From positions 62,001-126,000 of the forward strand of contig NZ_KB894803.1 in NCBI RefSeq assembly GCF_000374645.1: a stretch of DNA of 64,000 nucleotides, given 5' to 3'. Origin of the DNA: Arhodomonas aquaeolei DSM 8974. Lineage in GTDB: Bacteria; Pseudomonadota; Gammaproteobacteria; Nitrococcales; Nitrococcaceae. The notes beneath the pieces were generated by a model that was not told the origin of the DNA, made no database searches, and worked only from the letters and a program-made list of their open reading frames with translations. This document shows positions 1 to 64,000 of this stretch, piece after piece. Every line of letters starts with the position of its first letter. Positions within the stretch are counted from its first letter, which is position 1. The position numbers were made by a program, and so were the translations under genes.

Positions 1-1205
1 TCGTCGCGGTCCGCACCGCGGACGATGACCTTCGCGATCAGCGGGTCGTAGTAGGGGTGAACCCGGCTGCCGTCGTCGTAGCCGGTGTCCACGCGCACGT
101 GCTCGCCCGCGGGCACGTGCAACGTCTCGATCACGCCGGGCTGGGGCAGGAAGTTGTTGAATGGGTCCTCGGCGTAGAGTCGGAACTCCATGGCGTGGCC
201 CCGGCTCTCGATCCCGGCCTGGCTGAGCCCGGACTCCTTGCCCGCGGCGATGCGGATCTGGTGGGCGACGATGTCCTCGCCGGTGATCATCTCCGTGACC
301 GGGTGCTCCACCTGCACGCGGGTGTTCATCTCCAGGAAGTAGAACTCCCCGGTTTCGTCGTCGAGCACGAACTCCACCGTCCCGGCGCCGTGATAATCCT
401 GGGCCTCGGCGAGGGACACCGCGGCGTGGGTCATGCGCTCCCGTACGGCCGCGTCCACCGCCGGCGAAGGGGCCTCCTCGATGATCTTCTGATAGCGCCG
501 CTGGATGGAGCACTCGCGCTCGAACAGGTGCGCCGCCCGGCCGCCGCCGAGCCCGAGCACCTGCACCTCCACGTGGCGGGCACGCGGGACGAACTTCTCC
601 AGGAACACCGCCTCGTCGCCGAAGTTGGACTTCGCGAGCCCCTGGGTGGACTGCACCACCTTGCGCAGGGCGGCGAGATCGTCGACCCGCTGCATGCCGA
701 TGCCGCCGCCGCCGGCGGAGGCCTTCACGAGCACGGGCAGGCCGATCCGGCGTGCCTCCGTCTCCAGGTCGTCGAGGTCGTCGCTGGTGAAGCGCCGGCT
801 GCCGGGCAGCACGGGCACGCCGGCCCGCTCGGCGATGTGGCGGGCCCGTGCCTTGTCCCCCATGTCGCGGATGCTGTCCGTGCGCGGGCCGATCCAGGTC
901 ATGCCGGCGCCGGTGACCGCATCGGCGAGCCGGGTGCTCTCCGCGAGGAAGCCGTAGCCCGGGTGGACCGCGTCCGCCCCGGTCTCCGACGCCGCCTGCA
1001 TCAGCCGCTCGATGTTGAGGTAGCTGTGCTGGGCGCGGGCGGGGCCGACCACGCGGTGCTCGTCGGCGAGGCGCACGTGCAGGGCGTCCTCGTCCGCCTC
1101 GGAGCAGACCGCGACGCTGGCGATGCCCAGCGAGCGGCAGCTGCGCGCGATGCGGCAGGCGATCTCGCCACGGTTGGCGATCAGGACCTTGCTGATATCT
1201 CCCAT
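1..1205 (-). CDS. biotin carboxylase (AccC-like), 3' end beyond window
   Basis: About 401 residues are visible of an ATP-grasp biotin carboxylase, which uses ATP and bicarbonate to carboxylate biotin on a carrier protein. The start reads MGDISKVLIANRGEIA, the usual N-terminus. The glycine-rich ATP loop (KASAGGGGIGM), the EVQVLG strand, the QRRYQKIIEEAPSP segment and the active-site ENxR region (EMNTRVQVEHP) are all present and uninterrupted. The gene runs off the window at position 1, so the C-terminal lid end is not seen. The start at 1205 is preceded by GGGAG. It lies 14 bp after pxpA on the same strand, so it probably serves a biotin-dependent 5-oxoproline or allophanate-type pathway whose other subunits (PxpB/PxpC or a carboxyltransferase) lie outside. 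That role is inference; a general acetyl-CoA carboxylase subunit is the alternative. Confidence 0.9.
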   Translation of the reverse strand, partial: MGDISKVLIANRGEIACRIARSCRSLGIASVAVCSEADEDALHVRLADEHRVVGPARAQHSYLNIERLMQAASETGADAVHPGYGFLAESTRLADAVTGAGMTWIGPRTDSIRDMGDKARARHIAERAGVPVLPGSRRFTSDDLDDLETEARRIGLPVLVKASAGGGGIGMQRVDDLAALRKVVQSTQGLAKSNFGDEAVFLEKFVPRARHVEVQVLGLGGGRAAHLFERECSIQRRYQKIIEEAPSPAVDAAVRERMTHAAVSLAEAQDYHGAGTVEFVLDDETGEFYFLEMNTRVQVEHPVTEMITGEDIVAHQIRIAAGKESGLSQAGIESRGHAMEFRLYAEDPFNNFLPQPGVIETLHVPAGEHVRVDTGYDDGSRVHPYYDPLIAKVIVRGADRD

Positions 1206-1219
1206 CGTCACTCCCCGGC

Positions 1220-1945
1220 TCAGGCGGCGGTGGCGCCGAGGGCGTCGCGTACGGCGCGGGCCACGTCGAGCGCGTTGGGCGTGTCGGAGTGCACGCAGAC
1301 GGTGTCGGCGCGGACCTTCAGGGTGTGGCCGTTCACCGACTCGGTCTCGCCCTGCTCCACCGCGCGGACGACCCGCTCGGCCGCCCTGGCCGGATCCACC
1401 GCGGCGTGCTCGCGGGTGATGATCAGCTTGCCGTCGTCGTCGTAGTCGAGGTCGGCGAAGTACTCCGCGAGGAAGGTGTGGCCGCGCCGGGTGTAGACCG
1501 TCTCGTGGCAGGTCCCGGACAGGCCCATGAGCGGTACGCCGAAGACATCGGCGGCATCGCAGACGGCGTCGGCCACCGCCTCGTCACGGGCGGCCATGCC
1601 GTAGAGCGCGCCGTGGGGCTTGATGTGGTTCAGTGCCATGCCGGCGCCGTCCAGGAAGCCCTTCAGCGCGCCCACCTGGTAGATGAGGATGTTGGCCAGC
1701 TCCTCGCGGGGGATCTTCATCTCGCGCCGGCCGAAGCCCTGGAGGTCCGGCAGCGAGGGGTGGGCGCCGACACGCACGCCGTGGGACCGGGCGAGCTCCA
1801 CGGTCTTGCGCATGTGGTTGGGATCGGAGCCGTGAAAGCCGCAGGCCACGTTCGCGGCCGAGATGAAAGGCATCATCCCGGCGTCGTCACCCATGCGATA
1901 CAGGGAGAAGCTCTCCCCCATGTCGCAGTTGATCGTCGTTTGCAT
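1220..1945 (-). CDS. pxpA: 5-oxoprolinase subunit A (LamB/YcsF family)
   Basis: This 241-residue protein has the length and motifs of PxpA, the subunit that with PxpB and PxpC opens 5-oxoproline to glutamate using ATP in the cytosol. Visible motifs are INCDMGES at the N-terminus, NVACGFHGSDP near residue 33, HIKPHGALYGM near residue 107 and the C-terminal VHSDTPNA segment (family usually VHGDTP). It is the first gene of the minus-strand unit, followed 14 bp later by the biotin carboxylase. The divergent spacer upstream contains an inverted repeat at 2139-2158 that could be its operator. No PxpB or PxpC is seen in the window; they are expected beyond the biotin carboxylase, but this cannot be checked here. 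Confidence 0.93.
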   Translation of the reverse strand: MQTTINCDMGESFSLYRMGDDAGMMPFISAANVACGFHGSDPNHMRKTVELARSHGVRVGAHPSLPDLQGFGRREMKIPREELANILIYQVGALKGFLDGAGMALNHIKPHGALYGMAARDEAVADAVCDAADVFGVPLMGLSGTCHETVYTRRGHTFLAEYFADLDYDDDGKLIITREHAAVDPARAAERVVRAVEQGETESVNGHTLKVRADTVCVHSDTPNALDVARAVRDALGATAA

Positions 1946-2138
1946 TGCGCTACTCCACTTGGTTCTGGAAGGCGGACAGCATCAAGCGTGCCAACGGCGA
2001 GTCGGCGGTCCGCACGGTGGGTTGGCGTGAGGGCCGGAAAGCGGGCTGCGCAGCGCTGGAAGGGGAGATCGACAACGGTTTCCTCTCCTCGGCGGTACCG
2101 CCCCGGCGGCCTCCATGCTGCGTTTTCCGGCGGGCTAG

Positions 2139-2158
2139 GTGGTTATTTTATTAACCAC
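2139..2158. promoter_or_regulatory. inverted repeat upstream of pxpA, candidate operator
   Basis: GTGGTTA (2139-2145) and TAACCAC (2152-2158) form perfect 7-bp arms around a 6-bp AT centre. The repeat extends to CTAG...CTAG if one bulged G is allowed. It lies about 195 bp upstream of the pxpA start in an AT-rich stretch. The form is typical of a dimeric repressor site; the protein that would bind it is unknown. Confidence 0.4.
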
Positions 2159-2252
2159 TAGTCCACGGGGGTTTCCGTGTCAAGGCGGCCTGGCAGGGGC
2201 GCACGCAAAGGGGGCCGCGGGCGGTTCAGGCTGGAGCGCGCAACCTTAAACA

Positions 2253-2290
2253 TGCACCAAAAAGTCGCTATTTGCCCTTTTTGTGCACCA
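2253..2290. promoter_or_regulatory. TGCACCA direct repeats with nested inverted repeat
   Basis: TGCACCA occurs at 2253-2259 and again at 2284-2290. Between them CAAAAAG (2258-2264) and CTTTTTG (2277-2283) form a perfect inverted repeat. TGCACCA is also the left half of the classical NtrC enhancer (TGCACCA...TGGTGCA), but the second half-site is in direct rather than inverted orientation here, so NtrC binding is only a possibility. Confidence 0.3.
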
Positions 2291-2536
2291 TTTTGTTCCG
2301 TTTCAGCAGGTTGGCATCAGCCTGAAAACGTGATCGGCGTCACGTGCGCCGGTCGGGGGGTAGCTGGACTTTCCTACAGGGTGTGTTTAATTGATAGATA
2401 CAAACGACAGGGATGCAGGGGTGCCGTGGACACCGTCAATGGTGGTCGCCCAGGGGAGGGGCTTTTGCGGTGTCCGGCTGAAAGCAGTAATTTGCGGCGC
2501 CACCAGGCACCTAAGGAACGGGAGGTATGTCGAGTC

Positions 2537-3133
2537 GTGAACACATCGACAGGGCAGTCACAGGAGCGGTCACCGGAAGAGGCCGACCCCGTATTCGATC
2601 TCGGTGAGCGTCTGCGCCAGGTTCGCCTGGACCGCGGCCTGTCCCAGCGCGAGCTCGCCCGCCGCGCGGGTGTGACCAACGGGACCATCTCACTCATCGA
2701 GCAGAACAAGAACAGCCCCTCCGTGGCCTCCCTGAAGAAGGTCCTGGACGGCGTGCCGATGTCGCTGGCGGAGTTCTTCGCCGTGGGTGCGCAGGCGGCG
2801 GACCGGGTGTTCTTCCGCCGCGACGAGCTCTCGCTCATCACCAGCGGGCCGCTGGAGTTCCGCCAGGTCGGCAACGTCCAGGGCAAGAGCCTGCAGGTGC
2901 TGCGCGAGTACTACCCGCCGGGCGGCGACACCGGCCGCGCGATGCTGCGCCACGACTCCGAGGAGGCGGGTATCGTCATCTCGGGGCGCGTGGAGCTCAC
3001 GGTGGGCAGCCGGCGGCGGGTGCTCGGGCCGGGGGACGCGTACCACTTCGATAGCCGTATCCCCCACCGTTTCCGCAACCTCGACGACGAGGACTGCGAG
3101 CTCATCAGCGCGTGCACGCCGCCCTATCTCTGA
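2537..3133 (+). CDS. XRE-cupin transcriptional regulator (PuuR-like)
   Basis: This 198-residue regulator joins an N-terminal XRE helix-turn-helix (about residues 20-75, LRQVRLDRGLSQRELARRAG then TNGTISLIEQNKNSPSVASL) to a C-terminal cupin domain (about 110-195). PuuR-type proteins with this architecture control putrescine and GABA catabolism. The GTG at 2537 is chosen because GGAGGT lies at 2521-2526 with 10-nt spacing and because the HTH begins just after it; an upstream in-frame extension has no family match. The BauB-like cupin follows after 21 bp on the same strand, and gabT and gabD are next. It is therefore probably the regulator of this amino-acid or polyamine block, possibly sensing an intermediate through its cupin. 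The effector is inference. Confidence 0.85.
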   Translation: MNTSTGQSQERSPEEADPVFDLGERLRQVRLDRGLSQRELARRAGVTNGTISLIEQNKNSPSVASLKKVLDGVPMSLAEFFAVGAQAADRVFFRRDELSLITSGPLEFRQVGNVQGKSLQVLREYYPPGGDTGRAMLRHDSEEAGIVISGRVELTVGSRRRVLGPGDAYHFDSRIPHRFRNLDDEDCELISACTPPYL

Positions 3134-3154
3134 TCCATCCCGGCAGGAGGTGCC

Positions 3155-3466
3155 ATGAACGACGAACGGCCCATGGCCACGGCCACGGTGCAGGAGGACA
3201 ACGAGCGCGTCATCGTGACCGAGTGGTGCTTCGCCCCCGGGGCACAGACGGGCTGGCACCGCCATGAGCATGACTACGTCGTCGTGCCCCTCACCGCCGG
3301 GCGGCTGCTGCTGGAGTCCGAGTCCGGTACCGCCAGCAGCGAGCTGACCCCCGGGGTCTCGTATTTCCGCACCGCCGGGGCGGAGCACAACGTGGTCAAC
3401 GACGGTGACGCCGAGCTCGCGTTCGTCGAGGTGGAGCTCAAGGGGACCACCGCGGGCGGGGGCTGA
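3155..3466 (+). CDS. small cupin protein, BauB-like
   Basis: This is a 103-residue single-domain cupin. It shows the first cupin motif with metal-ligand histidines (GWHRHEHDYVVVPLTAG) and the second motif (FRTAGAEHNVVNDGD), so a metal site is likely. Size and motif pattern match BauB-type proteins described from beta-alanine catabolic loci, though their exact chemistry is not established. The gene follows the XRE-cupin regulator by 21 bp with AGGAGG about 6 nt before its ATG. It converges on gabT, with a 10-bp hairpin immediately after its stop codon. Any small stand-alone cupin is an alternative; the beta-alanine link rests on the neighbours. Confidence 0.75.
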   Translation: MNDERPMATATVQEDNERVIVTEWCFAPGAQTGWHRHEHDYVVVPLTAGRLLLESESGTASSELTPGVSYFRTAGAEHNVVNDGDAELAFVEVELKGTTAGGG

Positions 3467-3500
3467 CCCGCCCCGGCCCGTCATCGCGGACCGGGGCGGG
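3467..3500. terminator. 10-bp GC hairpin between convergent genes
   Basis: CCCGCCCCGG (3467-3476) pairs perfectly with CCGGGGCGGG (3491-3500) around a 14-nt loop. It begins directly after the cupin stop codon. There is no U-tract on either strand. A second perfect 9-bp hairpin (3511-3519 with 3525-3533) overlaps the gabT stop codon. Together they probably end or stabilise both convergent transcripts. Confidence 0.5.
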
Positions 3501-3521
3501 CGGCACGCCCGCGGCCGGCGG

Positions 3522-4817
3522 TCAGCCGGCCGCACGCTGCGGGGCACTGCCCGCGGCCTCGCGGATGGCGGCGCCGAGCCGTTCCACCGCGCCTTCCACG
3601 TCCGCGTCCGTGGCCGTGAGCGGGGGCAGGAGCCGGACCACGTTGCCGTGGATACCGCAGGTGAGCACCAGCAGGCCGTGGGCGCGGGCCCGGGCCATGA
3701 CGTCCGCGGCCATCGCGGGCGAGGGCTGGTCGCCGTCGAAGAACTCCACCGCGACCATCGCGCCGAGGCCGCGAACGTCGCGCACCGCGCCGACCTCACT
3801 GGCGATCTCGCCGATACCCGTGGTCAGGCGCTCGCCGATGATCGCCGCACGCTGGATCAGGCCCTCGTCGTCGATCACCTCCTGCACCGCCAGGGCCGCC
3901 GCGGCGGACAGCGGGTTGCCGCCGTAGGTGCCGCCGAGGCCGCCCGCCGGACCGGCGTCCATGATCTCCGCGCGACCGGTGACCGCGGCCAGCGGCATGC
4001 CGCCGGCCAGGCCCTTGGCCATGGTGATGATGTCCGGGGTGACGCCGCTGTGCTCGACGGCGAAGCGCCGGCCGGTGCGGGCGAAGCCGGTCTGGACCTC
4101 GTCGACGATCAGGCAGATGCCGTGCTCGTCGGCGATCCGGCGCAGCGCCTGCATGAATGCCGGCGGCGCGGCGTAGAAGCCACCCTCGCCGAGCACCGGC
4201 TCGATGATCAGGGCGGCGACGCGCTGCGGGTCGACGTCGAAGCGCAGCAGCTCCTCGAGCGAGCGGACCGCGTCGTCGACACTGACGCCGTGCACCTCGT
4301 TGGGGAAGCGGGCATGGAAGATGTCCGCAGGCATCGGCCCGAAGCCGGCCTTGTACGGGCGGACCTTGCCGGTCAGGCCCATGGTCAGCAGGGTGCGGCC
4401 GTGGAAGCCGCCGCCGAAGCCGATCACCGCCGAGCGGCCGGTGTAGGCCTTGGCGATCTTCACGGCGTTCTCCACCGCCTCCGCGCCGGAGTTCACCAAC
4501 ACGGTCTTCTTGGCGAAGTCGCCGGGGGTGATGGCGTTGAGCCGTTCGGCCAGGGCGACGTAGGGCTCGTAGGCGGAGACATTGAAGTTGGTGTGGGTGA
4601 AGCGCCCGAGCTGCTCCTCCACCGCCGCCATCACCCGCGGGTGGCGGTGGCCGGTGTTGAGCACCGCGATGCCGGCGGCGAAGTCGATGTACTCGTTGCC
4701 CTCGACGTCCCACAGGCGGGCGTTCTCCGCGCGCTCGGTGGCAATGGGGTGGATGATGCCGACACCGGCGGCGACGGCGTCGCTGCGGCGCTCGAAGAGT
4801 TCGCGATTGGTGGTCAT
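3522..4817 (-). CDS. gabT: 4-aminobutyrate--2-oxoglutarate transaminase
   Basis: This class III PLP aminotransferase of 431 residues moves the amino group of GABA to 2-oxoglutarate, giving succinate semialdehyde and glutamate. The PLP lysine is K268 in TMAKGLAGG, and the cofactor-ring aspartate D239 is in DEVQTGF. NSGAEAVENA (near 110) and the GGFHGRT motif bind the cofactor. Length and lysine position agree with E. coli GabT. gabD follows upstream on the same strand but is transcribed first: the order of transcription is gabD, a 34-bp gap, then gabT, so the pair takes GABA to succinate. Activity on beta-alanine or putrescine-derived amines is possible in view of the BauB-like neighbour. It is probably controlled by the divergent MocR-type regulator. 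Confidence 0.93.
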   Translation of the reverse strand: MTTNRELFERRSDAVAAGVGIIHPIATERAENARLWDVEGNEYIDFAAGIAVLNTGHRHPRVMAAVEEQLGRFTHTNFNVSAYEPYVALAERLNAITPGDFAKKTVLVNSGAEAVENAVKIAKAYTGRSAVIGFGGGFHGRTLLTMGLTGKVRPYKAGFGPMPADIFHARFPNEVHGVSVDDAVRSLEELLRFDVDPQRVAALIIEPVLGEGGFYAAPPAFMQALRRIADEHGICLIVDEVQTGFARTGRRFAVEHSGVTPDIITMAKGLAGGMPLAAVTGRAEIMDAGPAGGLGGTYGGNPLSAAAALAVQEVIDDEGLIQRAAIIGERLTTGIGEIASEVGAVRDVRGLGAMVAVEFFDGDQPSPAMAADVMARARAHGLLVLTCGIHGNVVRLLPPLTATDADVEGAVERLGAAIREAAGSAPQRAAG

Positions 4818-4851
4818 CGTCCCGATCCTCGTTCCGGGTGGATGTGTGGCC

Positions 4852-6312
4852 TCAGGCGATGCCGCCGAGGCAGAGGTACTTGGTCTCCAGGTACTCCTCC
4901 AGGCCCTGGCGGGCGCCCTCGCGCCCGAGGCCGGAGGCCTTCATGCCGCCGAACGGCGCCTCGGCCGCGGACAGCAGGCCGGTGTTGATGCCGACCATGC
5001 CGTATTCCAGGGCCTCGGAGACGCGCCAGGTGCGGGCCGCGTCGCGGCTGTAGAAGTAGGCGGCGAGGCCGTACTCGGTGTCGTTCGCCATCGCCACCGC
5101 CTGGTCCTCGGTGGTGAAGCGGAATACCGGGGCCACGGGTCCGAAGATCTCCTCGCGGGCGAGGCGCATGCCGGTGTTCACGTCGGCGAGCAGGGTCGGC
5201 TGGAAGAAGCGGCCGCCGCCGGCGTGGCGCGCGCCCCCGGTGAGCGTCCGTGCACCCTGGGCGGTGGCGTCGGCCACCAGGGCGGTCACCTTCTCCACCG
5301 CGGCGTCGTTGATCAGCGGCCCCTGGTTGATGCCGTCGGTGAGGCCGTTGCCCACGCTCAGCTCCGATTCCATCACCTCGGCGAGGCGCTCGACGAAGGC
5401 GTCGTGGATGCCGGACTGCACCAGTATGCGGTTCGCGCACACGCAGGTCTGGCCGGCGTTGCGGAACTTGGAGTCCATCGCGCCGCGGACCGCGGCCTCC
5501 AGGTCGGCGTCGTCGAAGACGATGAAGGGTGCATTGCCGCCGAGCTCCAGCGAGACCTTCTTCACGGTGTCCGCGCACTGGGCCATGAGGTGGCGGCCGA
5601 CGGCGGTGGAGCCCGTAAACGAGAGCTTGCGTACGGTGGGGTTGGCGCAGAGCTCGCCGCCGATCGCCTGGGGCTCGCCGGTGACCACATTGAACACCCC
5701 GGCCGGGATGCCCGCGCGGTCGGCCAGCTCTGCCAGCGCCAGCGCGGTGAACGGCGTGACCTCGGCGGGCTTGACCACCGCTGGGCAGCCCGCGGCCAGT
5801 GCCGGCGCGACCTTGCGCGTGATCATCGCCGCCGGGAAGTTCCAGGGCGTGATCGCCGCGGAGACACCCACCGGCTCCCGGGTCGCGGCGATGCGCCGGT
5901 CTGCGGCGGGGGATGGGATCAGCTCGCCGTAGGCGCGGCGGCCCTCCTCGGCGAACCATTCGATGAACGACGCGGCGTAGGCGACCTCGCCGCGGGCCTC
6001 GCCCAGCGGCTTGCCGCACTCGCGGGTCATGATCCGGGCGAGATCGTCGCGGTGGGCGAGCACCAGACGGTGCCACTCCCGCAGGCGCGCCGCGCGCTCG
6101 CTGGCGGTGAGCGCCCGCCAGGCGGGCCATGCCCGGTCCGCCGCCTCGATGGCCCGGCGGGTTTCGGCGGCGCCCATGAGCGGCACGTTCCCCAGGGTCT
6201 CGCCGGTGGCAGGGTCGTCCACCGCCAGGGTCGCGGCGGCATCGGCGTCCACCCAGACGCCGTCGATGTAGGCCTGCTCCCGGAACAGCGCCGGGTCGCC
6301 GAGCTCTCGCAT
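4852..6312 (-). CDS. gabD: succinate-semialdehyde dehydrogenase (NADP-type)
   Basis: This 486-residue aldehyde dehydrogenase oxidises succinate semialdehyde to succinate, the second step of GABA breakdown. The catalytic glutamate is E256 (LELGGNAPF) and the nucleophile is C290 (NAGQTCVCANR). A second cysteine, C292, sits two residues on, as in the redox-sensing pair of E. coli GabD. The cofactor segment ITPWNFP is near residue 154. It is the first gene of a two-gene unit with gabT and is divergent from the MocR-type regulator across a 130-bp spacer carrying direct repeats. The starting ATG at 6312 gives the expected N-terminus (FREQAYIDGVWV). Confidence 0.93.
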   Translation of the reverse strand: MRELGDPALFREQAYIDGVWVDADAAATLAVDDPATGETLGNVPLMGAAETRRAIEAADRAWPAWRALTASERAARLREWHRLVLAHRDDLARIMTRECGKPLGEARGEVAYAASFIEWFAEEGRRAYGELIPSPAADRRIAATREPVGVSAAITPWNFPAAMITRKVAPALAAGCPAVVKPAEVTPFTALALAELADRAGIPAGVFNVVTGEPQAIGGELCANPTVRKLSFTGSTAVGRHLMAQCADTVKKVSLELGGNAPFIVFDDADLEAAVRGAMDSKFRNAGQTCVCANRILVQSGIHDAFVERLAEVMESELSVGNGLTDGINQGPLINDAAVEKVTALVADATAQGARTLTGGARHAGGGRFFQPTLLADVNTGMRLAREEIFGPVAPVFRFTTEDQAVAMANDTEYGLAAYFYSRDAARTWRVSEALEYGMVGINTGLLSAAEAPFGGMKASGLGREGARQGLEEYLETKYLCLGGIA

Positions 6313-6399
6313 GGTCCTTGGTCCTCCGTGTGCGTGGACCGTCAGGGCCCACGTCTGCCTGTATCCCCACGATTAGAACCGATTTTTGGTCCCCGTATA

Positions 6400-6432
6400 G
6401 GAGCCAATCGGGTACGATGCAGGGAGCCAATC
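6400..6432. promoter_or_regulatory. direct repeats in gabD/mocR spacer, candidate GabR-type operator
   Basis: GGAGCCAATC occurs at 6400-6409 and again at 6423-6432, a 23-bp period (about two helical turns), in the 130-bp spacer between gabD and the MocR-type gene. MocR/GabR proteins are known to bind direct repeats between themselves and their target genes. A related, partly inverted sequence (CGATTTTTGGTCC) lies just before the first copy. Confidence 0.5.
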
Positions 6433-6442
6433 TGCGACGGCG

Positions 6443-7933
6443 GTGCCCATGCTCCTCAGCGACCTCCTCCTGCAGTACATGCAGCAGCGCACCGAGTGGA
6501 CCCGGCTGCCGGTGCGCCGGCGGGTCTACGCCGCCCTGCGCCAGGCGATCCTGGAGGAACGTCTGGCCCCCGGCGCCAAGCTGCCGGCGACCCGGACGCT
6601 CGCCCGGGAACTCGGGCTGGCGCGCAATACCGTGATGCGGGCCTACGAGCAGCTGGAGGCGGAAGGCTATGTGCGTGGACACACCGGGGCGGGCACCTTC
6701 GTCACCGATACCCTGCCGCGGGATGCGCCCAGCGTGCCGGCCCCGCCACGCCGCGAGGCGGGGCATGCCCCGGGGTTATCCCGGCGGGGTGCCGATATCG
6801 CCGCGCATCCGGCGAGCAGCACACTCCAGTCCGGGGCCTTCGTGCCCGGCATCCCCGATGTCGCCGCGTTCCCTTTCCGGGTCTGGCGGCGGCTGCTCGG
6901 CCGCTACATGAACAGTGATCACTCCCGGCTGATGCAGTACGCCTCCGGTGGCTACGGGCCGCTCAAGGCGGTGCTCGCCGAGCACCTGAAGGTCTCGCGG
7001 ATGATCAGCTGCGACCCGCGCCAGATCCTCATCGTCGGCGGTGCCCACCAGGGGCTCGACCTGTGCGCGCGCATGCTCGCCGACCCCGGCGACGAGGCGT
7101 GGATGGAGGACCCGGGCTACTGGGGCGCGCGCAACGTGCTGCGCGCCGCCGGCCTGCGCCTGCGGGCGATCCCGGTGGACGCGGACGGCATCGCCCCGCA
7201 GCCATCGGACTGGCGGCGTCCGCCGCGGCTGATCTTCACCTCACCGTCCTACCAGCTCCCCACCGGCGCGGTGCTGAGCCTCGGTCGTCGCCGGCTGCTG
7301 CTGGAGCAGGCCTCGGCGGCGGACGCCTGGATCATCGAGGACGACTACGATAACGAGCTGCGCTACCACCGCGAGCCCATCGCCTCGCTGTACGGGCTCT
7401 CCTCGACGAACCGGGTGATCTATGTCGGGACCTTCAGCAAGGTGATGTATCCGGGGCTGCGGCTGGCGTACCTGGTGGTGCCGCCGGCGCTGGTGGAGCC
7501 GTTGTCCACGGCCAATGCGGAGCTCTTCCGCGAGGGCAGGCTGGTGGAGCAGGCGGCGCTCGCCGAGTTCATCGACAGCGGCCGCTTCTCCGCACATATA
7601 CGGCGCATGCGCCAGGTCTACGCCGAGCGCCAGGAGGCGCTGCGGACGTCGCTGGAGACGCGCCTCGGTGACGCGGTGAGCGTGAGCGGTGGCCAGGGCG
7701 GCATCCACCTGACCTATCACTTCCGCGAGGCGCTCGACGATGAACGGGTTTCCCGGGACGCCCTCTCCGAGGGCATCGTCGCGCGGCCGCTGTCGCTGTA
7801 CTACCACGATCCGGCCGCGGCGCGGCCCGGGCTCGTGCTCGGCTATGCCACCGTTACGCCGGAGCGTATCGCCGATGCCTCGGCGGCGCTGGCCCGGGTA
7901 GTGGAGCGCCGGCTGGAGGCGAAGGGGCGGTAG
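6443..7933 (+). CDS. MocR/GabR-family transcriptional regulator
   Basis: This 496-residue protein fuses an N-terminal GntR-type winged helix (about residues 20-90; LRQAILEERLAPGAKLPATR, LARNTVMRAYEQLEAEGYV) to a fold-type I aminotransferase-like domain (about 120-495). The latter has the IIEDDYDNELRY motif and the PLP lysine in TFSKVMYPGLRLAY. Such GabR/PdxR proteins use PLP, often with an amino-acid ligand, to control neighbouring genes. It is divergent from gabD, and the repeats at 6400-6432 fit its likely operator, so it most likely activates gabDT with GABA as effector. GTG at 6443 is used; ATG at 6449 is an equal alternative, and no strong ribosome site separates them. PdxR (PLP synthesis control) is less likely given the neighbours. 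Confidence 0.9.
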   Translation: MPMLLSDLLLQYMQQRTEWTRLPVRRRVYAALRQAILEERLAPGAKLPATRTLARELGLARNTVMRAYEQLEAEGYVRGHTGAGTFVTDTLPRDAPSVPAPPRREAGHAPGLSRRGADIAAHPASSTLQSGAFVPGIPDVAAFPFRVWRRLLGRYMNSDHSRLMQYASGGYGPLKAVLAEHLKVSRMISCDPRQILIVGGAHQGLDLCARMLADPGDEAWMEDPGYWGARNVLRAAGLRLRAIPVDADGIAPQPSDWRRPPRLIFTSPSYQLPTGAVLSLGRRRLLLEQASAADAWIIEDDYDNELRYHREPIASLYGLSSTNRVIYVGTFSKVMYPGLRLAYLVVPPALVEPLSTANAELFREGRLVEQAALAEFIDSGRFSAHIRRMRQVYAERQEALRTSLETRLGDAVSVSGGQGGIHLTYHFREALDDERVSRDALSEGIVARPLSLYYHDPAAARPGLVLGYATVTPERIADASAALARVVERRLEAKGR

Positions 7934-7939
7934 ACGCGC

Positions 7940-9283
7940 TCAGGTGCGGATCTCGCTGACCCGGCCGGTGGCGTCGACCACCGATTCCGCGTAGCGGTTG
8001 ACCTCCGCCATGGTCTCGCCGGTCTCCCGGGTCAGCGCGACCCCCTGGCGGACGTGCTCGAGCAGGCCCTCCATCTGCGCGACGAAGTCGCGGGTGCGCC
8101 GTTGCACGTCCGCGACCATCCCGGAGATCTCCGTGGTCTCGCTCGCCGTGCGCTCGGCGAGCTTGCGCACCTCGTCGGCGACCACGGAGAAGCCGCGACC
8201 GGCGTCGCCCGCGCGCGCCGCCTCGATGGCGGCATTCAGCGCCAGCAGGTTGGTCTGGTCGGCCACACCGCGCACCGCGGCCACGATCGCCGAGATGCGC
8301 TCGGCGTTATCGTCGAGCCCCTCGGCCTCCGTGGTGGCCTGCTCGATGCGCTCCGACATCCGCTGGATCTCCTCCAGCGAGCGGTTCACCGTGTCCACCC
8401 CGGCCCGGGAGCGTTCCGCGCTCTGGCGGGAGACGTCCAGGGCGTAGGCCGCGCTCTCGCGCTCGGTTTCCTGGCGATGGACCTCGTCGGTGATGTCGGT
8501 GGCGAACTTGATGACCCCGACCACGCGGCCGTCGTCGTCGAAGACCGGGTTGTAGCTCGCCTGCAGCCAGCGTGCACTGCCGTCACGGGCGCGCCGCTGC
8601 ACCCGGTCGGCATAGTATTCACCGGCGCGGAGCCGCTTCCAGAACGCTGCATAGTCGTCACTGCCGGCGAACTCCGGGGGGCAGAACTCGCGGTGATGGA
8701 CGCCCTCGATGCTGCCGGCGTCATACCCCATGAGCCGGCGGAAGTTCTCGTTGGCCTTGCGCAGGGTGCCGTCGACGGTGAACTCCGCGACCGCCATCAC
8801 CCGGTCCAGGGCGCCGATGATCGCGCGGTCCCGAATGCCCTTGTTGACCCGTTCGGTGATGTCGCTGGCGATCTTGATCACGCTCGCCGTCTGTCCGTCG
8901 TCGTCCATCACCGGGTTGTACGACGCCTCCAGCCATACCGTCCGGCCTTGCGCATCGAGGCGTCGTACCCGCCCCTGCTGGGGATCGCCGCGGCGCAGGG
9001 CCGCCCAGAATGCCTCGTAGTCGGCGCTCGCCGCGTACTGCGCGTCGCAGAAACGCTGGTGGGGCACGCCCTGGAGCGAATCCGGGTCGGCATAGCCGAG
9101 GATTTCCGCAAAGCGCTGGTTGGCGTGGGTGATCCGGCCGCGGAGGTCGAAGTGCACGACACCCATGGCGGTCTCCATCGCCCGGCGTTCTGCACGCAGG
9201 CGCCGGGATTCTTCCTCGAGGCTCGCGACGTATTCACGATACGCGGCGGTGGTGATACCGGGGAGGCGGGCGCTGATAGGCAT
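7940..9283 (-). CDS. soluble methyl-accepting chemotaxis protein with two PAS domains
   Basis: This 447-residue transducer lacks any signal peptide or membrane segment. It has two tandem PAS domains (about residues 35-150 and 155-275), each with the same core (WLEASYNPV / WLQASYNPV) and a C-terminal PAC strand. A chemotaxis signalling domain follows (about 280-447) with the conserved hairpin tip (NLLALNAAIEAARAGDAGRGF). BdlA- and Aer-like soluble receptors have this layout and sense redox or small ligands in the cytoplasm. It converges on the MocR gene with a 6-bp gap and shares orientation with the c-di-GMP genes upstream, so it could link motility to the same cues. Whether the PAS domains bind heme or flavin cannot be read from the sequence. 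Confidence 0.9.
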   Translation of the reverse strand: MPISARLPGITTAAYREYVASLEEESRRLRAERRAMETAMGVVHFDLRGRITHANQRFAEILGYADPDSLQGVPHQRFCDAQYAASADYEAFWAALRRGDPQQGRVRRLDAQGRTVWLEASYNPVMDDDGQTASVIKIASDITERVNKGIRDRAIIGALDRVMAVAEFTVDGTLRKANENFRRLMGYDAGSIEGVHHREFCPPEFAGSDDYAAFWKRLRAGEYYADRVQRRARDGSARWLQASYNPVFDDDGRVVGVIKFATDITDEVHRQETERESAAYALDVSRQSAERSRAGVDTVNRSLEEIQRMSERIEQATTEAEGLDDNAERISAIVAAVRGVADQTNLLALNAAIEAARAGDAGRGFSVVADEVRKLAERTASETTEISGMVADVQRRTRDFVAQMEGLLEHVRQGVALTRETGETMAEVNRYAESVVDATGRVSEIRT

Positions 9284-9643
9284 AGACGCATTTCCACGGT
9301 GACCGGGGCCGCAACGCTGCCGAAAGCGGGTGCGCCACCGGACGGCCGGTGTTCTCTTACTGTGGTTGTAAAATTCTTGTACAGCATTATGAGTTATTTG
9401 TACATTTAGTTCAATCCCGGACTATTCGGGTGGGCCGACGGGGTGGGGCCATCGGGCGCCGCCCGGGAGACCGCGTCGGCCCGGCGGACGAGGCCCGTCA
9501 CGCCAGGGCCGCAGGGCGATCCGGCGGGTCATTGCATCCGTGGACCGGAGGGCGGATGTGTCGGTGCGCCGGGGCGGGCGGTGGTCGCGTTTACCGCGCC
9601 GCGGCCGGAAGACGCTGGCAGCCGGTGCGCGGGGCCCGTCCTT
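9284..9643. other. 360-bp intergenic region between MCP and phytochrome genes
   Basis: No gene is supported. The MCP promoter must lie here. An AT-rich core at about 9355-9415 contains two TTGTACA repeats (9377-9383, 9398-9404). The rest is GC-rich with no clear structure. Confidence 0.6.
9377..9404. promoter_or_regulatory. paired TGTACA palindromes upstream of MCP
   Basis: TTGTACA occurs at 9377-9383 and 9398-9404, exactly 21 bp apart, in the only AT-rich patch of this spacer and about 95-120 bp upstream of the MCP start. TGTACA is itself a palindrome. Tandem sites two helical turns apart suggest cooperative binding by a dimeric regulator; its identity is unknown. Confidence 0.3.
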
Positions 9644-11669
9644 TCAAGCGCTACCGTCGGCGAAACGGTAGGTGTTGCCGCCGCTGCCCTTGGCGGCGTA
9701 CATCGCCTGGTCCGCCTGCTGCATCAGCGCCTCGGGCGAGGCGTCGATCTCGGGAAAGATCGCGATGCCGATGCTGCAGCCCACGGCGTGAGTGACCTCG
9801 TCGACGGTCACCGGGTGCGCGGCGAGCTCGATGACCCGCTCGGCGAGCACCTCCCCGGCGTGACGCCACTGGCGATGGGTGTTCACCCGGGCGACCACGA
9901 CGAACTCGTCGCCGCCGACCCGGCCCACGGAGTCGGATCCGCGCAGGGTCCCGGCGAGGCGTTCGGCCAGGATCTTCAGCACCTCGTCGCCGACGCCGTG
10001 GCCGTAGGCGTCGTTCACCGGCTTGAAGCCGTCCAGATCGATGAACAGGCACAGCACCGCGGTGCCGTCGCGTTGCGCCTCGTCGGTGGCCTTGTGCAGC
10101 CGGTCCATCACCAGCGTGCGGTTGGGCAGTTCGGTGAGGTCGTCGTGGGTAGCCATGCGTCGCAGGGTGCGCTCGCGGATGCGCGCGGCGCGGTATTCGC
10201 TGGCGAGCTGCATGCGCAGCAGCTCGCGGAGGCGGTACGCGGCCCGCCGCTGGGGGATGCGCCAGGTCTCGCTGGTGCCCCGCACCTCCTCCAGCCACAG
10301 CTCGAAGGAGCCGCGGGGGGTCAGGCGTGTGGCCCCGTCCGTGTCGTCCGCGCCGGGTTTCTCGGGGTTGCCGGCCCACGGGATGGAGAAGGGGTTCTCG
10401 CCGCGCAGCCACAGGCAGTAGTCCTCGCCGTCCCGGGAGATCGGCAGGTACATGTAGCCGGCGATCCAGGCGTCCGCCCTGTCTTCCGGGCGGATATCCG
10501 CGGCGAGGCGGTCGCTGTGGACGAGCCGGTCGTTGGCCGGCGTCGCGGCGTGGGCCACGATCCGATCCTCGGTCGTCGTGGCGATCCGCTCGCCCAGCAC
10601 GGTCCGGTTGTCCGCGATGTGGAGGACCAGCGAACGGCTGCGGAAGGCCCCGAGCAGCCGTTCGCTGTGCGAATGCATGGCCTCGGCGAGTTCGTTCCCG
10701 GACTGCAGCAGGCCGCGCAGGCTGTCGATCTCCTCGACCGCGGCGGCGGTCTCAGCGTCGATCTCGCGGCGCAGGTGCGACTCGATCTGCAGCCCGAGCA
10801 TGCGCGCGACGGTGTCGCAGAACTGGCGCAGCGGCTGTGGCATGGCCTTGGGCGTGTCGGACTGGCACACGATCATGCCCCAGAGCTCGCCCTCCACCAG
10901 CAGCGACATCACCAGCGTTGCCGTCACGCCCATGTTGCGCAGGTACTCCAGGTGCACCGGGGAGACCGAGCGCAGCAGACAGTCGCTCATGTCCAGCGGC
11001 CGATCCGTGCCGGAGATCAGGGCGGTGGGCGTGTACTCGATGTCCGGGATCACGCGGATGCGGTTGCGCCGGTAGAGGGCCCGGGCCTGGGCCGGGATAT
11101 CCGTGTGGGGGAAGTGATGGCCCTCGAAGCGCGGCGGCACACCGTTGGTGGTCTCGGCCACCACGTCGCCGTTCCAGGCATCGTCGAAACGGTAGGCGAG
11201 CACGCGCATGTAGCCGGTGGCCGCGGCGATCTCCTCCACCGCCAGGGTCAGGAGCTCCTCCGAGCCCGTTGCCTTGCCGGTGCGTGAGATGGCCGAGACC
11301 TGGTGCTGCAGCAGCGTCCGGGAGAGCTCGATGGGGCTGTCCGGCTCCAGCTCGGCGACCAGCTCGCTGCCGACCCGGTGGACGGTCACCGAGACCGCCC
11401 GTTCCCCTGCTCTTCCCGCCTTCAGCGTGCCGCTGGTCACGCGGTGACCGTTGTCGAGGCCCCTTGCCGCCTCGCGGATGACGCTGGCCAGCCCGTCGCC
11501 GGTGAGTCCGGCCAGCGGGCGGTTCAGGCAGGCCTCCGGCGGGGTGTCGGCCGCTGTCGCCGTCACTGACGAGCATCAGGCCGAACGGCTGGATCTGTCC
11601 GGGTACGTGGATGGGTTCGCGGTCGCAGTGGCTGAGGTCGATATCGGTGATTCCGCCCTCCTGGCTCAT
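9644..11669 (-). pseudogene. bacteriophytochrome-GGDEF diguanylate cyclase, frameshifted in the PAS domain
   Basis: Read across one frameshift, this is a red-light photoreceptor with a c-di-GMP output. The first frame, starting at ATG 11669, encodes the biliverdin-attachment region HCDREPIHVPG with the conserved cysteine (residue 15), then IQPFG. The reading then moves by one base between about 11540 and 11566. The second frame continues as RPLAGL, a GAF domain (PHTDIPAQAR, the chromophore-pocket motif), a PHY domain with its tongue (PRGSFELW) and an intact GGDEF domain (RVGGDEF). Compared with known phytochromes, about 5-14 residues of the PAS core (the usual VLQxSAN stretch) are missing at the junction. 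Starting at the GTG at 11566 would lose the chromophore cysteine. The ATG overlaps the EAL gene's stop (ATGA). It may be a real inactivation or an assembly deletion; no bphO heme oxygenase is in the window. Confidence 0.8.
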
Positions 11670-13405
11670 GCCGGGGTGTCGGTGATGTCGGCGTCGTCGG
11701 TGTCGAGTATGTGGCGCTTCGGCCAGCCCTCGCGCATCAGCGCCTCGGCCTGCGCCGCTTCCACCGGCCGGGCGATGTAGAAGCCCTGGGCGGCGTCGCA
11801 GTCGAGGCGGCGCAGCTGTATCAGGGTCCTGGCGTCCTCCACGCCCTCGCCCACCACCTCCAGTCCGAGGTCGTGGGCCATCTGGATGATGCGGCGCACG
11901 AGCGCGAAGTCGTAGGGCTGGTTGGGCATGCCCGTGATGAACGAGCGGTCCAGCTTGAGGGTGGTGATGGGCAGAGAGCGGAGGTAGGCCAGCGAGGCAT
12001 AGCCGGTGCCGAAGTCGTCCACCGCGATGCCGACGCCGGCCTCGCGCAGCGCTTCCAGCTGCCTGAGGCGGGAGCCCTTCACGTTGAGCAGCGAGCGCTC
12101 GGTGATCTCCAGCTCCAGGCCGCACGGGTCGATCCCCAGGCCCACGAGGCGGTCGTTGATGAAACGCAGCAGGTGGTCGCTGTTGAGGTTGCGCGCCGAG
12201 AGGTTCACCGCCACCGAGGCACTCGTGCCGTTGGCGTGCCACTCCGCGAGCTGGGTGAGTGCCTGCTCGACGGTCCAGCGCGTGAAGGTGTCCACCATCC
12301 GGGTCTGCTCGATCATCGGGATGAAGGTCCCCGGGCTCACGAGTCCGCGTTCCGGGTGCTGCCAGCGTGCCAGGGCCTCCGCGCCGCGCAGTCGCCGGGT
12401 GCGCAGGTCGAGGCTCGGCTGGAAGACCAGCCGGAACTCGTTGTCCGCGATCGCCCGCTCGACTTCGCCGAGGAGCTTGAGGCTGTGCTGGAAGTCCGAT
12501 TCCTTGCGGTAATTGTAGACCGCGACCTCGGAGCCTTCCGCCACCGCGCGATTGGCGGCGACATCCGCCTTGGAGACCAGCTCGGCCGGGTCGGTCTCCT
12601 CGGCGCGCTCCCGGGCGATGCCCGTGGCGATGTCGAGGAATACCGGTACCCCGTCGAGCTCCACCGGCGAGCCCGCGAGGCGGTCGATCTCCGCCATCAG
12701 CTCGCGGCGGGTCACGCCGCCGGCGCCGTCGTGGACGATCGTCATCCGGTCCGGGCCGCTGCGTCCCACGAACAGTCCCGCGCCGAAACGCTTGCGCAGC
12801 GAGTCCGCGAAGGTCCGGAACACCAGTGCCGTGTTGCGGTGGCCGAAGGTCTCCACCAGCTTGTCGTGGTTCTGGACCCGCAGCGCGATCACGGTCACGC
12901 GGTCGCGTTCGCCCGCGTCGCGGCGGCGGCTCAGGCGGTTGAGGTGGCGGCGTATCGCGGTGAGGTTGGGCAGCGACGAGAGCGGGTCGCGGAAGCGCAG
13001 GTCCGTGAGCCGCTCCGCCTGGACCCGGCTCTGGTGCACGGCATAGCCGACCAGCCCGCCGACGGCGGCAAACCACAGCGTGCGCACGCCCCAGTGGAGT
13101 GCCAGCTCCCCGGCGGAGCGCTGGATTTCACCGGTCCCGACCCCGAGCACCGGCCCGACCAGGATGCCCGCTGCCATTCCCGTGAGCAGGCCCGCGCGGG
13201 CGCCGTGGGCGTAGGCCGCCAGCAGGATGGGGGCGTACATGAAGTGGGTCACCACGCTTGGCGGGCCGCCGTCCAGGACGATGAACAGCGACGCACAGGC
13301 GGCCAGCAGCACGATGGCGAGGGTGGTACGGGTACCCCTGCGGGGAAGCGCGCGCAGGAGGTGGGGCAGCGAGTCCGTGGACGCGGCTGGTGAGGTCTGC
13401 GACAT
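11666..13405 (-). CDS. membrane GGDEF(degenerate)-EAL c-di-GMP phosphodiesterase
   Basis: This 579-residue protein has about four N-terminal membrane helices (residues 28-125). A GGDEF-like domain follows whose signature is degraded to GPDRM (in RSGPDRM), and then a complete EAL domain with EAL in GAEALARW, LEITERSLL, DDFGTGYASLAYL, LKLDRSFI and QGFYIARP. The cyclase half should be inactive, perhaps retained to bind GTP as a regulator, while the EAL half should hydrolyse c-di-GMP to pGpG. Its stop codon overlaps the start of the phytochrome-cyclase gene by the ATGA arrangement, so a phosphodiesterase and a cyclase are translationally coupled. It is divergent from the MASE1 histidine kinase across 343 bp. 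Confidence 0.9.
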   Translation of the reverse strand: MSQTSPAASTDSLPHLLRALPRRGTRTTLAIVLLAACASLFIVLDGGPPSVVTHFMYAPILLAAYAHGARAGLLTGMAAGILVGPVLGVGTGEIQRSAGELALHWGVRTLWFAAVGGLVGYAVHQSRVQAERLTDLRFRDPLSSLPNLTAIRRHLNRLSRRRDAGERDRVTVIALRVQNHDKLVETFGHRNTALVFRTFADSLRKRFGAGLFVGRSGPDRMTIVHDGAGGVTRRELMAEIDRLAGSPVELDGVPVFLDIATGIARERAEETDPAELVSKADVAANRAVAEGSEVAVYNYRKESDFQHSLKLLGEVERAIADNEFRLVFQPSLDLRTRRLRGAEALARWQHPERGLVSPGTFIPMIEQTRMVDTFTRWTVEQALTQLAEWHANGTSASVAVNLSARNLNSDHLLRFINDRLVGLGIDPCGLELEITERSLLNVKGSRLRQLEALREAGVGIAVDDFGTGYASLAYLRSLPITTLKLDRSFITGMPNQPYDFALVRRIIQMAHDLGLEVVGEGVEDARTLIQLRRLDCDAAQGFYIARPVEAAQAEALMREGWPKRHILDTDDADITDTPA

Positions 13406-13748
13406 GTCCCGGTGGTTCCCCGCGGTGTCCTGGGTGGCATTCAGCCGGATCGTGGTACGTCCGCGAACCCGTTCCCGGGGCTCCGGCGGACGCTGCGCCG
13501 GGCGATTGCCCGGGGGCCGGTCACCATGTGCGCCCTCCTGCGATCGTGACAGGTTTCATTCTATAGAAGGTGGGGGGAGGTTCAAGGAATCTTCCGACAG
13601 GAAGGCTACAAAAACGACGTTAACAGTATTATCGCGACAAAAACGCACACGATCGCGCGCTTTTCCCGCACGGAGCAGGTCTGTCGCCATAGCGCCATTG
13701 CGGCCATCCCGTATTGGCCGCCCCGGGGGCGCTGACTAGACTTCGGGG
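13406..13748. other. 343-bp divergent intergenic region
   Basis: No gene is supported between the EAL gene and the histidine kinase. From about 13550 to 13660 the sequence is AT-rich, with a short hairpin (CTTCC/GGAAG, 13591-13604) and ACAAAAACG repeated at 13608-13616 and 13637-13645. These are plausible promoter or operator elements for one or both genes. Confidence 0.55.
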
Positions 13749-15404
13749 ATGACCCTGCATCGCATGCCACTGCCGGACGTCGCTCCCGTCTCCGCACGGG
13801 CGCTGCTGCGCGGCGCCGCGGCCGTGCTGATGCCGGCCCTGGCCTACTGGCTGGCCGCCCGCGTGGGCATGGTCTTCCTCATCGAACGGGCCGGCGTGAG
13901 CCTGCTCTGGCCCGCCGCCGGGGTCGCACTCGCCCTCGCCTGCCGGTTCGGTCCCCTCGCCGCCGCCGGTGCCGCGCTGGGGGCGCTGGGGGCCCACCTG
14001 GAGTCCGGCCACGACCTCCCGGCGTCGGTGGCCGTGGCCATCGGCATGGGGCTGGCCCCGTGGCTCGGCGCGGAGCTGATCGCCCGGGCACGGGTCCGTT
14101 TCGCCCTCGACCGGCCCTCGGACGTACTGGGCTTCCTGCTCGCCGGCGCACTGCCCTCCAGCGTCGCGAGCTCGCTGTTCGGGGCCGGTGTGCTCTGGCT
14201 CGCGGGCATCGCACGCTGGCCGGGCTTTCCGTCCCTGTGGTGGCTCTGCTGGATTGCGGACCTAATGGGAATCCTCCTGCTCGCACCGGCGCTGCTGGTC
14301 TCGCGGCCGCGGGGGCTCGGCCGGCGGGGCTGGCTGGAGGCGGGGGTGATCGCCGTGCTGACGCTGCTTGCGGCGGTGGTGGTCTACGGCGAGTGGCTGC
14401 CGCCGGACGCCATGCTCGGGCGGCCGCTGTCCTACCTGATCTTCCCGCTGGTGATCTGGGCGGCGATGCGCCTGGGGCCGGCGCTCACGGTGTGGCTGCT
14501 GCTGTTCCACGCCGCCATCGCCGCGGGTTTCACCGCCATGGATTCGGGGCCCTTCGCCCACGGGGCACTGAGCCAGGAGCTGCTGGCCCTGCACGCCCAT
14601 CTCGCCATGGTCAGCCTCACCGGGCTGCTGCTCGCCGCCTCCATCGCCGGACGCCGCCAGGCCGAGGAGCGCGCCCGCGCCTATCTCGACGAGCTCGCCC
14701 ACGCCGGGCGGGTCAGCGCGATGGGGGAGATGGCGGCGGGGCTGGCCCACGAGCTCAACCAGCCGCTGTGCGCCATCGCCACCTACGCCCAGGCCGCCCG
14801 CCGGCTGGCCGGTGACGACACCGATCCGACCCTGGTCCGGGCGCTGGAGCGGCTGGACGACAACGCCCGCCGTGCCGGCGGGATCATCCGCCAGATGCGC
14901 AATTTCGTGCGCGGCGGCGAGCCCGAGAGCGAGCGCGTCGCCACCAACACGCTGGTCCGCGAGGGCCTGGCGCTCACCGCGGCGGCCGTGCGCCAGGGCG
15001 GCGTGGCCCTGCGTCTGCACCTCGATCCGGACGTGCCCGACGTGCGCGTGGCGACGGTCCAGATCCACCAGGTGCTGGTGAACCTCGTGCGCAATGCCGT
15101 GGAGGCCCTCGCCGCCGTGCCGGAGGCGCGGCGGCGCCTGGAGGTGATCACCGCGCGGCGCGCGGACGCACGGGTGGAGGTCACGGTGACGGATACCGGC
15201 CCGGGGATCCCGGCCCGCCTGCGCGATGCCCTGTTCGAGCCCTTCGTCAGCGGCGGCGGCGAGGGCATGGGCCTGGGGCTGTCGGTCTCGCGCTCGATCA
15301 TCCGGCATCATGGCGGCGAGCTTCGCTTCGAGGATCGGCCCGGCGGCGGCTGCCGCTTCAGTTTCGACCTGCCGGCGGCAGGGGGGAGGGAGTCGGATGG
15401 CTGA
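13749..15404 (+). CDS. MASE1-domain sensor histidine kinase
   Basis: This 551-residue membrane kinase has a MASE1-like N-terminal sensor of about eight hydrophobic helices (residues 20-300), with no large periplasmic loop, then a short linker and a FixL/NtrB-type kinase core. The phosphorylated histidine is H334 in GLAHELNQPL. The ATPase domain has the N box (NLVRNAVEAL), G1 box (DTGPGIP) and G2 box (GEGMGLGLS). The gene overlaps its response-regulator partner by 8 bp (15397-15404), so the two form a two-component pair. The membrane sensor suggests an intramembrane or membrane-state cue, which cannot be identified. The start ATG at 13749 directly precedes the first hydrophobic stretch. Confidence 0.9.
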   Translation: MTLHRMPLPDVAPVSARALLRGAAAVLMPALAYWLAARVGMVFLIERAGVSLLWPAAGVALALACRFGPLAAAGAALGALGAHLESGHDLPASVAVAIGMGLAPWLGAELIARARVRFALDRPSDVLGFLLAGALPSSVASSLFGAGVLWLAGIARWPGFPSLWWLCWIADLMGILLLAPALLVSRPRGLGRRGWLEAGVIAVLTLLAAVVVYGEWLPPDAMLGRPLSYLIFPLVIWAAMRLGPALTVWLLLFHAAIAAGFTAMDSGPFAHGALSQELLALHAHLAMVSLTGLLLAASIAGRRQAEERARAYLDELAHAGRVSAMGEMAAGLAHELNQPLCAIATYAQAARRLAGDDTDPTLVRALERLDDNARRAGGIIRQMRNFVRGGEPESERVATNTLVREGLALTAAAVRQGGVALRLHLDPDVPDVRVATVQIHQVLVNLVRNAVEALAAVPEARRRLEVITARRADARVEVTVTDTGPGIPARLRDALFEPFVSGGGEGMGLGLSVSRSIIRHHGGELRFEDRPGGGCRFSFDLPAAGGRESDG

Positions 15405-16059
15405 GGAAAACGCGGTGCCGACGGTGTTCGTGGTCGACGACGACCCGGACGTGCGCGATGCGCTGGCGATGCTGCTTACCGCCGCCGGGCGGCCGGTGGA
15501 GACGTGGCCCAGCGCCGACGACTTCCTCGCCGGCTGCGCCCCGGAGCGGCGGGGCTGCCTCATCCTGGATGTCCGCCTGCCCGGGATGAACGGCCTCACC
15601 GCCCAGCAGGCGCTCGCCAGCCGTGGCTATACGCTGCCGGTGATCTTCATCTCCGGCCACGGCGACATCCCCATGGCCGTGCGCGCGGTCAGCGCCGGGG
15701 CGCTGGACTTCCTGGAGAAGCCGTTCAGCGATACGGCGGTGCTCGACTGCGTCGACCGGGCCCTCGCCGAGGACGAGCACCGGCGCGGCGAGCGCGAGCG
15801 CATCCTCGGCATCGAGCGCCGGCTGGCCCGGCTCACCCCGCGGGAGCGCGAGGTCATGGACCGGCTCGTCGAGGGCAAGGTCAACAAGATCGTCGCCCGC
15901 GAGCTCGACTGCTCCACCCGCACGGTGGAGATCCATCGCGCCCGGGTGCTGCACAAGATGGGTGTGGCCAATGTCTCCCAGCTCGTGCGCTACGTCCTCG
16001 GTCACCCGGACTATCCCGGTGCCGCCGCCCCGGCGGAGGAAGAGGAGAGCGGCGGCTAG
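15397..16059 (+). CDS. FixJ/NarL-type response regulator
   Basis: This 220-residue regulator has a receiver domain with the acidic pocket (VDDDPD) and the phospho-acceptor D58 (LILDVRLPGMNG). The switch lysine is in FLEKPF. It ends in a LuxR-type helix-turn-helix (about residues 150-205; LTPREREVMDRLVEGKVNKIVA, STRTVEIHRARVLHKMG). FixJ- and TodT-like regulators share this pattern. The ATG at 15397 is preceded by GGGGGGAGGGAG and overlaps the kinase gene, indicating translational coupling. The last about 15 residues are an acidic tail. Targets are unknown; the divergent EAL/phytochrome unit is the nearest candidate. Confidence 0.9.
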   Translation: MAEENAVPTVFVVDDDPDVRDALAMLLTAAGRPVETWPSADDFLAGCAPERRGCLILDVRLPGMNGLTAQQALASRGYTLPVIFISGHGDIPMAVRAVSAGALDFLEKPFSDTAVLDCVDRALAEDEHRRGERERILGIERRLARLTPREREVMDRLVEGKVNKIVARELDCSTRTVEIHRARVLHKMGVANVSQLVRYVLGHPDYPGAAAPAEEEESGG

Positions 16060-16158
16060 CCGGGGCGTTCGGGTAACGTTTCCGCGGCCGTCATGGGCGT
16101 CTCCCGGCCCGTCCGGCGGCGCGGGCGACAGGCGGGGATGCGCCATTGCACGTATGCC

Positions 16159-16187
16159 TAGGCAGCCCCGTCTCCAGGGGGTATAAT
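16159..16187 (+). promoter_or_regulatory. candidate promoter for oxyR
   Basis: A perfect -10 box TATAAT lies at 16182-16187, with TAGGCA (4 of 6 matches to TTGACA) at 16159-16164 and a 17-bp spacer. The predicted start is about 40 bp before the oxyR ATG. A weak -35 fits an activator- or self-controlled promoter. Confidence 0.45.
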
Positions 16188-16232
16188 TGCTTCTGTCAAT
16201 TGTATAAATGGGTTTTGATTGACGGGAGTGAG

Positions 16233-17174
16233 ATGGTCCATATCAATTTCCGCGACCTGCGCTACCTGGTGGCCGTTGCCGACCATCGACACTTCGGCCG
16301 GGCCGCCGCCGCCTGCTACGTGAGTCAGCCGACGCTGAGTACCCAGATCAAGAAGCTGGAGCAGTACCTCGGCGTCCAGCTCGTGGAGCGGACCAACAAG
16401 CAGGTCATGCTCACCCCGATCGGCAAGATGATCGCCGAGCGGGCCCGTCACGTGCTCAACGAGGTCTCGGACATCGTCGACAGTGCCCGCGCCGCTGGTG
16501 ATCCGATGGTCGGGGACCTGCGCCTGGGACTGATACCGACCATCGGTCCGTACCTGCTGCCCCACCTCATCCCGGCCCTGCGCAGTACCTATCCGAACCT
16601 GCGCCCGCTGCTCTACGAGCAGCAGACGGCGGATCTGCTGGAGCGCCTGCGTCGCGGCGAGCTCGACGCGGCGGTGATGGCGGTGCCGGTCCCCGGCGAG
16701 GGGCTCCTGCACGCGAGCCTGTTCCACGAGCCGTTCTATCTGGCGATGCCCCACGATCATCCACTGGCGCGCAAGCCGGAGGTCTCGCTGGGTGACATCG
16801 AGTCCGAGCACATCCTCCTGCTGGAGGAGGGGCACTGCCTGCGCGACCAGGCGCTGGATGTCTGCAACATGGTCGGCGCCCGCGAGGACGCCGGGTTCCG
16901 CGCCACGAGCATGGAGACCCTGCGGCAGATGGTCGCCGCCGGTGCCGGCATCACCCTGCTCCCGGCCCTGGCGGCCAAGGCCGCCGTCGGCCAGCCGGAC
17001 AGCAACGCGGTGGTGCTGCGCTCGTTCGTCGACGCCCGCCCGACGCGGGAGATGGCGCTGTACTGGCGCAAGGGCTCGGCCCGCGAGCCCACCATCCGCG
17101 CCATCGCCGAGGTGATCCACGGCCTGGAGGCGGTCCACGAGCTTTCCGGGGAAGCGGTTGAGCTTGCCGGGTGA
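16233..17174 (+). CDS. oxyR: hydrogen peroxide-sensing LysR regulator OxyR
   Basis: This 313-residue LysR-family protein has an N-terminal winged helix (FGRAAAACYVSQPTLSTQIKKLE) and the redox centre typical of OxyR: C202 and C211 in GHCLRDQALDVC, matching C199 and C208 of E. coli. Peroxide oxidises the pair to a disulphide and turns the protein into an activator of antioxidant genes. The ATG at 16233 is used because GGGAG precedes it and MxxINFRDLRYLVAVA is the family N-terminus. No peroxidase or catalase gene is adjacent. uvrD starts 37 bp downstream on the same strand and may be cotranscribed, which would tie DNA repair to oxidative stress. Confidence 0.95.
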   Translation: MVHINFRDLRYLVAVADHRHFGRAAAACYVSQPTLSTQIKKLEQYLGVQLVERTNKQVMLTPIGKMIAERARHVLNEVSDIVDSARAAGDPMVGDLRLGLIPTIGPYLLPHLIPALRSTYPNLRPLLYEQQTADLLERLRRGELDAAVMAVPVPGEGLLHASLFHEPFYLAMPHDHPLARKPEVSLGDIESEHILLLEEGHCLRDQALDVCNMVGAREDAGFRATSMETLRQMVAAGAGITLLPALAAKAAVGQPDSNAVVLRSFVDARPTREMALYWRKGSAREPTIRAIAEVIHGLEAVHELSGEAVELAG

Positions 17175-17211
17175 GCCGACGCGGGTCCCCGCTCTGATAC
17201 AATCCGCGGGC

Positions 17212-19398
17212 ATGGACGCCCTCGACGACGACATCTCGGATCTGCTCGCCCCCCTCAACGACGCCCAGCGCGAGGCGGTGGGTGCCCCCCTCGGCCACGC
17301 CCTGGTGCTCGCCGGCGCCGGCAGCGGCAAGACCCGCGTGCTCACCCACCGCGCGGCGTGGCTGGTGCGGGTCCACGGGGCTTCGCCCTGGTCCATCCTG
17401 GCGGTGACCTTCACCAACAAGGCGGCCGCGGAGATGCGCGGGCGCATCGAGTCGCTGCTCGGCATCAGCGGCGGTGGCATGTGGGTAGGCACCTTCCATG
17501 GCATCGCTCACCGGCTGCTGCGGCTGCACGCCGAGGAGGCCGGCCTGCCCAAGGGCTTCCAGATCCTCGACAGCGAGGACCAGCGCCGGCTGGTCAAGCG
17601 CGTGATGCGCGACGCCGGCGTCGACGACAAGCGCTATCCGGTGCGCCAGGTCCAGGGCTACATCAACGCCCGCAAGGACGAGGGCCGGCGTGCCGGTGAG
17701 CTCGACACCGACGACGCCTACACCGCGACCCTGGTCGAGCTTTATGGCGCCTACGACTCGGCCTGCCGGTCCGCCGGCGTGGTGGACTTTCCGGAGCTGC
17801 TGCTGCGCTGCTGCGAGATGTGGCGTGCCCACCCGGAGCTGCTCGATCACTACCGGCGCCGCTTCCGCCATGTGCTCATCGATGAGTTCCAGGACACCAA
17901 CGGCATCCAGTACGACTGGCTGCGCCTGATCGCCGCCGAGGACGCGGACGTGTTCGTCGTCGGCGACGACGACCAGTCCATCTACGGCTGGCGCGGCGCG
18001 CGGGTGGAGAACCTGCAGCGCTACCAGCGCGACTACCCGGACACGCAGGTGCTGCGCCTGGAGCAGAACTACCGCTCCACGCGCACGATCCTGGACGCCG
18101 CCAACCACCTCATCGCCCACAACAGCGACCGCCTGGGCAAGTCGCTGTGGACGGACGGCGGCCAGGGCCATCCGATCAGCGTGTATGCCGCGTTCAACGA
18201 GCAGGACGAGGCGCGCTTCGTGGTCGAGCGCATCCGCGCTATGACCGAGGAAGAGGGCTACTCACGCAGCGACTTCGCCATCCTCTACCGCTCCAACGCC
18301 CAGTCCCGCACCTTCGAGGAGGCGCTGATCGGCAACCGCGTGACCTACCGCGTCTATGGCGGGCTGCGGTTCTTCGAGCGCGCCGAGATCAAGGATGCGC
18401 TGGCCTACCTGCGGCTGGTGGACAACCGCCACGACGACGCCTCGCTGGAGCGGGTGATCAACACCCCGGCGCGGGGCATCGGCGCGCGCACCGTCGAGGC
18501 CATCCGCACGGCCGCACGCACCCAGGGGATCAGCCTGTGGGAGGCGGCCCGCGGGGTCACCGGGCCCGGTGGGCTGTCGGCCCGCGCGGCACGGTCCGTG
18601 TCCTCGTTCATCGAGCTGGTGGACGATCTCGCTGCGCGCACCGCCGGGCAGTCCCTGCCGGACCAGGTGGAGACGGTGCTCGAGGTCAGCGGCCTGCGCG
18701 GCGCGCTGGAGAAGGAGGGCTCCGAGCGCGCCCGGGACCGGCTGGAGAACCTGGACGAGCTGATCAGCGCGGCGCGCACCTTCGAGCAGGAGGGCGAGAT
18801 CGCCGAGGACATGCCGCCGATCACCGCGTTCCTGGCCCACGCCGCCCTCGAGGCCGGCGAGGGGCAGGGCGACGACGGCGAGGCCTGCGTCCAGCTCATG
18901 ACCCTGCACTCCGCCAAGGGCCTGGAGTTCCGGGTGGTCTTCCTCGCCGGCATGGAGGAGGGGCTGTTCCCCCACCGCATGTCCATGGACGAGCCCGGGC
19001 GGCTGGAGGAGGAACGGCGCCTCGCCTACGTGGGCGTGACCCGCGCCCGCGAGCGGCTGTTCCTCAGCCACGCCGAACGCCGCCGCCTGCACGGGCGCGA
19101 CGAGTACACCCTGCCGTCGCGTTTCGTCGGCGAGCTGCCCCCGGAACTCACCGAGATGGTCCGCGCGCGTTTCTCCGTGACCGGCCCCGGTGCCGTGCAG
19201 CGCCCGGTTGCCGCCTCGGCCGACGACGACGCGGATGGGGGGTTCGACCTCGGCCAGCGCGTGAGTCACCGCAAGTTCGGCGAGGGCACCGTGCTCAGCT
19301 ACGAGGGCAGCGGCCCCGGCGCGCGGGTGCAGGTGCACTTCGACACCGCCGGCACCAAGTGGCTGGTGGCCTCCTTCGCCAACCTCCAGGCCTGCTGA
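17212..19398 (+). CDS. uvrD: DNA helicase II
   Basis: This 728-residue superfamily 1A helicase unwinds DNA 3' to 5' in nucleotide-excision and mismatch repair. Motifs in order are Walker A GAGSGKTR (near residue 36), motif Ia FTNKAAAEMRGR, motif Ic GTFHGIAHRLLR, Walker B DEFQDTN, motif III GDDDQSIYGWRGA, motif IV YRSTRTI, motif V TLHSAKGLEF and motif VI RRLAYVGVTRARERL. The C-terminus carries the UvrD/PcrA Tudor-like segment (VSHRKFGEGTVLSYEG). ATG at 17212 gives the family start MDxxxxxLLxxLNDAQREAV. A perfect GC hairpin (19553-19577) lies between its stop and the convergent BMP gene. Confidence 0.96.
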   Translation: MDALDDDISDLLAPLNDAQREAVGAPLGHALVLAGAGSGKTRVLTHRAAWLVRVHGASPWSILAVTFTNKAAAEMRGRIESLLGISGGGMWVGTFHGIAHRLLRLHAEEAGLPKGFQILDSEDQRRLVKRVMRDAGVDDKRYPVRQVQGYINARKDEGRRAGELDTDDAYTATLVELYGAYDSACRSAGVVDFPELLLRCCEMWRAHPELLDHYRRRFRHVLIDEFQDTNGIQYDWLRLIAAEDADVFVVGDDDQSIYGWRGARVENLQRYQRDYPDTQVLRLEQNYRSTRTILDAANHLIAHNSDRLGKSLWTDGGQGHPISVYAAFNEQDEARFVVERIRAMTEEEGYSRSDFAILYRSNAQSRTFEEALIGNRVTYRVYGGLRFFERAEIKDALAYLRLVDNRHDDASLERVINTPARGIGARTVEAIRTAARTQGISLWEAARGVTGPGGLSARAARSVSSFIELVDDLAARTAGQSLPDQVETVLEVSGLRGALEKEGSERARDRLENLDELISAARTFEQEGEIAEDMPPITAFLAHAALEAGEGQGDDGEACVQLMTLHSAKGLEFRVVFLAGMEEGLFPHRMSMDEPGRLEEERRLAYVGVTRARERLFLSHAERRRLHGRDEYTLPSRFVGELPPELTEMVRARFSVTGPGAVQRPVAASADDDADGGFDLGQRVSHRKFGEGTVLSYEGSGPGARVQVHFDTAGTKWLVASFANLQAC

Positions 19399-19552
19399 GC
19401 GCGGCGGGCGGCTTTTCCCGGCGGTGGGCTACTGCCCTTGTCCCGACCGGATTTCCGATGAGGGATTGCCTGGAGCCTGGGCCTGACCTTCTCAAGGCGG
19501 TGCCGTGCCCGGTCGCCGGATGCGGGGGCACGGCGGGTACGGAAGGGACAGC

Positions 19553-19577
19553 GGGGACGGGGGTAGACCCCGTCCCC
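19553..19577. terminator. 10-bp GC hairpin downstream of BMP-family gene
   Basis: GGGGACGGGG (19553-19562) pairs perfectly with CCCCGTCCCC (19568-19577); the loop is GTAGA. It begins 7 nt after the stop of the binding-protein gene (minus strand) and also lies downstream of the convergent uvrD. No U-tract follows, so it may be a non-canonical terminator or a 3'-end stabiliser. Confidence 0.55.
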
Positions 19578-19584
19578 GTGGGGG

Positions 19585-20703
19585 CTACTTCTTGGGCAGC
19601 TTGGAGGCGACGCCCTCGACGTAGTAGTCCATCTTCAGCAGTGCCTCGTCGGAGAGGGTTTCGCCCTCCTTCGCCTTGACGCTGCCGTCCTTCGCGACCA
19701 CCGGGCCGCCGAAGGGCTGGAGCTCGCCGTTGACGATCGCCTCCCGGGCCTTCATCACCTCCTGGCGTACGTCATCCGGGACGTCGCTGCTGAGCTCGGC
19801 GAGGTCGACCATGCCCGAGGCGATGCCGCCCCAGACGTCGCGGGAGGTCCAGGTGCCGTTGAGCACCTCGCGGGCGCGCTTGGTGTAGAAATCGCCCCAC
19901 TGGTGGACCACCGCGGTGAGCTGGCTGTCGCCGCCGTACTTGGACATGTCCGAGTGGTAGGCGATGGCGTACTTGTCCCGCTCCGCGGCGGCCTGCACCA
20001 CCGCATGGGAGTCGGTGTGGTGGGTCACCACGTCCGCGCCCTGATCCATCAGGGTCTCCGCCGCCTGGCGGGCCTTGGCCGGGTCGTACCAGGCGTTGAT
20101 CCAGATGACGTTGACCGTCGCGTCCGGGTTCACCGAACGGGCGCCGCGGGTGAAGGCGTTGATCGCGCGGACGACCTCCGGGATCGGGAAGGCGGCGACG
20201 AAGCCGAGTTTGTTCGTCTCGGTCATCTCGCCGGCGATCATGCCCGCGAGGTAGCGGCCCTCGTAGAGCCGGGGCATGTAGGTGCCGACGTTCTTGGCCC
20301 GCTTGTAGCCGGTGGCGTGCTCGAAGACCGTGTTCGGGAACCGCTTGGCGACCTTGATCGTCGGGTTCATGTAGCCGAACGAGGTGGTGAAGATGAGGTC
20401 CGCGCCGCCGGAGGCGAGCTGGCGGATCACGCGCTCGGCGTCCGCGCCCTCGGGCACGTTCTCCACGAACTGGGTGGTGACCTTGTCGCCCAGCCGCTCC
20501 TCCATGGCCTTGCGGCCCTGGTCGTGCTGGTACGACCAGCCCGCGTCACCGATGGGGCTGACGTAGACGAAGCCCACCTTGATGTGGTCCTTGGGTTTCA
20601 GGTCGATGCCGTCCGAGGCGGCCAGCGTGGCTGTGGAGAATGCCGCCGCGGTCAGCCCGGTGGTGAGCGCGAGCAGCGCCCGTTTGAGTCTGCCGTGTCG
20701 CAT
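19585..20703 (-). CDS. BMP-family ABC transporter substrate-binding protein
   Basis: This 372-residue periplasmic protein has a Sec signal peptide (about residues 1-29, cleavage near TLAASDG) and a BMP/Med-type binding fold (KVGFVYVSPIGDAGWSYQHDQGR, GGADLIFTTSFGYM). BMP proteins deliver purine nucleosides and related ligands to ABC importers. It is the last gene of a four-gene unit: ATPase, two permeases, then this gene 43 bp downstream. That is opposite to the more common order with the binding protein first. A perfect hairpin follows 7 nt after the stop, possibly raising mRNA stability for this high-demand component. A nucleoside substrate is inferred from the family. Confidence 0.92.
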   Translation of the reverse strand: MRHGRLKRALLALTTGLTAAAFSTATLAASDGIDLKPKDHIKVGFVYVSPIGDAGWSYQHDQGRKAMEERLGDKVTTQFVENVPEGADAERVIRQLASGGADLIFTTSFGYMNPTIKVAKRFPNTVFEHATGYKRAKNVGTYMPRLYEGRYLAGMIAGEMTETNKLGFVAAFPIPEVVRAINAFTRGARSVNPDATVNVIWINAWYDPAKARQAAETLMDQGADVVTHHTDSHAVVQAAAERDKYAIAYHSDMSKYGGDSQLTAVVHQWGDFYTKRAREVLNGTWTSRDVWGGIASGMVDLAELSSDVPDDVRQEVMKAREAIVNGELQPFGGPVVAKDGSVKAKEGETLSDEALLKMDYYVEGVASKLPKK

Positions 20704-20746
20704 GGATTGCCCTCCTGATGATGCGTCGTCGGCCGCGGCACCGCCG

Positions 20747-21679
20747 TCAGCCGGTGGCGAAGAACGGTTTGGTGAGCGAGGCCGGGCGGTTGAGCCGCAG
20801 CTTCGTCCGGTCCCGCGAGAGTATGACCAGTACCACGATGGTCGCGATATAGGGCAGGCTGGAGAGCGCCTGCGAGGGGATGGGCACGCCCAGCCCCTGC
20901 AGCTCGAAGCCCAGCCGCGTGATGCCGCCGAACAGGTAGGCCCCCGCCATCACGCGCCCCGGGCGCCAGGAGGCGAAGACCACCAGCGCCACCGCGATCC
21001 AGCCGCGCCCGGCGACCAGCCCCTCCACCCAGAGGTGGGGCTCGACCAGCGACATGTACGCCCCGCCGAGCCCGGCCAGGGCACCGCCGGAGAGCACCGC
21101 CAGGTAGCGGATGCCGATCACCCGGTAGCCCATCGCGTGTGCCGATTCCGGTGACTCGCCCACCGCGCGCATCACCAGCCCTGCCCGGGTATGGTAGGTG
21201 AAATAGATCACCGCCGCGCCGATCGCGATGCTGAGGTAGACCATCGGGTCCTGCTGAAAGAGGATCGGCCCGAGCACCGGGATGTCGGAGAGCAGCGGGA
21301 TGTGCAGCTTGGCCAGGCCCTGGATGCCTTCGCCCTCGTAGGGCCGGCCCATGAACGCCGACAGGCCGACGCCGAAGATGGTCAGCGCGAGTCCGGAGGC
21401 GACCTGGTTGGCGCGGAAGGTCTGGGTGAGCAGCGCGAACAGCGATGCCATCGCCGCCCCGGCGAGCATGGACACGGCGAAGCCGGCAATCTGGCTGTCG
21501 GTCTCGACGAAGGCGATGAAGCCGCTCACCGCCCCCACCAGCATCATGCCCTCGGTGCCGAGGTTGAGCACCCCGGTCTTCTCGGCGAGGAACTCGCCGA
21601 GGCCGGCGAGCACCAGCGGCGTGCCCATGACCAGCGTCGCCGCAAGCCAGGTGACGATGTTGAAGCCCGCGATCTCCAT
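20747..21679 (-). CDS. BMP-type ABC transporter permease 2 (NupQ/YufQ-like)
   Basis: This is a 310-residue integral membrane permease with about eight to nine hydrophobic helices. Its family signature near the N-terminus is [20 protein letters not shown], typical of the RbsC/YufQ group. Later conserved blocks are [15 protein letters not shown] and [14 protein letters not shown]. Its ATG (21679-21677) overlaps the stop of the upstream permease by one base (TGATG), so the two are translationally coupled. With permease 1 and the double ATPase it forms the importer core. Confidence 0.9.
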
Positions 21680-22761
21680 CAGTTCGTCCCCTCCTGACTG
21701 CGCCGGGCCATGCGTAGGCGGAAATTCACGAAAAAGTCCACGGCGAGGATGAAGAACAGCAGCATCCCCTGGAACACACCGGTAACGGAATCCGGCACCT
21801 GCAGTGCGATCTGCGCACTCTCGCCGCCGAGGTAGATCAGTGCCATGAGCAGCCCGGCGAACAGGATGCCCACCGGGTGCAGCCGCCCGAGGTAGGCGAC
21901 GATGATGGCGGCGAAGCCGTACTCCGGCGAGATGTCCGGCAGCAGCTGGCCGATAGGGCCGGCGACCTCGTTGACGCCGGCGAGCCCGGCGGCGCCGCCA
22001 CCGATGAGCAGGCTCAGCCAGGTCATGCGCGAGGCGTTGATGCCGGCGTAGTGGGCGGCGTCCGGCGCCAGCCCGGCGGTGCGGATCTGGAAGCCCAGAT
22101 ACAGCCGCGAGAGCAGGAAGTACAGGCCCACAAGCGCACCCAGGGCGATCAGGAACGAGGGGTTCATGCGGATGCCCTCGATCAGTGGCGACCAGGTGGC
22201 GGACTCGCTGAACAGCCGGGACTCGGGGAAGCCGAAGCCCTCCGGGTTCTGAAGCGGCCCGTTGACCAGGTAGACCAGCAGCAGCTCGGCGACGTAGACC
22301 AGCATCAGGCTGACCAGGATCTCGCTGGTGTTGAAGCGCGTGCGCAGCAGCGCGGGGATCGCCGCCCAGGCCATGCCGCCGAGGGTGCCGGCGAGGAGCA
22401 TCAGCGGCAGCACCCACCAGGCGTCGACGCCGTGGAAGACCAGCGCCACGGTACCGCCGCAGATGCCGCCGAGCACCAGCTGGCCCTCGGCGCCGATATT
22501 CCACACACCGGCGCGGAAGCCCACGGTCAGGCCCGCGGCGATCAGGATCAGCGGTGCGGCCTTGATGGTGAGCTCACCGAGCCCGTAGAGGCTGTTCACG
22601 GGCTGGATGAAGAACACGTAGAAGGCGTTGAGCGGGGCCTTGCCGAGGGCGGCGAAGATCACCAGCCCGAAGGCGAGGGTCAGCGCGCCGGCGATCAGCG
22701 GCGCCGCGTAGAGCATGGCCCGGGAGGGCTCGGGGCGTTTCTCGAACTTAAGCGACATCAT
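21679..22761 (-). CDS. BMP-type ABC transporter permease 1 (NupP/YufP-like)
   Basis: This 360-residue permease has about eight to nine membrane helices. The family block GFRAGVWNIGAEGQLVLGGI lies near residue 85 and a second conserved loop (AGLAPDAAHYAGIN) near residue 240. Its first codons overlap the end of the ATPase gene by 14 bp, and its stop overlaps the next permease's start, so the three core genes are tightly coupled. Two adjacent ATGs (22761 and 22758) are both possible starts. Confidence 0.9.
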   Translation of the reverse strand: MMSLKFEKRPEPSRAMLYAAPLIAGALTLAFGLVIFAALGKAPLNAFYVFFIQPVNSLYGLGELTIKAAPLILIAAGLTVGFRAGVWNIGAEGQLVLGGICGGTVALVFHGVDAWWVLPLMLLAGTLGGMAWAAIPALLRTRFNTSEILVSLMLVYVAELLLVYLVNGPLQNPEGFGFPESRLFSESATWSPLIEGIRMNPSFLIALGALVGLYFLLSRLYLGFQIRTAGLAPDAAHYAGINASRMTWLSLLIGGGAAGLAGVNEVAGPIGQLLPDISPEYGFAAIIVAYLGRLHPVGILFAGLLMALIYLGGESAQIALQVPDSVTGVFQGMLLFFILAVDFFVNFRLRMARRSQEGTN

Positions 22762-24331
22762 GCGCGCCCTCCCGCGTCGAGCCGCCGTCCGCGCCCGGGA
22801 ACAGTCCGCCCATCCAGCGGCCGACCTCCTCGTAGGACGTCTCCGCCACCGGTTTCGCCGGCGACAGGTGGCCGTTGAAGATCACCGCCACCCGGTCGCT
22901 GATCTCGAAGAGCTCGTCCAGGTCCTCGGAGAAGACCAGCAGGGCGCAGCCCTGCGCGCGCAGGTCCACCAGCGCCTGGTGGATGGCCGCGGCGGCGCCC
23001 ACGTCCACGCCCCAGGTGGGCTGGCCCGCGATCAGTACCCGCGGGTGCTGCTCGATCTCGCGGCCGACGATGAACTTCTGCAGGTTGCCGCCGGAGAGGC
23101 TGCGCGCCTGGGCATCCACGCTCGGCGTGCGCACGTCGAAGCGCTCGCGGATGCGTTCGGCCAGCTGCCGGGCACGGGCGAAACGGATGAAGCCTCGTCC
23201 CACAAGACCCTGGTAGGCGCCGGTGAGCAGGGTGTTCTCCACCAGGTCCATGTCCGGCACGGAGCCTCGGCCGAGACGTTCCTCCGGCACGAAGGCGATA
23301 CCGCGGCGGCGGCGCTCGGCGGGGTCGAGGCCGCCCACGGCCTCGTCGCCGAGGCGGATGCGGGTGGGATCCCCGCTGGTGTCCTCGCCGGAGAGCAGCC
23401 GCATCAGCTCCGCCTGGCCGTTGCCGGACACCCCGGCGATACCCATGACCTCGCCGCCGTGCACGTCCAGGTTCATGTCCACCAGGCTCACGCCGAAGGG
23501 GTCGTCGGTGGGTCGTGAGAGCCCGTCGAGGCGGAGCACCGGCGCCGGTGTGGGGGTACTCGCCGGACGCTCGGCGCGGGGGATTTCGCTGCCGATCATC
23601 ATCTCCGCGAGTGAGTGCGGCGTCTCCTCGCGGGGGTCGCAGTGGGCGGAGACGCGCCCGTGGCGGAGTACCGTCGCCGACTCGCAGAGCTGCTGGATCT
23701 CGGCGAGCTTGTGACTGATGTAGAGGATGCTGATGCCCTCGTCACGGAGCTGGCGCAGGGTCGTGAACAGCCGCTCGATCTCGGTCGGCGTGAGCACCGA
23801 GGTGGGCTCGTCCATGATCAGCAGTCCGGGGTGCTGGAGCAGGCAGCGCACGATCTCCACGCGCTGGCGCTCGCCCACGGAGAGCTTGAGCACGGTGCGT
23901 CGCGGGTCCAGCGGCAGGCCATACAGCTCGGAGACCTCTACGATGCGGTCGTCGAGGTTGCGCGGATCATCGTTCACGTCCTCGAGGCCCAGGGCGATGT
24001 TCTCGGCGATGGTCAGGGTCTCGAACAGCGAGAAGTGCTGGAAGACCATGCCGATGCCCAGGTGGCGCGCCTGCGCCGGGGTGGCGATGGTAACCGGGTC
24101 GCCCTCCCAGTGGATGCGGCCTTCGTCGGGCTGGTGAACGCCGTACATGCACTTCACCAGCGTGCTCTTGCCGGCGCCGTTCTCGCCCAGCAGTGCGTGG
24201 ATCTCCCCGGGCATCACCCGGAGGTCGACGTCCTCGTTGGCCACCACGCCCGGGAAGCGCTTGGTCACGCCCTCCAGCTCCAGACGCGGTATCACGGGCC
24301 GGTCCGCGGCGTCATGCGCCGTTGCATTCAT
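22748..24331 (-). CDS. BMP-type ABC transporter double ATPase (NupO/YufO-like)
   Basis: This 527-residue protein has two fused nucleotide-binding halves. The first is canonical: Walker A GENGAGKST (near 50), signature LSVGERQRVEIV and Walker B LLIMDEPTSVL. The second half has a degenerate Walker A (GVSGNGQAEL), the signature LSGGNLQKFI and an altered Walker B (VLIAGQPTWG), as is usual in sugar- and BMP-type importers. It is the first gene of the operon, preceded by a 468-bp AT-rich spacer that must hold the promoter. It drives import through the two permeases downstream. Confidence 0.93.
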   Translation of the reverse strand: MNATAHDAADRPVIPRLELEGVTKRFPGVVANEDVDLRVMPGEIHALLGENGAGKSTLVKCMYGVHQPDEGRIHWEGDPVTIATPAQARHLGIGMVFQHFSLFETLTIAENIALGLEDVNDDPRNLDDRIVEVSELYGLPLDPRRTVLKLSVGERQRVEIVRCLLQHPGLLIMDEPTSVLTPTEIERLFTTLRQLRDEGISILYISHKLAEIQQLCESATVLRHGRVSAHCDPREETPHSLAEMMIGSEIPRAERPASTPTPAPVLRLDGLSRPTDDPFGVSLVDMNLDVHGGEVMGIAGVSGNGQAELMRLLSGEDTSGDPTRIRLGDEAVGGLDPAERRRRGIAFVPEERLGRGSVPDMDLVENTLLTGAYQGLVGRGFIRFARARQLAERIRERFDVRTPSVDAQARSLSGGNLQKFIVGREIEQHPRVLIAGQPTWGVDVGAAAAIHQALVDLRAQGCALLVFSEDLDELFEISDRVAVIFNGHLSPAKPVAETSYEEVGRWMGGLFPGADGGSTREGAHDVA

Positions 24332-24799
24332 GATCGAGTGTGCTCCCCGTTTCGTGCCCCGTTATGCCCCGCACTGGTGATACGGGTGCCCACGGCTGGT
24401 GCAGCCATCCGTTAGTGTGCCCGTTTCAGTGCGTTCGTCCAGTTGTCTACGAGGTCTGCCCGTAAAAGTAAGCATGATGCATGCCATGTTGTCCCCAGTT
24501 GTGGTCCGGGAATGGTTCGGAACATGGCGAACAGGGAGTGGTAATCCCGTTGCGGGGTACGCGGGCGTTCATGGCTCTCCTCCGGTGGCCGCGGGTGCGG
24601 CGCACAATTGTTGTCTCTCTGGGTGACAGGTTGTCTCTATTATTCTTTCAATCTGGTCGACAATTAGTCGCCGTGATTGGTTACACATAAAACTGGCCGC
24701 GTGTGCAGCCAAAGTCAACCATCAATGGGAGGGGGTGCCGGAGTGAGGGGCGGGAAGGCAGGCGGCGGGGCCCGCAAGGGGCCCCGCCGGGGGCGTGGC
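24332..24799. other. 468-bp intergenic region upstream of the BMP transporter
   Basis: No gene is supported. From about 24600 to 24690 the sequence is strikingly AT-rich, with TTGTCTCT at 24611-24618 and 24631-24638 (20 bp apart) and the palindrome ACAATTGT at 24604-24611. On the minus strand TTGTCG followed 15-16 bp later by TAATAG is a plausible promoter for the transporter. The sequence does not match the conserved core of purine riboswitches. The stretch 24730-24799 belongs to the 3' end of the takP transcript. Confidence 0.5.
24764..24788. terminator. 10-bp GC hairpin after takP-like gene
   Basis: GGCGGGGCCC (24764-24773) pairs perfectly with GGGCCCCGCC (24779-24788) around the 5-nt loop GCAAG. 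It lies 11 nt after the stop of the TRAP binding-protein gene, the last of its operon. No U-tract follows. It matches the form of the hairpins after the other two binding-protein genes. Confidence 0.6.
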
Positions 24800-25924
24800 T
24801 CAGGAGTCGTCGGTCTCCAGGCCGAGCTTGGAGGTGTCGACACGGCGCAGTGCGAAGTCCGTGTAGGCGAGCTCGTTGGTGCCGTGCCAGGCGTACTGGC
24901 TGTCGCGGAAGTCCTTCCAGTGCTTGTAGACCTTGGCCCAGGTCTTGTTCTCCGCGGCCATGCCCTCGTACATCTCGAAGGCGTTCTTCTGCGCCGCCGC
25001 CATGATCTCGTCGCTGAACTTGCGCAGCTTCACGCCCCGCTCGACGAGCTTGTTGAGCGCGATGGGGTTGAGATAGTCGTAGTGGGCGACCATGCGCACG
25101 TTGGAGTCGGCCGCCGCGATCCGGATCGCCTCCTTGTAGGAGTCCGGGAGCTTGTCGTAGGCGTCCTTGTTCACGTAGATCGAGAACATGGCGCTCGGCT
25201 CCCACCAGGACGGATAGTAGTAGTTCTTGGCGACCTGCCAGAAGCCCAGACGCTCGTCGTCGTAGGGGCCGACGAACTCGGTGGCGTCGATCACGCCGCG
25301 CTCCAGCGCCGGATAGATCTCCGCGGCCGCGAGGGTCTGCACGTTGACCCCGAGGCTGGACATGATCTTGCCGCCGAAGCCGGGGATGCGCATCTTCAGG
25401 CCCTTGAGGTCGGCCAGGCCGTCGACACGCTTGCGGAACCAGCCGCCCATCTGCGTGGTGGTGTTGCCGCCGGGGAAGGCCTTGATGTTGAAGTTCGAGA
25501 AGACCTCGTTGTTCAGCAGCTCGCTGCCGCCGCCGTAGTACATCCACGCGTTCTGCATGCGGGTGGTCATGCCGAAGGGAATGGCGGTGTCCAGCGCCAG
25601 GGTCGGCTCCTTGCCTACGTAGTAGTAGGACGCCGTGTGGCCCATCTCCGCGGTGCCGGACTGGCAGGCGTCGAGGACCTGGAGGCCGCCGACGAGCTCG
25701 CCCGCGGCGTAGGTGCGTACGTCGAAGCGGCCCTCGGTGAGCATGGACAGGCGCTTGCAGAAGTCCTCGGCGCCGCCGTAGAGGGTCTCGAGGCTGGTCG
25801 GCCAGCTCGTGGCCATGCGCCAGCGGATGCGCGGGCCCTGGGCGTGGACGTACGGGGCGCCGACGGCGGCGGCGCCGGCCACCGCGCCGGCACCGGCGGA
25901 CTTGACGAAGTCACGACGTTTCAT
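24800..25924 (-). CDS. TRAP transporter 2-oxoacid-binding protein (TakP-like)
   Basis: This 374-residue periplasmic protein has an N-terminal signal with a Tat-like pair (MKRRDFVKSAGAGAV), cleaved near VHAQG. The mature sequence closely follows TakP, the Rhodobacter binding protein for 2-oxoacids: GGAEDFCKRLSMLTEGRFDV, TASYYYVGKEPTLAL, the substrate-contact region FPGGNTTTQMGGWFR and ATEFVGPYDDERLGF. It is the last gene of a Q-M-P TRAP operon with a 52-bp gap after dctM that contains a hairpin, and it is followed by another hairpin. Monocarboxylate 2-oxoacids such as pyruvate are the likely cargo, taken up with a Na+ gradient. The exact substrate is inference. Confidence 0.9.
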   Translation of the reverse strand: MKRRDFVKSAGAGAVAGAAAVGAPYVHAQGPRIRWRMATSWPTSLETLYGGAEDFCKRLSMLTEGRFDVRTYAAGELVGGLQVLDACQSGTAEMGHTASYYYVGKEPTLALDTAIPFGMTTRMQNAWMYYGGGSELLNNEVFSNFNIKAFPGGNTTTQMGGWFRKRVDGLADLKGLKMRIPGFGGKIMSSLGVNVQTLAAAEIYPALERGVIDATEFVGPYDDERLGFWQVAKNYYYPSWWEPSAMFSIYVNKDAYDKLPDSYKEAIRIAAADSNVRMVAHYDYLNPIALNKLVERGVKLRKFSDEIMAAAQKNAFEMYEGMAAENKTWAKVYKHWKDFRDSQYAWHGTNELAYTDFALRRVDTSKLGLETDDS

Positions 25925-25950
25925 GAGAGCTCTCCTCGTCGGGTTGTTGT

Positions 25951-25975
25951 GCGGCCACCCCCCTCGGATGGCCGC
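25951..25975. promoter_or_regulatory. intercistronic hairpin between dctM and takP-like gene
   Basis: GCGGCCA (25951-25957) pairs with TGGCCGC (25969-25975) around an 11-nt loop, just after the dctM stop codon and before the binding-protein gene. In transporter operons such hairpins often create unequal expression, here favouring the binding protein. Confidence 0.4.
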
Positions 25976-25976
25976 G

Positions 25977-27311
25977 TCAGTAGCCTGAGTACGGCACCAG
26001 CCACGTCACCAGTGACGGGAACACGATGACCAGCGTCAGGGCGATGATCTGTATCGCGATAAACGGCACCACGCCGCGGTAGATCTCGGTGGTGCGCACG
26101 TTCGCCGGGGTGACGCCGCGCAGGTAGAACAGCGAGAACCCGAACGGCGGCGTGAGGAACGAGGTCTGCAGGTTCATGGCGATGATCACGCCGAACCAGA
26201 CCAGATTGATGTCCAGCCGGGCGGCTGCCGGCACCAGCAGCGGCAGCACGATGAAAGCGATCTCGAAGAAGTCGATGAAGAAGCCCAGGCCGAAGACCAC
26301 CAGGTTGGCGATGATCAGGAAGCCGATCTCGCCGCCGGGCAGGTTGGTGAGCAGGTCCTCGATCCACATGTCGCCGTAGAAGCCCCGGAACACCAGGCTG
26401 AACGCCCGCGAGCCCACCAGGATGAAGATCACCATGGAGGTGAGCTTGGCCGTGGACTGCATGGTGCCGTTGAGCGCGGTCAGGGTCAGGCGGCGGTTGA
26501 GCGCGGCCAGCACCATCGCGCCGACCGCACCGAACGCGCCCGCCTCGGTGGGCGTGGCGATGCCCGCGAAGATGGTCCCGAGCACCACCACGATCAGCAC
26601 CAGCGGCGGGATCATCACGAACCCGACCCGCAGCAGCAGCGCGGGGATATTGTCGGGGCGGTCCTCCGGCGGCAGCGCCGGCGCCGCCGCCGGCCGCAGG
26701 GTGGCGACCGCGCCGGCGTAGATCGCGTACATGCACGCCAGTGCCACGCCGGGCAGCAGCGAGCCGCGGAACATGTCGCCCACGGACACGCCGATCTGGT
26801 CGGCGAGCACGATCAGCACGATGCTCGGCGGGATCACCTGCCCGAGTGTGCCCGACGCGGCGATCACGCCGGTGGAGAGGCTGCGCGAGTAGCCGTAGCG
26901 CAGCATCACCGGCAGCGAGATCAGGCCCATGGCGACTACCGTCGCGCCGACCACGCCGGTGGCCGCGGCGAGCAGCGTGCCTACGACGATCACCGACAGT
27001 GCGAGTCCGCCGCGAACCGGGCCGAAAAGCTGACCCATGGTCTTGAGCAGGTCCTCGGCCAGGCCGGAGCGCTCCAGCATGGTGCCCATGAAGATGAAGT
27101 ACGGCACCGCCAGCAGGGTGTAGTTCTCCATGATGGAGAAGATCCCCTGGGGCAGGGCGGTGAGCAGGTTGGGTCCGAAGGCGTCGGCCCAGAAACCGAC
27201 GGGGACGAAGGCCATGGCCGCGCCGGCCAGCGCGAAGGCCACCGGGTAGCCGGAGAAGATGAACACCAGCGCGACGAGGAACAGGAACCCGGCGTAATAC
27301 TCAATGATCAT
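25977..27311 (-). CDS. TRAP transporter large permease (DctM)
   Basis: This 444-residue protein with about 11-12 hydrophobic segments is the transport subunit of the TRAP system. It shows the DctM pattern, including PYFIFMGTMLERSGLAEDLL near residue 73 and SGTLGQVIPPSIVLIVLADQ near residue 153, and a C-terminal block (FLTPPFGFSLFYLRGV). It overlaps dctQ by 4 bp (ATGA), so the two membrane subunits are translationally coupled. It works with the TakP-like protein encoded downstream. Confidence 0.92.
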   Translation of the reverse strand: MIIEYYAGFLFLVALVFIFSGYPVAFALAGAAMAFVPVGFWADAFGPNLLTALPQGIFSIMENYTLLAVPYFIFMGTMLERSGLAEDLLKTMGQLFGPVRGGLALSVIVVGTLLAAATGVVGATVVAMGLISLPVMLRYGYSRSLSTGVIAASGTLGQVIPPSIVLIVLADQIGVSVGDMFRGSLLPGVALACMYAIYAGAVATLRPAAAPALPPEDRPDNIPALLLRVGFVMIPPLVLIVVVLGTIFAGIATPTEAGAFGAVGAMVLAALNRRLTLTALNGTMQSTAKLTSMVIFILVGSRAFSLVFRGFYGDMWIEDLLTNLPGGEIGFLIIANLVVFGLGFFIDFFEIAFIVLPLLVPAAARLDINLVWFGVIIAMNLQTSFLTPPFGFSLFYLRGVTPANVRTTEIYRGVVPFIAIQIIALTLVIVFPSLVTWLVPYSGY

Positions 27312-27898
27312 GGCACGTCCGTCCCGTGGGTCGCCTCGTCCTCACCCTCGGCCGCTTCGCTGTCGTCGAACAGCCGTTTGCGGTGGCCGGTGAGCACTGC
27401 CCCCGACTTGACCGCCTGCGAGAACCCCTGGAGGAGGAGGAGCACGAAGGCCACGGGTACCACCGTCTTGATCGGGTAGCGGGCCAGTCCGCCGGGGTTG
27501 CCCGAGCTCTCCCAGGTCTGCCAGGACAGTGCCGCCCACTTGGTGGACAGCCAGATCACGAGCATGCAGAAGGGGATCAGGAAGAGCACGCTGCCGAGGA
27601 AGTCCACCCATGCCTTGCCGCGCTCGGAGAGCCGGCCGTAGAGGACGTCCACGCGGACGTGGCCGTCGCTGGAGAGCGTGTGCCCGGCGCCGAGGAGGAA
27701 GACGATCCCGAACAGGTACCACTGCGCCTCGAGGTAGGCGTTCGAGGCGAGGTTCTCGCCGATGTAAGAACCGAGGTAGCGTACCGAGGCGTTGTATACG
27801 CCGATGAGGATCATCGCCAGGGCGAGCCAGTAGACCGCACGGCCTATCCAGCGGTTGAGGCAGTCGATCCCCCCGGCGATTCTGAGCAGAAACCGCAT
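27308..27898 (-). CDS. TRAP transporter small permease (DctQ)
   Basis: This 196-residue protein has four hydrophobic helices, as expected for DctQ subunits, and the family motif WYLFGIVFLLGAGHTLSSDGHVRVDVLY near the second helix (residues about 65-92). The C-terminal about 25 residues are acidic and cytoplasmic. It is the first gene of the Q-M-P operon. An 11-bp perfect palindrome of the FadR-GntR type lies about 110 bp upstream (28009-28019). Confidence 0.9.
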   Translation of the reverse strand: MRFLLRIAGGIDCLNRWIGRAVYWLALAMILIGVYNASVRYLGSYIGENLASNAYLEAQWYLFGIVFLLGAGHTLSSDGHVRVDVLYGRLSERGKAWVDFLGSVLFLIPFCMLVIWLSTKWAALSWQTWESSGNPGGLARYPIKTVVPVAFVLLLLQGFSQAVKSGAVLTGHRKRLFDDSEAAEGEDEATHGTDVP

Positions 27899-28008
27899 TC
27901 AGGCTCCCTTGCTGGCGGGTGGACCGGGTGGGTACGCCCCGCCGATTGTCGTTATCCCGCTGCCAGCAGCCGTGCCCGTCGTGGATCGGCACGCGGGCGC
28001 ACGCGCGC

Positions 28009-28019
28009 TGGTCGGACCA
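28009..28019. promoter_or_regulatory. FadR/GntR-type operator candidate upstream of dctQ
   Basis: TGGTCGGACCA is a perfect 5+1+5 palindrome and matches the FadR-subfamily consensus TNGTNNNACNA. It lies in the 178-bp spacer upstream of the TRAP operon, about 110 bp before the dctQ start. No GntR gene is adjacent; the only one in the window is at 51018-51734. Confidence 0.4.
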
Positions 28020-28076
28020 ATCGAGCGGCCAACGCTAGCGAGCGGTCCGCAAGGCGTCAAGCTGCAACGCAGCAGT

Positions 28077-28424
28077 CTACCAGCGCAGCAGCTCCCAGCG
28101 GTGGATGTCCGGGGCGTCCAGGTTTTCCGGCGGGCGGTCGTTGAGGCGGCCGTCGCCGTTGCTGTCGTAGAGGTAGTAGGCGGGGCCCGTGCGCGGATCG
28201 ATACGCACCGCGTAGACGCGCCCGTTGACGCTGTACTCGCGGATCTCCGCCCAGGGGCGGGAGATGATCTGCACGCCCGGTTCGATTTCCTCGCCCTTGG
28301 TCAGCGCCTCCGGCGGCGGCGGGGCGACGATGTTCGGCTTGGATTTGCCCTGCTCGTCAGCGGCGTGGGCCGCGCCGGCGAACACGGCGGCGGCGATCAG
28401 CAGGGCGGGCCAGAATGCACGCAT
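28077..28424 (-). CDS. DUF2782-family secreted protein
   Basis: This is a 115-residue protein with a signal peptide (about residues 1-22, cleavage after AAHA) and the DUF2782 core: a proline-rich start (IVAPPPPE), then EPGVQIISRPWAEIREYSVNGRVYAVRI and YYLYDSNGDGRL. The family is known mainly from gammaproteobacteria next to polA, as here; its function is not known. The D-x-N-x-D-G stretch resembles a calcium-binding loop, but that is only a resemblance. It follows the LOG-family gene by 13 bp on the same strand, and both are divergent from polA. Confidence 0.85.
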   Translation of the reverse strand: MRAFWPALLIAAAVFAGAAHAADEQGKSKPNIVAPPPPEALTKGEEIEPGVQIISRPWAEIREYSVNGRVYAVRIDPRTGPAYYLYDSNGDGRLNDRPPENLDAPDIHRWELLRW

Positions 28425-28437
28425 GCGCGCTCCTTGT

Positions 28438-29169
28438 TTACAGGTCGAGGAGGATGTCCGTCTCCGCCTGGGACGGCTCGAAGCCGCGATTCTCGTAGTG
28501 GTCGAAGATGGCGTCCACCACGGCCTGCGGCTCGTCGATGATCTGGAACAGATCCATGTCGTCCGGGTTGATGGTGCCCTCGGCGATCAGGCTGTCCCGG
28601 AACCAGTCCACCAGGCCGCGCCAGTAATCGGCACAGACCAGGATGATCGGGATCCGCCGGGTCTTGCCGGTCTGCACCAGCGTGAGGATCTCGGCGAGCT
28701 CGTCCAGGGTGCCAAAGCCGCCGGGCAGGACCACGTACGCAGAGGCGTACTTGACGAACATCACCTTCCGCGAGAAGAAGTGGCGGAAGTTCAGCGCGAT
28801 GTCCTGGTAGGGGTTGCCTACCTGCTCCTGCGGCAGCTGGATGTTGAGGCCGATGCTCGGTGACTTGCCGGCGAACGCCCCCTTGTTGGCGGCCTCCATG
28901 ATCCCGGGGCCGCCGCCGCTGACCACCGAGAAGCCGGCGTCCGAGAGGGCGCGGGCGATGTCCTCGGCGAGGCGGTAACGCGGGTTGTCCGGCGGGGTGC
29001 GCGCCGAGCCGAACATGCTCACCGACGGCTTGATGCGGGCCAGCCGCTCGAAGCCCTCCACGAACTCCGCCATGATCTGGAAGATCTTCCACGACTCCCG
29101 GGTCATCACGGAGTCGTTGACCTGGGAGCGTTCACGCTGCTCGAGGGATTCCCATCGCTTGTGCGTCAA
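28438..29169 (-). CDS. LOG-family protein (TIGR00730, putative nucleotide phosphoribohydrolase)
   Basis: This Rossmann-fold protein shows the LOG motifs GGGPGIMEAANKGA and PGGFGTLDELAE. Family members cleave nucleoside 5'-monophosphates between base and ribose phosphate. The start is uncertain: TTG at 29169 is chosen because GGAGAGG precedes it by 5 nt and the protein then begins THKRWESLEQRERSQVNDS. ATG codons at 29187 and 29211 would add 6 or 14 residues without a good ribosome site. It precedes the DUF2782 gene by 13 bp and is divergent from polA. The physiological substrate is not known from sequence. Confidence 0.82.
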   Translation of the reverse strand: MTHKRWESLEQRERSQVNDSVMTRESWKIFQIMAEFVEGFERLARIKPSVSMFGSARTPPDNPRYRLAEDIARALSDAGFSVVSGGGPGIMEAANKGAFAGKSPSIGLNIQLPQEQVGNPYQDIALNFRHFFSRKVMFVKYASAYVVLPGGFGTLDELAEILTLVQTGKTRRIPIILVCADYWRGLVDWFRDSLIAEGTINPDDMDLFQIIDEPQAVVDAIFDHYENRGFEPSQAETDILLDL

Positions 29170-29316
29170 GATCGCCTCTCCCCGCATCCGGGCCCATGGG
29201 TGTCCGGCCATCGGCGGCCGGCAGCGGCGCCGGCCGGCGCCGCGCCTTCACTGTAACCCCGGGTGCGCTCTTGTACCATATGGCCTCCATGATACGACCG
29301 CCGAACGGGAACGCGC

Positions 29317-32043
29317 ATGAGTGACCACCCTCCCCTCATCCTGGTGGACGGCTCGTCCTACCTCTACCGCGCCTACCATGCGCTGCCGCCCCTCTCCACC
29401 GCGGACGGCACCCCGACCGGGGCCATCTACGGCGTGGTGAACATGCTGCGCAAGCTCCTCGCGGAGTATCCGGACAGCCCGGTGGGGGTGGTCTTCGACG
29501 CGCCGGGGCGGACCTTCCGCGACGAGCTCTTCGAGGAATACAAGGCCAACCGCCCGCCCATGCCCGACGACCTGCGCAGCCAGCGCCAGCCCCTCGCGGA
29601 GATCGTCGAGGCCATGGGGCTGCCGCACATCGAGATCGCCGGCGTGGAGGCGGACGACGTCATCGGCACGCTGGCGGCCCAGGCCCACGCGGCGGGCCGG
29701 GGCCTGCTGGTCTCCACCGGCGACAAGGACATGGCGCAGCTGGTCAGCGAGCACGTGACCCTGCTCAACACCATGTCCGGCACGGTGCTGGACGTCGCCG
29801 GCGTGGAGGAGAAGTTCGGCGTCACCCCCGGGCAGATCATCGACTACCTCGCCCTGGTCGGCGATACCTCGGACAACATCCCCGGTGTCCCCGGCGTGGG
29901 CCCGAAGACCGCGGTGGCCCTGCTCGCCCACTTCGGCGACCTGGACGCCCTTTACGCCCGCCTCGACGAGGTCGCCGAGGTGAAGGTCCGCGGGGCCAAG
30001 GGCCTCGGCGCCAAGCTGGAGGCCAACCGTGAGCAGGCGTTCCTCTCACGGGATCTCGCGACCATCCGCTGTGACCTGACGCTGGATGTCCGCCCGGAGA
30101 CCATCGGCCGCGGCGAGCCGGACACCGCCCGGCTTGCCGAGCTGTACCGCCGCTACGAGTTCGGCCGCTGGCTCGACGAGCTGCTCGCCGACGCCCCGGA
30201 GGCGGAGGACGGGGATGCGCGCGGCGCGGACAAGGCCGATTACCAGTGCGTGCGCGACGAGCCCGCGCTTGACGCGTGGCTGCGGCGGCTGGAGGCGGCG
30301 GAGTGCTTCGCCTTCGACCTGGAGACCGACAGCCTCGCCTACATGGATGCCGCCATCGTCGGCCTGTCCTTCGCCGTTACCCCGGGGGGGGCCGCCTACG
30401 TGCCGGTGGCCCACAGCACGGACGACGCCGACGGCCAGCTCGCCCGCGAGACGGTGCTGGAGCGCCTGCGCCCGCTGCTCGAGGACGACAGCCACGCCAA
30501 GGTGGGCCAGAACCTCAAGTACGACATGTCCGTGCTCGCCCGCTACGGCATCACCCTGCGGGGCGTGCGCTTCGACACCATGCTGGAGTCCTATTGCCTC
30601 GACTCCACGGCGACCCGCCACGACATGGACTCGCTGGCGCAGAAATACCTCGGCCACCGGACCATCAAGTTCGAGGAGGTCGCCGGCAAGGGCGCCAAGC
30701 AGCTGACCTTCGACCAGGTCGAGGTGGCCACCGCCACCGACTACGCCGCCGAGGATGCGGACATCACCCTGCGCCTGCACGAGACCCTGTGGCCGCGCCT
30801 GGAGGCGCTGCCCGGTCCGGCCGCGGTGTTCCGCGACATCGAGATGCCGTTGCTACCGGTGCTCTCGCGCATGGAGCGCACCGGCGTGCGCGTCGACCGC
30901 GAGCTGCTCGCGCGCCAGAGCGGCGAGCTCGCCGAGCAGATGGCCACCATCGAGGGCCAGGCCTTCGATGCCGCGGACGGCGAGTTCAACCTCTCCTCGC
31001 CGAAGCAGATCCAGGAGATCCTCTTCGAGCGCCAGGGCCTGCCGGTGCTGCAGAAGACCCCCAAGGGCCAGCCCTCCACCGCGGAGTCGGTGCTCGAGGA
31101 GCTCGCCGCCCGCGGCCACGAGCTCCCGCGGCTGATCCTCGAGCACCGGGGCCTGGCCAAGCTCAAGTCGACCTACACCGACAAGCTGCCGCGACTGATC
31201 CACCCGCGCACCGGCCGGGTGCACACCTCCTTCCACCAGGCGGTGGCCGCCACCGGGCGGCTGTCCTCCTCGGACCCGAACCTCCAGAACATCCCGGTGC
31301 GCACGCCGGAGGGCCGGCGCATCCGCCGGGCGTTCATACCCCGGGAGGGCTGCCGGCTGATGGCCGCGGACTACTCCCAGGTGGAGCTGCGCATCATGGC
31401 CCACCTCTCCGGCGACGAGGGGCTCACCCGGGCGTTCGCCGAGGGCGCGGACATCCACCGCGCCACCGCCGCCGAGGTCTTCGGTGCCGAGCCCGCGGCG
31501 GTGACCGACGAGCAGCGCCGCGCCGCCAAAGCGATCAACTTCGGGCTGATCTACGGGATGTCCGCCTTTGGCCTGGCCCGCCAGCTCGGCATCGAGCGCG
31601 CCGACGCCCAGACCTACGTGGACCGCTACTTCGAGCGCTACCCCGGTGTGCGCGCGTTCATGGAGCGCACCCGGGAGCAGGCCCGGGAGCAGGGCTACGT
31701 CGAGACCGTCTTCGGCCGGCGGCTCTACCTCCCGGAGATCAACAGCCGCAACGGCCAGCGCCGCCAGTACGCCGAGCGCACCGCCATCAACGCGCCCATG
31801 CAGGGCACCGCCGCGGACATCATCAAACGCGCCATGATCGTGGTGGACGACTGGCTCGGCCGCGAGCACGACGACGTGTACATGGTCATGCAGGTGCACG
31901 ACGAGCTGGTCTTCGAGGTGCCCGAGGCCAAGACCGACGCGGTGGCGGAGCGGGTCAGCGAGGCGATGCGCCAGGCGGCGGCGCTGAACGTGCCCCTGGA
32001 GGTGGATGTCGGCGTGGGCGAGAGCTGGGAGGCGGCGCACTGA
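29317..32043 (+). CDS. polA: DNA polymerase I
   Basis: This 908-residue polymerase has all three domains. The 5'-nuclease (residues 1-290) shows [12 protein letters not shown] and the acidic cluster GVEADDVIG and [12 protein letters not shown] 3'-5' exonuclease (about 310-500) keeps its catalytic pair in FDLETD, so proofreading is likely active. The polymerase (about 530-908) shows motif [14 protein letters not shown], the O-helix [17 protein letters not shown] and motif [10 protein letters not shown]. Length and motif set match E. coli Pol I. It acts in gap repair and primer removal. The downstream 865-bp spacer before engB is the classical Spot 42/ErsA position. Confidence 0.97.
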
Positions 32044-32141
32044 CGGCATCCGCTCCGGGCGGTCGCGCGATTCCGACAAGTGGCGTGAAAAACCGTCGCG
32101 GCGCGCTGGAACCCCGGCGTGGATGTGCTGTCATTACAAGT

Positions 32142-32277
32142 GCGCCAGTGCCCGGCGCGGCTCACGTCTCACCCATTCCCACGGGTGCGTGAGCCTCTAC
32201 CGGCCCGGTCCTGCCCCCAAGCCCGGGTCGCTTGCCCCGAGCCGCCATCCCCCATGGTGCTCGGGGTCTTTTATTTT
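32142..32277 (+). ncRNA. candidate small RNA at the Spot 42/ErsA locus
   Basis: A sequence like an RpoE/AlgU promoter (GGAAC at 32108-32112, then GTCATT at 32130-32135) would start a transcript near 32142. A hairpin follows: CTCACG 32161-32166 with CGTGAG 32188-32193, inner CACCC 32170-32174 with GGGTG 32183-32187. The transcript would end at the terminator at 32235-32277. The implied length, about 135 nt, is close to ErsA of Pseudomonas, which is driven by the envelope-stress sigma factor and sits in the same place after polA. No sequence identity to ErsA or Spot 42 is claimed. It could instead be just the polA terminator. Confidence 0.45.
32235..32277 (+). terminator. Rho-independent terminator
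   Basis: CCCCGAGC (32235-32242) pairs with GCTCGGGG (32259-32266). An inner CCAT/ATGG stem (32245-32248 with 32254-32257) extends it. The U-rich tail TCTTTTATTTT follows at 32267-32277. It is one of only three U-tract terminators seen in the window. Confidence 0.85.
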
Positions 32278-32363
32278 CGGGCATTTATGTACGGGGCCGG
32301 GGAGCTCCTCCATGCCGCCGGCGTCGCCGGACAACCCCGATCCCGGATCGGTCGACTACGCGC

Positions 32364-32680
32364 GGCAACCGACGGTCGCGGTGGTGTGTCGCCCCGCATG
32401 CCGGGGCCCGTCGCTGGGGCGGGGGTGTCGCGCGCCTGTGGCGTCCGGTCCGCACGAACGCTCGACCGCTCTCCCCTTCCGTGGGCCGGCGGGTTCCCCT
32501 GTAACCGCTATTTTTGTACCCGTGATTGTCGATTGCCTTCGAGCAACCGGTCGATGGCAGATTCGGCGCGACGTCGGCTGCCGGGAGCAGCCGACCCAAG
32601 GGAGGGGCCGAACCGCCGCGATCCCGGGTACGTCGGTCGTTCCCGGCAACCGACAGCCACGGCGGTGTCGCCCGGCATGC
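32364..32680. repeat. pair of imperfect 36-38-bp structured repeats
   Basis: Copy A (32364-32401) and copy B (32645-32680) both begin GGCAACCGAC and end GCATGC, with substitutions and a 2-bp indel between. In each the ACCGA(C) pairs with an upstream (G)TCGGT (32348-32352 and 32632-32637) to form a hairpin. The spacing is about 280 bp. They look like a dispersed palindromic repeat family. Confidence 0.5.
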
Positions 32681-32720
32681 ACGGGCAGGGGGCGCCGGGT
32701 GCCCGTCGGTAGGCCCCCGC

Positions 32721-32747
32721 GTAGGTTGTGCGCCGCAGGCGTGCAAC
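32721..32747 (+). repeat. GTAG-type REP element, single copy
   Basis: A GTAG head (32721-32724) is followed by a 10-bp stem-loop (32725-32747, loop GCA) that includes two adjacent G-T wobble pairs. The same head, stem position and wobble pairs recur in both copies at 42100-42182, with a compensating T-A to C-G change. This is the form of REP sequences mobilised by RAYT transposases. Confidence 0.65.
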
Positions 32748-32908
32748 GTCCCGCACGGATGTCGGGCACCACCTGCGGCCATGCGGAACGTGCCGGATGC
32801 CGGTGTCATCGCGGCCATGAACAGGCCTGTGGTCGATGGAGGCCGGCGACAGTGCCTGCTTCCCGCTCACCACCGGCGAGCTCTTCCCGGCAAAGTGCGG
32901 TGACCCCT

Positions 32909-33541
32909 TTATCCGGGTTCCGGCACTTCCGCGTCACCGGCGTCCGTGAGCCATTCGTCCAGTCGGGCGTGCAGCTCGTCCACGCCGGTGGCCTTCGCCG
33001 CCGAGAACAGCTGTGCGCTGGTCTCGGGGTAGTCGCGGTCGAGCGCGGCGCGCACCCGTTGCAGGGTGTTCATCGCCGGGCCGCGCTTGAGCTTGTCCGC
33101 CTTGGTGAGCAGCACGTGCGCCGGCAGTCCCGCCTGGATGCACCACTCGAGCATCTGCCGGTCGTAGTCGGTCAGCGGGTGGCGCACATCCATGATCACC
33201 ACCAGCCCGCGCAGGCTCACGCGCTCGGCAAAGTAGCGCGGCAGTGCCTCCTGCCAGTGCACGCGCACGCGCTGGGGAACCTTGGCGTAGCCGTAGCCGG
33301 GGAGGTCTATGAGCCGCAGTGTGCCCTCGTCGTTCAGCGGGAAGACATTGATCGCCTGGGTCCGCCCCGGCGTCTTGCTGGTGCGTGCCAGTGACTTCTG
33401 CCCGGTGAGGGTGTTGATGGCGCTGGACTTGCCGGCGTTGGAGCGTCCGGCGAAGGCGACCTCGGCCCCGGAGTCCGGTGGCAGGTGCGTGACGTCCGGC
33501 GCGCTCAGCAGGAAGCGGGCCTTGCGGTAGAGCGGATTCAT
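32909..33541 (-). CDS. engB: ribosome biogenesis GTPase EngB (YsxC/YihA)
   Basis: This 210-residue GTPase of the TrmE-Era-EngA-YihA group is required for assembly of the large ribosomal subunit. Motifs are G1 GRSNAGKSS (near residue 32), G2 KTPGRTQ, G3 [10 protein letters not shown] and G4 TKADKL. The start at 33541 ([15 protein letters not shown]) is the family N-terminus; upstream in-frame codons have no match. The gene is convergent with polA and divergent from the cytochrome c4 gene. The tail (DAEVPEPG) is short and acidic. Confidence 0.95.
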
Positions 33542-33756
33542 GCCAGGTTCCACGGTTGCCGGCGACGGCGTGACGGGGCGGGATTGTCGCAGATGCGCAG
33601 CACGGGCGCCACGGCGCCAAATTGACCCCTCGGGGGGCGGCTGGTATAACGTCCCGTGCCTTTTCCCGGGGGCCCGGAGCGCCATATCGTGCAGGTGAAC
33701 CGGTCGACTACCCGCACCCCCGGACGAGTCCAGCCGGTATAGGAGAAAGCTGCATC

Positions 33757-34404
33757 ATGATCAACAGCCGGTTGCTAGCCGTGTTCGCCTCGCTCCTACT
33801 GCTCGCGGGCGGCCTCGCGCACGCGGAGGGCGATCCCCAGGCGGGCAAGTCCAAGGCCGGGGCCTGTGCGGCCTGCCACGGTCCGGACGGTAACAGCAAC
33901 AGCCCGCAGTTCCCGAACCTGGCGGGTCAGCATGCCGATTACGTCTACGCCCAGCTCAAGCACTTCAAGAGCGGCGAGCGGCAGAACGCCATCATGGCCG
34001 GGCAGGTGGCGAACCTCTCCGATCAGGACATGCAGGATCTCGCGGCGTACTTCTCCTCCCTCTCCATGGAGGTCAACGCCGCCGACAAGTCCCTGGCCGA
34101 TCAGGGCGAGCACATCTGGCGTGGTGGCGTGCCGGAGCGTAACGTGCCGGCCTGCAGCGGCTGCCACGGGCCCACCGGCGCCGGCATGGAGGGCGCGGGC
34201 TATCCCAAGATCGGCGGTCAGAAGGCGACCTACCTGGTGACCCAGCTTCAGGCATACAGTGCCGGCAAGCGCAGTGGCTACCCCAAGGCGGAGATCATGA
34301 CCGCCGTTGCCTCGCGTCTTAGTGACGACCAGATCAAGGCCGTGGCGTCGTTCGCCTCGGGGCTGTACCGCAAGACGGACGGTGAGTCCGCCTCCGGCGA
34401 GTGA
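33757..34404 (+). CDS. diheme cytochrome c4
   Basis: This 215-residue periplasmic cytochrome has a signal peptide (about residues 1-23, cleavage after LAHA). Two heme-attachment sites, CAACH (37-41) and CSGCH (133-137), lie in two similar halves, and methionine ligands sit in each half (QNAIMAGQV, AEIMTAVAS). Cytochrome c4 passes electrons to terminal oxidases. The ATG at 33757 follows AGGAGAAA. A strong terminator follows 30 bp after the stop. The maturation genes (ccm) for its hemes lie 2 kb away. Confidence 0.95.
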   Translation: MINSRLLAVFASLLLLAGGLAHAEGDPQAGKSKAGACAACHGPDGNSNSPQFPNLAGQHADYVYAQLKHFKSGERQNAIMAGQVANLSDQDMQDLAAYFSSLSMEVNAADKSLADQGEHIWRGGVPERNVPACSGCHGPTGAGMEGAGYPKIGGQKATYLVTQLQAYSAGKRSGYPKAEIMTAVASRLSDDQIKAVASFASGLYRKTDGESASGE

Positions 34405-34433
34405 TCCGGAGGCCGCGTTCGGTGAACGTGACG

Positions 34434-34464
34434 AAAGGGGGCGGTCCGGTGGCCGCCCCCTTTT
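34434..34464 (+). terminator. Rho-independent terminator of cytochrome c4 gene
   Basis: GGGGGCGG (34437-34444) pairs perfectly with CCGCCCCC (34453-34460) around an 8-nt loop. AAA precedes the stem and TTTT follows, so it can work on both strands. Confidence 0.9.
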
Positions 34465-34566
34465 GCGTCCGAGGCTCCCGTCGCGGCTGGACGGGAACTG
34501 TCGGCGGATGACACGGTCTCCTGCATGAACCGCGCTTGTGAGACGACAACAAGGGGGACGCTCTTG

Positions 34567-35193
34567 ATGGCACGGTGGATGATGACGATGCTTGCGGCGC
34601 TGGTGCTGGGCACCGGCAGCGCGATGGCCGCGCCCCAGGCGGGCAATGAGTACCGGGTGCTGGATCAGCCACAGCCCGTCGAGACCGAGGGCGGTGTGCA
34701 GGTCCGCGAGTTCTTCTCCTATGGCTGCCCGCACTGCAACGACTTCCATCCGCTGCTCGCCGACTGGCAGGAGCGCATGGGTGACAGGATCGCGCTGGAG
34801 CACGTGCCGGTGAGCTTCGGCCGCGACTCCTGGAAGCTGCTCGCCAAGGCGTTTTACGTGGCCCAGGTGCTCGGCGTGCTCGACACGACCCACGACGCCG
34901 TGTTCAAGGCCATCCACGAGGACGGCCGGCGCTTCTCCAGCCCGGAGGACATCGCTGACTTCTACGGCGAGCTCGGTGTGGACCGGGACAAGGCGCTGGA
35001 CGCGTTCGACTCCTTCGCGGTGACCATGAAGATGCGCCGCGCCGAGCGCCTGGCCCGAGAGTACCGGATCCAGGGCACTCCGACGCTGACCGTGGCCGGG
35101 CAGTACGTGATCGACGTGCGCGCCGCCGGCGGCCAGGCGGGTATGCTCGACGTCGCCAGCTACCTCGTGGAGCGCGAGCGCTCCGGCGATTGA
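34567..35193 (+). CDS. dsbA: periplasmic thiol:disulfide oxidoreductase DsbA
   Basis: This 208-residue thioredoxin-fold protein has a signal peptide (about residues 1-21, cleavage after AMA), the active site C54-P-H-C57 and the cis-proline loop GTPT. It inserts disulphides into exported proteins; its partner DsbB is not in the window. The ATG at 34567 is chosen because AAGGGGGA precedes it and the signal peptide then has normal length. An ATG at 34525 would add 14 residues. The gene order cytochrome c4 then dsbA is conserved in gammaproteobacteria. It overlaps the next gene by 4 bp. Confidence 0.95.
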   Translation: MARWMMTMLAALVLGTGSAMAAPQAGNEYRVLDQPQPVETEGGVQVREFFSYGCPHCNDFHPLLADWQERMGDRIALEHVPVSFGRDSWKLLAKAFYVAQVLGVLDTTHDAVFKAIHEDGRRFSSPEDIADFYGELGVDRDKALDAFDSFAVTMKMRRAERLAREYRIQGTPTLTVAGQYVIDVRAAGGQAGMLDVASYLVERERSGD

Positions 35194-36008
35194 GCGTGGA
35201 TGCCGCAGAGCCTGCAGCACGCGTCCCCCCGCCCGCCGGGACGGCCGGGGGGAGCGTGTTGCGGCTGATGAGTTACAACATCCAGACCGGCATCGAGACG
35301 CGTTTCTACCATCACTACCTCACCCGCGGGTGGCGCCACGTGCTGCCCCACGATTCCCGCGCCGGGAATCTCGAGCGCATCGGCGAGATCGTGCGCGGCT
35401 TCGACATCGTCGGCCTCCAGGAGATTGACGCCGGCAGCCTGCGCAGTGGTTTCGTCAACCAGACCGGTTTCCTCGCCGAAGCCGCGGGCTTTCCCTACTG
35501 GCATTTCCAGACCAACCGCCGCATCGGCCGCATCGCCAGGCACAGCAACGGGGTGCTCTCGCGTTTCCGGCCCCTGGAGGTGCGCGCACACAAGCTCCCG
35601 GGCATGATCCCGGGCCGGGGGGCGCTGATCCTGCGCTTCGGCGGTCCGGGAGAAAGCCTGGACGTGGTGCTGCTGCACCTGGCCCTGGGTCGGCGTGCGC
35701 GGCTGCGTCAGCTCGCCTACATCGCCGAGCTGGTCAACCGCAACCGGCACACCATCGTCATGGGCGATCTCAACTGCCTGTCGGACAGCCCGGAGCTGCA
35801 GTTGCTATGCGGGCACACGGACCTGCGCGAGCCGCTTCACGACCTGCCCACCTACCCGAGCTGGCGCCCGCGGCGCAATATCGACCACATCCTCGTGTCC
35901 TCCTCGTTGAAGGTCCGTTCGGCGGAGGTGCTGGACTATCCGCTGTCAGACCACCTCCCCATCACCATGGAAGTGGTGCTGCCGCCGGAGATCGTGCTGG
36001 TGGGCTGA
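35190..36008 (+). CDS. endonuclease/exonuclease/phosphatase-family protein
   Basis: This 272-residue protein has the exonuclease III/DNase I-like metallohydrolase fold: MSYNIQTG near residue 27, LQEID (catalytic glutamate), MGDLNCLSDSPEL and the C-terminal YPLSDHLPITMEV with the catalytic SDH. No signal peptide is present. The start is TTG at 35190, which overlaps the dsbA stop (TTGA); GTG at 35196 is an alternative. Tight coupling to dsbA recurs in related genomes. The family covers nucleases and phospholipid phosphatases, and the substrate here cannot be decided. Confidence 0.88.
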   Translation: MSVDAAEPAARVPPPAGTAGGSVLRLMSYNIQTGIETRFYHHYLTRGWRHVLPHDSRAGNLERIGEIVRGFDIVGLQEIDAGSLRSGFVNQTGFLAEAAGFPYWHFQTNRRIGRIARHSNGVLSRFRPLEVRAHKLPGMIPGRGALILRFGGPGESLDVVLLHLALGRRARLRQLAYIAELVNRNRHTIVMGDLNCLSDSPELQLLCGHTDLREPLHDLPTYPSWRPRRNIDHILVSSSLKVRSAEVLDYPLSDHLPITMEVVLPPEIVLVG

Positions 36009-36024
36009 GTCGCGGGAGACGGGC

Positions 36025-36053
36025 AAAAAAAAGCCGACCTGTAGAAGGTCGGC
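36025..36053 (-). terminator. Rho-independent terminator pointing to minus strand
   Basis: GCCGACCT (36033-36040) pairs perfectly with AGGTCGGC (36046-36053); the loop is GTAGA. On the minus strand it is followed by eight U (A8 at 36025-36032 on plus). The plus-strand side has no U-tract, so it ends a minus-strand transcript, although the flanking genes are both on plus. Confidence 0.8.
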
Positions 36054-36262
36054 CAAGAGGAGGAGAGACAGATGTAACGGCCGCGCCGTTACGATGGGAT
36101 GCATCATAATCGTCCCCACCCGGACTGAAAACCGGGGTTGAAGGCATAGGTATTGTGCCTCTCGGTTGAAAATCTCCGTCTTTGCCGACCAGAGGGAACC
36201 TCGCGGCCCTCCGGGTGGTCCCTCCGTAAGACGGGCGGGTGTTCATCGACACACCCGGCGAG
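36025..36262 (-). ncRNA. candidate structured RNA, antisense to the ccm leader region
   Basis: The 390-bp gap 36009-36398 has no gene. Reading on the minus strand, six or seven hairpins follow one another: GGGTGT/ACACCC (36237-36256), GAGGGA-CC/GG-TCCCTC (36192-36224), AGGCA/TGCCT (36142-36160), CCCGG/CCGGG (36119-36136), ACGAT/ATCGT (36091-36113), GTAACGGC/GCCGTTAC (36074-36092) and the terminator with U8. A -10-like TATTTT lies at 36275-36270, but no good -35 is visible. It does not match 6S, tmRNA, RNase P or SRP RNA signatures. A cis-regulatory leader of ccmC on the plus strand is the alternative; the AT-poor 36263-36398 would then hold the ccm promoter (TTGACA at 36282-36287). Confidence 0.4.
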
Positions 36263-36398
36263 GCGATGCAAAATAGCGGGCTTGACAGCGCGCGGCGCAG
36301 GGTGGGGCATTTCCCGGGCCGCGCCGGCCGTACGGACAGTGAACTACCCGACTGTGACAATGACGCGGCGGCTCGCCGAATCTCCGGAGGAATAAACC

Positions 36399-37142
36399 AT
36401 GTGGACGTGGTTCCATCGCTTGGGATCGCCGCCGTATTTCTACGAGTGGGCTGGGCGATGGGCGCCGCGTATCGGCGTGCTTGCCGCGTTGCTGTTTGCC
36501 TGGGGGCTTTACGACGGGCTCGTGCTCGCGCCGACGGACTACAAGCAGGGCGAGAGCTACCGGATCATCTTCATCCACGTCCCGGCGGCGTGGATGTCCA
36601 TGATGGTTTACGTGACCATGGCGGTAAGCGCGGCCATCGGGCTCATCTGGCGGATGAAGGTCGCGGAGGTCATGGCGCGGGCCGCGGCGCCTCTGGGGGC
36701 ATGGTTCACCGTCCTCGCGCTGGTCACTGGTTCCCTGTGGGGCAAGCCCATGTGGGGGACCTGGTGGGTCTGGGACGCGCGTCTGACCTCCGAGCTGCTG
36801 CTGCTCTTCCTCTATCTCGGCTATATCGCGCTCAACGCCGCCATCGAGGAGCCGCGTCAGGCGGCCCGGGCCTCGGCAGTGCTGGCGGTGGTCGGCGTGG
36901 TGAACATCCCGATCATCCATTTTTCGGTGGAGTGGTGGAACACCCTGCATCAGGGGCCGACGGTCACCCGTCTCGACGCCCCGGCCATAAATATCGCCAT
37001 GTTCTTGCCCTTGATCACCATGGCGCTGGCCTTCATGGCGTATTTTGCCGCGGTCTGGTTGATGCGCGCCCGGGGTGAGCTGCTCGAACGCGAGCGGCGC
37101 AGCCGCTGGGTGCAGCGTGTCGTCGCGGAGGAGTCCGGATGA
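36399..37142 (+). CDS. ccmC: heme export/handling protein CcmC
   Basis: This 247-residue membrane protein has six helices and the heme-handling tryptophan-rich motif [17 protein letters not shown] near residue 125, flanked by conserved histidines (IFIHVPAAW and [14 protein letters not shown]). With CcmABD it loads heme onto CcmE in the periplasm. It starts the ccmCDEFGHI operon here, because ccmA and ccmB lie at 44.2-45.4 kb on the other strand. GGAGGA precedes its ATG. Its stop overlaps ccmD (ATGA). Confidence 0.95.
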
Positions 37143-37288
37143 ACGAGTTCCTGGAAATGGGCGGCTACGCCGCCTACGTCTGGCCGTCCTACGGCCTGGC
37201 GCTGGTGGTCCTGGTGGGCAACTGGCTGGTGGCGCTGCGCCGCCGCCGGGCGGTGGTCCGCCGGCTGGCGAGGAGGCAGCAGCGATGA
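37139..37288 (+). CDS. ccmD: heme exporter small subunit CcmD
   Basis: This 49-residue protein has one membrane helix (about residues 12-33), led by the family motif [13 protein letters not shown] and followed by a strongly basic tail (RRRR...RRLARRQQR). CcmD joins CcmABC and CcmE in the heme-release complex. It overlaps ccmC by 4 bp (ATGA) at its start and ccmE by 4 bp at its end, fixing both boundaries. Confidence 0.93.
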
Positions 37289-37737
37289 AACCGGCACGCC
37301 GCAATCGCCTGATCCTCGTGCTGCTGCTGGTAGGCGGCGTGGGCGTGGCCGTCGCGCTCATGCTCTCGGCGTTCCGCGAGAACATGCTCTATTTCTATCC
37401 GCCGAGCCAGGTGGTCTCCGGCGAGGCACCCACGGGCTACCCCTTCCGCATGGGCGGCATGGTGGCCGATGGCAGCGTGCGCCACGGGGAGGGCGTCAAC
37501 GTCCACTTCCAGGTCACCGACGGCGGCGCCTCGGTGCCGGTGCGCTACGAAGGCGTGCTGCCCGACCTCTTCGGCGAAGGCCAGGGCGTGGTCGTGCGCG
37601 GCCGGCTCTCCGCCGACGGCACGTTCACTGCCGAGGAGGTGCTCGCCAAGCACGACGAGAACTACATGCCGCCGGAGGTGGCCGACGCCATGAAGGACGG
37701 CAAGGCCGCGCAGACCGTCAGCGAGGGGGGTGAATGA
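37285..37737 (+). CDS. ccmE: periplasmic heme chaperone CcmE
   Basis: This 150-residue protein has a single N-terminal anchor helix (about residues 8-29) and a periplasmic OB-fold domain. The heme-binding histidine is H123 in [13 protein letters not shown], with the usual H-x3-Y (Y127). It receives heme from CcmC and delivers it to CcmF. It overlaps ccmD and ccmF by 4 bp each. Confidence 0.95.
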
Positions 37738-39710
37738 TTCCCGAGTTCGGACAGTTCGCGCTCGCACTGGCGCTGGCGCTGGCGCTGGTGCAGGCGGTCG
37801 TGCCCATGGCCGGTGCCGCCCGCGGCCGCGTTGCCTGGATGGCGGCGTCGCGCTCCATCGCCGCCGGTCAGTTCGTGTTTCTCCTCGCCGCCTTCGTCTG
37901 CCTGGCGTGGTCGTTCTATGCCAACGACTTCTCCGTGCTCTACGTGGCGAACAATTCCAACACCGCCCTGCCGTGGTACTACCGCCTGTCCGCGGTATGG
38001 GGCTCCCACGAGGGCTCGCTGCTGCTGTGGGCGCTGATCCTGGCCGCATGGACCCTGGCGGTGGCCGCGTTCAGCCGCGAGCTGCCGCTGGCGTTCACGG
38101 CACGGGTGATCGGCGTGCTCGGGGCGGTGAGCTTCGGCTTCCTGCTGTTCACCATCCTCACCTCCAACCCCTTCACCCGGCTGGCACCGGCGGCTGCCGA
38201 GGGGCGGGACCTCAATCCGCTGCTCCAGGATCCGGGACTGATTTTCCACCCGCCGATGCTCTACATGGGATACGTCGGGTTCTCCGTCGCGTTTGCCTTC
38301 GCCATCGCGGCGCTGATCGGCGGTCGCCTGGATGCCGCGTGGGCGCGCTGGGCCCGGCCGTGGACCACCACCGCGTGGATCTTCCTGACCCTGGGCATCA
38401 CCCTCGGGAGCTGGTGGGCGTACTACGAGCTCGGCTGGGGCGGCTGGTGGTTCTGGGACCCGGTGGAGAATGCCTCGTTCATGCCCTGGCTGGTGGGCAC
38501 GGCGCTGATCCACTCCCTGGCGGTTACCGAGAAGCGCGGGGCGTTCCGGAGCTGGACGGTGCTGCTCGCGATCTTCGCGTTCTCGCTGTCACTGCTGGGC
38601 ACGTTCCTGGTGCGTTCCGGGGTGCTCAACTCCGTGCACGCCTTCGCCACCGATCCGCAGCGGGGCATGTTCATCCTCGCGCTGCTGGTGATCGTGGTCG
38701 GCACCTCGCTGGCGATCTATGCGTGGCGGGCGCCGCGGCTCGCCGGCGGCGGGCGCTTCGAGCTGCTCTCCCGGGAGACGCTGCTGCTGCTCAACAACGC
38801 GGTGCTCACCGTGGCCGCGGCCACGGTGCTCGCCGGCACGCTCTACCCCATGGCGACGGACGCCCTCGGGCTTGGCAAGATCTCGGTGGGTCCGCCGTAC
38901 TTCAACACCGTGTTCATCCCCCTGATGCTCCCGCTGCTGGCGCTGCTCGGGGTCGGCGTGCTGGTCCGCTGGAAGCGCCACGATGCCCGCGGGCTGCTGC
39001 ACACCCTGCGCTGGGCGGCGCTGGCCGCGGTGATCGCGGCGGTGGTGACCGCGTGGTGGTTCACGGGCATGCATCCGATGGGCGTGCTGGGCGTGGCGCT
39101 CGCGATCTGGATGCTGTGGGCCAGCGTGCAGGCGGTGATCGAGCGCGTGCGTGGCCGCCGGGACCGGGTGCGCGCCCTGCGCGGGATCCCCCGCGGGTTC
39201 TGGGGCATGACCCTGGCGCATACCGGCCTTGCGGTGTTCGTCCTCGGTGTCAGCGCGGTGGGCAACTTCGACTGGCACAGCACGCTCCGCCTCGCCCCCG
39301 GGGAGTCCTACCAGGCCGCGGGCTACACCTGGCGGCTGGAGGACGTCTCCACGGTGGAGGGGCCGAACTATACGGCCAAGCAGGGTACGGTGGTGATCTC
39401 GCGTGACGGTGAGGTGGTTACCACCCTGTACCCGCAGAAGCGTCGCTACCCGTCCTCCGGGATGCGCGTGATGACCGAGGCGGGGATCGACGGCGGCCTT
39501 GTCCGGGATCTCTTCGTCGCCCTCGGCAAGCCCCGCGAGGACGGCAGCTGGACACTGCGCGTGCAGTACAAGCCCATGCTCCGCTGGGTCTGGTACGGGG
39601 CGCTGATCATGGCCGTCGGTGGTCTTCTCGGTGCCACCGATCCGCGTTACCGCCGTCTGCTCGATCGCGAGCGCCGGGCGGCGCTGGCCCGCGGCGAGGT
39701 GGCGGCATGA
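37734..39710 (+). CDS. ccmF: cytochrome c heme lyase subunit CcmF
   Basis: This 658-residue protein has about 14-15 membrane helices. It carries the WWD heme motif ([15 protein letters not shown], near residue 235) and the conserved periplasmic histidine regions ([22 protein letters not shown]). With CcmH and CcmI it attaches heme to apocytochromes c. Length agrees with the family (about 650). The start ATG overlaps ccmE (ATGA) and its end overlaps ccmG. Confidence 0.96.
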
Positions 39711-40243
39711 AGCGATACCTCCTGCCGCTGGCGATCTTCGTCGCGCTCGCCGCGGTGCTTGCGGTCGCTTTGCACCTCAACGACCGCGAGATCGTGCCCT
39801 CGCCCCTCGTGGGCAAGGCGGCGCCTGAGCTGGGCGCCTCCCGGCTGCTGGCGCCGGACGAGCGGCTGACCCTCGCGGACATTCGCGGCGAGGTGGCGCT
39901 GGTGAACGTCTGGGCGAGCTGGTGCGTGGCCTGCCGCGAGGAGCATGCCTACATTTCCGCGCTCGCCGAGCAGGGGGTGCCCATCTACGGCCTCAACTAC
40001 AAGGATACGCGGGCCGAGGCGCGGCAGTGGCTGTCCGAGTTCGGCAATCCCTACGACGCGATCGTGTTCGACAAGGAGGGCGACATCGGCATGGACTGGG
40101 GTGTCTACGGTGTGCCGGAGACCTTCCTCCTCGATGCCGACGGGCGGATCCGGTACAAGCACATCGGCGCCATTACCCGGGAGTCGATGGAGGAGGAGAT
40201 CCTTCCGCGGGTGCAGCGGCTGCGTGAGGAGGCGGACGCATGA
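39707..40243 (+). CDS. ccmG: thiol:disulfide interchange protein CcmG/DsbE
   Basis: This 178-residue protein has an N-terminal anchor helix (about residues 5-24) and a thioredoxin fold with active site C73-V-A-C76 in WASWCVACREEH. The family usually has WCPxC or WCxxC. The cis-proline loop is GVPETFLLDADG. It keeps apocytochrome c cysteines reduced before heme attachment. It overlaps ccmF and ccmH by 4 bp each. Confidence 0.95.
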   Translation: MKRYLLPLAIFVALAAVLAVALHLNDREIVPSPLVGKAAPELGASRLLAPDERLTLADIRGEVALVNVWASWCVACREEHAYISALAEQGVPIYGLNYKDTRAEARQWLSEFGNPYDAIVFDKEGDIGMDWGVYGVPETFLLDADGRIRYKHIGAITRESMEEEILPRVQRLREEADA

Positions 40244-40734
40244 GGGGGGCCGTTCTCGCCATCGTCCTGATACTGGTCACCGGCGCGGCGTCAGCCGCCG
40301 GCACCGTCTACGAATTCGATACCCCCGCCCAGCGCGAGCGCTACACGGAAATCATCGGCCAGCTGCGCTGCCTGGTCTGTCAGGGCCAGAGTATCGCCGA
40401 GTCTAACGCTGATCTCGCCCAGGACATGCGCGACAAGGTCCACGAGCTCATCCTCGAGGGCCGCGACCGGGGGGCCATCATCGGCTACATGACCGACCGC
40501 TACGGCGACTTCGTCCTCTACCGTCCGCCGGTGGATCCACGGACCTGGCTGCTGTGGTTCGGGCCGCTGGGGCTGCTGGTGATCGCGGTGGCCGTGCTGG
40601 CCGTCGCCGTGCGCCGGCACCGCGCCGCCGCCGGGTCGCCGGCCCTGTCTGCCGGCGACCACGAGCGGGCACGGCGACTGCTCAGCGAAGGCCTTGACGA
40701 CGATGACGACGACACCCAGGGAGGGCGCCCGTGA
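40240..40734 (+). CDS. ccmH: cytochrome c biogenesis protein CcmH (N-terminal type)
   Basis: This 164-residue protein has a signal peptide (about 1-20), a three-helix domain with the redox pair C44-L-V-C47 (LRCLVCQGQSIAESNADLA) and one C-terminal membrane helix (about 105-125) followed by a cytoplasmic acidic tail. It lacks the TPR domain fused on in E. coli CcmH; that part is encoded separately as ccmI. It overlaps both neighbours by 4 bp. Confidence 0.94.
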   Translation: MRGAVLAIVLILVTGAASAAGTVYEFDTPAQRERYTEIIGQLRCLVCQGQSIAESNADLAQDMRDKVHELILEGRDRGAIIGYMTDRYGDFVLYRPPVDPRTWLLWFGPLGLLVIAVAVLAVAVRRHRAAAGSPALSAGDHERARRLLSEGLDDDDDDTQGGRP

Positions 40735-41984
40735 CCCCGGTGATCTACACGCTGGTGCTGCTTGCCGGCGCCCTGGCCGGCGTCGCCTTCGTCGTCGTGC
40801 CGCTGCTGCGCCGTCGCCGTGCGGAGGCCGTCAGTGAGCGCCAGGCCCTCCTGTCCGCGCATCGTGAGCGTTTCGTCGAGCTCGACGCCGAACGCGAGGC
40901 GGGCAACCTCTCCGAAGACGAGTACCGCGAGGCCTACGAGGAGCTGGAGCGTCAGCTGCTCGAGGGCGTGAGCGGTCCCGCCGAGCAGGGCAGCGGTGGC
41001 GGACGCTGGATGTCGGTTGCCGCCGGCCTGGCCGTACCGGTGGTTGCCCTGGGTGTCTACCTCGTGGTCGGCTCGCCGCAGACCGTGCTGCCGACGACGG
41101 GGACGCAGGCCGAGCGTATCGCCCAGAGCGGCAGCCTCGAGGAGCAGCGAAAGTTCATCCGTGACAACCTCGGCGAGCTCCAGCAGCGCTTCGAGGACGA
41201 CCCCGGCGACGTTGAGTCCGGGCGCATGCTCGCCCGGGCCTACCTCGCCGTGGACCGCCCCGCCGACGCCGCCCGGGTGCTCGCCCGGCTGATGGAGACC
41301 GCCGGGCGCCAGCCCGACCTCCTCGTCGACCGGGCCCGGGCGCTTGCCATGGCGAACGGTGAGACGGGGCTTACCGGTGAGCCCCGCAAGCTCCTGGAGC
41401 AGGCCCTGAAGCAGGCCCCGGCCCATCCGGACGCCCTCTGGTTCGCCGGGCTCGCCGCGGTCCAGGCCGGGGAGGCCGGCCGGGCGCGTTCGCTGTGGCA
41501 GCGCCTGCTGAGCGAGCTGCCGCCGGGTAGCGACTCGGCCAAGCGCCTGACCGCCGCGATCGAGCGTCTGGGCGGCGGAAGCGCCGGCGGTGATGCCGCC
41601 GCCTCCTCGGGCGCCGGCGTTACCGTGCGGATCCGGGTCGCCGACGATCTCGCCGCGGACCTGCCCGCCGGGACCACGGTGTTCGTCTACGCCCGCTCCC
41701 CCGAAGGGCCGGAGATACCACTGGCCGCGCGCCGCCTGACCCTGGGGGATCTCCCTGCGGAGGTCCGGCTGGATAGCTCCATGGCGATGGCGGGGCGTTC
41801 CATGGCGGAGGGTGACCGTGTCGAGCTGATCGCCCGCGTCTCCCGCAGCGGCCGTCCGATGGCCAGTGCCGGCGACCTCCAGGGTAGCGCCGGGCCGGTC
41901 CCGGTCTCCGGCGAGGATGGCGGCGATCCGGTGGCCGTGGTGATCGACCGCCGCGTGGAGGGCGGCGACGCCGCCGGCGGCTAG
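40731..41984 (+). CDS. ccmI: cytochrome c biogenesis protein CcmI (TPR)
   Basis: This 417-residue protein starts with two membrane helices (about residues 2-22 and 90-110) around a cytoplasmic leucine-zipper-like loop. A periplasmic TPR region (about 140-270; DVESGRMLARAYLAVDRPADA) and a C-terminal beta domain (about 300-410) follow. CcmI binds apocytochrome tails and hands them to CcmFH. It starts with GTG in a GTGA overlap with ccmH. It is the last gene of the operon; a REPIN lies between it and the convergent LysR gene. Confidence 0.93.
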   Translation: MTPVIYTLVLLAGALAGVAFVVVPLLRRRRAEAVSERQALLSAHRERFVELDAEREAGNLSEDEYREAYEELERQLLEGVSGPAEQGSGGGRWMSVAAGLAVPVVALGVYLVVGSPQTVLPTTGTQAERIAQSGSLEEQRKFIRDNLGELQQRFEDDPGDVESGRMLARAYLAVDRPADAARVLARLMETAGRQPDLLVDRARALAMANGETGLTGEPRKLLEQALKQAPAHPDALWFAGLAAVQAGEAGRARSLWQRLLSELPPGSDSAKRLTAAIERLGGGSAGGDAAASSGAGVTVRIRVADDLAADLPAGTTVFVYARSPEGPEIPLAARRLTLGDLPAEVRLDSSMAMAGRSMAEGDRVELIARVSRSGRPMASAGDLQGSAGPVPVSGEDGGDPVAVVIDRRVEGGDAAGG

Positions 41985-42099
41985 CTGAGACCTCCCGGTA
42001 GGCCGTTCACTCGGCGTGTGCCGGACGACTCCGCCAGGAGGCCCGGGTGAGCAACCGTGTCTGTTGATCCTGCCCCCGGGGTAGCGGATGGGAGTTCCG

Positions 42100-42182
42100 G
42101 TAGGTCGTGCGCCACAGGCGTGCGACATTCCGTATGGTCCCGGCAGTGCGTCGCACACGGCCTGCGGCCGTGCACGACCTAC
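42100..42182. repeat. REPIN (two inverted GTAG-type REP sequences)
   Basis: The 83-bp element has 11-bp perfect terminal inverted repeats (GTAGGTCGTGC at 42100-42110, complement at 42172-42182). Each end is a REP: GTAG head plus stem-loop at 42104-42126 (loop ACA) and, on minus, at 42178-42150 (13-bp stem, loop GCA). Both stems keep the same two G-T wobbles. It sits between the convergent ccmI and LysR genes and touches the LysR stop codon. No RAYT transposase gene is in the window. Confidence 0.75.
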
Positions 42183-43114
42183 CCGCCTGTACCGGCGGGC
42201 AGGGCGGCATTCGGCGGTGCGCCGGTCACCGCGGCCGCCTGAATCCGCTCGCCGACCGTCTGCACCGCCGCCGCGTTGGTGCCCAACCCGGGCGGCCCCT
42301 CGACGAGGCAGGCAAAGCAGGCCGGCAGTGCCGGTAGCCCTTCGCCGGGACCGGCCTCCCGCATGCCGCTATGGCCGTTCTCGACCCGCGCCCGGTCGAG
42401 CACGCTGATCGCCAGTCCGGCGGCGACCGCCGACTCCACTGCCGTGACGCTCGCGCTCGAGAACACCGTCTCCCAGTCACGTCCCGCCGCCTCCAGCGCC
42501 GTCAGGGCGATGGCGCGATAGGGGCATTCGGCGGGATGCAACGCCAGCGGCACGAGCGCCGGTATCGCCTCCCGTTCACCGGCCGCCATGGCCCAGACCG
42601 GCCGCGTCCGCCACAGTCGATGCCGCGACGGCGCCTGCGCCTCCGGCACCACGACGAGGGCCAGGTCCAGCGTGCCGGTGTCCACCAGATGCCGCAGGGT
42701 GCCGCTGGTGTCCGTGCGCACATGCAGGTGGAGGTCCGGATGGGACCGCGCCAGGTCCGGCAGGACGCTGCCCAGCAGGGCGGGGACGTATTCCTCTGGC
42801 ACGCCGAGCCGGACCACGCCGGCGGCGGGCCGGTCGATGAGGCGGTGGATCAGGGTGTCGTGCTCGTCGAGCAGGGTCGCGGACTGGGCCCGCAGCCGGG
42901 CGCCCTCGGCGGTAAGCGATACCCCGCTGCGCGAGCGCACCAGCAGCGTGCGGCCAAGCTGGTGCTCCAGGCGCTTGATCTGCTGGCTGACCGCCCCGAG
43001 CGTGAAATGCCGCCGCTCGGCGACCGCCCGCAGCGTGCCCAGTGCGCAGGCCAGATGAAACGTGCGCAGCAGGTCGATATCGAGGGTACGGTCATGGGTT
43101 AGGTTTATGGTCAT
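42179..43114 (-). CDS. LysR-family transcriptional regulator
   Basis: This 311-residue LysR regulator has an N-terminal winged helix (about residues 12-70; LRTFHLACALGTLRAVAERRHFT, LGAVSQQIKRLEHQLG) and a periplasmic-binding-protein-like effector domain. It is divergent from an EamA-type exporter with an 86-bp or shorter spacer, the usual arrangement for a LysR regulator and its target exporter. The last about 15 codons run into the REPIN, so its C-terminus (PPNAALPAGTGG) may have been reshaped by that insertion. The effector is unknown. Confidence 0.88.
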   Translation of the reverse strand: MTINLTHDRTLDIDLLRTFHLACALGTLRAVAERRHFTLGAVSQQIKRLEHQLGRTLLVRSRSGVSLTAEGARLRAQSATLLDEHDTLIHRLIDRPAAGVVRLGVPEEYVPALLGSVLPDLARSHPDLHLHVRTDTSGTLRHLVDTGTLDLALVVVPEAQAPSRHRLWRTRPVWAMAAGEREAIPALVPLALHPAECPYRAIALTALEAAGRDWETVFSSASVTAVESAVAAGLAISVLDRARVENGHSGMREAGPGEGLPALPACFACLVEGPPGLGTNAAAVQTVGERIQAAAVTGAPPNAALPAGTGG

Positions 43115-43129
43115 TAAACTGTCGGTTAA
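43114..43129. promoter_or_regulatory. inverted repeat at the LysR/EamA divergent promoter
   Basis: TTAAAC (43114-43119) and GGTTAA (43124-43129) form a near-perfect inverted repeat with a TGTC centre, beginning in the LysR start codon. AT-rich sequence with a -10-like TATAGT (43145-43150) follows toward the exporter gene. The position fits a LysR site that both represses lysR and controls the exporter. Confidence 0.4.
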
Positions 43130-43167
43130 TACAATATAGATTTTATAGTGTATCAGGACCGGGCAGC

Positions 43168-44145
43168 ATGACGGACCTCATCCGAAACGAGGGGGCTGTC
43201 ATGGGAATGACGCTCGCACCGGTGCTGATCGCCGTCGGCCTGGTGGTGTGCTGGAGTTCGGGGTTCATCGGTACACGGATGGCGACGGTGGTCGACCTGC
43301 CGCCGACCGCCATCTTCTTCTGGCGTTTCGTGATCGCGGTCGCCCTGTGTGCGCTGATCCTGCTCGCCCGCCGCATGGCCACTGCCCGGCGCGCGGCGCT
43401 GACGCCCCGGGCGGTGGCGGCCGAGCTCGTGGCCGGCAGCTTCAGCGTCGGCGGCTTCCTGCTCGGCGTCGTGTTCGCGACGGCGCTCGGGGTCAGCCCC
43501 GGGGTAGTCGCGCTGATTACCGCGTTGCAGCCCCTGATGACCGCGCTCGTTACCAGCCTGCGCGTCGGCGAGCGCATCGGCGCCGCCGGGTGGGCGGGGG
43601 TCCTGGTCGCCGTGGCCGGCGTGGCGATCAGTGTCGGCGGGGACATGCATGGGGTCGGAAGTGCCCCGGTCTGGGCCTACAGCCTGCCGTTTGGCTCCGC
43701 GGTATGCCTGACCGCCGGCGGGCTGCTGTCCGCGTACCGCCCGGCGGTGGGATTCGGTCTCGTCGACCGGCTGCTATGGCAGCTCGCTGCGGCGGCGGCG
43801 CTGTTCCTGCTGGCACACCTCGTCTGTCAGGGTGGCCTGCCGGCACTGCCCGGAGCGGAAGCGGGCGACTGGCGCGCCATCGTCTGGCTGGTGGTGCTGT
43901 CCAGCTTCGGCGGCTACGGTTTCTTTATCGCCAGCCTTCGGTGCCACGGGGCCAGCCTCACGGCGGTGCTGTTCTATCTCACTCCGCCGGTGACCATGGT
44001 CTGGACGGTCCTGCAGTTCGGTGACCCGGTCCGGCCGCGGGAGTGGCTCGGTGGTGTGCTCGCGGTGGCGGGGGTCGGCGTGTCCCTGTGGGGGATGCGG
44101 CGTATGCGCACCGTTGTGCCCCGGCCGTCCGGGGTGGCAGCGTGA
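43168..44145 (+). CDS. EamA/DMT-family transporter
   Basis: This 325-residue protein has ten hydrophobic helices arranged as two EamA repeats (about residues 15-150 and 165-310). Family cues are WSSGFIGTR in helix 1 and the conserved loop TALQPLMTALV. Members export metabolites or amino acids. ATG at 43168 has AGGA 9 nt before it; ATG at 43201 with GAGGGGG close upstream is an equally good start. It is divergent from the LysR gene, its likely regulator, and converges on ccmB with a 13-bp gap. This two-gene cassette lies inside the split ccm locus. Confidence 0.87.
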   Translation: MTDLIRNEGAVMGMTLAPVLIAVGLVVCWSSGFIGTRMATVVDLPPTAIFFWRFVIAVALCALILLARRMATARRAALTPRAVAAELVAGSFSVGGFLLGVVFATALGVSPGVVALITALQPLMTALVTSLRVGERIGAAGWAGVLVAVAGVAISVGGDMHGVGSAPVWAYSLPFGSAVCLTAGGLLSAYRPAVGFGLVDRLLWQLAAAAALFLLAHLVCQGGLPALPGAEAGDWRAIVWLVVLSSFGGYGFFIASLRCHGASLTAVLFYLTPPVTMVWTVLQFGDPVRPREWLGGVLAVAGVGVSLWGMRRMRTVVPRPSGVAA

Positions 44146-44158
44146 CGGGCGTCTGCGC

Positions 44159-44842
44159 TCAGTCCAGGCTGATCCGCAGGCCCGCGGCCGCGGCCAGCGG
44201 TGCCAGGGTCAGGGCGAGGGCGGCCATCGCGCCGAGCAGCTCGAGCTGGCCGGTCACGCCGAGCCCGGAGGCCGCGGCGTCCGCTGAGCCCGCGCCGAAG
44301 ATCAGCACCGGCACGTACAGCGGCAGCACCAGCAGCGCCAGCAGCAGCCCGCCACGGCGCACCCCCACGGTCAGCGACAGGCCGACGGCACCCAGGGCGC
44401 CGAGCACCGGTGTGCCCAGGGCGAGCCCCGCCATCAGCTGCGGCAGTGCCTGCCAGGGGTAGTGCATGAACAGCGCCAGCAGCGGCGAGACGATCACCAG
44501 CGGCAGGCCGGTGATCAGCCAGTGGGCGCAGAGCTTGGCGAGCACGAGTACGGCGAGGGGCTGGGGCGCGAGGGCGAACTGCTCCAGGGTGCCGTCCTCG
44601 AAGTCCCCGCGGAAGAGCTGCTCCATGGAGATCAGCGACGCCAGCAGCGCCGCGACCCAGATCACCCCGGGGGAGATCTGGCGCAGGGTCTCCGAGGCCG
44701 CGCTCACCGCGAGGGGGAAGAGGCTCGCGATCATCACGAAGAAGATCACCGGATTGGCGAGCTCCCCGGGGGCGCGCAGGGCCAGGGAGAGGTCCCGGCG
44801 CAGTACCGCCAGGAAGGCCGGCACGAGGCGGATCTCATCCAT
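44159..44842 (-). CDS. ccmB: heme ABC exporter permease CcmB
   Basis: This 227-residue permease has six hydrophobic helices and matches CcmB in length and pattern (FLAVLRRDLSLALRAPGEL at the start, SMEQLFRGDFEDGTLEQF near residue 72). With CcmA it forms the ATP-driven part of the CcmABCD complex that releases holo-CcmE. Its start overlaps ccmA by 8 bp. Both are separated from ccmCDEFGHI by 2.2 kb and lie on the opposite strand. Confidence 0.94.
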   Translation of the reverse strand: MDEIRLVPAFLAVLRRDLSLALRAPGELANPVIFFVMIASLFPLAVSAASETLRQISPGVIWVAALLASLISMEQLFRGDFEDGTLEQFALAPQPLAVLVLAKLCAHWLITGLPLVIVSPLLALFMHYPWQALPQLMAGLALGTPVLGALGAVGLSLTVGVRRGGLLLALLVLPLYVPVLIFGAGSADAAASGLGVTGQLELLGAMAALALTLAPLAAAAGLRISLD

Positions 44843-45446
44843 GGCCGAGCTCCAGGTGGCGCAGGTTCACGCCCTCGAGCATGACCGGCTGGTGGGAGGT
44901 CATCACGGTGATGCCCCCCGCGGCGGCGTGCTCGGCGAGCCGCGCCTCGAGCGCCTCCACCGCGTGGCGGTCGAGGGCGGTGTAGGGCTCGTCCAGGATC
45001 CAGGCGCTGGCCGGCTCGATGAGCAGCCGTGCCAGCATGACCCGGCGGCGCTGGCCGGCGGAGAGGTGGCGGCAGGGCGTGTCCAGGCGCTCGCCAAGAC
45101 CCATGCGGGTGAGCGCGGCATCGCGGTCACCCTCGCCGCCGTGGAGGCTGGCGAACACCCGCAGGTTCTCCCGAGGGGTGAGCTCCAGCTTGATTCCGGG
45201 CTGGTGGCCGATCCAGATCAGTGCCTGACGGTAAGTGCCGCCGTCGCGGCGGACGTTCCCGCCGGCCCAGTGCACGCTGCCCTCCTCGGGCAGGGTGAGA
45301 CCGGCGAGGGTGCGCAGCAACGTGGTCTTGCCGCTGCCGTTGGGGCCGGCGACCAGCAGCACCTCCCCCGGCGCCACCGTGAGGTCGAGTCCGTCGATGA
45401 GCACGGTCTCCCCGCGGGAGACCACGAGTTCCCTGGCTTCCAGCAC
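44835..45446 (-). CDS. ccmA: heme ABC exporter ATP-binding protein CcmA
   Basis: This 203-residue ABC ATPase has Walker A GPNGSGKTT (near residue 35), the family-specific signature LSAGQRRRVMLARLL and Walker B AWILDEPYTALD. It is short, as CcmA proteins are. It is the first gene of a two-gene unit with ccmB. Its promoter must lie in the 194-bp spacer 45447-45640, where a perfect 7-bp hairpin (45509-45527) is the only structure noticed. Confidence 0.94.
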   Translation of the reverse strand: MLEARELVVSRGETVLIDGLDLTVAPGEVLLVAGPNGSGKTTLLRTLAGLTLPEEGSVHWAGGNVRRDGGTYRQALIWIGHQPGIKLELTPRENLRVFASLHGGEGDRDAALTRMGLGERLDTPCRHLSAGQRRRVMLARLLIEPASAWILDEPYTALDRHAVEALEARLAEHAAAGGITVMTSHQPVMLEGVNLRHLELGHG

Positions 45447-45640
45447 CGTTTCCGCCTGTGCCCCTGATCCGGTCGCAAGGTTACCACCTGGTGTCCGGAT
45501 TCATAAGTCCTCGCCCGTCCGGCGAGGGCGTGGTGGCCTCGCGACGAGCCGGGTCGATGCGCCGGGGCGTCGTCGTGTGACGGGTCATTCCGGGGCCCGT
45601 CCCCCCGTCGCGGTCGCCGATCACGGGAACGGGCACGCTG

Positions 45641-48400
45641 CTACCAGAGCAGGGTCAGACCGCCCTGGACACGCCCGGCGACGGCATCGCCGCTGGCGGC
45701 GACACGTGAGCCGAAATAGGCGGTCAGGTTCTCGCCGAGCTGCAGCCGGGCCTGCAGTGCCGCGCTGCCGGTGTGCTCACCGGCATCGGGGGCGCGTACG
45801 CTCCAGCTGGCACCGTGGAGCGTGTTGGTCATCGGCGCGAGCCGGTCGTCGTCCGGCGTGTAGTGCCAGTCCGCGCTGGCGCGCAGGGCCATGGGGTGGC
45901 CGAAGGCCTGGACGTCGGCCTCCGCGGCCATGCCGACGCGCAGCTGTGTGACCACCTCGCTGTAGCCGTCCTGGCTGACCGTCACCGCGGGATCGCCGTC
46001 CTCGGTGAAGCCGTCGCGTCGGGCGCGTTCCGCCGAGAATCCCACCCGGGGGGTGAGGGTGACGCTGTCCAGGTGCACGCTGTGGCCGGCCTCGAGGTCG
46101 AGGGACAGGGTATGGCCGTCCACGTCCGAGCGCGCTTTCGCGCGGCCGGCGGCGAGGTCCACGTGGCGGCTGGTCTCGTATCGGTCGTCCGAGCCGCCGG
46201 CGGTGAAGGCCAGGTAGTTGTTGTCGGCGGCGATGCGGCCGTAGGCGAGCAGCTGGTAGGAGCGCAGATCGGCGCTGCCGGTGTCGTCCCGCCAGACGTC
46301 GGTATCGGCGACGCCGACGCCGATGCCGAATCGGGCGGTGTCGCTGCGGTGCAGATCGAGGCCGCCGTAGATCGCGCCCGTGCGGCTGCCGTAGCCCTCG
46401 GTGGCGTTATCGTCGTCCACGTGGGTCCACTCTCCGGCCACGTCGACCCACAGGCCTGACGGCGAGACCAGTCCCTCCGGCGTGGTGGCGGCGTCTTCCG
46501 TGCCGTGGGTGAGGGCCCCGGTCGCCCCTCGCGTGGCGCTCGTGGCATGGGCGATCATGCCGTCGCGCACCAGCTCGCGGGCCCTGCGGGACGCGGTCAT
46601 CGCGACGGGATGGATGTCGGCGGCGGTCTGCTCGAAGGCCTGCGTGATCCCTTCCGAGGACAGCCCGGCGAGCCGTGTGAACAGCGCCCCGGTGACGCCG
46701 TCGTCCGCGTTGGCGCCGTCCACGGGACGGATCCCGTCGAGCGCGCGTGCCGCGGCGACCGCGTTGTTCCGCCCGTTGGTGGCCACGGTGTCGGCGTAGC
46801 GCTGGGGGGTCACCGCCAGGGTCACGTCGTTCGGGTTGTAGAGCACCACGAAGCGGGTGTCGGCGGGCAGGCCGGCCGCGGGCTGGACCAGGGTGTCGTA
46901 GGTCCCGGTCACGCCGCCCTCGGCCTCCACGACCCGGAACAGGTCGCCGACCGCCGGGGAGAAGGTGTTGTCGGCGTCGCCGGGGATGCCGCGGAGCTGT
47001 GCGGTGATGGTGCCGTCCGCGGTGTAGACGCTGTTCGCACCGGTGAGCAGCACGCGGTCGTAGTTGCCGGCGCCCGTGCCGGTCCCGTAGCCGTCGATCT
47101 CGACGACGTAGTTGCTGCCGTCCATCTGGGTGACGCTGCCCGTGACCGTGAGGGTGCCGGGGGAGTTGCCCGGGGCGAGCGTGCCCGTCACCGAGATGTC
47201 GCCGCGCACGTGGCCGGAGCCGCCCATCGTGCCGTCGCCGTCCACCCACACGTTGCCATCGAAGCCGGCGTTGAACGCCAGCTCGCCCTCGTGCACGCAG
47301 GCCCCGACGTCGTTGGCGCCGTCGCTGCGCAGGTCGAGCCGGCCGCTGCCGTTCTTGGTCAGGCAGCTGGACCCGCCGACCGCGCCGGAGAGGGTGACGT
47401 CGTTGGCGCCGGTGTCGAACACGGATGTCCCGTCGGTGGCCGCGAATCGGATGTCGTGGGTCAGTGTCCCGCCGCCGAGCGCCTCCGCCGTGGCATCGCC
47501 GATGACGAGGGAGGCCGAGGCGCCGCCGAGGGCGTCGTCGCCCGAAAAGGCAAGGGTTCCGGCGTGCACCACGGTATCGCCGGTCAGGCCCGAGTTGTCT
47601 CCCGTAAGGGTGAGCGTGCCGTTGCCGCGCTTGTTGAGGGTGCCGTTGCCGCTCATGGCCCCGGAGAATGTCGAGTCGTGGCCATTGGTGTCGATGGTGC
47701 CGCCGTTGCCGGTGACGGTGAAGTCGTTGGTCACGCCGGCATCGGTGGTCACCTGCAGGGTGCCGCCGTCGAACGTCGGGTTGACCGCGTCGTTGGAGAG
47801 CTCGTCGGTGGTGTAGCTACCCTGCGAGGTATCGATGTCCGGCGTGGCGCCCCCGACGCTGACCAATCCGCCGTCGGCCCCGATCGCGAACGAGCCGTTG
47901 TTGATTGCCGGGTCCGAGGGTTCCCAGTCCTGGGAGAGACTGGAGCTCGCGTCGTAGCCGAAGGTGTAGGCGCCGGCGAGGATGTCCGAGAAGAGCACCG
48001 ACTGGAACGCAAAGATGCCGTCGCCCTGGCAGCTCGCATCACCGCTGAGATCGCCTGTTTCGGGGGTGCACTCGTCGGGCCAGAAGTAGTTCTCGCCGGC
48101 CACCAGTCCATCGGGTACGGTGCCGTCGGCTACGCCGTTGAAGCCGGGGACCAGGGTGAACGCCTGGTTGTCGACGAGGTTGCTGTCCGCGTCGTAGAGG
48201 TCCAGCGAGCCTTCCGCCTGGCCCACCGTCGGATGCCAGCTACCGTAGTAAACGGTGACGTCGAACCGGTCCGCGCCGGATCCGTCCGATATGATGAACC
48301 CCAGTGAATCGGTGTGTGCGAGGCCGTAGCCCGGTGTCAGCAACGTGCCCGCGAACAGGGCATACGTGGCCAGTCTTGTCCTGTGCAGTCGGAATGCCAT
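45641..48400 (-). CDS. autotransporter (type Va) outer-membrane protein
   Basis: This 919-residue protein has a signal peptide (about 1-28, cleavage near GLAHTD) and an N-terminal about 150-residue domain of unknown type (GSGADRFDVTVYYGSWHP, YFWPDECTPETGD, with paired cysteines). Then comes a beta-helix passenger (about 200-560) with autotransporter-associated repeats (NKRGNGTLTLTGDNSGLTG, HEGELAFNAGF, TLAPGNSPGTL). The C-terminal beta-barrel (about 640-919) ends in the aromatic residue W (GGLTLLW), needed for BAM recognition. No protease or esterase motif is visible, so adhesion is the likely role. The start ATG at 48400 follows GGAGGGGGGG. A 15-bp perfect palindrome lies about 100 bp upstream. 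Confidence 0.88.
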   Translation of the reverse strand: MAFRLHRTRLATYALFAGTLLTPGYGLAHTDSLGFIISDGSGADRFDVTVYYGSWHPTVGQAEGSLDLYDADSNLVDNQAFTLVPGFNGVADGTVPDGLVAGENYFWPDECTPETGDLSGDASCQGDGIFAFQSVLFSDILAGAYTFGYDASSSLSQDWEPSDPAINNGSFAIGADGGLVSVGGATPDIDTSQGSYTTDELSNDAVNPTFDGGTLQVTTDAGVTNDFTVTGNGGTIDTNGHDSTFSGAMSGNGTLNKRGNGTLTLTGDNSGLTGDTVVHAGTLAFSGDDALGGASASLVIGDATAEALGGGTLTHDIRFAATDGTSVFDTGANDVTLSGAVGGSSCLTKNGSGRLDLRSDGANDVGACVHEGELAFNAGFDGNVWVDGDGTMGGSGHVRGDISVTGTLAPGNSPGTLTVTGSVTQMDGSNYVVEIDGYGTGTGAGNYDRVLLTGANSVYTADGTITAQLRGIPGDADNTFSPAVGDLFRVVEAEGGVTGTYDTLVQPAAGLPADTRFVVLYNPNDVTLAVTPQRYADTVATNGRNNAVAAARALDGIRPVDGANADDGVTGALFTRLAGLSSEGITQAFEQTAADIHPVAMTASRRARELVRDGMIAHATSATRGATGALTHGTEDAATTPEGLVSPSGLWVDVAGEWTHVDDDNATEGYGSRTGAIYGGLDLHRSDTARFGIGVGVADTDVWRDDTGSADLRSYQLLAYGRIAADNNYLAFTAGGSDDRYETSRHVDLAAGRAKARSDVDGHTLSLDLEAGHSVHLDSVTLTPRVGFSAERARRDGFTEDGDPAVTVSQDGYSEVVTQLRVGMAAEADVQAFGHPMALRASADWHYTPDDDRLAPMTNTLHGASWSVRAPDAGEHTGSAALQARLQLGENLTAYFGSRVAASGDAVAGRVQGGLTLLW

Positions 48401-48500
48401 CCCCTTGGCCCCCCCTCCGTCTCGTAGTAATCAATTGGCGTTCGCCGGCGAGTGCCCGCGGCAAACGCGCAATTATTGCCGGCCCCGGGGGAGGGGGGTA

Positions 48501-48515
48501 TCAGGGATTCCCTGA
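48501..48515. promoter_or_regulatory. 15-bp perfect palindrome upstream of autotransporter
   Basis: TCAGGGATTCCCTGA is a perfect 7+1+7 palindrome in an AT-rich patch about 100 bp before the autotransporter start. A second palindrome, GCAATTATTGC, lies at 48469-48479. Both are plausible operators; the regulator is unknown. Confidence 0.45.
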
Positions 48516-48552
48516 AATAGAATCAATTAATGGAGGTCCGGGGTGCCGGGGG

Positions 48553-49341
48553 CTACAGCCCCCGGACCATGCCGCCGTCGACGAGCATCGACTGGCTGGT
48601 GACGTAGCTGTTCCCAGGCGAGGCGAGGTAGGTGACCGTGCGGGCGAACTCCGCGGGCTCGGCGTAGCGGCCCAGGGGGATGCGCCCGGCGCTCTCGGCG
48701 CGGATCTCGGCCTCGTCGCGGCCCTGCTTGCGGGCCTGGGCCGCGTCCAGGGTGCGCACGCGCTCCGTGTCCACCCGGCCGGGGCCGACGATGTTGACCA
48801 GCACGCCGTCACCGGCGAGCTCTGCGGCGAGGCTCTTGGCGAGCCCGAGCAGCCCGGCACGGAAGACGTTGGAGAGCAGCAGGCCGTCGATGGGCTCGTG
48901 GATCGAGGAGCTGGCGATGAATACCACCCGCGGGGCGTCGCTCGCGCGCAGGTGGGGCAGTGCGGCGCGGATGGTGCGCACGGCGCTCAGCAGGTTGAGC
49001 TCGAAGGCGCCCTGCCAGTCCGCGTCGGTGAAGTCGTCGAACCGTCCCGGCGGCGGCCCGCCGGCATTGGTGACCAGGCTGTCGATGGCGCCGAAGCGCG
49101 CCACGGCGGCGTCGATCAGCGCCTCGATGTCGCCGCTGCGGGTGATGTCGGCGGCGACGCCCAGGGTCTCGGCGCCGGTCTCGGCCTCGATGCGTTCGGC
49201 GGCCTCGCGCACGGCCTCGGCGTCGCGGCTGGCGAGGACCACGCGGGCACCCTCGCTGGCGAGCGCGTGGGCGGTGGCGTAGCCCAGGCCGCGGCTGGCG
49301 GCGAGGACGACGGCGGTGCGTCCGGTGAGCTGAAGGTCCAT
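48553..49341 (-). CDS. SDR-family oxidoreductase lacking the YxxxK motif
   Basis: This 262-residue short-chain dehydrogenase-like protein keeps the nucleotide loop (ASRGLGYATAHALA) and the NAGG strand. At the catalytic position, however, SNVFR replaces the usual YxxxK (in LLSNVFRAGLLGLAKSLAAEL). Tyrosine and lysine are thus both absent, so classical SDR chemistry is unlikely, or a different residue set is used. It is the last gene of the long operon from ydiJ, 27 bp after a normal SDR. A perfect GC hairpin overlaps its stop codon (48546-48565). Confidence 0.82.
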   Translation of the reverse strand: MDLQLTGRTAVVLAASRGLGYATAHALASEGARVVLASRDAEAVREAAERIEAETGAETLGVAADITRSGDIEALIDAAVARFGAIDSLVTNAGGPPPGRFDDFTDADWQGAFELNLLSAVRTIRAALPHLRASDAPRVVFIASSSIHEPIDGLLLSNVFRAGLLGLAKSLAAELAGDGVLVNIVGPGRVDTERVRTLDAAQARKQGRDEAEIRAESAGRIPLGRYAEPAEFARTVTYLASPGNSYVTSQSMLVDGGMVRGL

Positions 49342-49368
49342 CGGTATCTCCTCGTGGGGTGGGTGTTC

Positions 49369-50103
49369 CTACTCCGCGTAGATCATCCGCCGGGTCATGC
49401 CGCCGTCGACGATCATCTCCTGTGCGGTGACGAAGCCCGCCTCCGCGGAGAGGAGGTACGCCACCATCGCGGCGACGTCCTCCGGGCGGCCGACGTGGCC
49501 CGCCGGGTGCTGGGCGTGGTCCTCCGCGGTGAGGTCCTCGTGTTCCGCCGCCGCGGCGATCCAGCCCGGGCTTACCGCGTTGACCCGCACGTCCGGGCCC
49601 AGGCTCACGGCGAGGGCATGGGTCAGGGCGAGGATCCCGCCCTTGCTTGCTGCATAGGCCTCGGTGTGCGGCTCGGACTGGCGGGCGCGGGTGGAGGCGA
49701 TATTGACGATGGCGCCGCTGCCCGCGCGGAGCAGGGGTGCGGCGGCGCGGCTGCACAGGTAGGTGCCGGTGAGGTTGGTGGCGATGACCCGGTGCCAGTC
49801 CGCCACCGCCTGTGCCTCGAGGGGCCGGGCGGGGGCGCCGTGGCCGGCGTTGTTCACCAGGGCGTCGAGCCGGCCGTGGCGTGCCGAGACCGCCTCGATC
49901 AGGGCCGTGACCGCCGCCTCGTCGCCGACGTCGACGGTGATGCCGTGCGCCGCGCCGCCGAGGGCGTCCGCGGTCTCCGCCGCGCCGTCACGGTCGGCGA
50001 CGATCACCGCCATGCCGTCGGCGAGCAGCCGCGCGGCGATGGCCCGGCCGATGCCGCGGGCGGCGCCGGTGACGAGGGCGACGCGCCGATCCTGCCCGCT
50101 CAT
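49369..50103 (-). CDS. SDR-family NAD(P)-dependent oxidoreductase
   Basis: This 244-residue classical SDR has the cofactor motif TGAARGIGRA (near residue 13), an NNAGH strand, the catalytic serine in VNIASTRA and YAASK. The C-terminal VDGGM segment is typical of FabG-like sugar and alcohol dehydrogenases. It lies 30 bp after the amidohydrolase and before the YxxxK-less SDR. In this operon it probably oxidises a hydroxyl of the imported acid or sugar before lactone hydrolysis. The substrate is unknown. Confidence 0.88.
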   Translation of the reverse strand: MSGQDRRVALVTGAARGIGRAIAARLLADGMAVIVADRDGAAETADALGGAAHGITVDVGDEAAVTALIEAVSARHGRLDALVNNAGHGAPARPLEAQAVADWHRVIATNLTGTYLCSRAAAPLLRAGSGAIVNIASTRARQSEPHTEAYAASKGGILALTHALAVSLGPDVRVNAVSPGWIAAAAEHEDLTAEDHAQHPAGHVGRPEDVAAMVAYLLSAEAGFVTAQEMIVDGGMTRRMIYAE

Positions 50104-50133
50104 GCCTGCCTCCCGGATGATCCGTGTGCGGTG

Positions 50134-51021
50134 TCAGCCGAAACCGTACAGCCTTGCCGGGTTGTCCACCAGTATCGCCCGCCGCCCGGCCTCGTCCGGG
50201 ACCAGGCGCAGGAACTCGTCGACCAGGTCGCCGTCGTTGGGCATGGGCCCGGGGAGCTGCACGTGGGGCCAGTCCGTGCCGAACACGCAGCGCGACGGGC
50301 CGGCCTCGCGCAGGGCATGGAAGAACGGCTCGACGTCCGTGAACGGCGCGCGCTCCTGCGCGCTGATGCGGTTCGGCCCGGTGAGCTTGGCCCAGGTATT
50401 GCCGTCGGCGACCAGGTCCACCAGTGCCCGGAAGCCCGGATCGCCGGTGCCGCGGCCGGCGGGGACGTGACCCATGTGGTCCACCACGCTCGGCACGGGC
50501 AGGGCGCTCAGCCGCTCCGCCAGGCGCTCGAAGCGCGAGACGTCGACGAGGAACTGGATGTGCCAGCCCAGCCCGGCGATGCGCCCGGCCAGCGTCTGGA
50601 CGTCGTCGAAGGTGATCCCGCCGGGGAAGACCAGGTTGATGCGGATGCCGCGGACCCCGAGCGTGTGCATGCGCTCCAGGCTCGCATCGTCCACGTCCCG
50701 GTCGACCACCGCGATGCCGCGCCACTCGATGGGGTCGCCGGCGCCACCGGCCGCCGCCAGGGTGTCGAGCATGCGGCGGTTGTCGGTGCCATAGACACTC
50801 GGCTGCACGAGCACCGCCCGCTGGAAGCCGAGGGTGGTCAGCAGCCGGCGGTAGGCGGTCTCGTCCGCGTCCGGCGGGGTGTAGCCCCGCGGGGTCTGGT
50901 AGGGGTAGTCCGCCTGGGGCCCGAAGAGGTGCGCGTGGGTGTCGCAGGCCCCCGCCGGCAGCGGCGTGGCCGGTGCATGCGGGGCCGGGTCCGGTCCGGG
51001 GATGTCGGGGGGTGTGGTCAT
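50134..51021 (-). CDS. amidohydrolase-family (COG3618) lactonase-like protein
   Basis: This 295-residue TIM-barrel hydrolase has the metal motif DTHAHLF near residue 27, QPSVYGTDNRRMLD, the VDHMGH strand and the conserved FGTDWPH near residue 246. This pattern matches 2-pyrone-dicarboxylate lactonase, galactarolactone isomerase and similar sugar-acid lactone enzymes. It overlaps the GntR gene by 4 bp (ATGA). With a TRAP importer, dehydrogenases and a 2-hydroxyacid-type oxidase in the same operon, action on a sugar-acid lactone is plausible but not proven. Confidence 0.85.
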   Translation of the reverse strand: MTTPPDIPGPDPAPHAPATPLPAGACDTHAHLFGPQADYPYQTPRGYTPPDADETAYRRLLTTLGFQRAVLVQPSVYGTDNRRMLDTLAAAGGAGDPIEWRGIAVVDRDVDDASLERMHTLGVRGIRINLVFPGGITFDDVQTLAGRIAGLGWHIQFLVDVSRFERLAERLSALPVPSVVDHMGHVPAGRGTGDPGFRALVDLVADGNTWAKLTGPNRISAQERAPFTDVEPFFHALREAGPSRCVFGTDWPHVQLPGPMPNDGDLVDEFLRLVPDEAGRRAILVDNPARLYGFG

Positions 51022-51734
51022 ATCTGCGTCTCCCTGGCGTCGGTGCGGGCGAGGCCCAGCCGGCGCATGGCGTTGGTCAGGTGTACGCGCATCGCCGCCC
51101 GTGCCTCCTCCGGTTCGCGGGCGAGAATGGCGTCGAGGATCGCACGGTGCTCGGCCTGCACCGCCTGGGCCCGGCCGGAGATACGGGCGGTGTTGGAGCG
51201 GGCGGCGGTGATGGACTCCATCACCCGCGGGTAAAAGAACGAGAGGAACTCGGGGAAAAAGCGGTTGCCCGTGGCCTCCGCGATGGCCCGGTGAAAGGCC
51301 AGGTCGTGACGGGCGCCGGGGCGGTCCTCGTGCACCGAGCGCTCCAGTGCCGCGAACGCCTCGCGCATGGCGGCGATGGCCGCCTCGTCAGCGTTGCCCG
51401 CCGCCAAAGCCGCCGCGCCGGCCTCCACCTCGCGGCGGATCTCATAGACGTGGCGCAGCTCCACCGGGTCGAGGCTGTCGCTGGACAGCGAGAATACCGG
51501 TTTCTCCGGCAGGGTCTCGGCGACGAAGGTCCCGCGGCCCTGGTGGGTCTTCACCAGCCGGGCGCGGCGAAGCTCCGCGATGGCCTCGCGCACGGCCGCG
51601 CGGCTCACCTCGAAGCGCGTCGCCAGCGCCGCCTCCGTGGGCATCCGCCCGCCGGGCTGGTGGCGGCCGTCGCGGATCTCGCGCTCGAGCACGCTGGCCA
51701 CCTCGCCGGGAAGCCGGCGGTTCGCTCGGGTCAT
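51018..51734 (-). CDS. FadR-subfamily GntR transcriptional regulator
   Basis: This 238-residue regulator has a GntR winged helix (about residues 5-70; LEREIRDGRHQPGGRMPTEA, FEVSRAAVREAIAELRRARLV) and an all-helical FCD effector domain with metal ligands (VYEIRREVEAGAA, DLAFHRAIAEATGN, EHRAILDAI). ATG at 51734 is chosen because AGGAGGGAG precedes it; an upstream ATG at 51794 lacks such a site. It sits in the middle of the catabolic operon. A perfect FadR-type operator lies at the head of that operon (57619-57629), so it most likely represses its own operon and is released by a pathway acid. Confidence 0.9.
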   Translation of the reverse strand: MTRANRRLPGEVASVLEREIRDGRHQPGGRMPTEAALATRFEVSRAAVREAIAELRRARLVKTHQGRGTFVAETLPEKPVFSLSSDSLDPVELRHVYEIRREVEAGAAALAAGNADEAAIAAMREAFAALERSVHEDRPGARHDLAFHRAIAEATGNRFFPEFLSFFYPRVMESITAARSNTARISGRAQAVQAEHRAILDAILAREPEEARAAMRVHLTNAMRRLGLARTDARETQI

Positions 51735-51795
51735 GTCTCCCTCCTGGATATCCGTACCGGGTCCCGGCGCGTTCGGGCGCCGGGACCCGGGCATC

Positions 51796-53076
51796 CTAGC
51801 CGAGCAGGCCCGGCAGCCACAGGGTGACCGCCGGGACGTAGGCGATCAGGCCCACGACGGTGATGAGCACCAGCAGGAACGGCCAGAGGTAGCGTGCCAC
51901 CGTCTCGATGCGCAGGCCGCTGATGCTGGAGGCGACGAAGATCGAGTAGCCCACCGGCGGGGTGACCATGCCGACGGCGAAGTTGATCACCACCATCGCG
52001 CCCAGCTGAATCGGGTCGAGCCCGATCTGCTGGCCCACCCCGATGAGCACGCCGCTGAGGATCACCATCGCGGAGACGTTGTCCATCACCGCGCCGAGCA
52101 CCAGCAGCATGACGTTGAGCATCAGCAGCAGTAGGATCGGGTTGGAGGTGATCGCCAGCAGCCCCTCGGTGACATGGGCCGGGATCTGCTCGCTGGCCAC
52201 GACCCAGGCGAAGCCATAGGCGACGGCGATGATGAACATGATCACCGCGGTGGTGCGCATGGAGCGCATCAGGATCGCCGGGACGCTGCGCCAGTGGAGG
52301 TCGCGGTAGAGGAACAGGCCCACCACCGCGCTGTAGAGCGCCCCCACCATGGCGGCCTCGGTGGGCGTGAACACGCCGCCGTAGATGCCGCCGAGGATGA
52401 CCACCGGCGCCATCAGTGCCCAGAAGCCCTCGCGCAGCGCGGTGAGGATCTCCCGGCCGGTGGCGCGCCGCTCCAGGGTGATGCCGCGGCGGCGGGCGTA
52501 GATCACGCTCACCAGGCAGAAGCCCCCGGCGGCGAGGAGCCCGGGGATGACGCCCGCGAGGAAGAGCTTGGCGATGGACTCCTCGGCGAGTACGCCCCAG
52601 ATCACCATGGGGATGGAGGGCGGAATCATCTGCCCGAGGGGACCGACGGCGGTGGCGAGCGCCGCGGCGTAGCCGCGCTGGTAGCCGCGCTCCTCCAGCT
52701 CGTCGACCATGATCGAGCCCACCGCGGCGGTGGTCGCCGGCGCCGAGCCGGAGATCGCGCCGAAGAAGGTGCCGGCCGCCACCGTGGACATCGACAGCCC
52801 GCCGGGGAGGTGGCCGAACAGCGTCGCCGCGACCCGTACGAGCCGCCGCGAGAGCCCGCCGGCGCTCATCAGCTCGCCGGCGAGGATGAATCCGGGAATG
52901 GCCAGGAGACTGGTGACGGTGCTCCCGGCGATGAGCCGCTGGGCGAGGATCAGCGGATTGAGGTCCGCCATCCAGATGCCCACCGCGGTGAGCAGCCCGA
53001 GCGTGAATGCGATGGGGACGCCGAGCAGCAGCAGTACGAACAGCCCGACGATCAGTACCATACCGATCTCACCCAT
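51796..53076 (-). CDS. TRAP transporter large permease (DctM)
   Basis: This 426-residue protein has about 11-12 membrane helices and DctM blocks: IAIPGFILAGELMSAGGLSRRLVR pattern near residue 58, TAVGPLGQMIPPSIPMVIWG near residue 142 and VTPPVGYSIFVASSI near the C-terminus. It overlaps dctQ by 8 bp. It forms the importer of the catabolic operon with the P and Q subunits encoded just upstream. The following gene, gntR, starts 62 bp after its stop. Confidence 0.92.
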   Translation of the reverse strand: MGEIGMVLIVGLFVLLLLGVPIAFTLGLLTAVGIWMADLNPLILAQRLIAGSTVTSLLAIPGFILAGELMSAGGLSRRLVRVAATLFGHLPGGLSMSTVAAGTFFGAISGSAPATTAAVGSIMVDELEERGYQRGYAAALATAVGPLGQMIPPSIPMVIWGVLAEESIAKLFLAGVIPGLLAAGGFCLVSVIYARRRGITLERRATGREILTALREGFWALMAPVVILGGIYGGVFTPTEAAMVGALYSAVVGLFLYRDLHWRSVPAILMRSMRTTAVIMFIIAVAYGFAWVVASEQIPAHVTEGLLAITSNPILLLLMLNVMLLVLGAVMDNVSAMVILSGVLIGVGQQIGLDPIQLGAMVVINFAVGMVTPPVGYSIFVASSISGLRIETVARYLWPFLLVLITVVGLIAYVPAVTLWLPGLLG

Positions 53077-53569
53077 TGCCGTTACCCTCCATGCTGCGAA
53101 TGGGTGTCGGGCGCAGCAGCAGTACCGCCGCGTGGAAGGCGATCAGCGCCCCGCCGACGGGCATCGCCGCGTTGCGCAGCCACAGCGGGTAGCGCATGGC
53201 CGGCGAGACCTGGTTCGCGGTGAAAAGCGCGAAGTTCCATCCCGTCCAGAGCATGATCAGCCCGAAGGTGAGCACGAGCAGCACGATCAGCCGCTCCAGC
53301 ACCTCCGAGGCGGGCCCGGGCAGGGACTCGACCAGCAGGGTCACGCGCACGTGGGCCATGTCGCGGACCAGTGCGCTTGCGAACAGGAACACCGTCCAGG
53401 TGAACGCCAGCAGCGCGACCTCGCCGCTCCAGACCAGCGAGTCGCCGAGCACGTAGCGGTAGAAGACGCCGAGCAGGAGGCTGCCGATCATCACCAGCGC
53501 CGTCGCCGCCCCCAGTGCGGAGGAGGCGGCGGCCAGCCACCGGCCCAGGCCATCCAGATAACGGTACAT
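53069..53569 (-). CDS. TRAP transporter small permease (DctQ)
   Basis: This 166-residue protein has four hydrophobic helices and the DctQ block WSGEVALLAFTWTVFLFASALVRDM near residue 43. Its start lies 55 bp after the dctP stop; that gap holds a perfect 10-bp hairpin, so its translation level is probably set apart from dctP. Its end overlaps dctM by 8 bp. Confidence 0.9.
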   Translation of the reverse strand: MYRYLDGLGRWLAAASSALGAATALVMIGSLLLGVFYRYVLGDSLVWSGEVALLAFTWTVFLFASALVRDMAHVRVTLLVESLPGPASEVLERLIVLLVLTFGLIMLWTGWNFALFTANQVSPAMRYPLWLRNAAMPVGGALIAFHAAVLLLRPTPIRSMEGNGNG

Positions 53570-53591
53570 GGGGATGCCTTTCCGGACAGGG

Positions 53592-53616
53592 CGGCCCCGG
53601 CGCGCGGCCGGGGCCG
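53592..53616. promoter_or_regulatory. 10-bp GC hairpin between dctP and dctQ
   Basis: CGGCCCCGGC (53592-53601) pairs perfectly with GCCGGGGCCG (53607-53616) around the 5-nt loop GCGCG, 7 nt after the dctP stop. The downstream genes must be read through it, so it is more likely a partial attenuator or an mRNA stabiliser than a full terminator. Confidence 0.55.
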
Positions 53617-53623
53617 TCGTGGA

Positions 53624-54628
53624 CTACTCCGAGACCTGATCCAGCGCCTTGTCGAGCAGCGCCGGGCCGATCTTCTCGCGGTACTCGTCGTACACGCCAG
53701 TGACCTTCTCGCGGAAGGCGGCGACGTCGTCGACCTCGTTCACCTTCATGCCCGCCTCGCGGATCTTGGCCAGGATCTCGTCGTTGTTGGAGGCCACGGT
53801 CTCGCGCTGGCGCTCGATGGCGCGCCGGGCGGCCTTGCGCACCGTCTTCTGCTGCGTCGCGGAGAGGCTGTCGAAGGTCTGCTTGGACATCAGCAGCGCC
53901 AGGGCGTTGTAGGTGTGACGGGTCAGCGACAGGTACTCGGTGACTTCCGGGTACTTGTTGGCGTAGATCACCGCCAGCGGGATCTCGAGACCGTCGACGG
54001 TGCCCTGCTGTACCGCGGTGAACACGTCGCTCCAGGCCATCGGCACCGGGTTGGCCCCGATCGCGCGGAAGCTCGCGATGAACAGGTCGCTGGGCTGCAC
54101 GCGCAGCTTCACGCCCTTGAAGTCCGAGGGCTTGCGGATCGGGCGCACGTTGTTGATCGCGTTACGGAAGCCCGCCTCCGGGAAGCCCAGACCGACGATG
54201 CCCTGGGATTCGAGGCGCGAGAGCATCTCCTGGCCGACCTCGCCGTCGAGCACCTTGTGGGCCTGGCCGGCGTTGGCGTAGAGGAAGGGCAGGTCGTTGA
54301 GCTGGAAGGCCGGCTCCAGCGTGCCCACCTGGGTGCCGGTGATCACGCCGGCGTCCAGGGTGCCGAGCTGCATGCCCTGGAGCATTTCGGTGTCGTTGCC
54401 GAGCTGGTGGTTGGGGAAGAACTTGACGTCGAACTCGCCCGGTGCCGCGGACTCCAGCTCCTCGGCGAAGTAGTGGGCGGCGATGGCGTAGGGGTCGACC
54501 TCGCTGTCCGCGGTGGTCCAGCCCAGGCGGATGGTGGTAGCGGCGTGACCGATGCCGGAGACGCCGATCACGGCGGCGGCGACGAGGCCGCTCAGCAGGC
54601 GGCGGGTGCGTTGGGATCGGGTAGTCAT
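53624..54628 (-). CDS. TRAP transporter substrate-binding protein (DctP)
   Basis: This 334-residue periplasmic binding protein has a signal peptide (about 1-29, cleavage after GHA). The DctP-family pattern is present: YAIAAHYFAEELE, LGNDTEMLQGMQLGTLDAG and the substrate-carboxylate arginine in GVKLRVQPS (near residue 177), typical of organic or sugar acids. AGGAGAG precedes its ATG. It is the second gene of the operon, 37 bp after ydiJ. Confidence 0.92.
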   Translation of the reverse strand: MTTRSQRTRRLLSGLVAAAVIGVSGIGHAATTIRLGWTTADSEVDPYAIAAHYFAEELESAAPGEFDVKFFPNHQLGNDTEMLQGMQLGTLDAGVITGTQVGTLEPAFQLNDLPFLYANAGQAHKVLDGEVGQEMLSRLESQGIVGLGFPEAGFRNAINNVRPIRKPSDFKGVKLRVQPSDLFIASFRAIGANPVPMAWSDVFTAVQQGTVDGLEIPLAVIYANKYPEVTEYLSLTRHTYNALALLMSKQTFDSLSATQQKTVRKAARRAIERQRETVASNNDEILAKIREAGMKVNEVDDVAAFREKVTGVYDEYREKIGPALLDKALDQVSE

Positions 54629-54655
54629 GGAGGCTCTCCTCTTCGCTGGTTAACC

Positions 54656-54683
54656 GCGGCCCGGTCTAGGATAACCGGGCCGC
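54656..54683. promoter_or_regulatory. 10-bp hairpin spanning the ydiJ stop codon
   Basis: GCGGCCCGGT (54656-54665) pairs perfectly with ACCGGGCCGC (54674-54683), and the ydiJ stop codon lies in the 8-nt loop. It separates ydiJ from dctP, 28 bp before the dctP start, and could tune coupling or mRNA processing between the two. Confidence 0.45.
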
Positions 54684-57551
54684 CATGATCTCCACCGGGT
54701 GGGGCGGGCGGGTGCCGGCGAGCCGCTGCGTCTGACAGCGGCAGGAATAGCCCGTGGCGAGCAGCGCCCGCGGGTCGTCCGCCGCCAGGTGGGGCCGCCA
54801 GCTTTCCTCGAACAGCCACCGGCTGGTGTCCGCGTGCTCGGCGAGGTGGCCGTAGGTCCCGGCCATGCCGCAGCAGCCGGTGGCCACCGGTTCCACCGCG
54901 ATGCCCATGGCCTCGAAGGCCTGGCGCCAGTGGCCCGCACTCGCCGGCTCCGCGGTCTGCTCGGTGCAGTGCAGGGCCAGGCGGTAGCCTGGCTCGCTGC
55001 TGGCGCCGCCCGGCGGCGCGTGCCCGGCGAGCCAGGCCGCGAGCTGGTGTACGCGGGGGCCGCCGGCGGGGTAGTCCTCGTTCACCGCCACGACCACGCT
55101 CGGCTCGATGCCGACGAGGGTCGCGCCGGTCTCCGCCGCCCGGGCCAGGAGCTGCTGATTGTGCCGGGCGCGGTCCCGGAAGCGCTTCATGAAGCCCTGC
55201 ACGTGCAGGGCCTTGCCCGACGGCACGTAGGGCAGGACGACGACGCGGTGGCCGCTTGCCGCGATGACCCGGACCGCCGCTTCCAGCACCCGGGGGTCCA
55301 GGTAGCGCGAGAAGGCGTCCGCCAGCAGCGCCACCGCGGGCCCGCCGGCGGCGAGCGCAGCCAGCGCCTCGCCCTGGCGCCGCGGCCAGTGGACGCCCTC
55401 GATCCGCGGCCGGGACCGGCGCCCGGGCAGGCGGGGCAGTGCCTGCAGGCCGAGGCGGCCGGCCAGGGCGCGGCCGGCGGCGCCGTGGAGCACGCCGTTG
55501 GTAAGTCGCGGCACGGCGGCCATCAACGGCATCAGGTGCTCCATGGCGCCGAGGAGGTAATCCCGCGCCGGGCGGCGGTGATCCCGGTGATACGCCTCCA
55601 GGAAGCGTGAGCGCATCTCGGGGATGTTCACGTGGATGGGGCACTGGGTGGCGCAGGCGCGGCAGCCGAGGCACCCGTTCATGGCCTCGTAGGTGGCCTC
55701 GGCGATCTCGTCGGTACCGCCGTCGCCGGTCTCGCGGCGGCGCAGCCATTCCCGCAGCAGCGTCGCCCGGCCCTTGGGCGAGTGCACGCGCTCGCGCGTG
55801 GCCTTGTAGCTGGGGCAGATGACCTGGGCGACGTCCCAGTCGAAGCACACGCCGTTGCCGTTGCACTCGAACGCCTTGGTCCACTCGTCGCGGACCGCGG
55901 TCGGGACGCTGCGCTCGTGTTCGCCGCGCATGGGCACGCCGTCGATGCGCCACACGCCCTCCGGGGCCGCGTCGGGGGCGACGATCTTGCCTGGATTCAT
56001 GCGGTTGTCCGGGTCGAAGAAGCGCTTCACGGCGGCGAGCACGCCGTAGAGCTCGTCGCCGAAGAAGGTGCGGGTGTACTCGCCGCGCACGCCCTTGCCG
56101 TGCTCGCCCCAGAGCAGACCGTGGTAGCGGCCCACCAGCTCGACGACCTCGTCGCTGATCGCGCGCAGGCGCTTCGCGTCCTCCGGGTCGGTCATGTCCA
56201 GCGCCGGGCGCACGTGCAGGCAGCCGACGTCGACGTGGCCGAACATGCCGTAGTCCACGCCGTGACGGTCGAGCAACGCGCGGAACTCGCGGATGTAGTC
56301 CGCCAGGTGCTCCGGCGGGACCACGGTGTCCTCGACGAAGGGCACCGGCTTGCGCCGGCCCGGCGTGCGCCCGAGCAGCCCGACGCCCTTGGCGCGGACC
56401 CCCCAGAGCCGGGCGATCAGGCCGCCGTCGTCGGTGACGTGGAAGCCCGCGTGGTCGTCGCGCCGTTGCAGCGCCGTGCGCAGACGCTCGACCGCGGCCT
56501 CCACCCCGGCCGGGTCGCTGTCGCGGAACTCGATGAAATTGGTCACCAGCGGCGGCGCGTCGTCGGCGCGGTCACCGGCGAGCGCCTCCCGCACCGCCGG
56601 CCAGTCGCCGTCCGCGCGGGCCAGCTCGAAGATGCGCTGGTCCAGGGTCTCCACCGCCGAGGGCTCGGCCTCGAGCAGCCGGTGGGCGTCGGCGAGGGCG
56701 TCGTCGAAATCGTGGTAGCGCACCACCACCAGCGCCTGGTGCCGGGGTGCGGGGATCACCCGCAGGCTCAGCTCGGTCACCAGCCCGAGGGTGCCCTCCG
56801 CGCCGGCGATCAGCCGGGCCGGGTCCACCGTACCGTCCTCCGGGAAGGCGTCGCGGAGGTTGTAGCCGGTGAGCGAGCGGCTCATCGCCGGGAACCGGTC
56901 GCGGATCGCCTCCCGGTGCGGGCAGACAATGGCGCGCAGCGCGCTCGCCGCGCGGGTGCCGGCGTTCTCGGCAGCGCTGGCCTCGGCGGCGGTGTAGCGC
57001 TGGAACTCGTAGCGCCGGCCGTCGGGCAGCGCCAGCGAGGCGCCGAGGACGTAGTCCCCGGTACGGCCGTAGCGCCGCGAGCCCTTGCCGCAGGCGTCGG
57101 TACCAACCATGCCGCCGACCGTGGCGCGGCTGGCGGTCGAGGTGTGCGGGGGGAAGAACAGCCCGTAGGGCGCGAGGGCGCGGTTGAGCTGGCCGAGGAC
57201 CACGCCGGGCTCGACGCGCACGCGCCCGGCCTCCGGGTCGATCTCCAGGATCCGGTTCATGTACCGGCTGGTGTCCACGAGCACCTGGTCGCTCAGGGAC
57301 TGGCCGTTGGTCCCCGTGCCGCCGCCGCGGGGGGCGAAGCGCACCGTGGCGAAGCGTTCCTCCGCGGCCAGCGCCATCAGGCGTTCGCAGTCGCCCCGGT
57401 GACGTGGCGCGATCACCAGCGACGGCATCACCTGGTAGACGCTGTTGTCCGTCGACAGTGCGATCCGGTCGGCGATGTCGTCGCTGACATCCCCTTCGAA
57501 GCCGCCGTCGGTAAGCGCCGATGCAAATGCCTTGAGGGTCGGGGGAATCAC
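54666..57551 (-). CDS. ydiJ: FAD-binding and Fe-S oxidoreductase, YdiJ-like (D-2-hydroxyglutarate dehydrogenase type)
   Basis: This is a 961-residue fusion. The N-terminal FAD-linked oxidase half (about residues 1-490) shows FAPRGGGTGTNGQS, the FAD-contact region ATVGGMVGTDACGKGS and GMFGHVDVGCLHVRP. The C-terminal half has a ferredoxin-like cluster (CLGCRACATQCPIHV, near residue 650) and a CCG-type block (CCGMAGTYG). The order and motifs follow E. coli YdiJ closely. Homologs oxidise D-2-hydroxyglutarate or related 2-hydroxyacids. GTG at 57551 is chosen because the protein then starts IPPTLKAFASAL, as YdiJ does; a TTG at 57629 would start inside the operator. It heads the TRAP/SDR/lactonase operon, which implies a 2-hydroxyacid substrate. 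Confidence 0.88.
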   Translation of the reverse strand: MIPPTLKAFASALTDGGFEGDVSDDIADRIALSTDNSVYQVMPSLVIAPRHRGDCERLMALAAEERFATVRFAPRGGGTGTNGQSLSDQVLVDTSRYMNRILEIDPEAGRVRVEPGVVLGQLNRALAPYGLFFPPHTSTASRATVGGMVGTDACGKGSRRYGRTGDYVLGASLALPDGRRYEFQRYTAAEASAAENAGTRAASALRAIVCPHREAIRDRFPAMSRSLTGYNLRDAFPEDGTVDPARLIAGAEGTLGLVTELSLRVIPAPRHQALVVVRYHDFDDALADAHRLLEAEPSAVETLDQRIFELARADGDWPAVREALAGDRADDAPPLVTNFIEFRDSDPAGVEAAVERLRTALQRRDDHAGFHVTDDGGLIARLWGVRAKGVGLLGRTPGRRKPVPFVEDTVVPPEHLADYIREFRALLDRHGVDYGMFGHVDVGCLHVRPALDMTDPEDAKRLRAISDEVVELVGRYHGLLWGEHGKGVRGEYTRTFFGDELYGVLAAVKRFFDPDNRMNPGKIVAPDAAPEGVWRIDGVPMRGEHERSVPTAVRDEWTKAFECNGNGVCFDWDVAQVICPSYKATRERVHSPKGRATLLREWLRRRETGDGGTDEIAEATYEAMNGCLGCRACATQCPIHVNIPEMRSRFLEAYHRDHRRPARDYLLGAMEHLMPLMAAVPRLTNGVLHGAAGRALAGRLGLQALPRLPGRRSRPRIEGVHWPRRQGEALAALAAGGPAVALLADAFSRYLDPRVLEAAVRVIAASGHRVVVLPYVPSGKALHVQGFMKRFRDRARHNQQLLARAAETGATLVGIEPSVVVAVNEDYPAGGPRVHQLAAWLAGHAPPGGASSEPGYRLALHCTEQTAEPASAGHWRQAFEAMGIAVEPVATGCCGMAGTYGHLAEHADTSRWLFEESWRPHLAADDPRALLATGYSCRCQTQRLAGTRPPHPVEIMAARLS

Positions 57552-57577
57552 GGCCCGCTCTCGCTCCACGGAGATAG

Positions 57578-57629
57578 TTGTCAGATTATTGATGGCGTAA
57601 AGCCTATTTAAATTGATGTTGTCTGACAA
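57578..57629. promoter_or_regulatory. FadR-type operator pair at the head of the catabolic operon
   Basis: TTGTCTGACAA (57619-57629) is a perfect 5+1+5 palindrome matching TNGTNNNACNA. A degenerate second copy, TTGTCAGATTA, lies at 57578-57588, 41 bp away (about four turns). Between them is the only AT-rich stretch nearby, with a -10-like AATAAT on minus. The whole 248-bp spacer to the divergent dadA-like gene has no other feature. Confidence 0.6.
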
Positions 57630-57799
57630 GTTATCAGGCTACCGCCCATCGCGTGCGCCGTGCACCCGCGCCCTTCCGCATCGCCGCACGCAGCGGCTGA
57701 CGCACGGCATCACCTCTGAGAAGATGAGTGGACCGCCCAAACGCGGGAAACGGGGCCGGCCGCGCCGGCGGGCGATATCGTGCGAGCAGGAGAAGCACA

Positions 57800-59077
57800 G
57801 TGCACGTACTGGTTATCGGTGGCGGTTTGATGGGGGTGTCCACGGCGTATTACCTGGTCGAGGCCGGGCACCGGGTGACGCTGGTGGAGCGCCAGCCCGA
57901 GCTGGCGGCCGAGGGCAGCCATTCCAACGGCGGCATGCTCCACGCCAGCCACACGGAGCCCTGGAACACCCCGGAGGCCATCCGCCAGTTCCTGCAGTGG
58001 ATCGGCCGCGAGGAGTCCCCGCTGCTGCTGCGCCCCGGCCAGATACCCAACCTCATCGGCTGGGGCCTCGGCTTCCTGCGCTACAGCCGTACCCATCACC
58101 ACGAGCGCAACACCCGGGTGAACACGCGGCTCGCCGTCTACAGCCAGCGGCTCATGGCCGGCATCCGCGAGGCCACGGGGCTGGAGTACGACGCCGACCA
58201 CCGCGGGATCCTCAAGATCTTCCGCGACCGGCGCGAGTACGAGCACGCCCTGGCCGGTTCCGCGCTCACCGAGTCGCTGGGCGTGCGCTTCGAGCGTCTC
58301 GGCACCGACGAGGTGATCGGTGTGGAGCCGACGCTGGCCGACGTGGCCGGCGATATCGTCGGCGGCATCCACTATCCCGACGACGAGTCCGGCGACGCCC
58401 GGCGCTTCGTCGAGGGCCTCGGCGAGTGGCTGCGAGGGCAGGGCGCGGAGCTGCGCCTCGGTGAATCGGTGCAGCGCATCGACGGCGGTGCCGACGGTAT
58501 CGCCGGGGTGGTTACCGACCGGGACACCCTTACCGCGGATGCCTACGTCCTCGCCTCCGGCGTGGACGCGCCGGCACACGTCCGGCCGCTGGGCGTCAAC
58601 CTGCCCATCCGCCCGGTCAAGGGCTACTCCGCCACCCTGCCGGTGGACGGCGACGCCGGCGCGCCGCGGGTACCGATCATCGACGAGGGCAACAAGGTGG
58701 TGATCACCCGCCTCGGCGAGCGCCTGCGCGTGGCCGGCACCGCGGAGTTCGCGGGCATGGACCGCTCGGTGCGCGAGCGCCGGGTGGAGATCGTGGTGCG
58801 CCAGGCGCTGTCGAACTTCCCCGCCTACGCCTCGCGGGTCGAGCGCAGCGCCGCCGAGCCGTGGGCGTGCCTGCGCCCGATGACCAAGGACGGCCCGCCG
58901 ATCCTCGGTGACAGCGGCGTGCCGGGGCTGTTCCTCAACGTCGGTCCGGGGCATCTCGGCTGGACCTTCGCCGCCGGCGCCGGCCGGGTGGTGGCGGACT
59001 GCGTCATCGGCCGGGACCCGGAGATCGACATGCAGGGGCTGACCCTGGCGCGTTACCGACGCCAGCCGAGGGGCTAA
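57800..59077 (+). CDS. D-amino-acid dehydrogenase-like FAD oxidoreductase (DadA family)
   Basis: This 425-residue DAO-family flavoprotein has the FAD motif VIGGGLMGVSTAYYL at its start and the DadA-type continuation RQPELAAEGSHSNGGML. GRP-like substrate and FAD blocks occur at the end (LRPMTKDGPPILGDS, LNVGPGHLGWTFAAGAGR). DadA enzymes deaminate D-amino acids and pass electrons to quinone. GTG at 57800 is used, with AGGAG about 9 nt before it. It is divergent from the ydiJ operon and could share its regulatory region. The exact amino acid is unknown. Confidence 0.88.
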   Translation: MHVLVIGGGLMGVSTAYYLVEAGHRVTLVERQPELAAEGSHSNGGMLHASHTEPWNTPEAIRQFLQWIGREESPLLLRPGQIPNLIGWGLGFLRYSRTHHHERNTRVNTRLAVYSQRLMAGIREATGLEYDADHRGILKIFRDRREYEHALAGSALTESLGVRFERLGTDEVIGVEPTLADVAGDIVGGIHYPDDESGDARRFVEGLGEWLRGQGAELRLGESVQRIDGGADGIAGVVTDRDTLTADAYVLASGVDAPAHVRPLGVNLPIRPVKGYSATLPVDGDAGAPRVPIIDEGNKVVITRLGERLRVAGTAEFAGMDRSVRERRVEIVVRQALSNFPAYASRVERSAAEPWACLRPMTKDGPPILGDSGVPGLFLNVGPGHLGWTFAAGAGRVVADCVIGRDPEIDMQGLTLARYRRQPRG

Positions 59078-59107
59078 CGTCCGCGGCGGGCGGTGCCGGC
59101 GTCGCCG

Positions 59108-59887
59108 TCAGCGGTTCATGCGGTAATAGGCGGTGACGACGGTGACCTGGTCCTCGTCCTCCGCAGTCGCGGTGCTGTCGCCGTAGGCCATGCGGTCATC
59201 GACGCTCCACGCCACGCCCGTTGTGCCCGTCGAGTCCGCCTCGCTGTCCTCGCGGAACCGGCCGAAGCGGGCATCCGCCTTGCCGTCGATCCCGGCGTCG
59301 AGATGCCGCGCGAGGGAGGGGGTGAGGTCGCGGATCACCATCACGTTGCGCTCCCGGGTCACGTAGTTGTCCACGGAGGAGCCGGGCACGGCCCACTCCA
59401 CCGTCCGGAAGCAGACCTGCACCTCCTGGGGATTGCCGTTGCTGTCCTGGTAGACGTAGCGGTCGTTCTGTCCCTCCGCACGGCCTTCCGGCAGCTCCAC
59501 GCCGGCGGCGAGGAAGGTGTTGAGCAGGGCATCGTCCGTGCCGTTGCACAGTGCCGAGCCGTCGCCGTTGATCTCGCCGCCGGGGTCGGAGGGGGCGTCG
59601 CCCGGGACCACGCCGGTATTGGCCGTGTAGGTGTCGTAGGCGATCTGCCAGCCCTGCACGAACGTGCTGGAGATGCGCTGGTACTGCGCGTTGCGATACA
59701 GATCGCGACCCACGGTCACCGCGCTGATGATCAGCCCGATCACCGCGAGCACGATCGCGAGCTCGAGCAGCGTGAAGCCGGCGGCGGTACCGCCAGGGGC
59801 GGCTGCGCCGGGCGTCCGGGTCCGGTGGTTGGCTGTGTTCACGGTGCTTGCCTCGGTGCCTGGGTAAGAGGGCATGACGGTGGCCAT
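59108..59887 (-). CDS. type IV prepilin-like protein (pseudopilin)
   Basis: This 259-residue protein has a prepilin cleavage site G37/F38 in AAGFTLLELAIVLAVIG, with E at +5 and a hydrophobic N-terminal helix. The leader is long if ATG 59887 is used; GTG at 59842 with GAGG upstream gives a leader of about 22 residues. The globular part has two cysteines (CNG and VCFRTVEWA) and an acidic C-terminus. Unlike the next two genes it lacks the RLPCP motif and the Ala-rich tail. It is the last gene of the cluster, 3 bp after the previous one, and is convergent with the dadA-like gene. Confidence 0.82.
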   Translation of the reverse strand: MATVMPSYPGTEASTVNTANHRTRTPGAAAPGGTAAGFTLLELAIVLAVIGLIISAVTVGRDLYRNAQYQRISSTFVQGWQIAYDTYTANTGVVPGDAPSDPGGEINGDGSALCNGTDDALLNTFLAAGVELPEGRAEGQNDRYVYQDSNGNPQEVQVCFRTVEWAVPGSSVDNYVTRERNVMVIRDLTPSLARHLDAGIDGKADARFGRFREDSEADSTGTTGVAWSVDDRMAYGDSTATAEDEDQVTVVTAYYRMNR

Positions 59888-59890
59888 CGC

Positions 59891-61036
59891 TCAGAAGCCG
59901 CGCGCGTCGGCGTCAAGGGCGTTGTCGCGGATGGACTCGGCCAGGTCGACGGCGTCCGGGACCAGCTTCTCCGCGCGCTCGACCCGCCTCTCGGCCTCGA
60001 CGACACCGGCAATCGCCGCGCCGAGCCCGGCGGCGGCGGTAACGGTCGCCGACGTGTTGGTGACCACCGACGCCACACCCGCCGCGATGATCGGCGACAG
60101 GGTGCCGTATGACCCGATCGTCTGGGCGATGGCCAGCGCGGTGTCCGCGGTGCCGCTCGCGAGCCCCCCGGCCGCGGCCGCGACCCCGGCGGAGGCGGAG
60201 ACCGTGGAGGCCTCGGCCTGGCGCAGCTGCAGGCGCAGCAGCTCGAGGTATTCGGCGGAGGTGATTGCCATCATCCGGGCGCTGTTGGCCGCGTTGAAAT
60301 GCGTGTGCCCGATGGCTGCGAGGGCCTCGGCGCAGTCGAAGTAACCGGCGAGACCGTCGAACGACGCGGTGGCCACGCGGTCGTCGTTGACCGCCGAGGC
60401 GCCGCGACTCGGCGCGTCGAAGACCGGCTCGCCGCTCGCCTGACGGCCGTCGAAGCGGCTGCCGTCGCCGTCGTCGTCGGACAGCCCGGGAGCGGCGATG
60501 GCGTAGGCGGCATTGGTGTCCGTCCCCCCGGTGCTGGTGTGCAGCAGCGCGGGGTCCGTGTCGCCGGCGGCGGCGCGGTCGAGGGCGAAGCACAGATCGA
60601 GCATGTTCGCGTTGCCGAGGGGCGGCTCGCTGGGGGTGCCTTCCGCGTCCGTGAGCAGCGGATTGAACCGGTCGGCGGCGCGCGCCAGATCCAGGTCCTG
60701 GTCGGGGTTGCGGTAGACCCCGTAGCGCAGCTCGCCGGCGGCGCGCGTCGGCAGGCCCAGGGTCCGCCACGGCAGCAGGCCCTTCTGGGCCGGGTCGCCA
60801 CAGGCCTCGCGGCCGTCATGGTCCGGGGCGGGGCACGGCAGCCGCCCGGTCTCGTAGATGAAGCCCACCAGGGCCCGCTCGGCGCGGACCATGAGCTGTT
60901 GCTGGGCCCGGGCCACCGAGGCGCGCTCAGCTGACGCCCAGTATGCGGTGAAGCCCACCGCGAGAAGACCGAGCACGGCCAGGACCACGCTGACCTCGAG
61001 CAGCGAGAAGCCGGCGATTCGGCGTCGTGCGCTCAT
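59891..61036 (-). CDS. pseudopilin with RLPCP motif and C-terminal Ala-rich segment
   Basis: This 381-residue protein has a classical prepilin start (MSARRRIAG9/FSLLEVSVVLAVLG), cleaved by PilD/GspO-type peptidase. After the helix comes GRLPCPAPDHDGREAC (residues 64-79), LLPWRTLG and LRYGVYR. A large insert follows, then DDRV...DC and an Ala/Gly-rich, nearly charge-free segment at 273-350, ending in a charged helix. The paralog at 61033-62274 shares every one of these blocks. Such a long hydrophobic tail is unusual for pilins, which normally have only the N-terminal helix. It overlaps its upstream neighbour by 4 bp. Confidence 0.82.
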   Translation of the reverse strand: MSARRRIAGFSLLEVSVVLAVLGLLAVGFTAYWASAERASVARAQQQLMVRAERALVGFIYETGRLPCPAPDHDGREACGDPAQKGLLPWRTLGLPTRAAGELRYGVYRNPDQDLDLARAADRFNPLLTDAEGTPSEPPLGNANMLDLCFALDRAAAGDTDPALLHTSTGGTDTNAAYAIAAPGLSDDDGDGSRFDGRQASGEPVFDAPSRGASAVNDDRVATASFDGLAGYFDCAEALAAIGHTHFNAANSARMMAITSAEYLELLRLQLRQAEASTVSASAGVAAAAGGLASGTADTALAIAQTIGSYGTLSPIIAAGVASVVTNTSATVTAAAGLGAAIAGVVEAERRVERAEKLVPDAVDLAESIRDNALDADARGF

Positions 61037-62274
61037 GGCAGCAGACCTCCGCTGTCCTCGTTGACTGCGGATTCGAAGCGGTGCCGGGCGTCACCGGCAT
61101 CGTCGAAGCCGATCCCGTTGCAGCTGGCCACGCCGCCGAGGCCGATCCGCGCGATCAGCTCCCGGCCCCGGCGCGGGTCGTCCGGGTCGGCCGCGGCGTC
61201 CTCGAACTTGACCTGCTCGGCGAAGCGGATGGCGTTGCAGATGTTCTCCTCCGCGGTGGCCACCTTGTCCACGGCTAGGCCCACCTGGACGGAGGCGGCC
61301 GCGACCTGGGCGGCGGCCGCACCGATGCCGACCACCGCGGCGGCGATGGGTGCCGACAGCGAGCCCTTGCTGGTGGCGGCCAGGGCGATGGCGCTGGCGG
61401 AGGTGCCGATGGCGTTGGCGAGACTGACGCCGGCGATGGCGACCCGCACACCGGCCATGATCTCGTTGCCCCGGCGTACGTGCAGGGCGAGGTCGCGGAA
61501 ACGCAGGTACATGCCGGCGTCGATGCGTACCGGCGCGCTGCCGGCCTTGTTGTGTCCCTCGTATCCCGCCACCCGGTCGAGATCGTAGGCGGCAAAGGCC
61601 GCCCGGGCGGCGATGTTCGAGCGCGCGAGCCGCCGCGTGCAGCCGAGCTTTCCGGCCAGCTCCGCGGGTCCCACGGCGATCACACGGTCGTCGTTGTCGC
61701 CGTCGCGGCGCTGTCCGGGCAGCTCGAAGCCGGCGGCGGCGTTGAGTCCCTGGTACCGGCCGTCGTCCCCCGGGTGTGCGAGGGCATAGGCGGCGACCGT
61801 GTCGTGGGCGCCGATGGTCAGGCCGCTGTCCGGGGCCCGGTCGAGCAGGTTGCGGCAGAAGTCGAGCCCGTTGACCGGGTCATCGTGGGTGCGGGGCAGC
61901 TCCGGGGTGTAAGCGGTGGCGGCGGGCAGCGCCGTGAGGTCGCTGCCCCCGGTGTCGGCGCCGTAGCGCACCGGTGCGTCCGGTGGGTCGACGCCCAGGC
62001 TCTGCCACGGGACGCGGCCGATGGCGTCCCCGCCGCAGTCCTCGGCGCCGTCGCCGTCGCTGTCCGGGCACGGCAGGCGGTGACGGCGCAGGACGAACCC
62101 TTCCACGGCGCTCTGCAGCCCCGCGAGCCGGGAGGCGGCGCGGTCGCCGCCGGTGCTGGCCTCGAGCGCCAGCGGCACCAGCCGCCAGGCGGCGACGGCG
62201 ATCGTGCCGAGCACTACCAGCACGACCGCGAGCTCGATCAGGGAGAAGCCGCGCGCCGGTGTCACGCGTGTCAT
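61033..62274 (-). CDS. pseudopilin paralog with RLPCPD motif and Ala-rich segment
   Basis: This 413-residue protein starts MTRVTPARG9/FSLIELAVVLVVLG, a canonical prepilin site. It carries HRLPCPDSDGDGAEDC (residues 65-80), VPWQSLG and VRYGADTGG, then DDRVIAVGP...GC, and an Ala-rich nearly uncharged segment (273-342). A tail with further cysteines follows (ENICNAIRF, GVASCNGIGF). It is clearly a paralog of the 59891-61036 gene. ATG 62274 overlaps the stop of the coiled-coil gene (ATGA), and its own end overlaps the next gene by 4 bp, so three genes are translationally chained. Confidence 0.82.
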   Translation of the reverse strand: MTRVTPARGFSLIELAVVLVVLGTIAVAAWRLVPLALEASTGGDRAASRLAGLQSAVEGFVLRRHRLPCPDSDGDGAEDCGGDAIGRVPWQSLGVDPPDAPVRYGADTGGSDLTALPAATAYTPELPRTHDDPVNGLDFCRNLLDRAPDSGLTIGAHDTVAAYALAHPGDDGRYQGLNAAAGFELPGQRRDGDNDDRVIAVGPAELAGKLGCTRRLARSNIAARAAFAAYDLDRVAGYEGHNKAGSAPVRIDAGMYLRFRDLALHVRRGNEIMAGVRVAIAGVSLANAIGTSASAIALAATSKGSLSAPIAAAVVGIGAAAAQVAAASVQVGLAVDKVATAEENICNAIRFAEQVKFEDAAADPDDPRRGRELIARIGLGGVASCNGIGFDDAGDARHRFESAVNEDSGGLLP

Positions 62275-64000
62275 AGGCTGCCCCCCTTCTCGTCGGAGCG
62301 CTCGAGGATCTCCCCGGTCCGGTCCCAGAGTACCGGCGGCTCGCCGGACGGCTCCTCGGTCGAGGGGTCGCTGAACTCGTCCAGTGCGCGCTGGGCCTGG
62401 TCCCGCGATTCGCGGGCGTTCTCCACGCCGTCGCGGGCGAGGCGCCATTCGCGGTCGGCGATGAAGCACGCCTCGAAATCGGAGTCGGCATCGTCCGGCT
62501 GGTCTCCGGGTCGCTCGGCCTTGGCCTGGAAATAGTCGTCGATCGCGTCCTCCATCTCGTCAGTCCTGTCGACGGTGCGCGTCTTCGTCTCCGTGTGGCA
62601 TTCCTGCTCGCCGTCCGCGTTGGTCTCGCAGACCTCGACCTCTTCCTCGTAGGTGCCCTGTGCCGCGTCGATCACCTCCTGGCGCTGGTCCTCGAACGCC
62701 TCCTTCGTGCGCTCGGTTTCGGACTCCGCCTGGTCGATGCGCGCCTCGAGCTCGTCGATGTCCGGGTCGATCCTTATCTTCTGCTCGAACAGCGAGCGCC
62801 GGCTCTCCTCGAGCTCGTCGAGGCGGTTGTTGAGCTGCTGGCGCCGGTCCGGGTCGTCGACCGTTTCCCCGTTCGTGCAGCTTGCGTCGTCGCGCTCGCC
62901 GAGCAGGCACTCGACATTCGCGATCTCGGCGTCGATGTCGTCGATGGAGCTCTCTATGCTCTCCAGCTGCTCGTCGCTGGACTGCCCGGAGGTGGTGCTG
63001 CCGAGGTCGTCGAGGGTCTCCTGCAGCGTCTGCCGCTCCTCGAGCAGGCGCTGGCCCTCCTCGGTGTCCGCCGGGTCCCCGGGGAGCCCGTCGATCCGCT
63101 CGTTGACCTCGTCGATGCGGCTCTCCAGCTCGGCTTCGACCTCGTCGCGCGCCGAGCCGAGGGCGTCGTCGGCCCCGCCGGCGTCGTCGCCGAAGTCCTC
63201 GTCGCGTTCGGCACGGTCGCGGTCGTCGATCGCCTGCTCGAGTGCCTGCTGCGCCTCGAGGTTGTCCGCGGCATCGCCGCGCAGCTCGTCGACCAGGTCG
63301 ACGTCCGCATCGGTGTCGTCGGCCTTGTTGCTGACCTCGTTCATGATCGAGCGCATCTCGTCGTCGAGGAACGCGTCCAGGCCCCAGCCCCAGTTGTCGT
63401 AGTAATTGCGGCACTGCCCGGCGTCGCCGCAGCGGCAGGCGTCCTGGCGCTCGTCGAAGGCCTCGTCGAGCTCCTCCTCGCGTTCGTCGAGCTCGTCCTG
63501 GGCCTGGTCACGGGCCTCGATCAGCTGGTCGTTCACCTCGTCCAGGCCGACCAGGCTGTCAATGTCGATGCCGCCACCGTTGCCGAGACCGGTGTCCACT
63601 TCGTCGAGTTCCACGCCCATCTGCACGGCGACGGTCAGGTTCGTGATCAGAGCCCCGAGGTTGAGGCCGTAGGCGGCGACGTTGGCGATGATCGCCGCCG
63701 AGCTCGCGCCCACCGCCACCCCGGCCGCAGCGGTCCACGCCGCCGCGTGCGGTATCTCGGCGCAGCCGACGATGACCACGCAGGTGCTGATGGCGGCGCT
63801 CAGCGCGGCCGATGCCGCGGACAGCTCGGTGATGGATGTGCCGAGGGTGCCGCCGGCGATCACCGCCTTGGTCCCGGCGATGGCCATCTTCACCGCGTTC
63901 ACTGCGGCGGCGACGCTGGAGCTCCCGATGAGCCATTCCTGTTGGGAATGGACCTCGTCCACGGCGGAGACGCCCAGCGACAGCCCCTCTAGGGAGAGGA
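62271..64000 (-). CDS. Ala-rich segment plus long acidic coiled-coil protein, 5' end beyond window
   Basis: At least 575 residues are visible and the frame is open to the window edge, so the true start lies outside (a GTG at 63962 is possible but would begin in mid-domain). The visible N-terminal about 130 residues are Ala-rich and hydrophobic (AAVNAVKMAIAG, SAASAALSAAIS, ASSAAIIANVAAYG), resembling the tail segment of the two pseudopilins. The next about 440 residues are strongly acidic coiled coil rich in D/E/Q/R (DEREEELDEAFDERQ, EERQTLQETLDDLG), with scattered cysteine pairs (CRCGDAGQC, CETNADGEQEC). No known domain is recognised. It may be a fourth pilin-like protein whose pilin start lies upstream. 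Confidence 0.75.
   Translation of the reverse strand, partial: LSLEGLSLGVSAVDEVHSQQEWLIGSSSVAAAVNAVKMAIAGTKAVIAGGTLGTSITELSAASAALSAAISTCVVIVGCAEIPHAAAWTAAAGVAVGASSAAIIANVAAYGLNLGALITNLTVAVQMGVELDEVDTGLGNGGGIDIDSLVGLDEVNDQLIEARDQAQDELDEREEELDEAFDERQDACRCGDAGQCRNYYDNWGWGLDAFLDDEMRSIMNEVSNKADDTDADVDLVDELRGDAADNLEAQQALEQAIDDRDRAERDEDFGDDAGGADDALGSARDEVEAELESRIDEVNERIDGLPGDPADTEEGQRLLEERQTLQETLDDLGSTTSGQSSDEQLESIESSIDDIDAEIANVECLLGERDDASCTNGETVDDPDRRQQLNNRLDELEESRRSLFEQKIRIDPDIDELEARIDQAESETERTKEAFEDQRQEVIDAAQGTYEEEVEVCETNADGEQECHTETKTRTVDRTDEMEDAIDDYFQAKAERPGDQPDDADSDFEACFIADREWRLARDGVENARESRDQAQRALDEFSDPSTEEPSGEPPVLWDRTGEILERSDEKGGSL

Follow-up and report, generated by a model that had tools for sequence, protein, structure and literature searches.

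A very probable regulatory RNA of about 135 nucleotides between polA and engB, with C-rich loops on four hairpins and a promoter of the envelope-stress type

The gap between polA and engB in the window (the whole 64-kb stretch of DNA that was analyzed, from a genome of 3.96 Mb) very probably encodes a regulatory RNA of about 135 nucleotides whose four loops are C-rich and whose switch is of the envelope-stress type. Our preferred reading, to which we give a probability of roughly 0.7, is that of a stand-alone small RNA (sRNA) of a polA–engB superfamily that is transcribed from its own sigma-E-type promoter, is induced by envelope stress, and represses G-rich target mRNAs in trans through its C-rich loops. 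That structure, location, and form of the promoter are conserved is a computed result. The segment begins ∼100 nt past the polA stop codon, and the locus is organized as follows.

29317–32043, forward strand: polA (DNA polymerase I), the upstream neighbor, an ORF of 908 aa
32108–32113, forward strand: −35-like box GGAACC of a sigma-E-type promoter, read from the sequence; GAAC–GTC spacing fixed in 27 of 28 copies from the order of the host genome
32130–32135, forward strand: −10-like box GTCATT, read from the sequence; GTC retained in 27 of the same 28 copies
32139–32277, forward strand: predicted small RNA; 5′ end placed at 32139–32143 and 3′ end at 32272–32277 by the fold and the match to covariance model R2
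32142–32158, forward strand: hairpin 1 of the fold, GCGCC-AGTGCCC-GGCGC, with a C-rich loop; near-invariant in the 28 copies
32159–32195, forward strand: hairpin 2 (fold and alignment A1), loop CATTCCCA
32201–32230, forward strand: hairpin 3 of the fold, CCCCC in the loop region; CCC invariant in alignment A1
32234–32267, forward strand: hairpin 4 of the fold, the terminator stem, with a CCCCC loop
32268–32277, forward strand: U-rich end of the terminator, which reads CTTTTATTTT
32909–33685, reverse strand: engB (ysxC/yihA GTPase), the downstream neighbor, an ORF of 258 aa

The RNA is predicted to fold at −71.1 kcal/mol (z = −5.77), a value equalled by none of 200 shuffles, with its C-rich loops mostly unpaired. 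The original prediction had described two hairpins and a terminator; hairpins and terminator are indeed present, but by the fold there are four hairpins, of which the fourth is the terminator stem. Its estimate of a transcript of about 135 nt, near ErsA in length, agrees with our predicted length of about 130–139 nt and with the 132 nt given for ErsA in PMC5819304. Loop 2 of the window RNA is without TCCCTCC, which is present in 17 of the 28 aligned copies (alignment A1). A simple terminator scan of positions 31900–32600 returned no hit; its pattern needs a loop of 3–8 and a plain stem, whereas this terminator has bulges in its stem. A protein-coding reading of the segment appears unlikely: long ORFs overlap the RNA (e.g., 32006–33394 and 32119–32712), but length changes between relatives together with covariation fit an RNA. 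A scan of the entire 64-kb window at Rfam gathering thresholds produced no matches. From the terminator of the RNA to engB, no gene or RNA family was recognized in the ∼630 bases at 32278–32908, and polA and engB are 869 bases apart in the window versus 140–454 bases in relatives having both genes.

Within the order of the host genome, the RNA is conserved in sequence, structure, and location. A DNA search of 40 relatives (cut-off of E ≤ 10) led to 30 loci; the number of genomes matched is meaningless because at this cut-off every genome gives some match. A PolA homolog (C-terminal part) adjoins 27 of the 30 loci, and a common 5′ motif is found in 28 loci from 28 genomes, with Nitrococcus, Spiribacter, Alkalilimnicola, Aquisalimonas, and Methylonatrum among the named relatives. 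All 28 RNAs have the four-hairpin fold, and their loops contain CCC in 109 of 112 cases and GGG in none. Model R1, built from these 28 copies, has matches in 49 of 54 genomes from the order, or 21 of 26 when the 28 seed genomes are set aside. Copy number varies: one genome, that of Alkalilimnicola ehrlichii AK92 (loci L156 and L242), has three copies, two of them separated by ∼2.4 kb on the contig with polA and the third on a different contig, with neither PolA nor EngB alongside. One locus of the DNA search, L030, is unrelated and has an Rfam group II intron match at 1288–1390 (RF02001, 41.1 bits).

The RNA is also widespread across the class. R1 matches 98 of 369 sampled class genomes (E ≤ 0.01), and among 99 class loci fetched for R1, which were selected without regard to position, PolA is encoded in 66, EngB in 74, and either or both in 87. 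Of the 12 loci with neither, two (L060 and L066) span only 2.2 kb. Alignment A3 consists of 61 matches from outside the order, and in these 27 of 30 base pairs show two-sided changes, 90.2% of cells are paired, and the covariation score is 0.524, compared with 0.166 for shuffled and at most 0.071 for slid alignments, a result that is favored because A3 was fitted to the structure. From A3 we derived R2, a covariance model without sequences of the order. R2 matches the window at 32139–32272 (57.1 bits, E = 8.4e-12) and nowhere else in the 64 kb at E ≤ 10, and in the whole genome the window RNA is the one strong match (E = 5.1e-10; the next has E = 0.095). This match is not wholly independent because the rows of R2 were picked with R1; the location next to polA and engB is independent evidence.

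R2 matches 189 of the 369 class genomes (E ≤ 0.001), and 50 of the loci fetched for it were unlisted by R1; PolA or EngB is present in 36 of these and neither in 14. In a sample of the phylum, 40 of 299 genomes have R2 matches (E ≤ 0.01). Twelve of these genomes lie outside the class, and neither PolA nor EngB was found at any of the five loci examined from them. An exact 20-base scan of genome contigs returned 52 stretches, many of which are in unrelated bacteria and are probably chance matches. Ten stretches from Pseudomonas were checked and none of these has PolA or EngB, therefore ErsA was reached via models.

The promoter-like element GGAAC-N17-GTCATT anticipated between polA and engB is present, with GGAAC starting at 32108, and occurs once in the 64 kb when both strands are considered. 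Because the looser pattern GAAC-N17-GTC, which has the same gap as that upstream of the RNA, occurs 16 times in the window, the boxes alone are weak evidence, and the promoter claim therefore rests on conservation. Among the 28 copies from the order, the GAAC–GTC spacing is 17 bases in 15 and 18 bases in 12, with L002 (GAAACTT) as the sole exception; the −35 box of the window is GGAACC, and the commoner form is GAACTT. Across the class, the strict pattern GAAC-N15..18-GTC precedes 59 of 111 matches; when those upstream sequences are simply shuffled, it occurs in 0.8% of the shuffles. The other 52 matches fail the strict pattern, and many of them come close to it, for example with GAACTT and then ATC. 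The genome encodes RpoE (313.5 bits, above the cut-off), and a GAAC-N17-GTC of the same form and spacing as that before the RNA lies ∼70 nt ahead of the rpoE ATG. The resemblance of the boxes to the RpoE/AlgU class suggested in the original prediction thus appears to hold, judging from this recurrence before rpoE and retention in 27 of 28 copies. A simple scanner found no sigma-70-type promoter in positions 31900–32600. Elsewhere in the window, GGGAACT and GGTCTC at 34493–34518, also with a GAAC–GTC gap of 17 bases, resemble a sigma-E-type promoter upstream of dsbA.

The location and orientation of copies bear on whether the RNA is a gene of its own. The proximity to the polA stop codon and the terminator at the end of the segment would be expected if the stacked hairpins only end or protect the polA mRNA, with no promoter of their own and any short RNA being a processing product, and the stop codon of polA is overlapped by the GAAC box in genomes of the Spiribacter type. 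Nevertheless, in 5 of 27 copies of the order with an adjoining PolA (L024, L025, L026, L028, and L029, all from a single family), the RNA and polA are on different strands and the RNA has its own boxes. The same opposite orientation occurs in 6 of 74 class matches having PolA. The spacing of the boxes is conserved, and tandem copies have boxes of their own. In two genomes of one genus, four RNA matches each are arranged in tandem near polA (L056, 867–1617; L225, 1661–2582), and 7 of these 8 copies have strict GAAC-N-GTC boxes. We therefore regard a mere 3′ end of the polA transcript as very improbable and favor a stand-alone sRNA gene, and in this respect the original proposal of a separate gene at the position of ErsA is upheld by the comparison.

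Which sigma factor reads the promoter is a separate matter. The sRNA could be real and belong to the family, but have a promoter that is read by another factor, such as a different ECF sigma factor, and answer to a signal other than envelope stress. The GGAACC form of the −35 box in the window is compatible with this, the RpoE model has one further match in the genome that is weaker (29.6 bits) and does not reach the cut-off, and sX13 has been reported to be constitutive (PMC3771888). However, the boxes and their spacing equal those before the genome's own rpoE and before ErsA, and we consider control by another sigma factor to be quite unlikely relative to control by sigma-E.

For the preferred sRNA, we infer expression, control by sigma-E, a loop-to-mRNA mechanism, and repression of envelope mRNAs. 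Under envelope stress, sigma-E (RpoE/AlgU) would transcribe the RNA from its own promoter, and transcription would stop at the terminator of the RNA. The RNA would act in trans: the single-stranded C-rich loops of its four hairpins would bind target mRNAs at G-rich ribosome-binding sites or enhancers, and such pairing would lower the translation of targets, providing a repressing arm for sigma-E. The loop-to-mRNA step is carried over by analogy from sX13, whose C-rich loops, as described in PMC3771888, act on G-rich motifs near start codons to repress mRNAs independently of Hfq. The window's genome has hfq. Duplex folding of the RNA against the leaders of hfq and rpoE forced pairing over the whole length and is uninformative on targets. 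The ribosome-binding region of dsbA (likely ATG at 34567), AAGGGGGACG, is one that could meet the C-rich loops.

The 2013 paper on sX13 raised the question of whether such RNAs are encoded at polA in other bacteria too (PMC3771888). For many gammaproteobacteria, our counts in sampled genomes (98 of 369 by R1 and 189 of 369 by R2) answer yes. They also suggest that three catalog entries belong to a single branching family, in many cases with a promoter of the envelope-stress type. If this is true, sigma-E has an RNA partner that is conserved beyond the enterics, which could be tested in cultured salt-loving relatives. Within open-access PubMed Central, we found no paper that names both ErsA and sX13, and among the matches listed, none describes a wider polA-locus RNA family in its title or the start of its abstract.

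Of the known systems, Spot 42 (RF00021) shares only its location in the polA–yihA (engB) gap with the window RNA. Membership was rejected: Rfam gives no Spot 42 match at E ≤ 10 in positions 31900–33000, and R2 finds nothing in the Spot 42 locus of E. coli, a yardstick on which the Spot 42 model scores 122.8 bits. The original prediction placed the RNA at the position of Spot 42, and the likeness is confined to that position; the covariance search with the ErsA and Spot 42 models, which had been put forward as a check, does not place the RNA in either family.

Anti-hemB (Burkholderia RNA 7, RF02837) likewise has C-loop hairpins, and a 105-nt transcript is reported from biofilms of B. cenocepacia (PMC5688073). 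Its threshold of 49.5 bits is passed by five loci that adjoin EngB (L058, L263, L265, L268, and L270) and by L269 and L273, for which the sequence examined includes neither PolA nor EngB. The window gives no anti-hemB match at E ≤ 10, and its RNA is not assigned to that family.

ErsA (RF01719) likewise occupies the polA–engB gap, is ∼130 nt long, and has the GAAC...GTC form of promoter (L158 and f164 loci). It is described as sigma-22 dependent (PMC5819304, PMC8575079) and as having three stem-loops and a U-rich unstructured middle (PMC8575079), in contrast to the four hairpins of the window RNA. The ErsA model scores 20.3 bits on the window, over model positions 34–108 only and below the gathering threshold of 50. 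Likeness to ErsA extends to position and to the sequence form of the promoter, and by Rfam score it is weak for the body of the RNA. Among class genomes, the ErsA model matches 22 of 273 (one over the cut-off), and it matches none of 14 controls. R2 scores 29.7 bits on the ErsA locus L158, and a search of the whole genome carrying that locus (G200) gave no R2 match at E ≤ 0.01. R2 did find nine more polA–engB loci of the family of L158 (L266, L267, L271, L272, L277, L278, L280, L281, and L282), and a scan of one of these, L266, with Rfam identified it as ErsA (138.7 bits).

sX13 (RF02232) is likewise located downstream of polA and has C-rich stem-loops, CCCCC in the last loop, and a similar length (115 nt). 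In the window RNA, the first hairpin is stable and the promoter is of the sigma-E type, whereas sX13 is described as constitutive, with an unstructured 5′ region and three stem-loops (PMC3771888). The sX13 model matches the window over its full length at 23.8 bits, below the gathering threshold of 50. By Rfam score, the window RNA is therefore closer to sX13 than to ErsA and is a member of neither. The sX13 model matches 12 of 273 class genomes (E ≤ 0.01; two over the cut-off) and, among 14 control genomes, one (Thermus). In 20 first-round loci from the order and elsewhere, the best scores are 42.4 bits for sX13, 32.4 for ErsA, and 35.8 for anti-hemB, all below threshold.

These likenesses could have arisen without common descent if the site after polA is favorable and was reused, with C-rich hairpins directed against ribosome-binding sites having evolved repeatedly in RNAs that are real but unrelated to sX13, ErsA, and anti-hemB. 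C-rich hairpin RNAs do cross-score, as illustrated by the relative L005, which scores similarly with sX13 (42.4 bits), 6C (41.1 bits), and Scr3202 (40.8 bits), all below threshold. R2 also reaches an ar14-like alphaproteobacterial C-loop RNA (L260, 1501–1628; R2 50 bits, ar14 below threshold) that is away from polA, with neither PolA nor EngB found nearby, a match that convergence could explain. In addition, every Rfam score of the window is below threshold, and the promoter boxes are absent from sX13 (loci L061 and L072 are without GAAC-N-GTC). Conversely, the locus and the series of hairpins are the same, the promoter form also matches at ErsA-type loci, and R2 gives 46–52 bits to sX13 loci of three genomes. 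We judge wholly independent origins to be unlikely.

We infer common descent with sX13, ErsA, and anti-hemB, though the likeness could partly reflect convergence. Rfam places none of the three in a clan. By a match to R2, with rows chosen using R1, the window RNA belongs to the polA–engB C-loop superfamily, and the simplest reading is of what looks like one superfamily that Rfam splits into several families. More tentatively, and with somewhat less than an even chance in our estimation, an ancient sigma-E-driven polA–engB RNA that existed early in Gammaproteobacteria (Burkholderia-type lineages included) may be ancestral to sX13, ErsA, anti-hemB, and the window RNA. It may have been a general repressing arm of sigma-E where RNAs of the MicA/RybB type are absent, with its gene flipped in place in some lineages, arranged in tandem in others, and deprived of the sigma-E promoter in Xanthomonadaceae.
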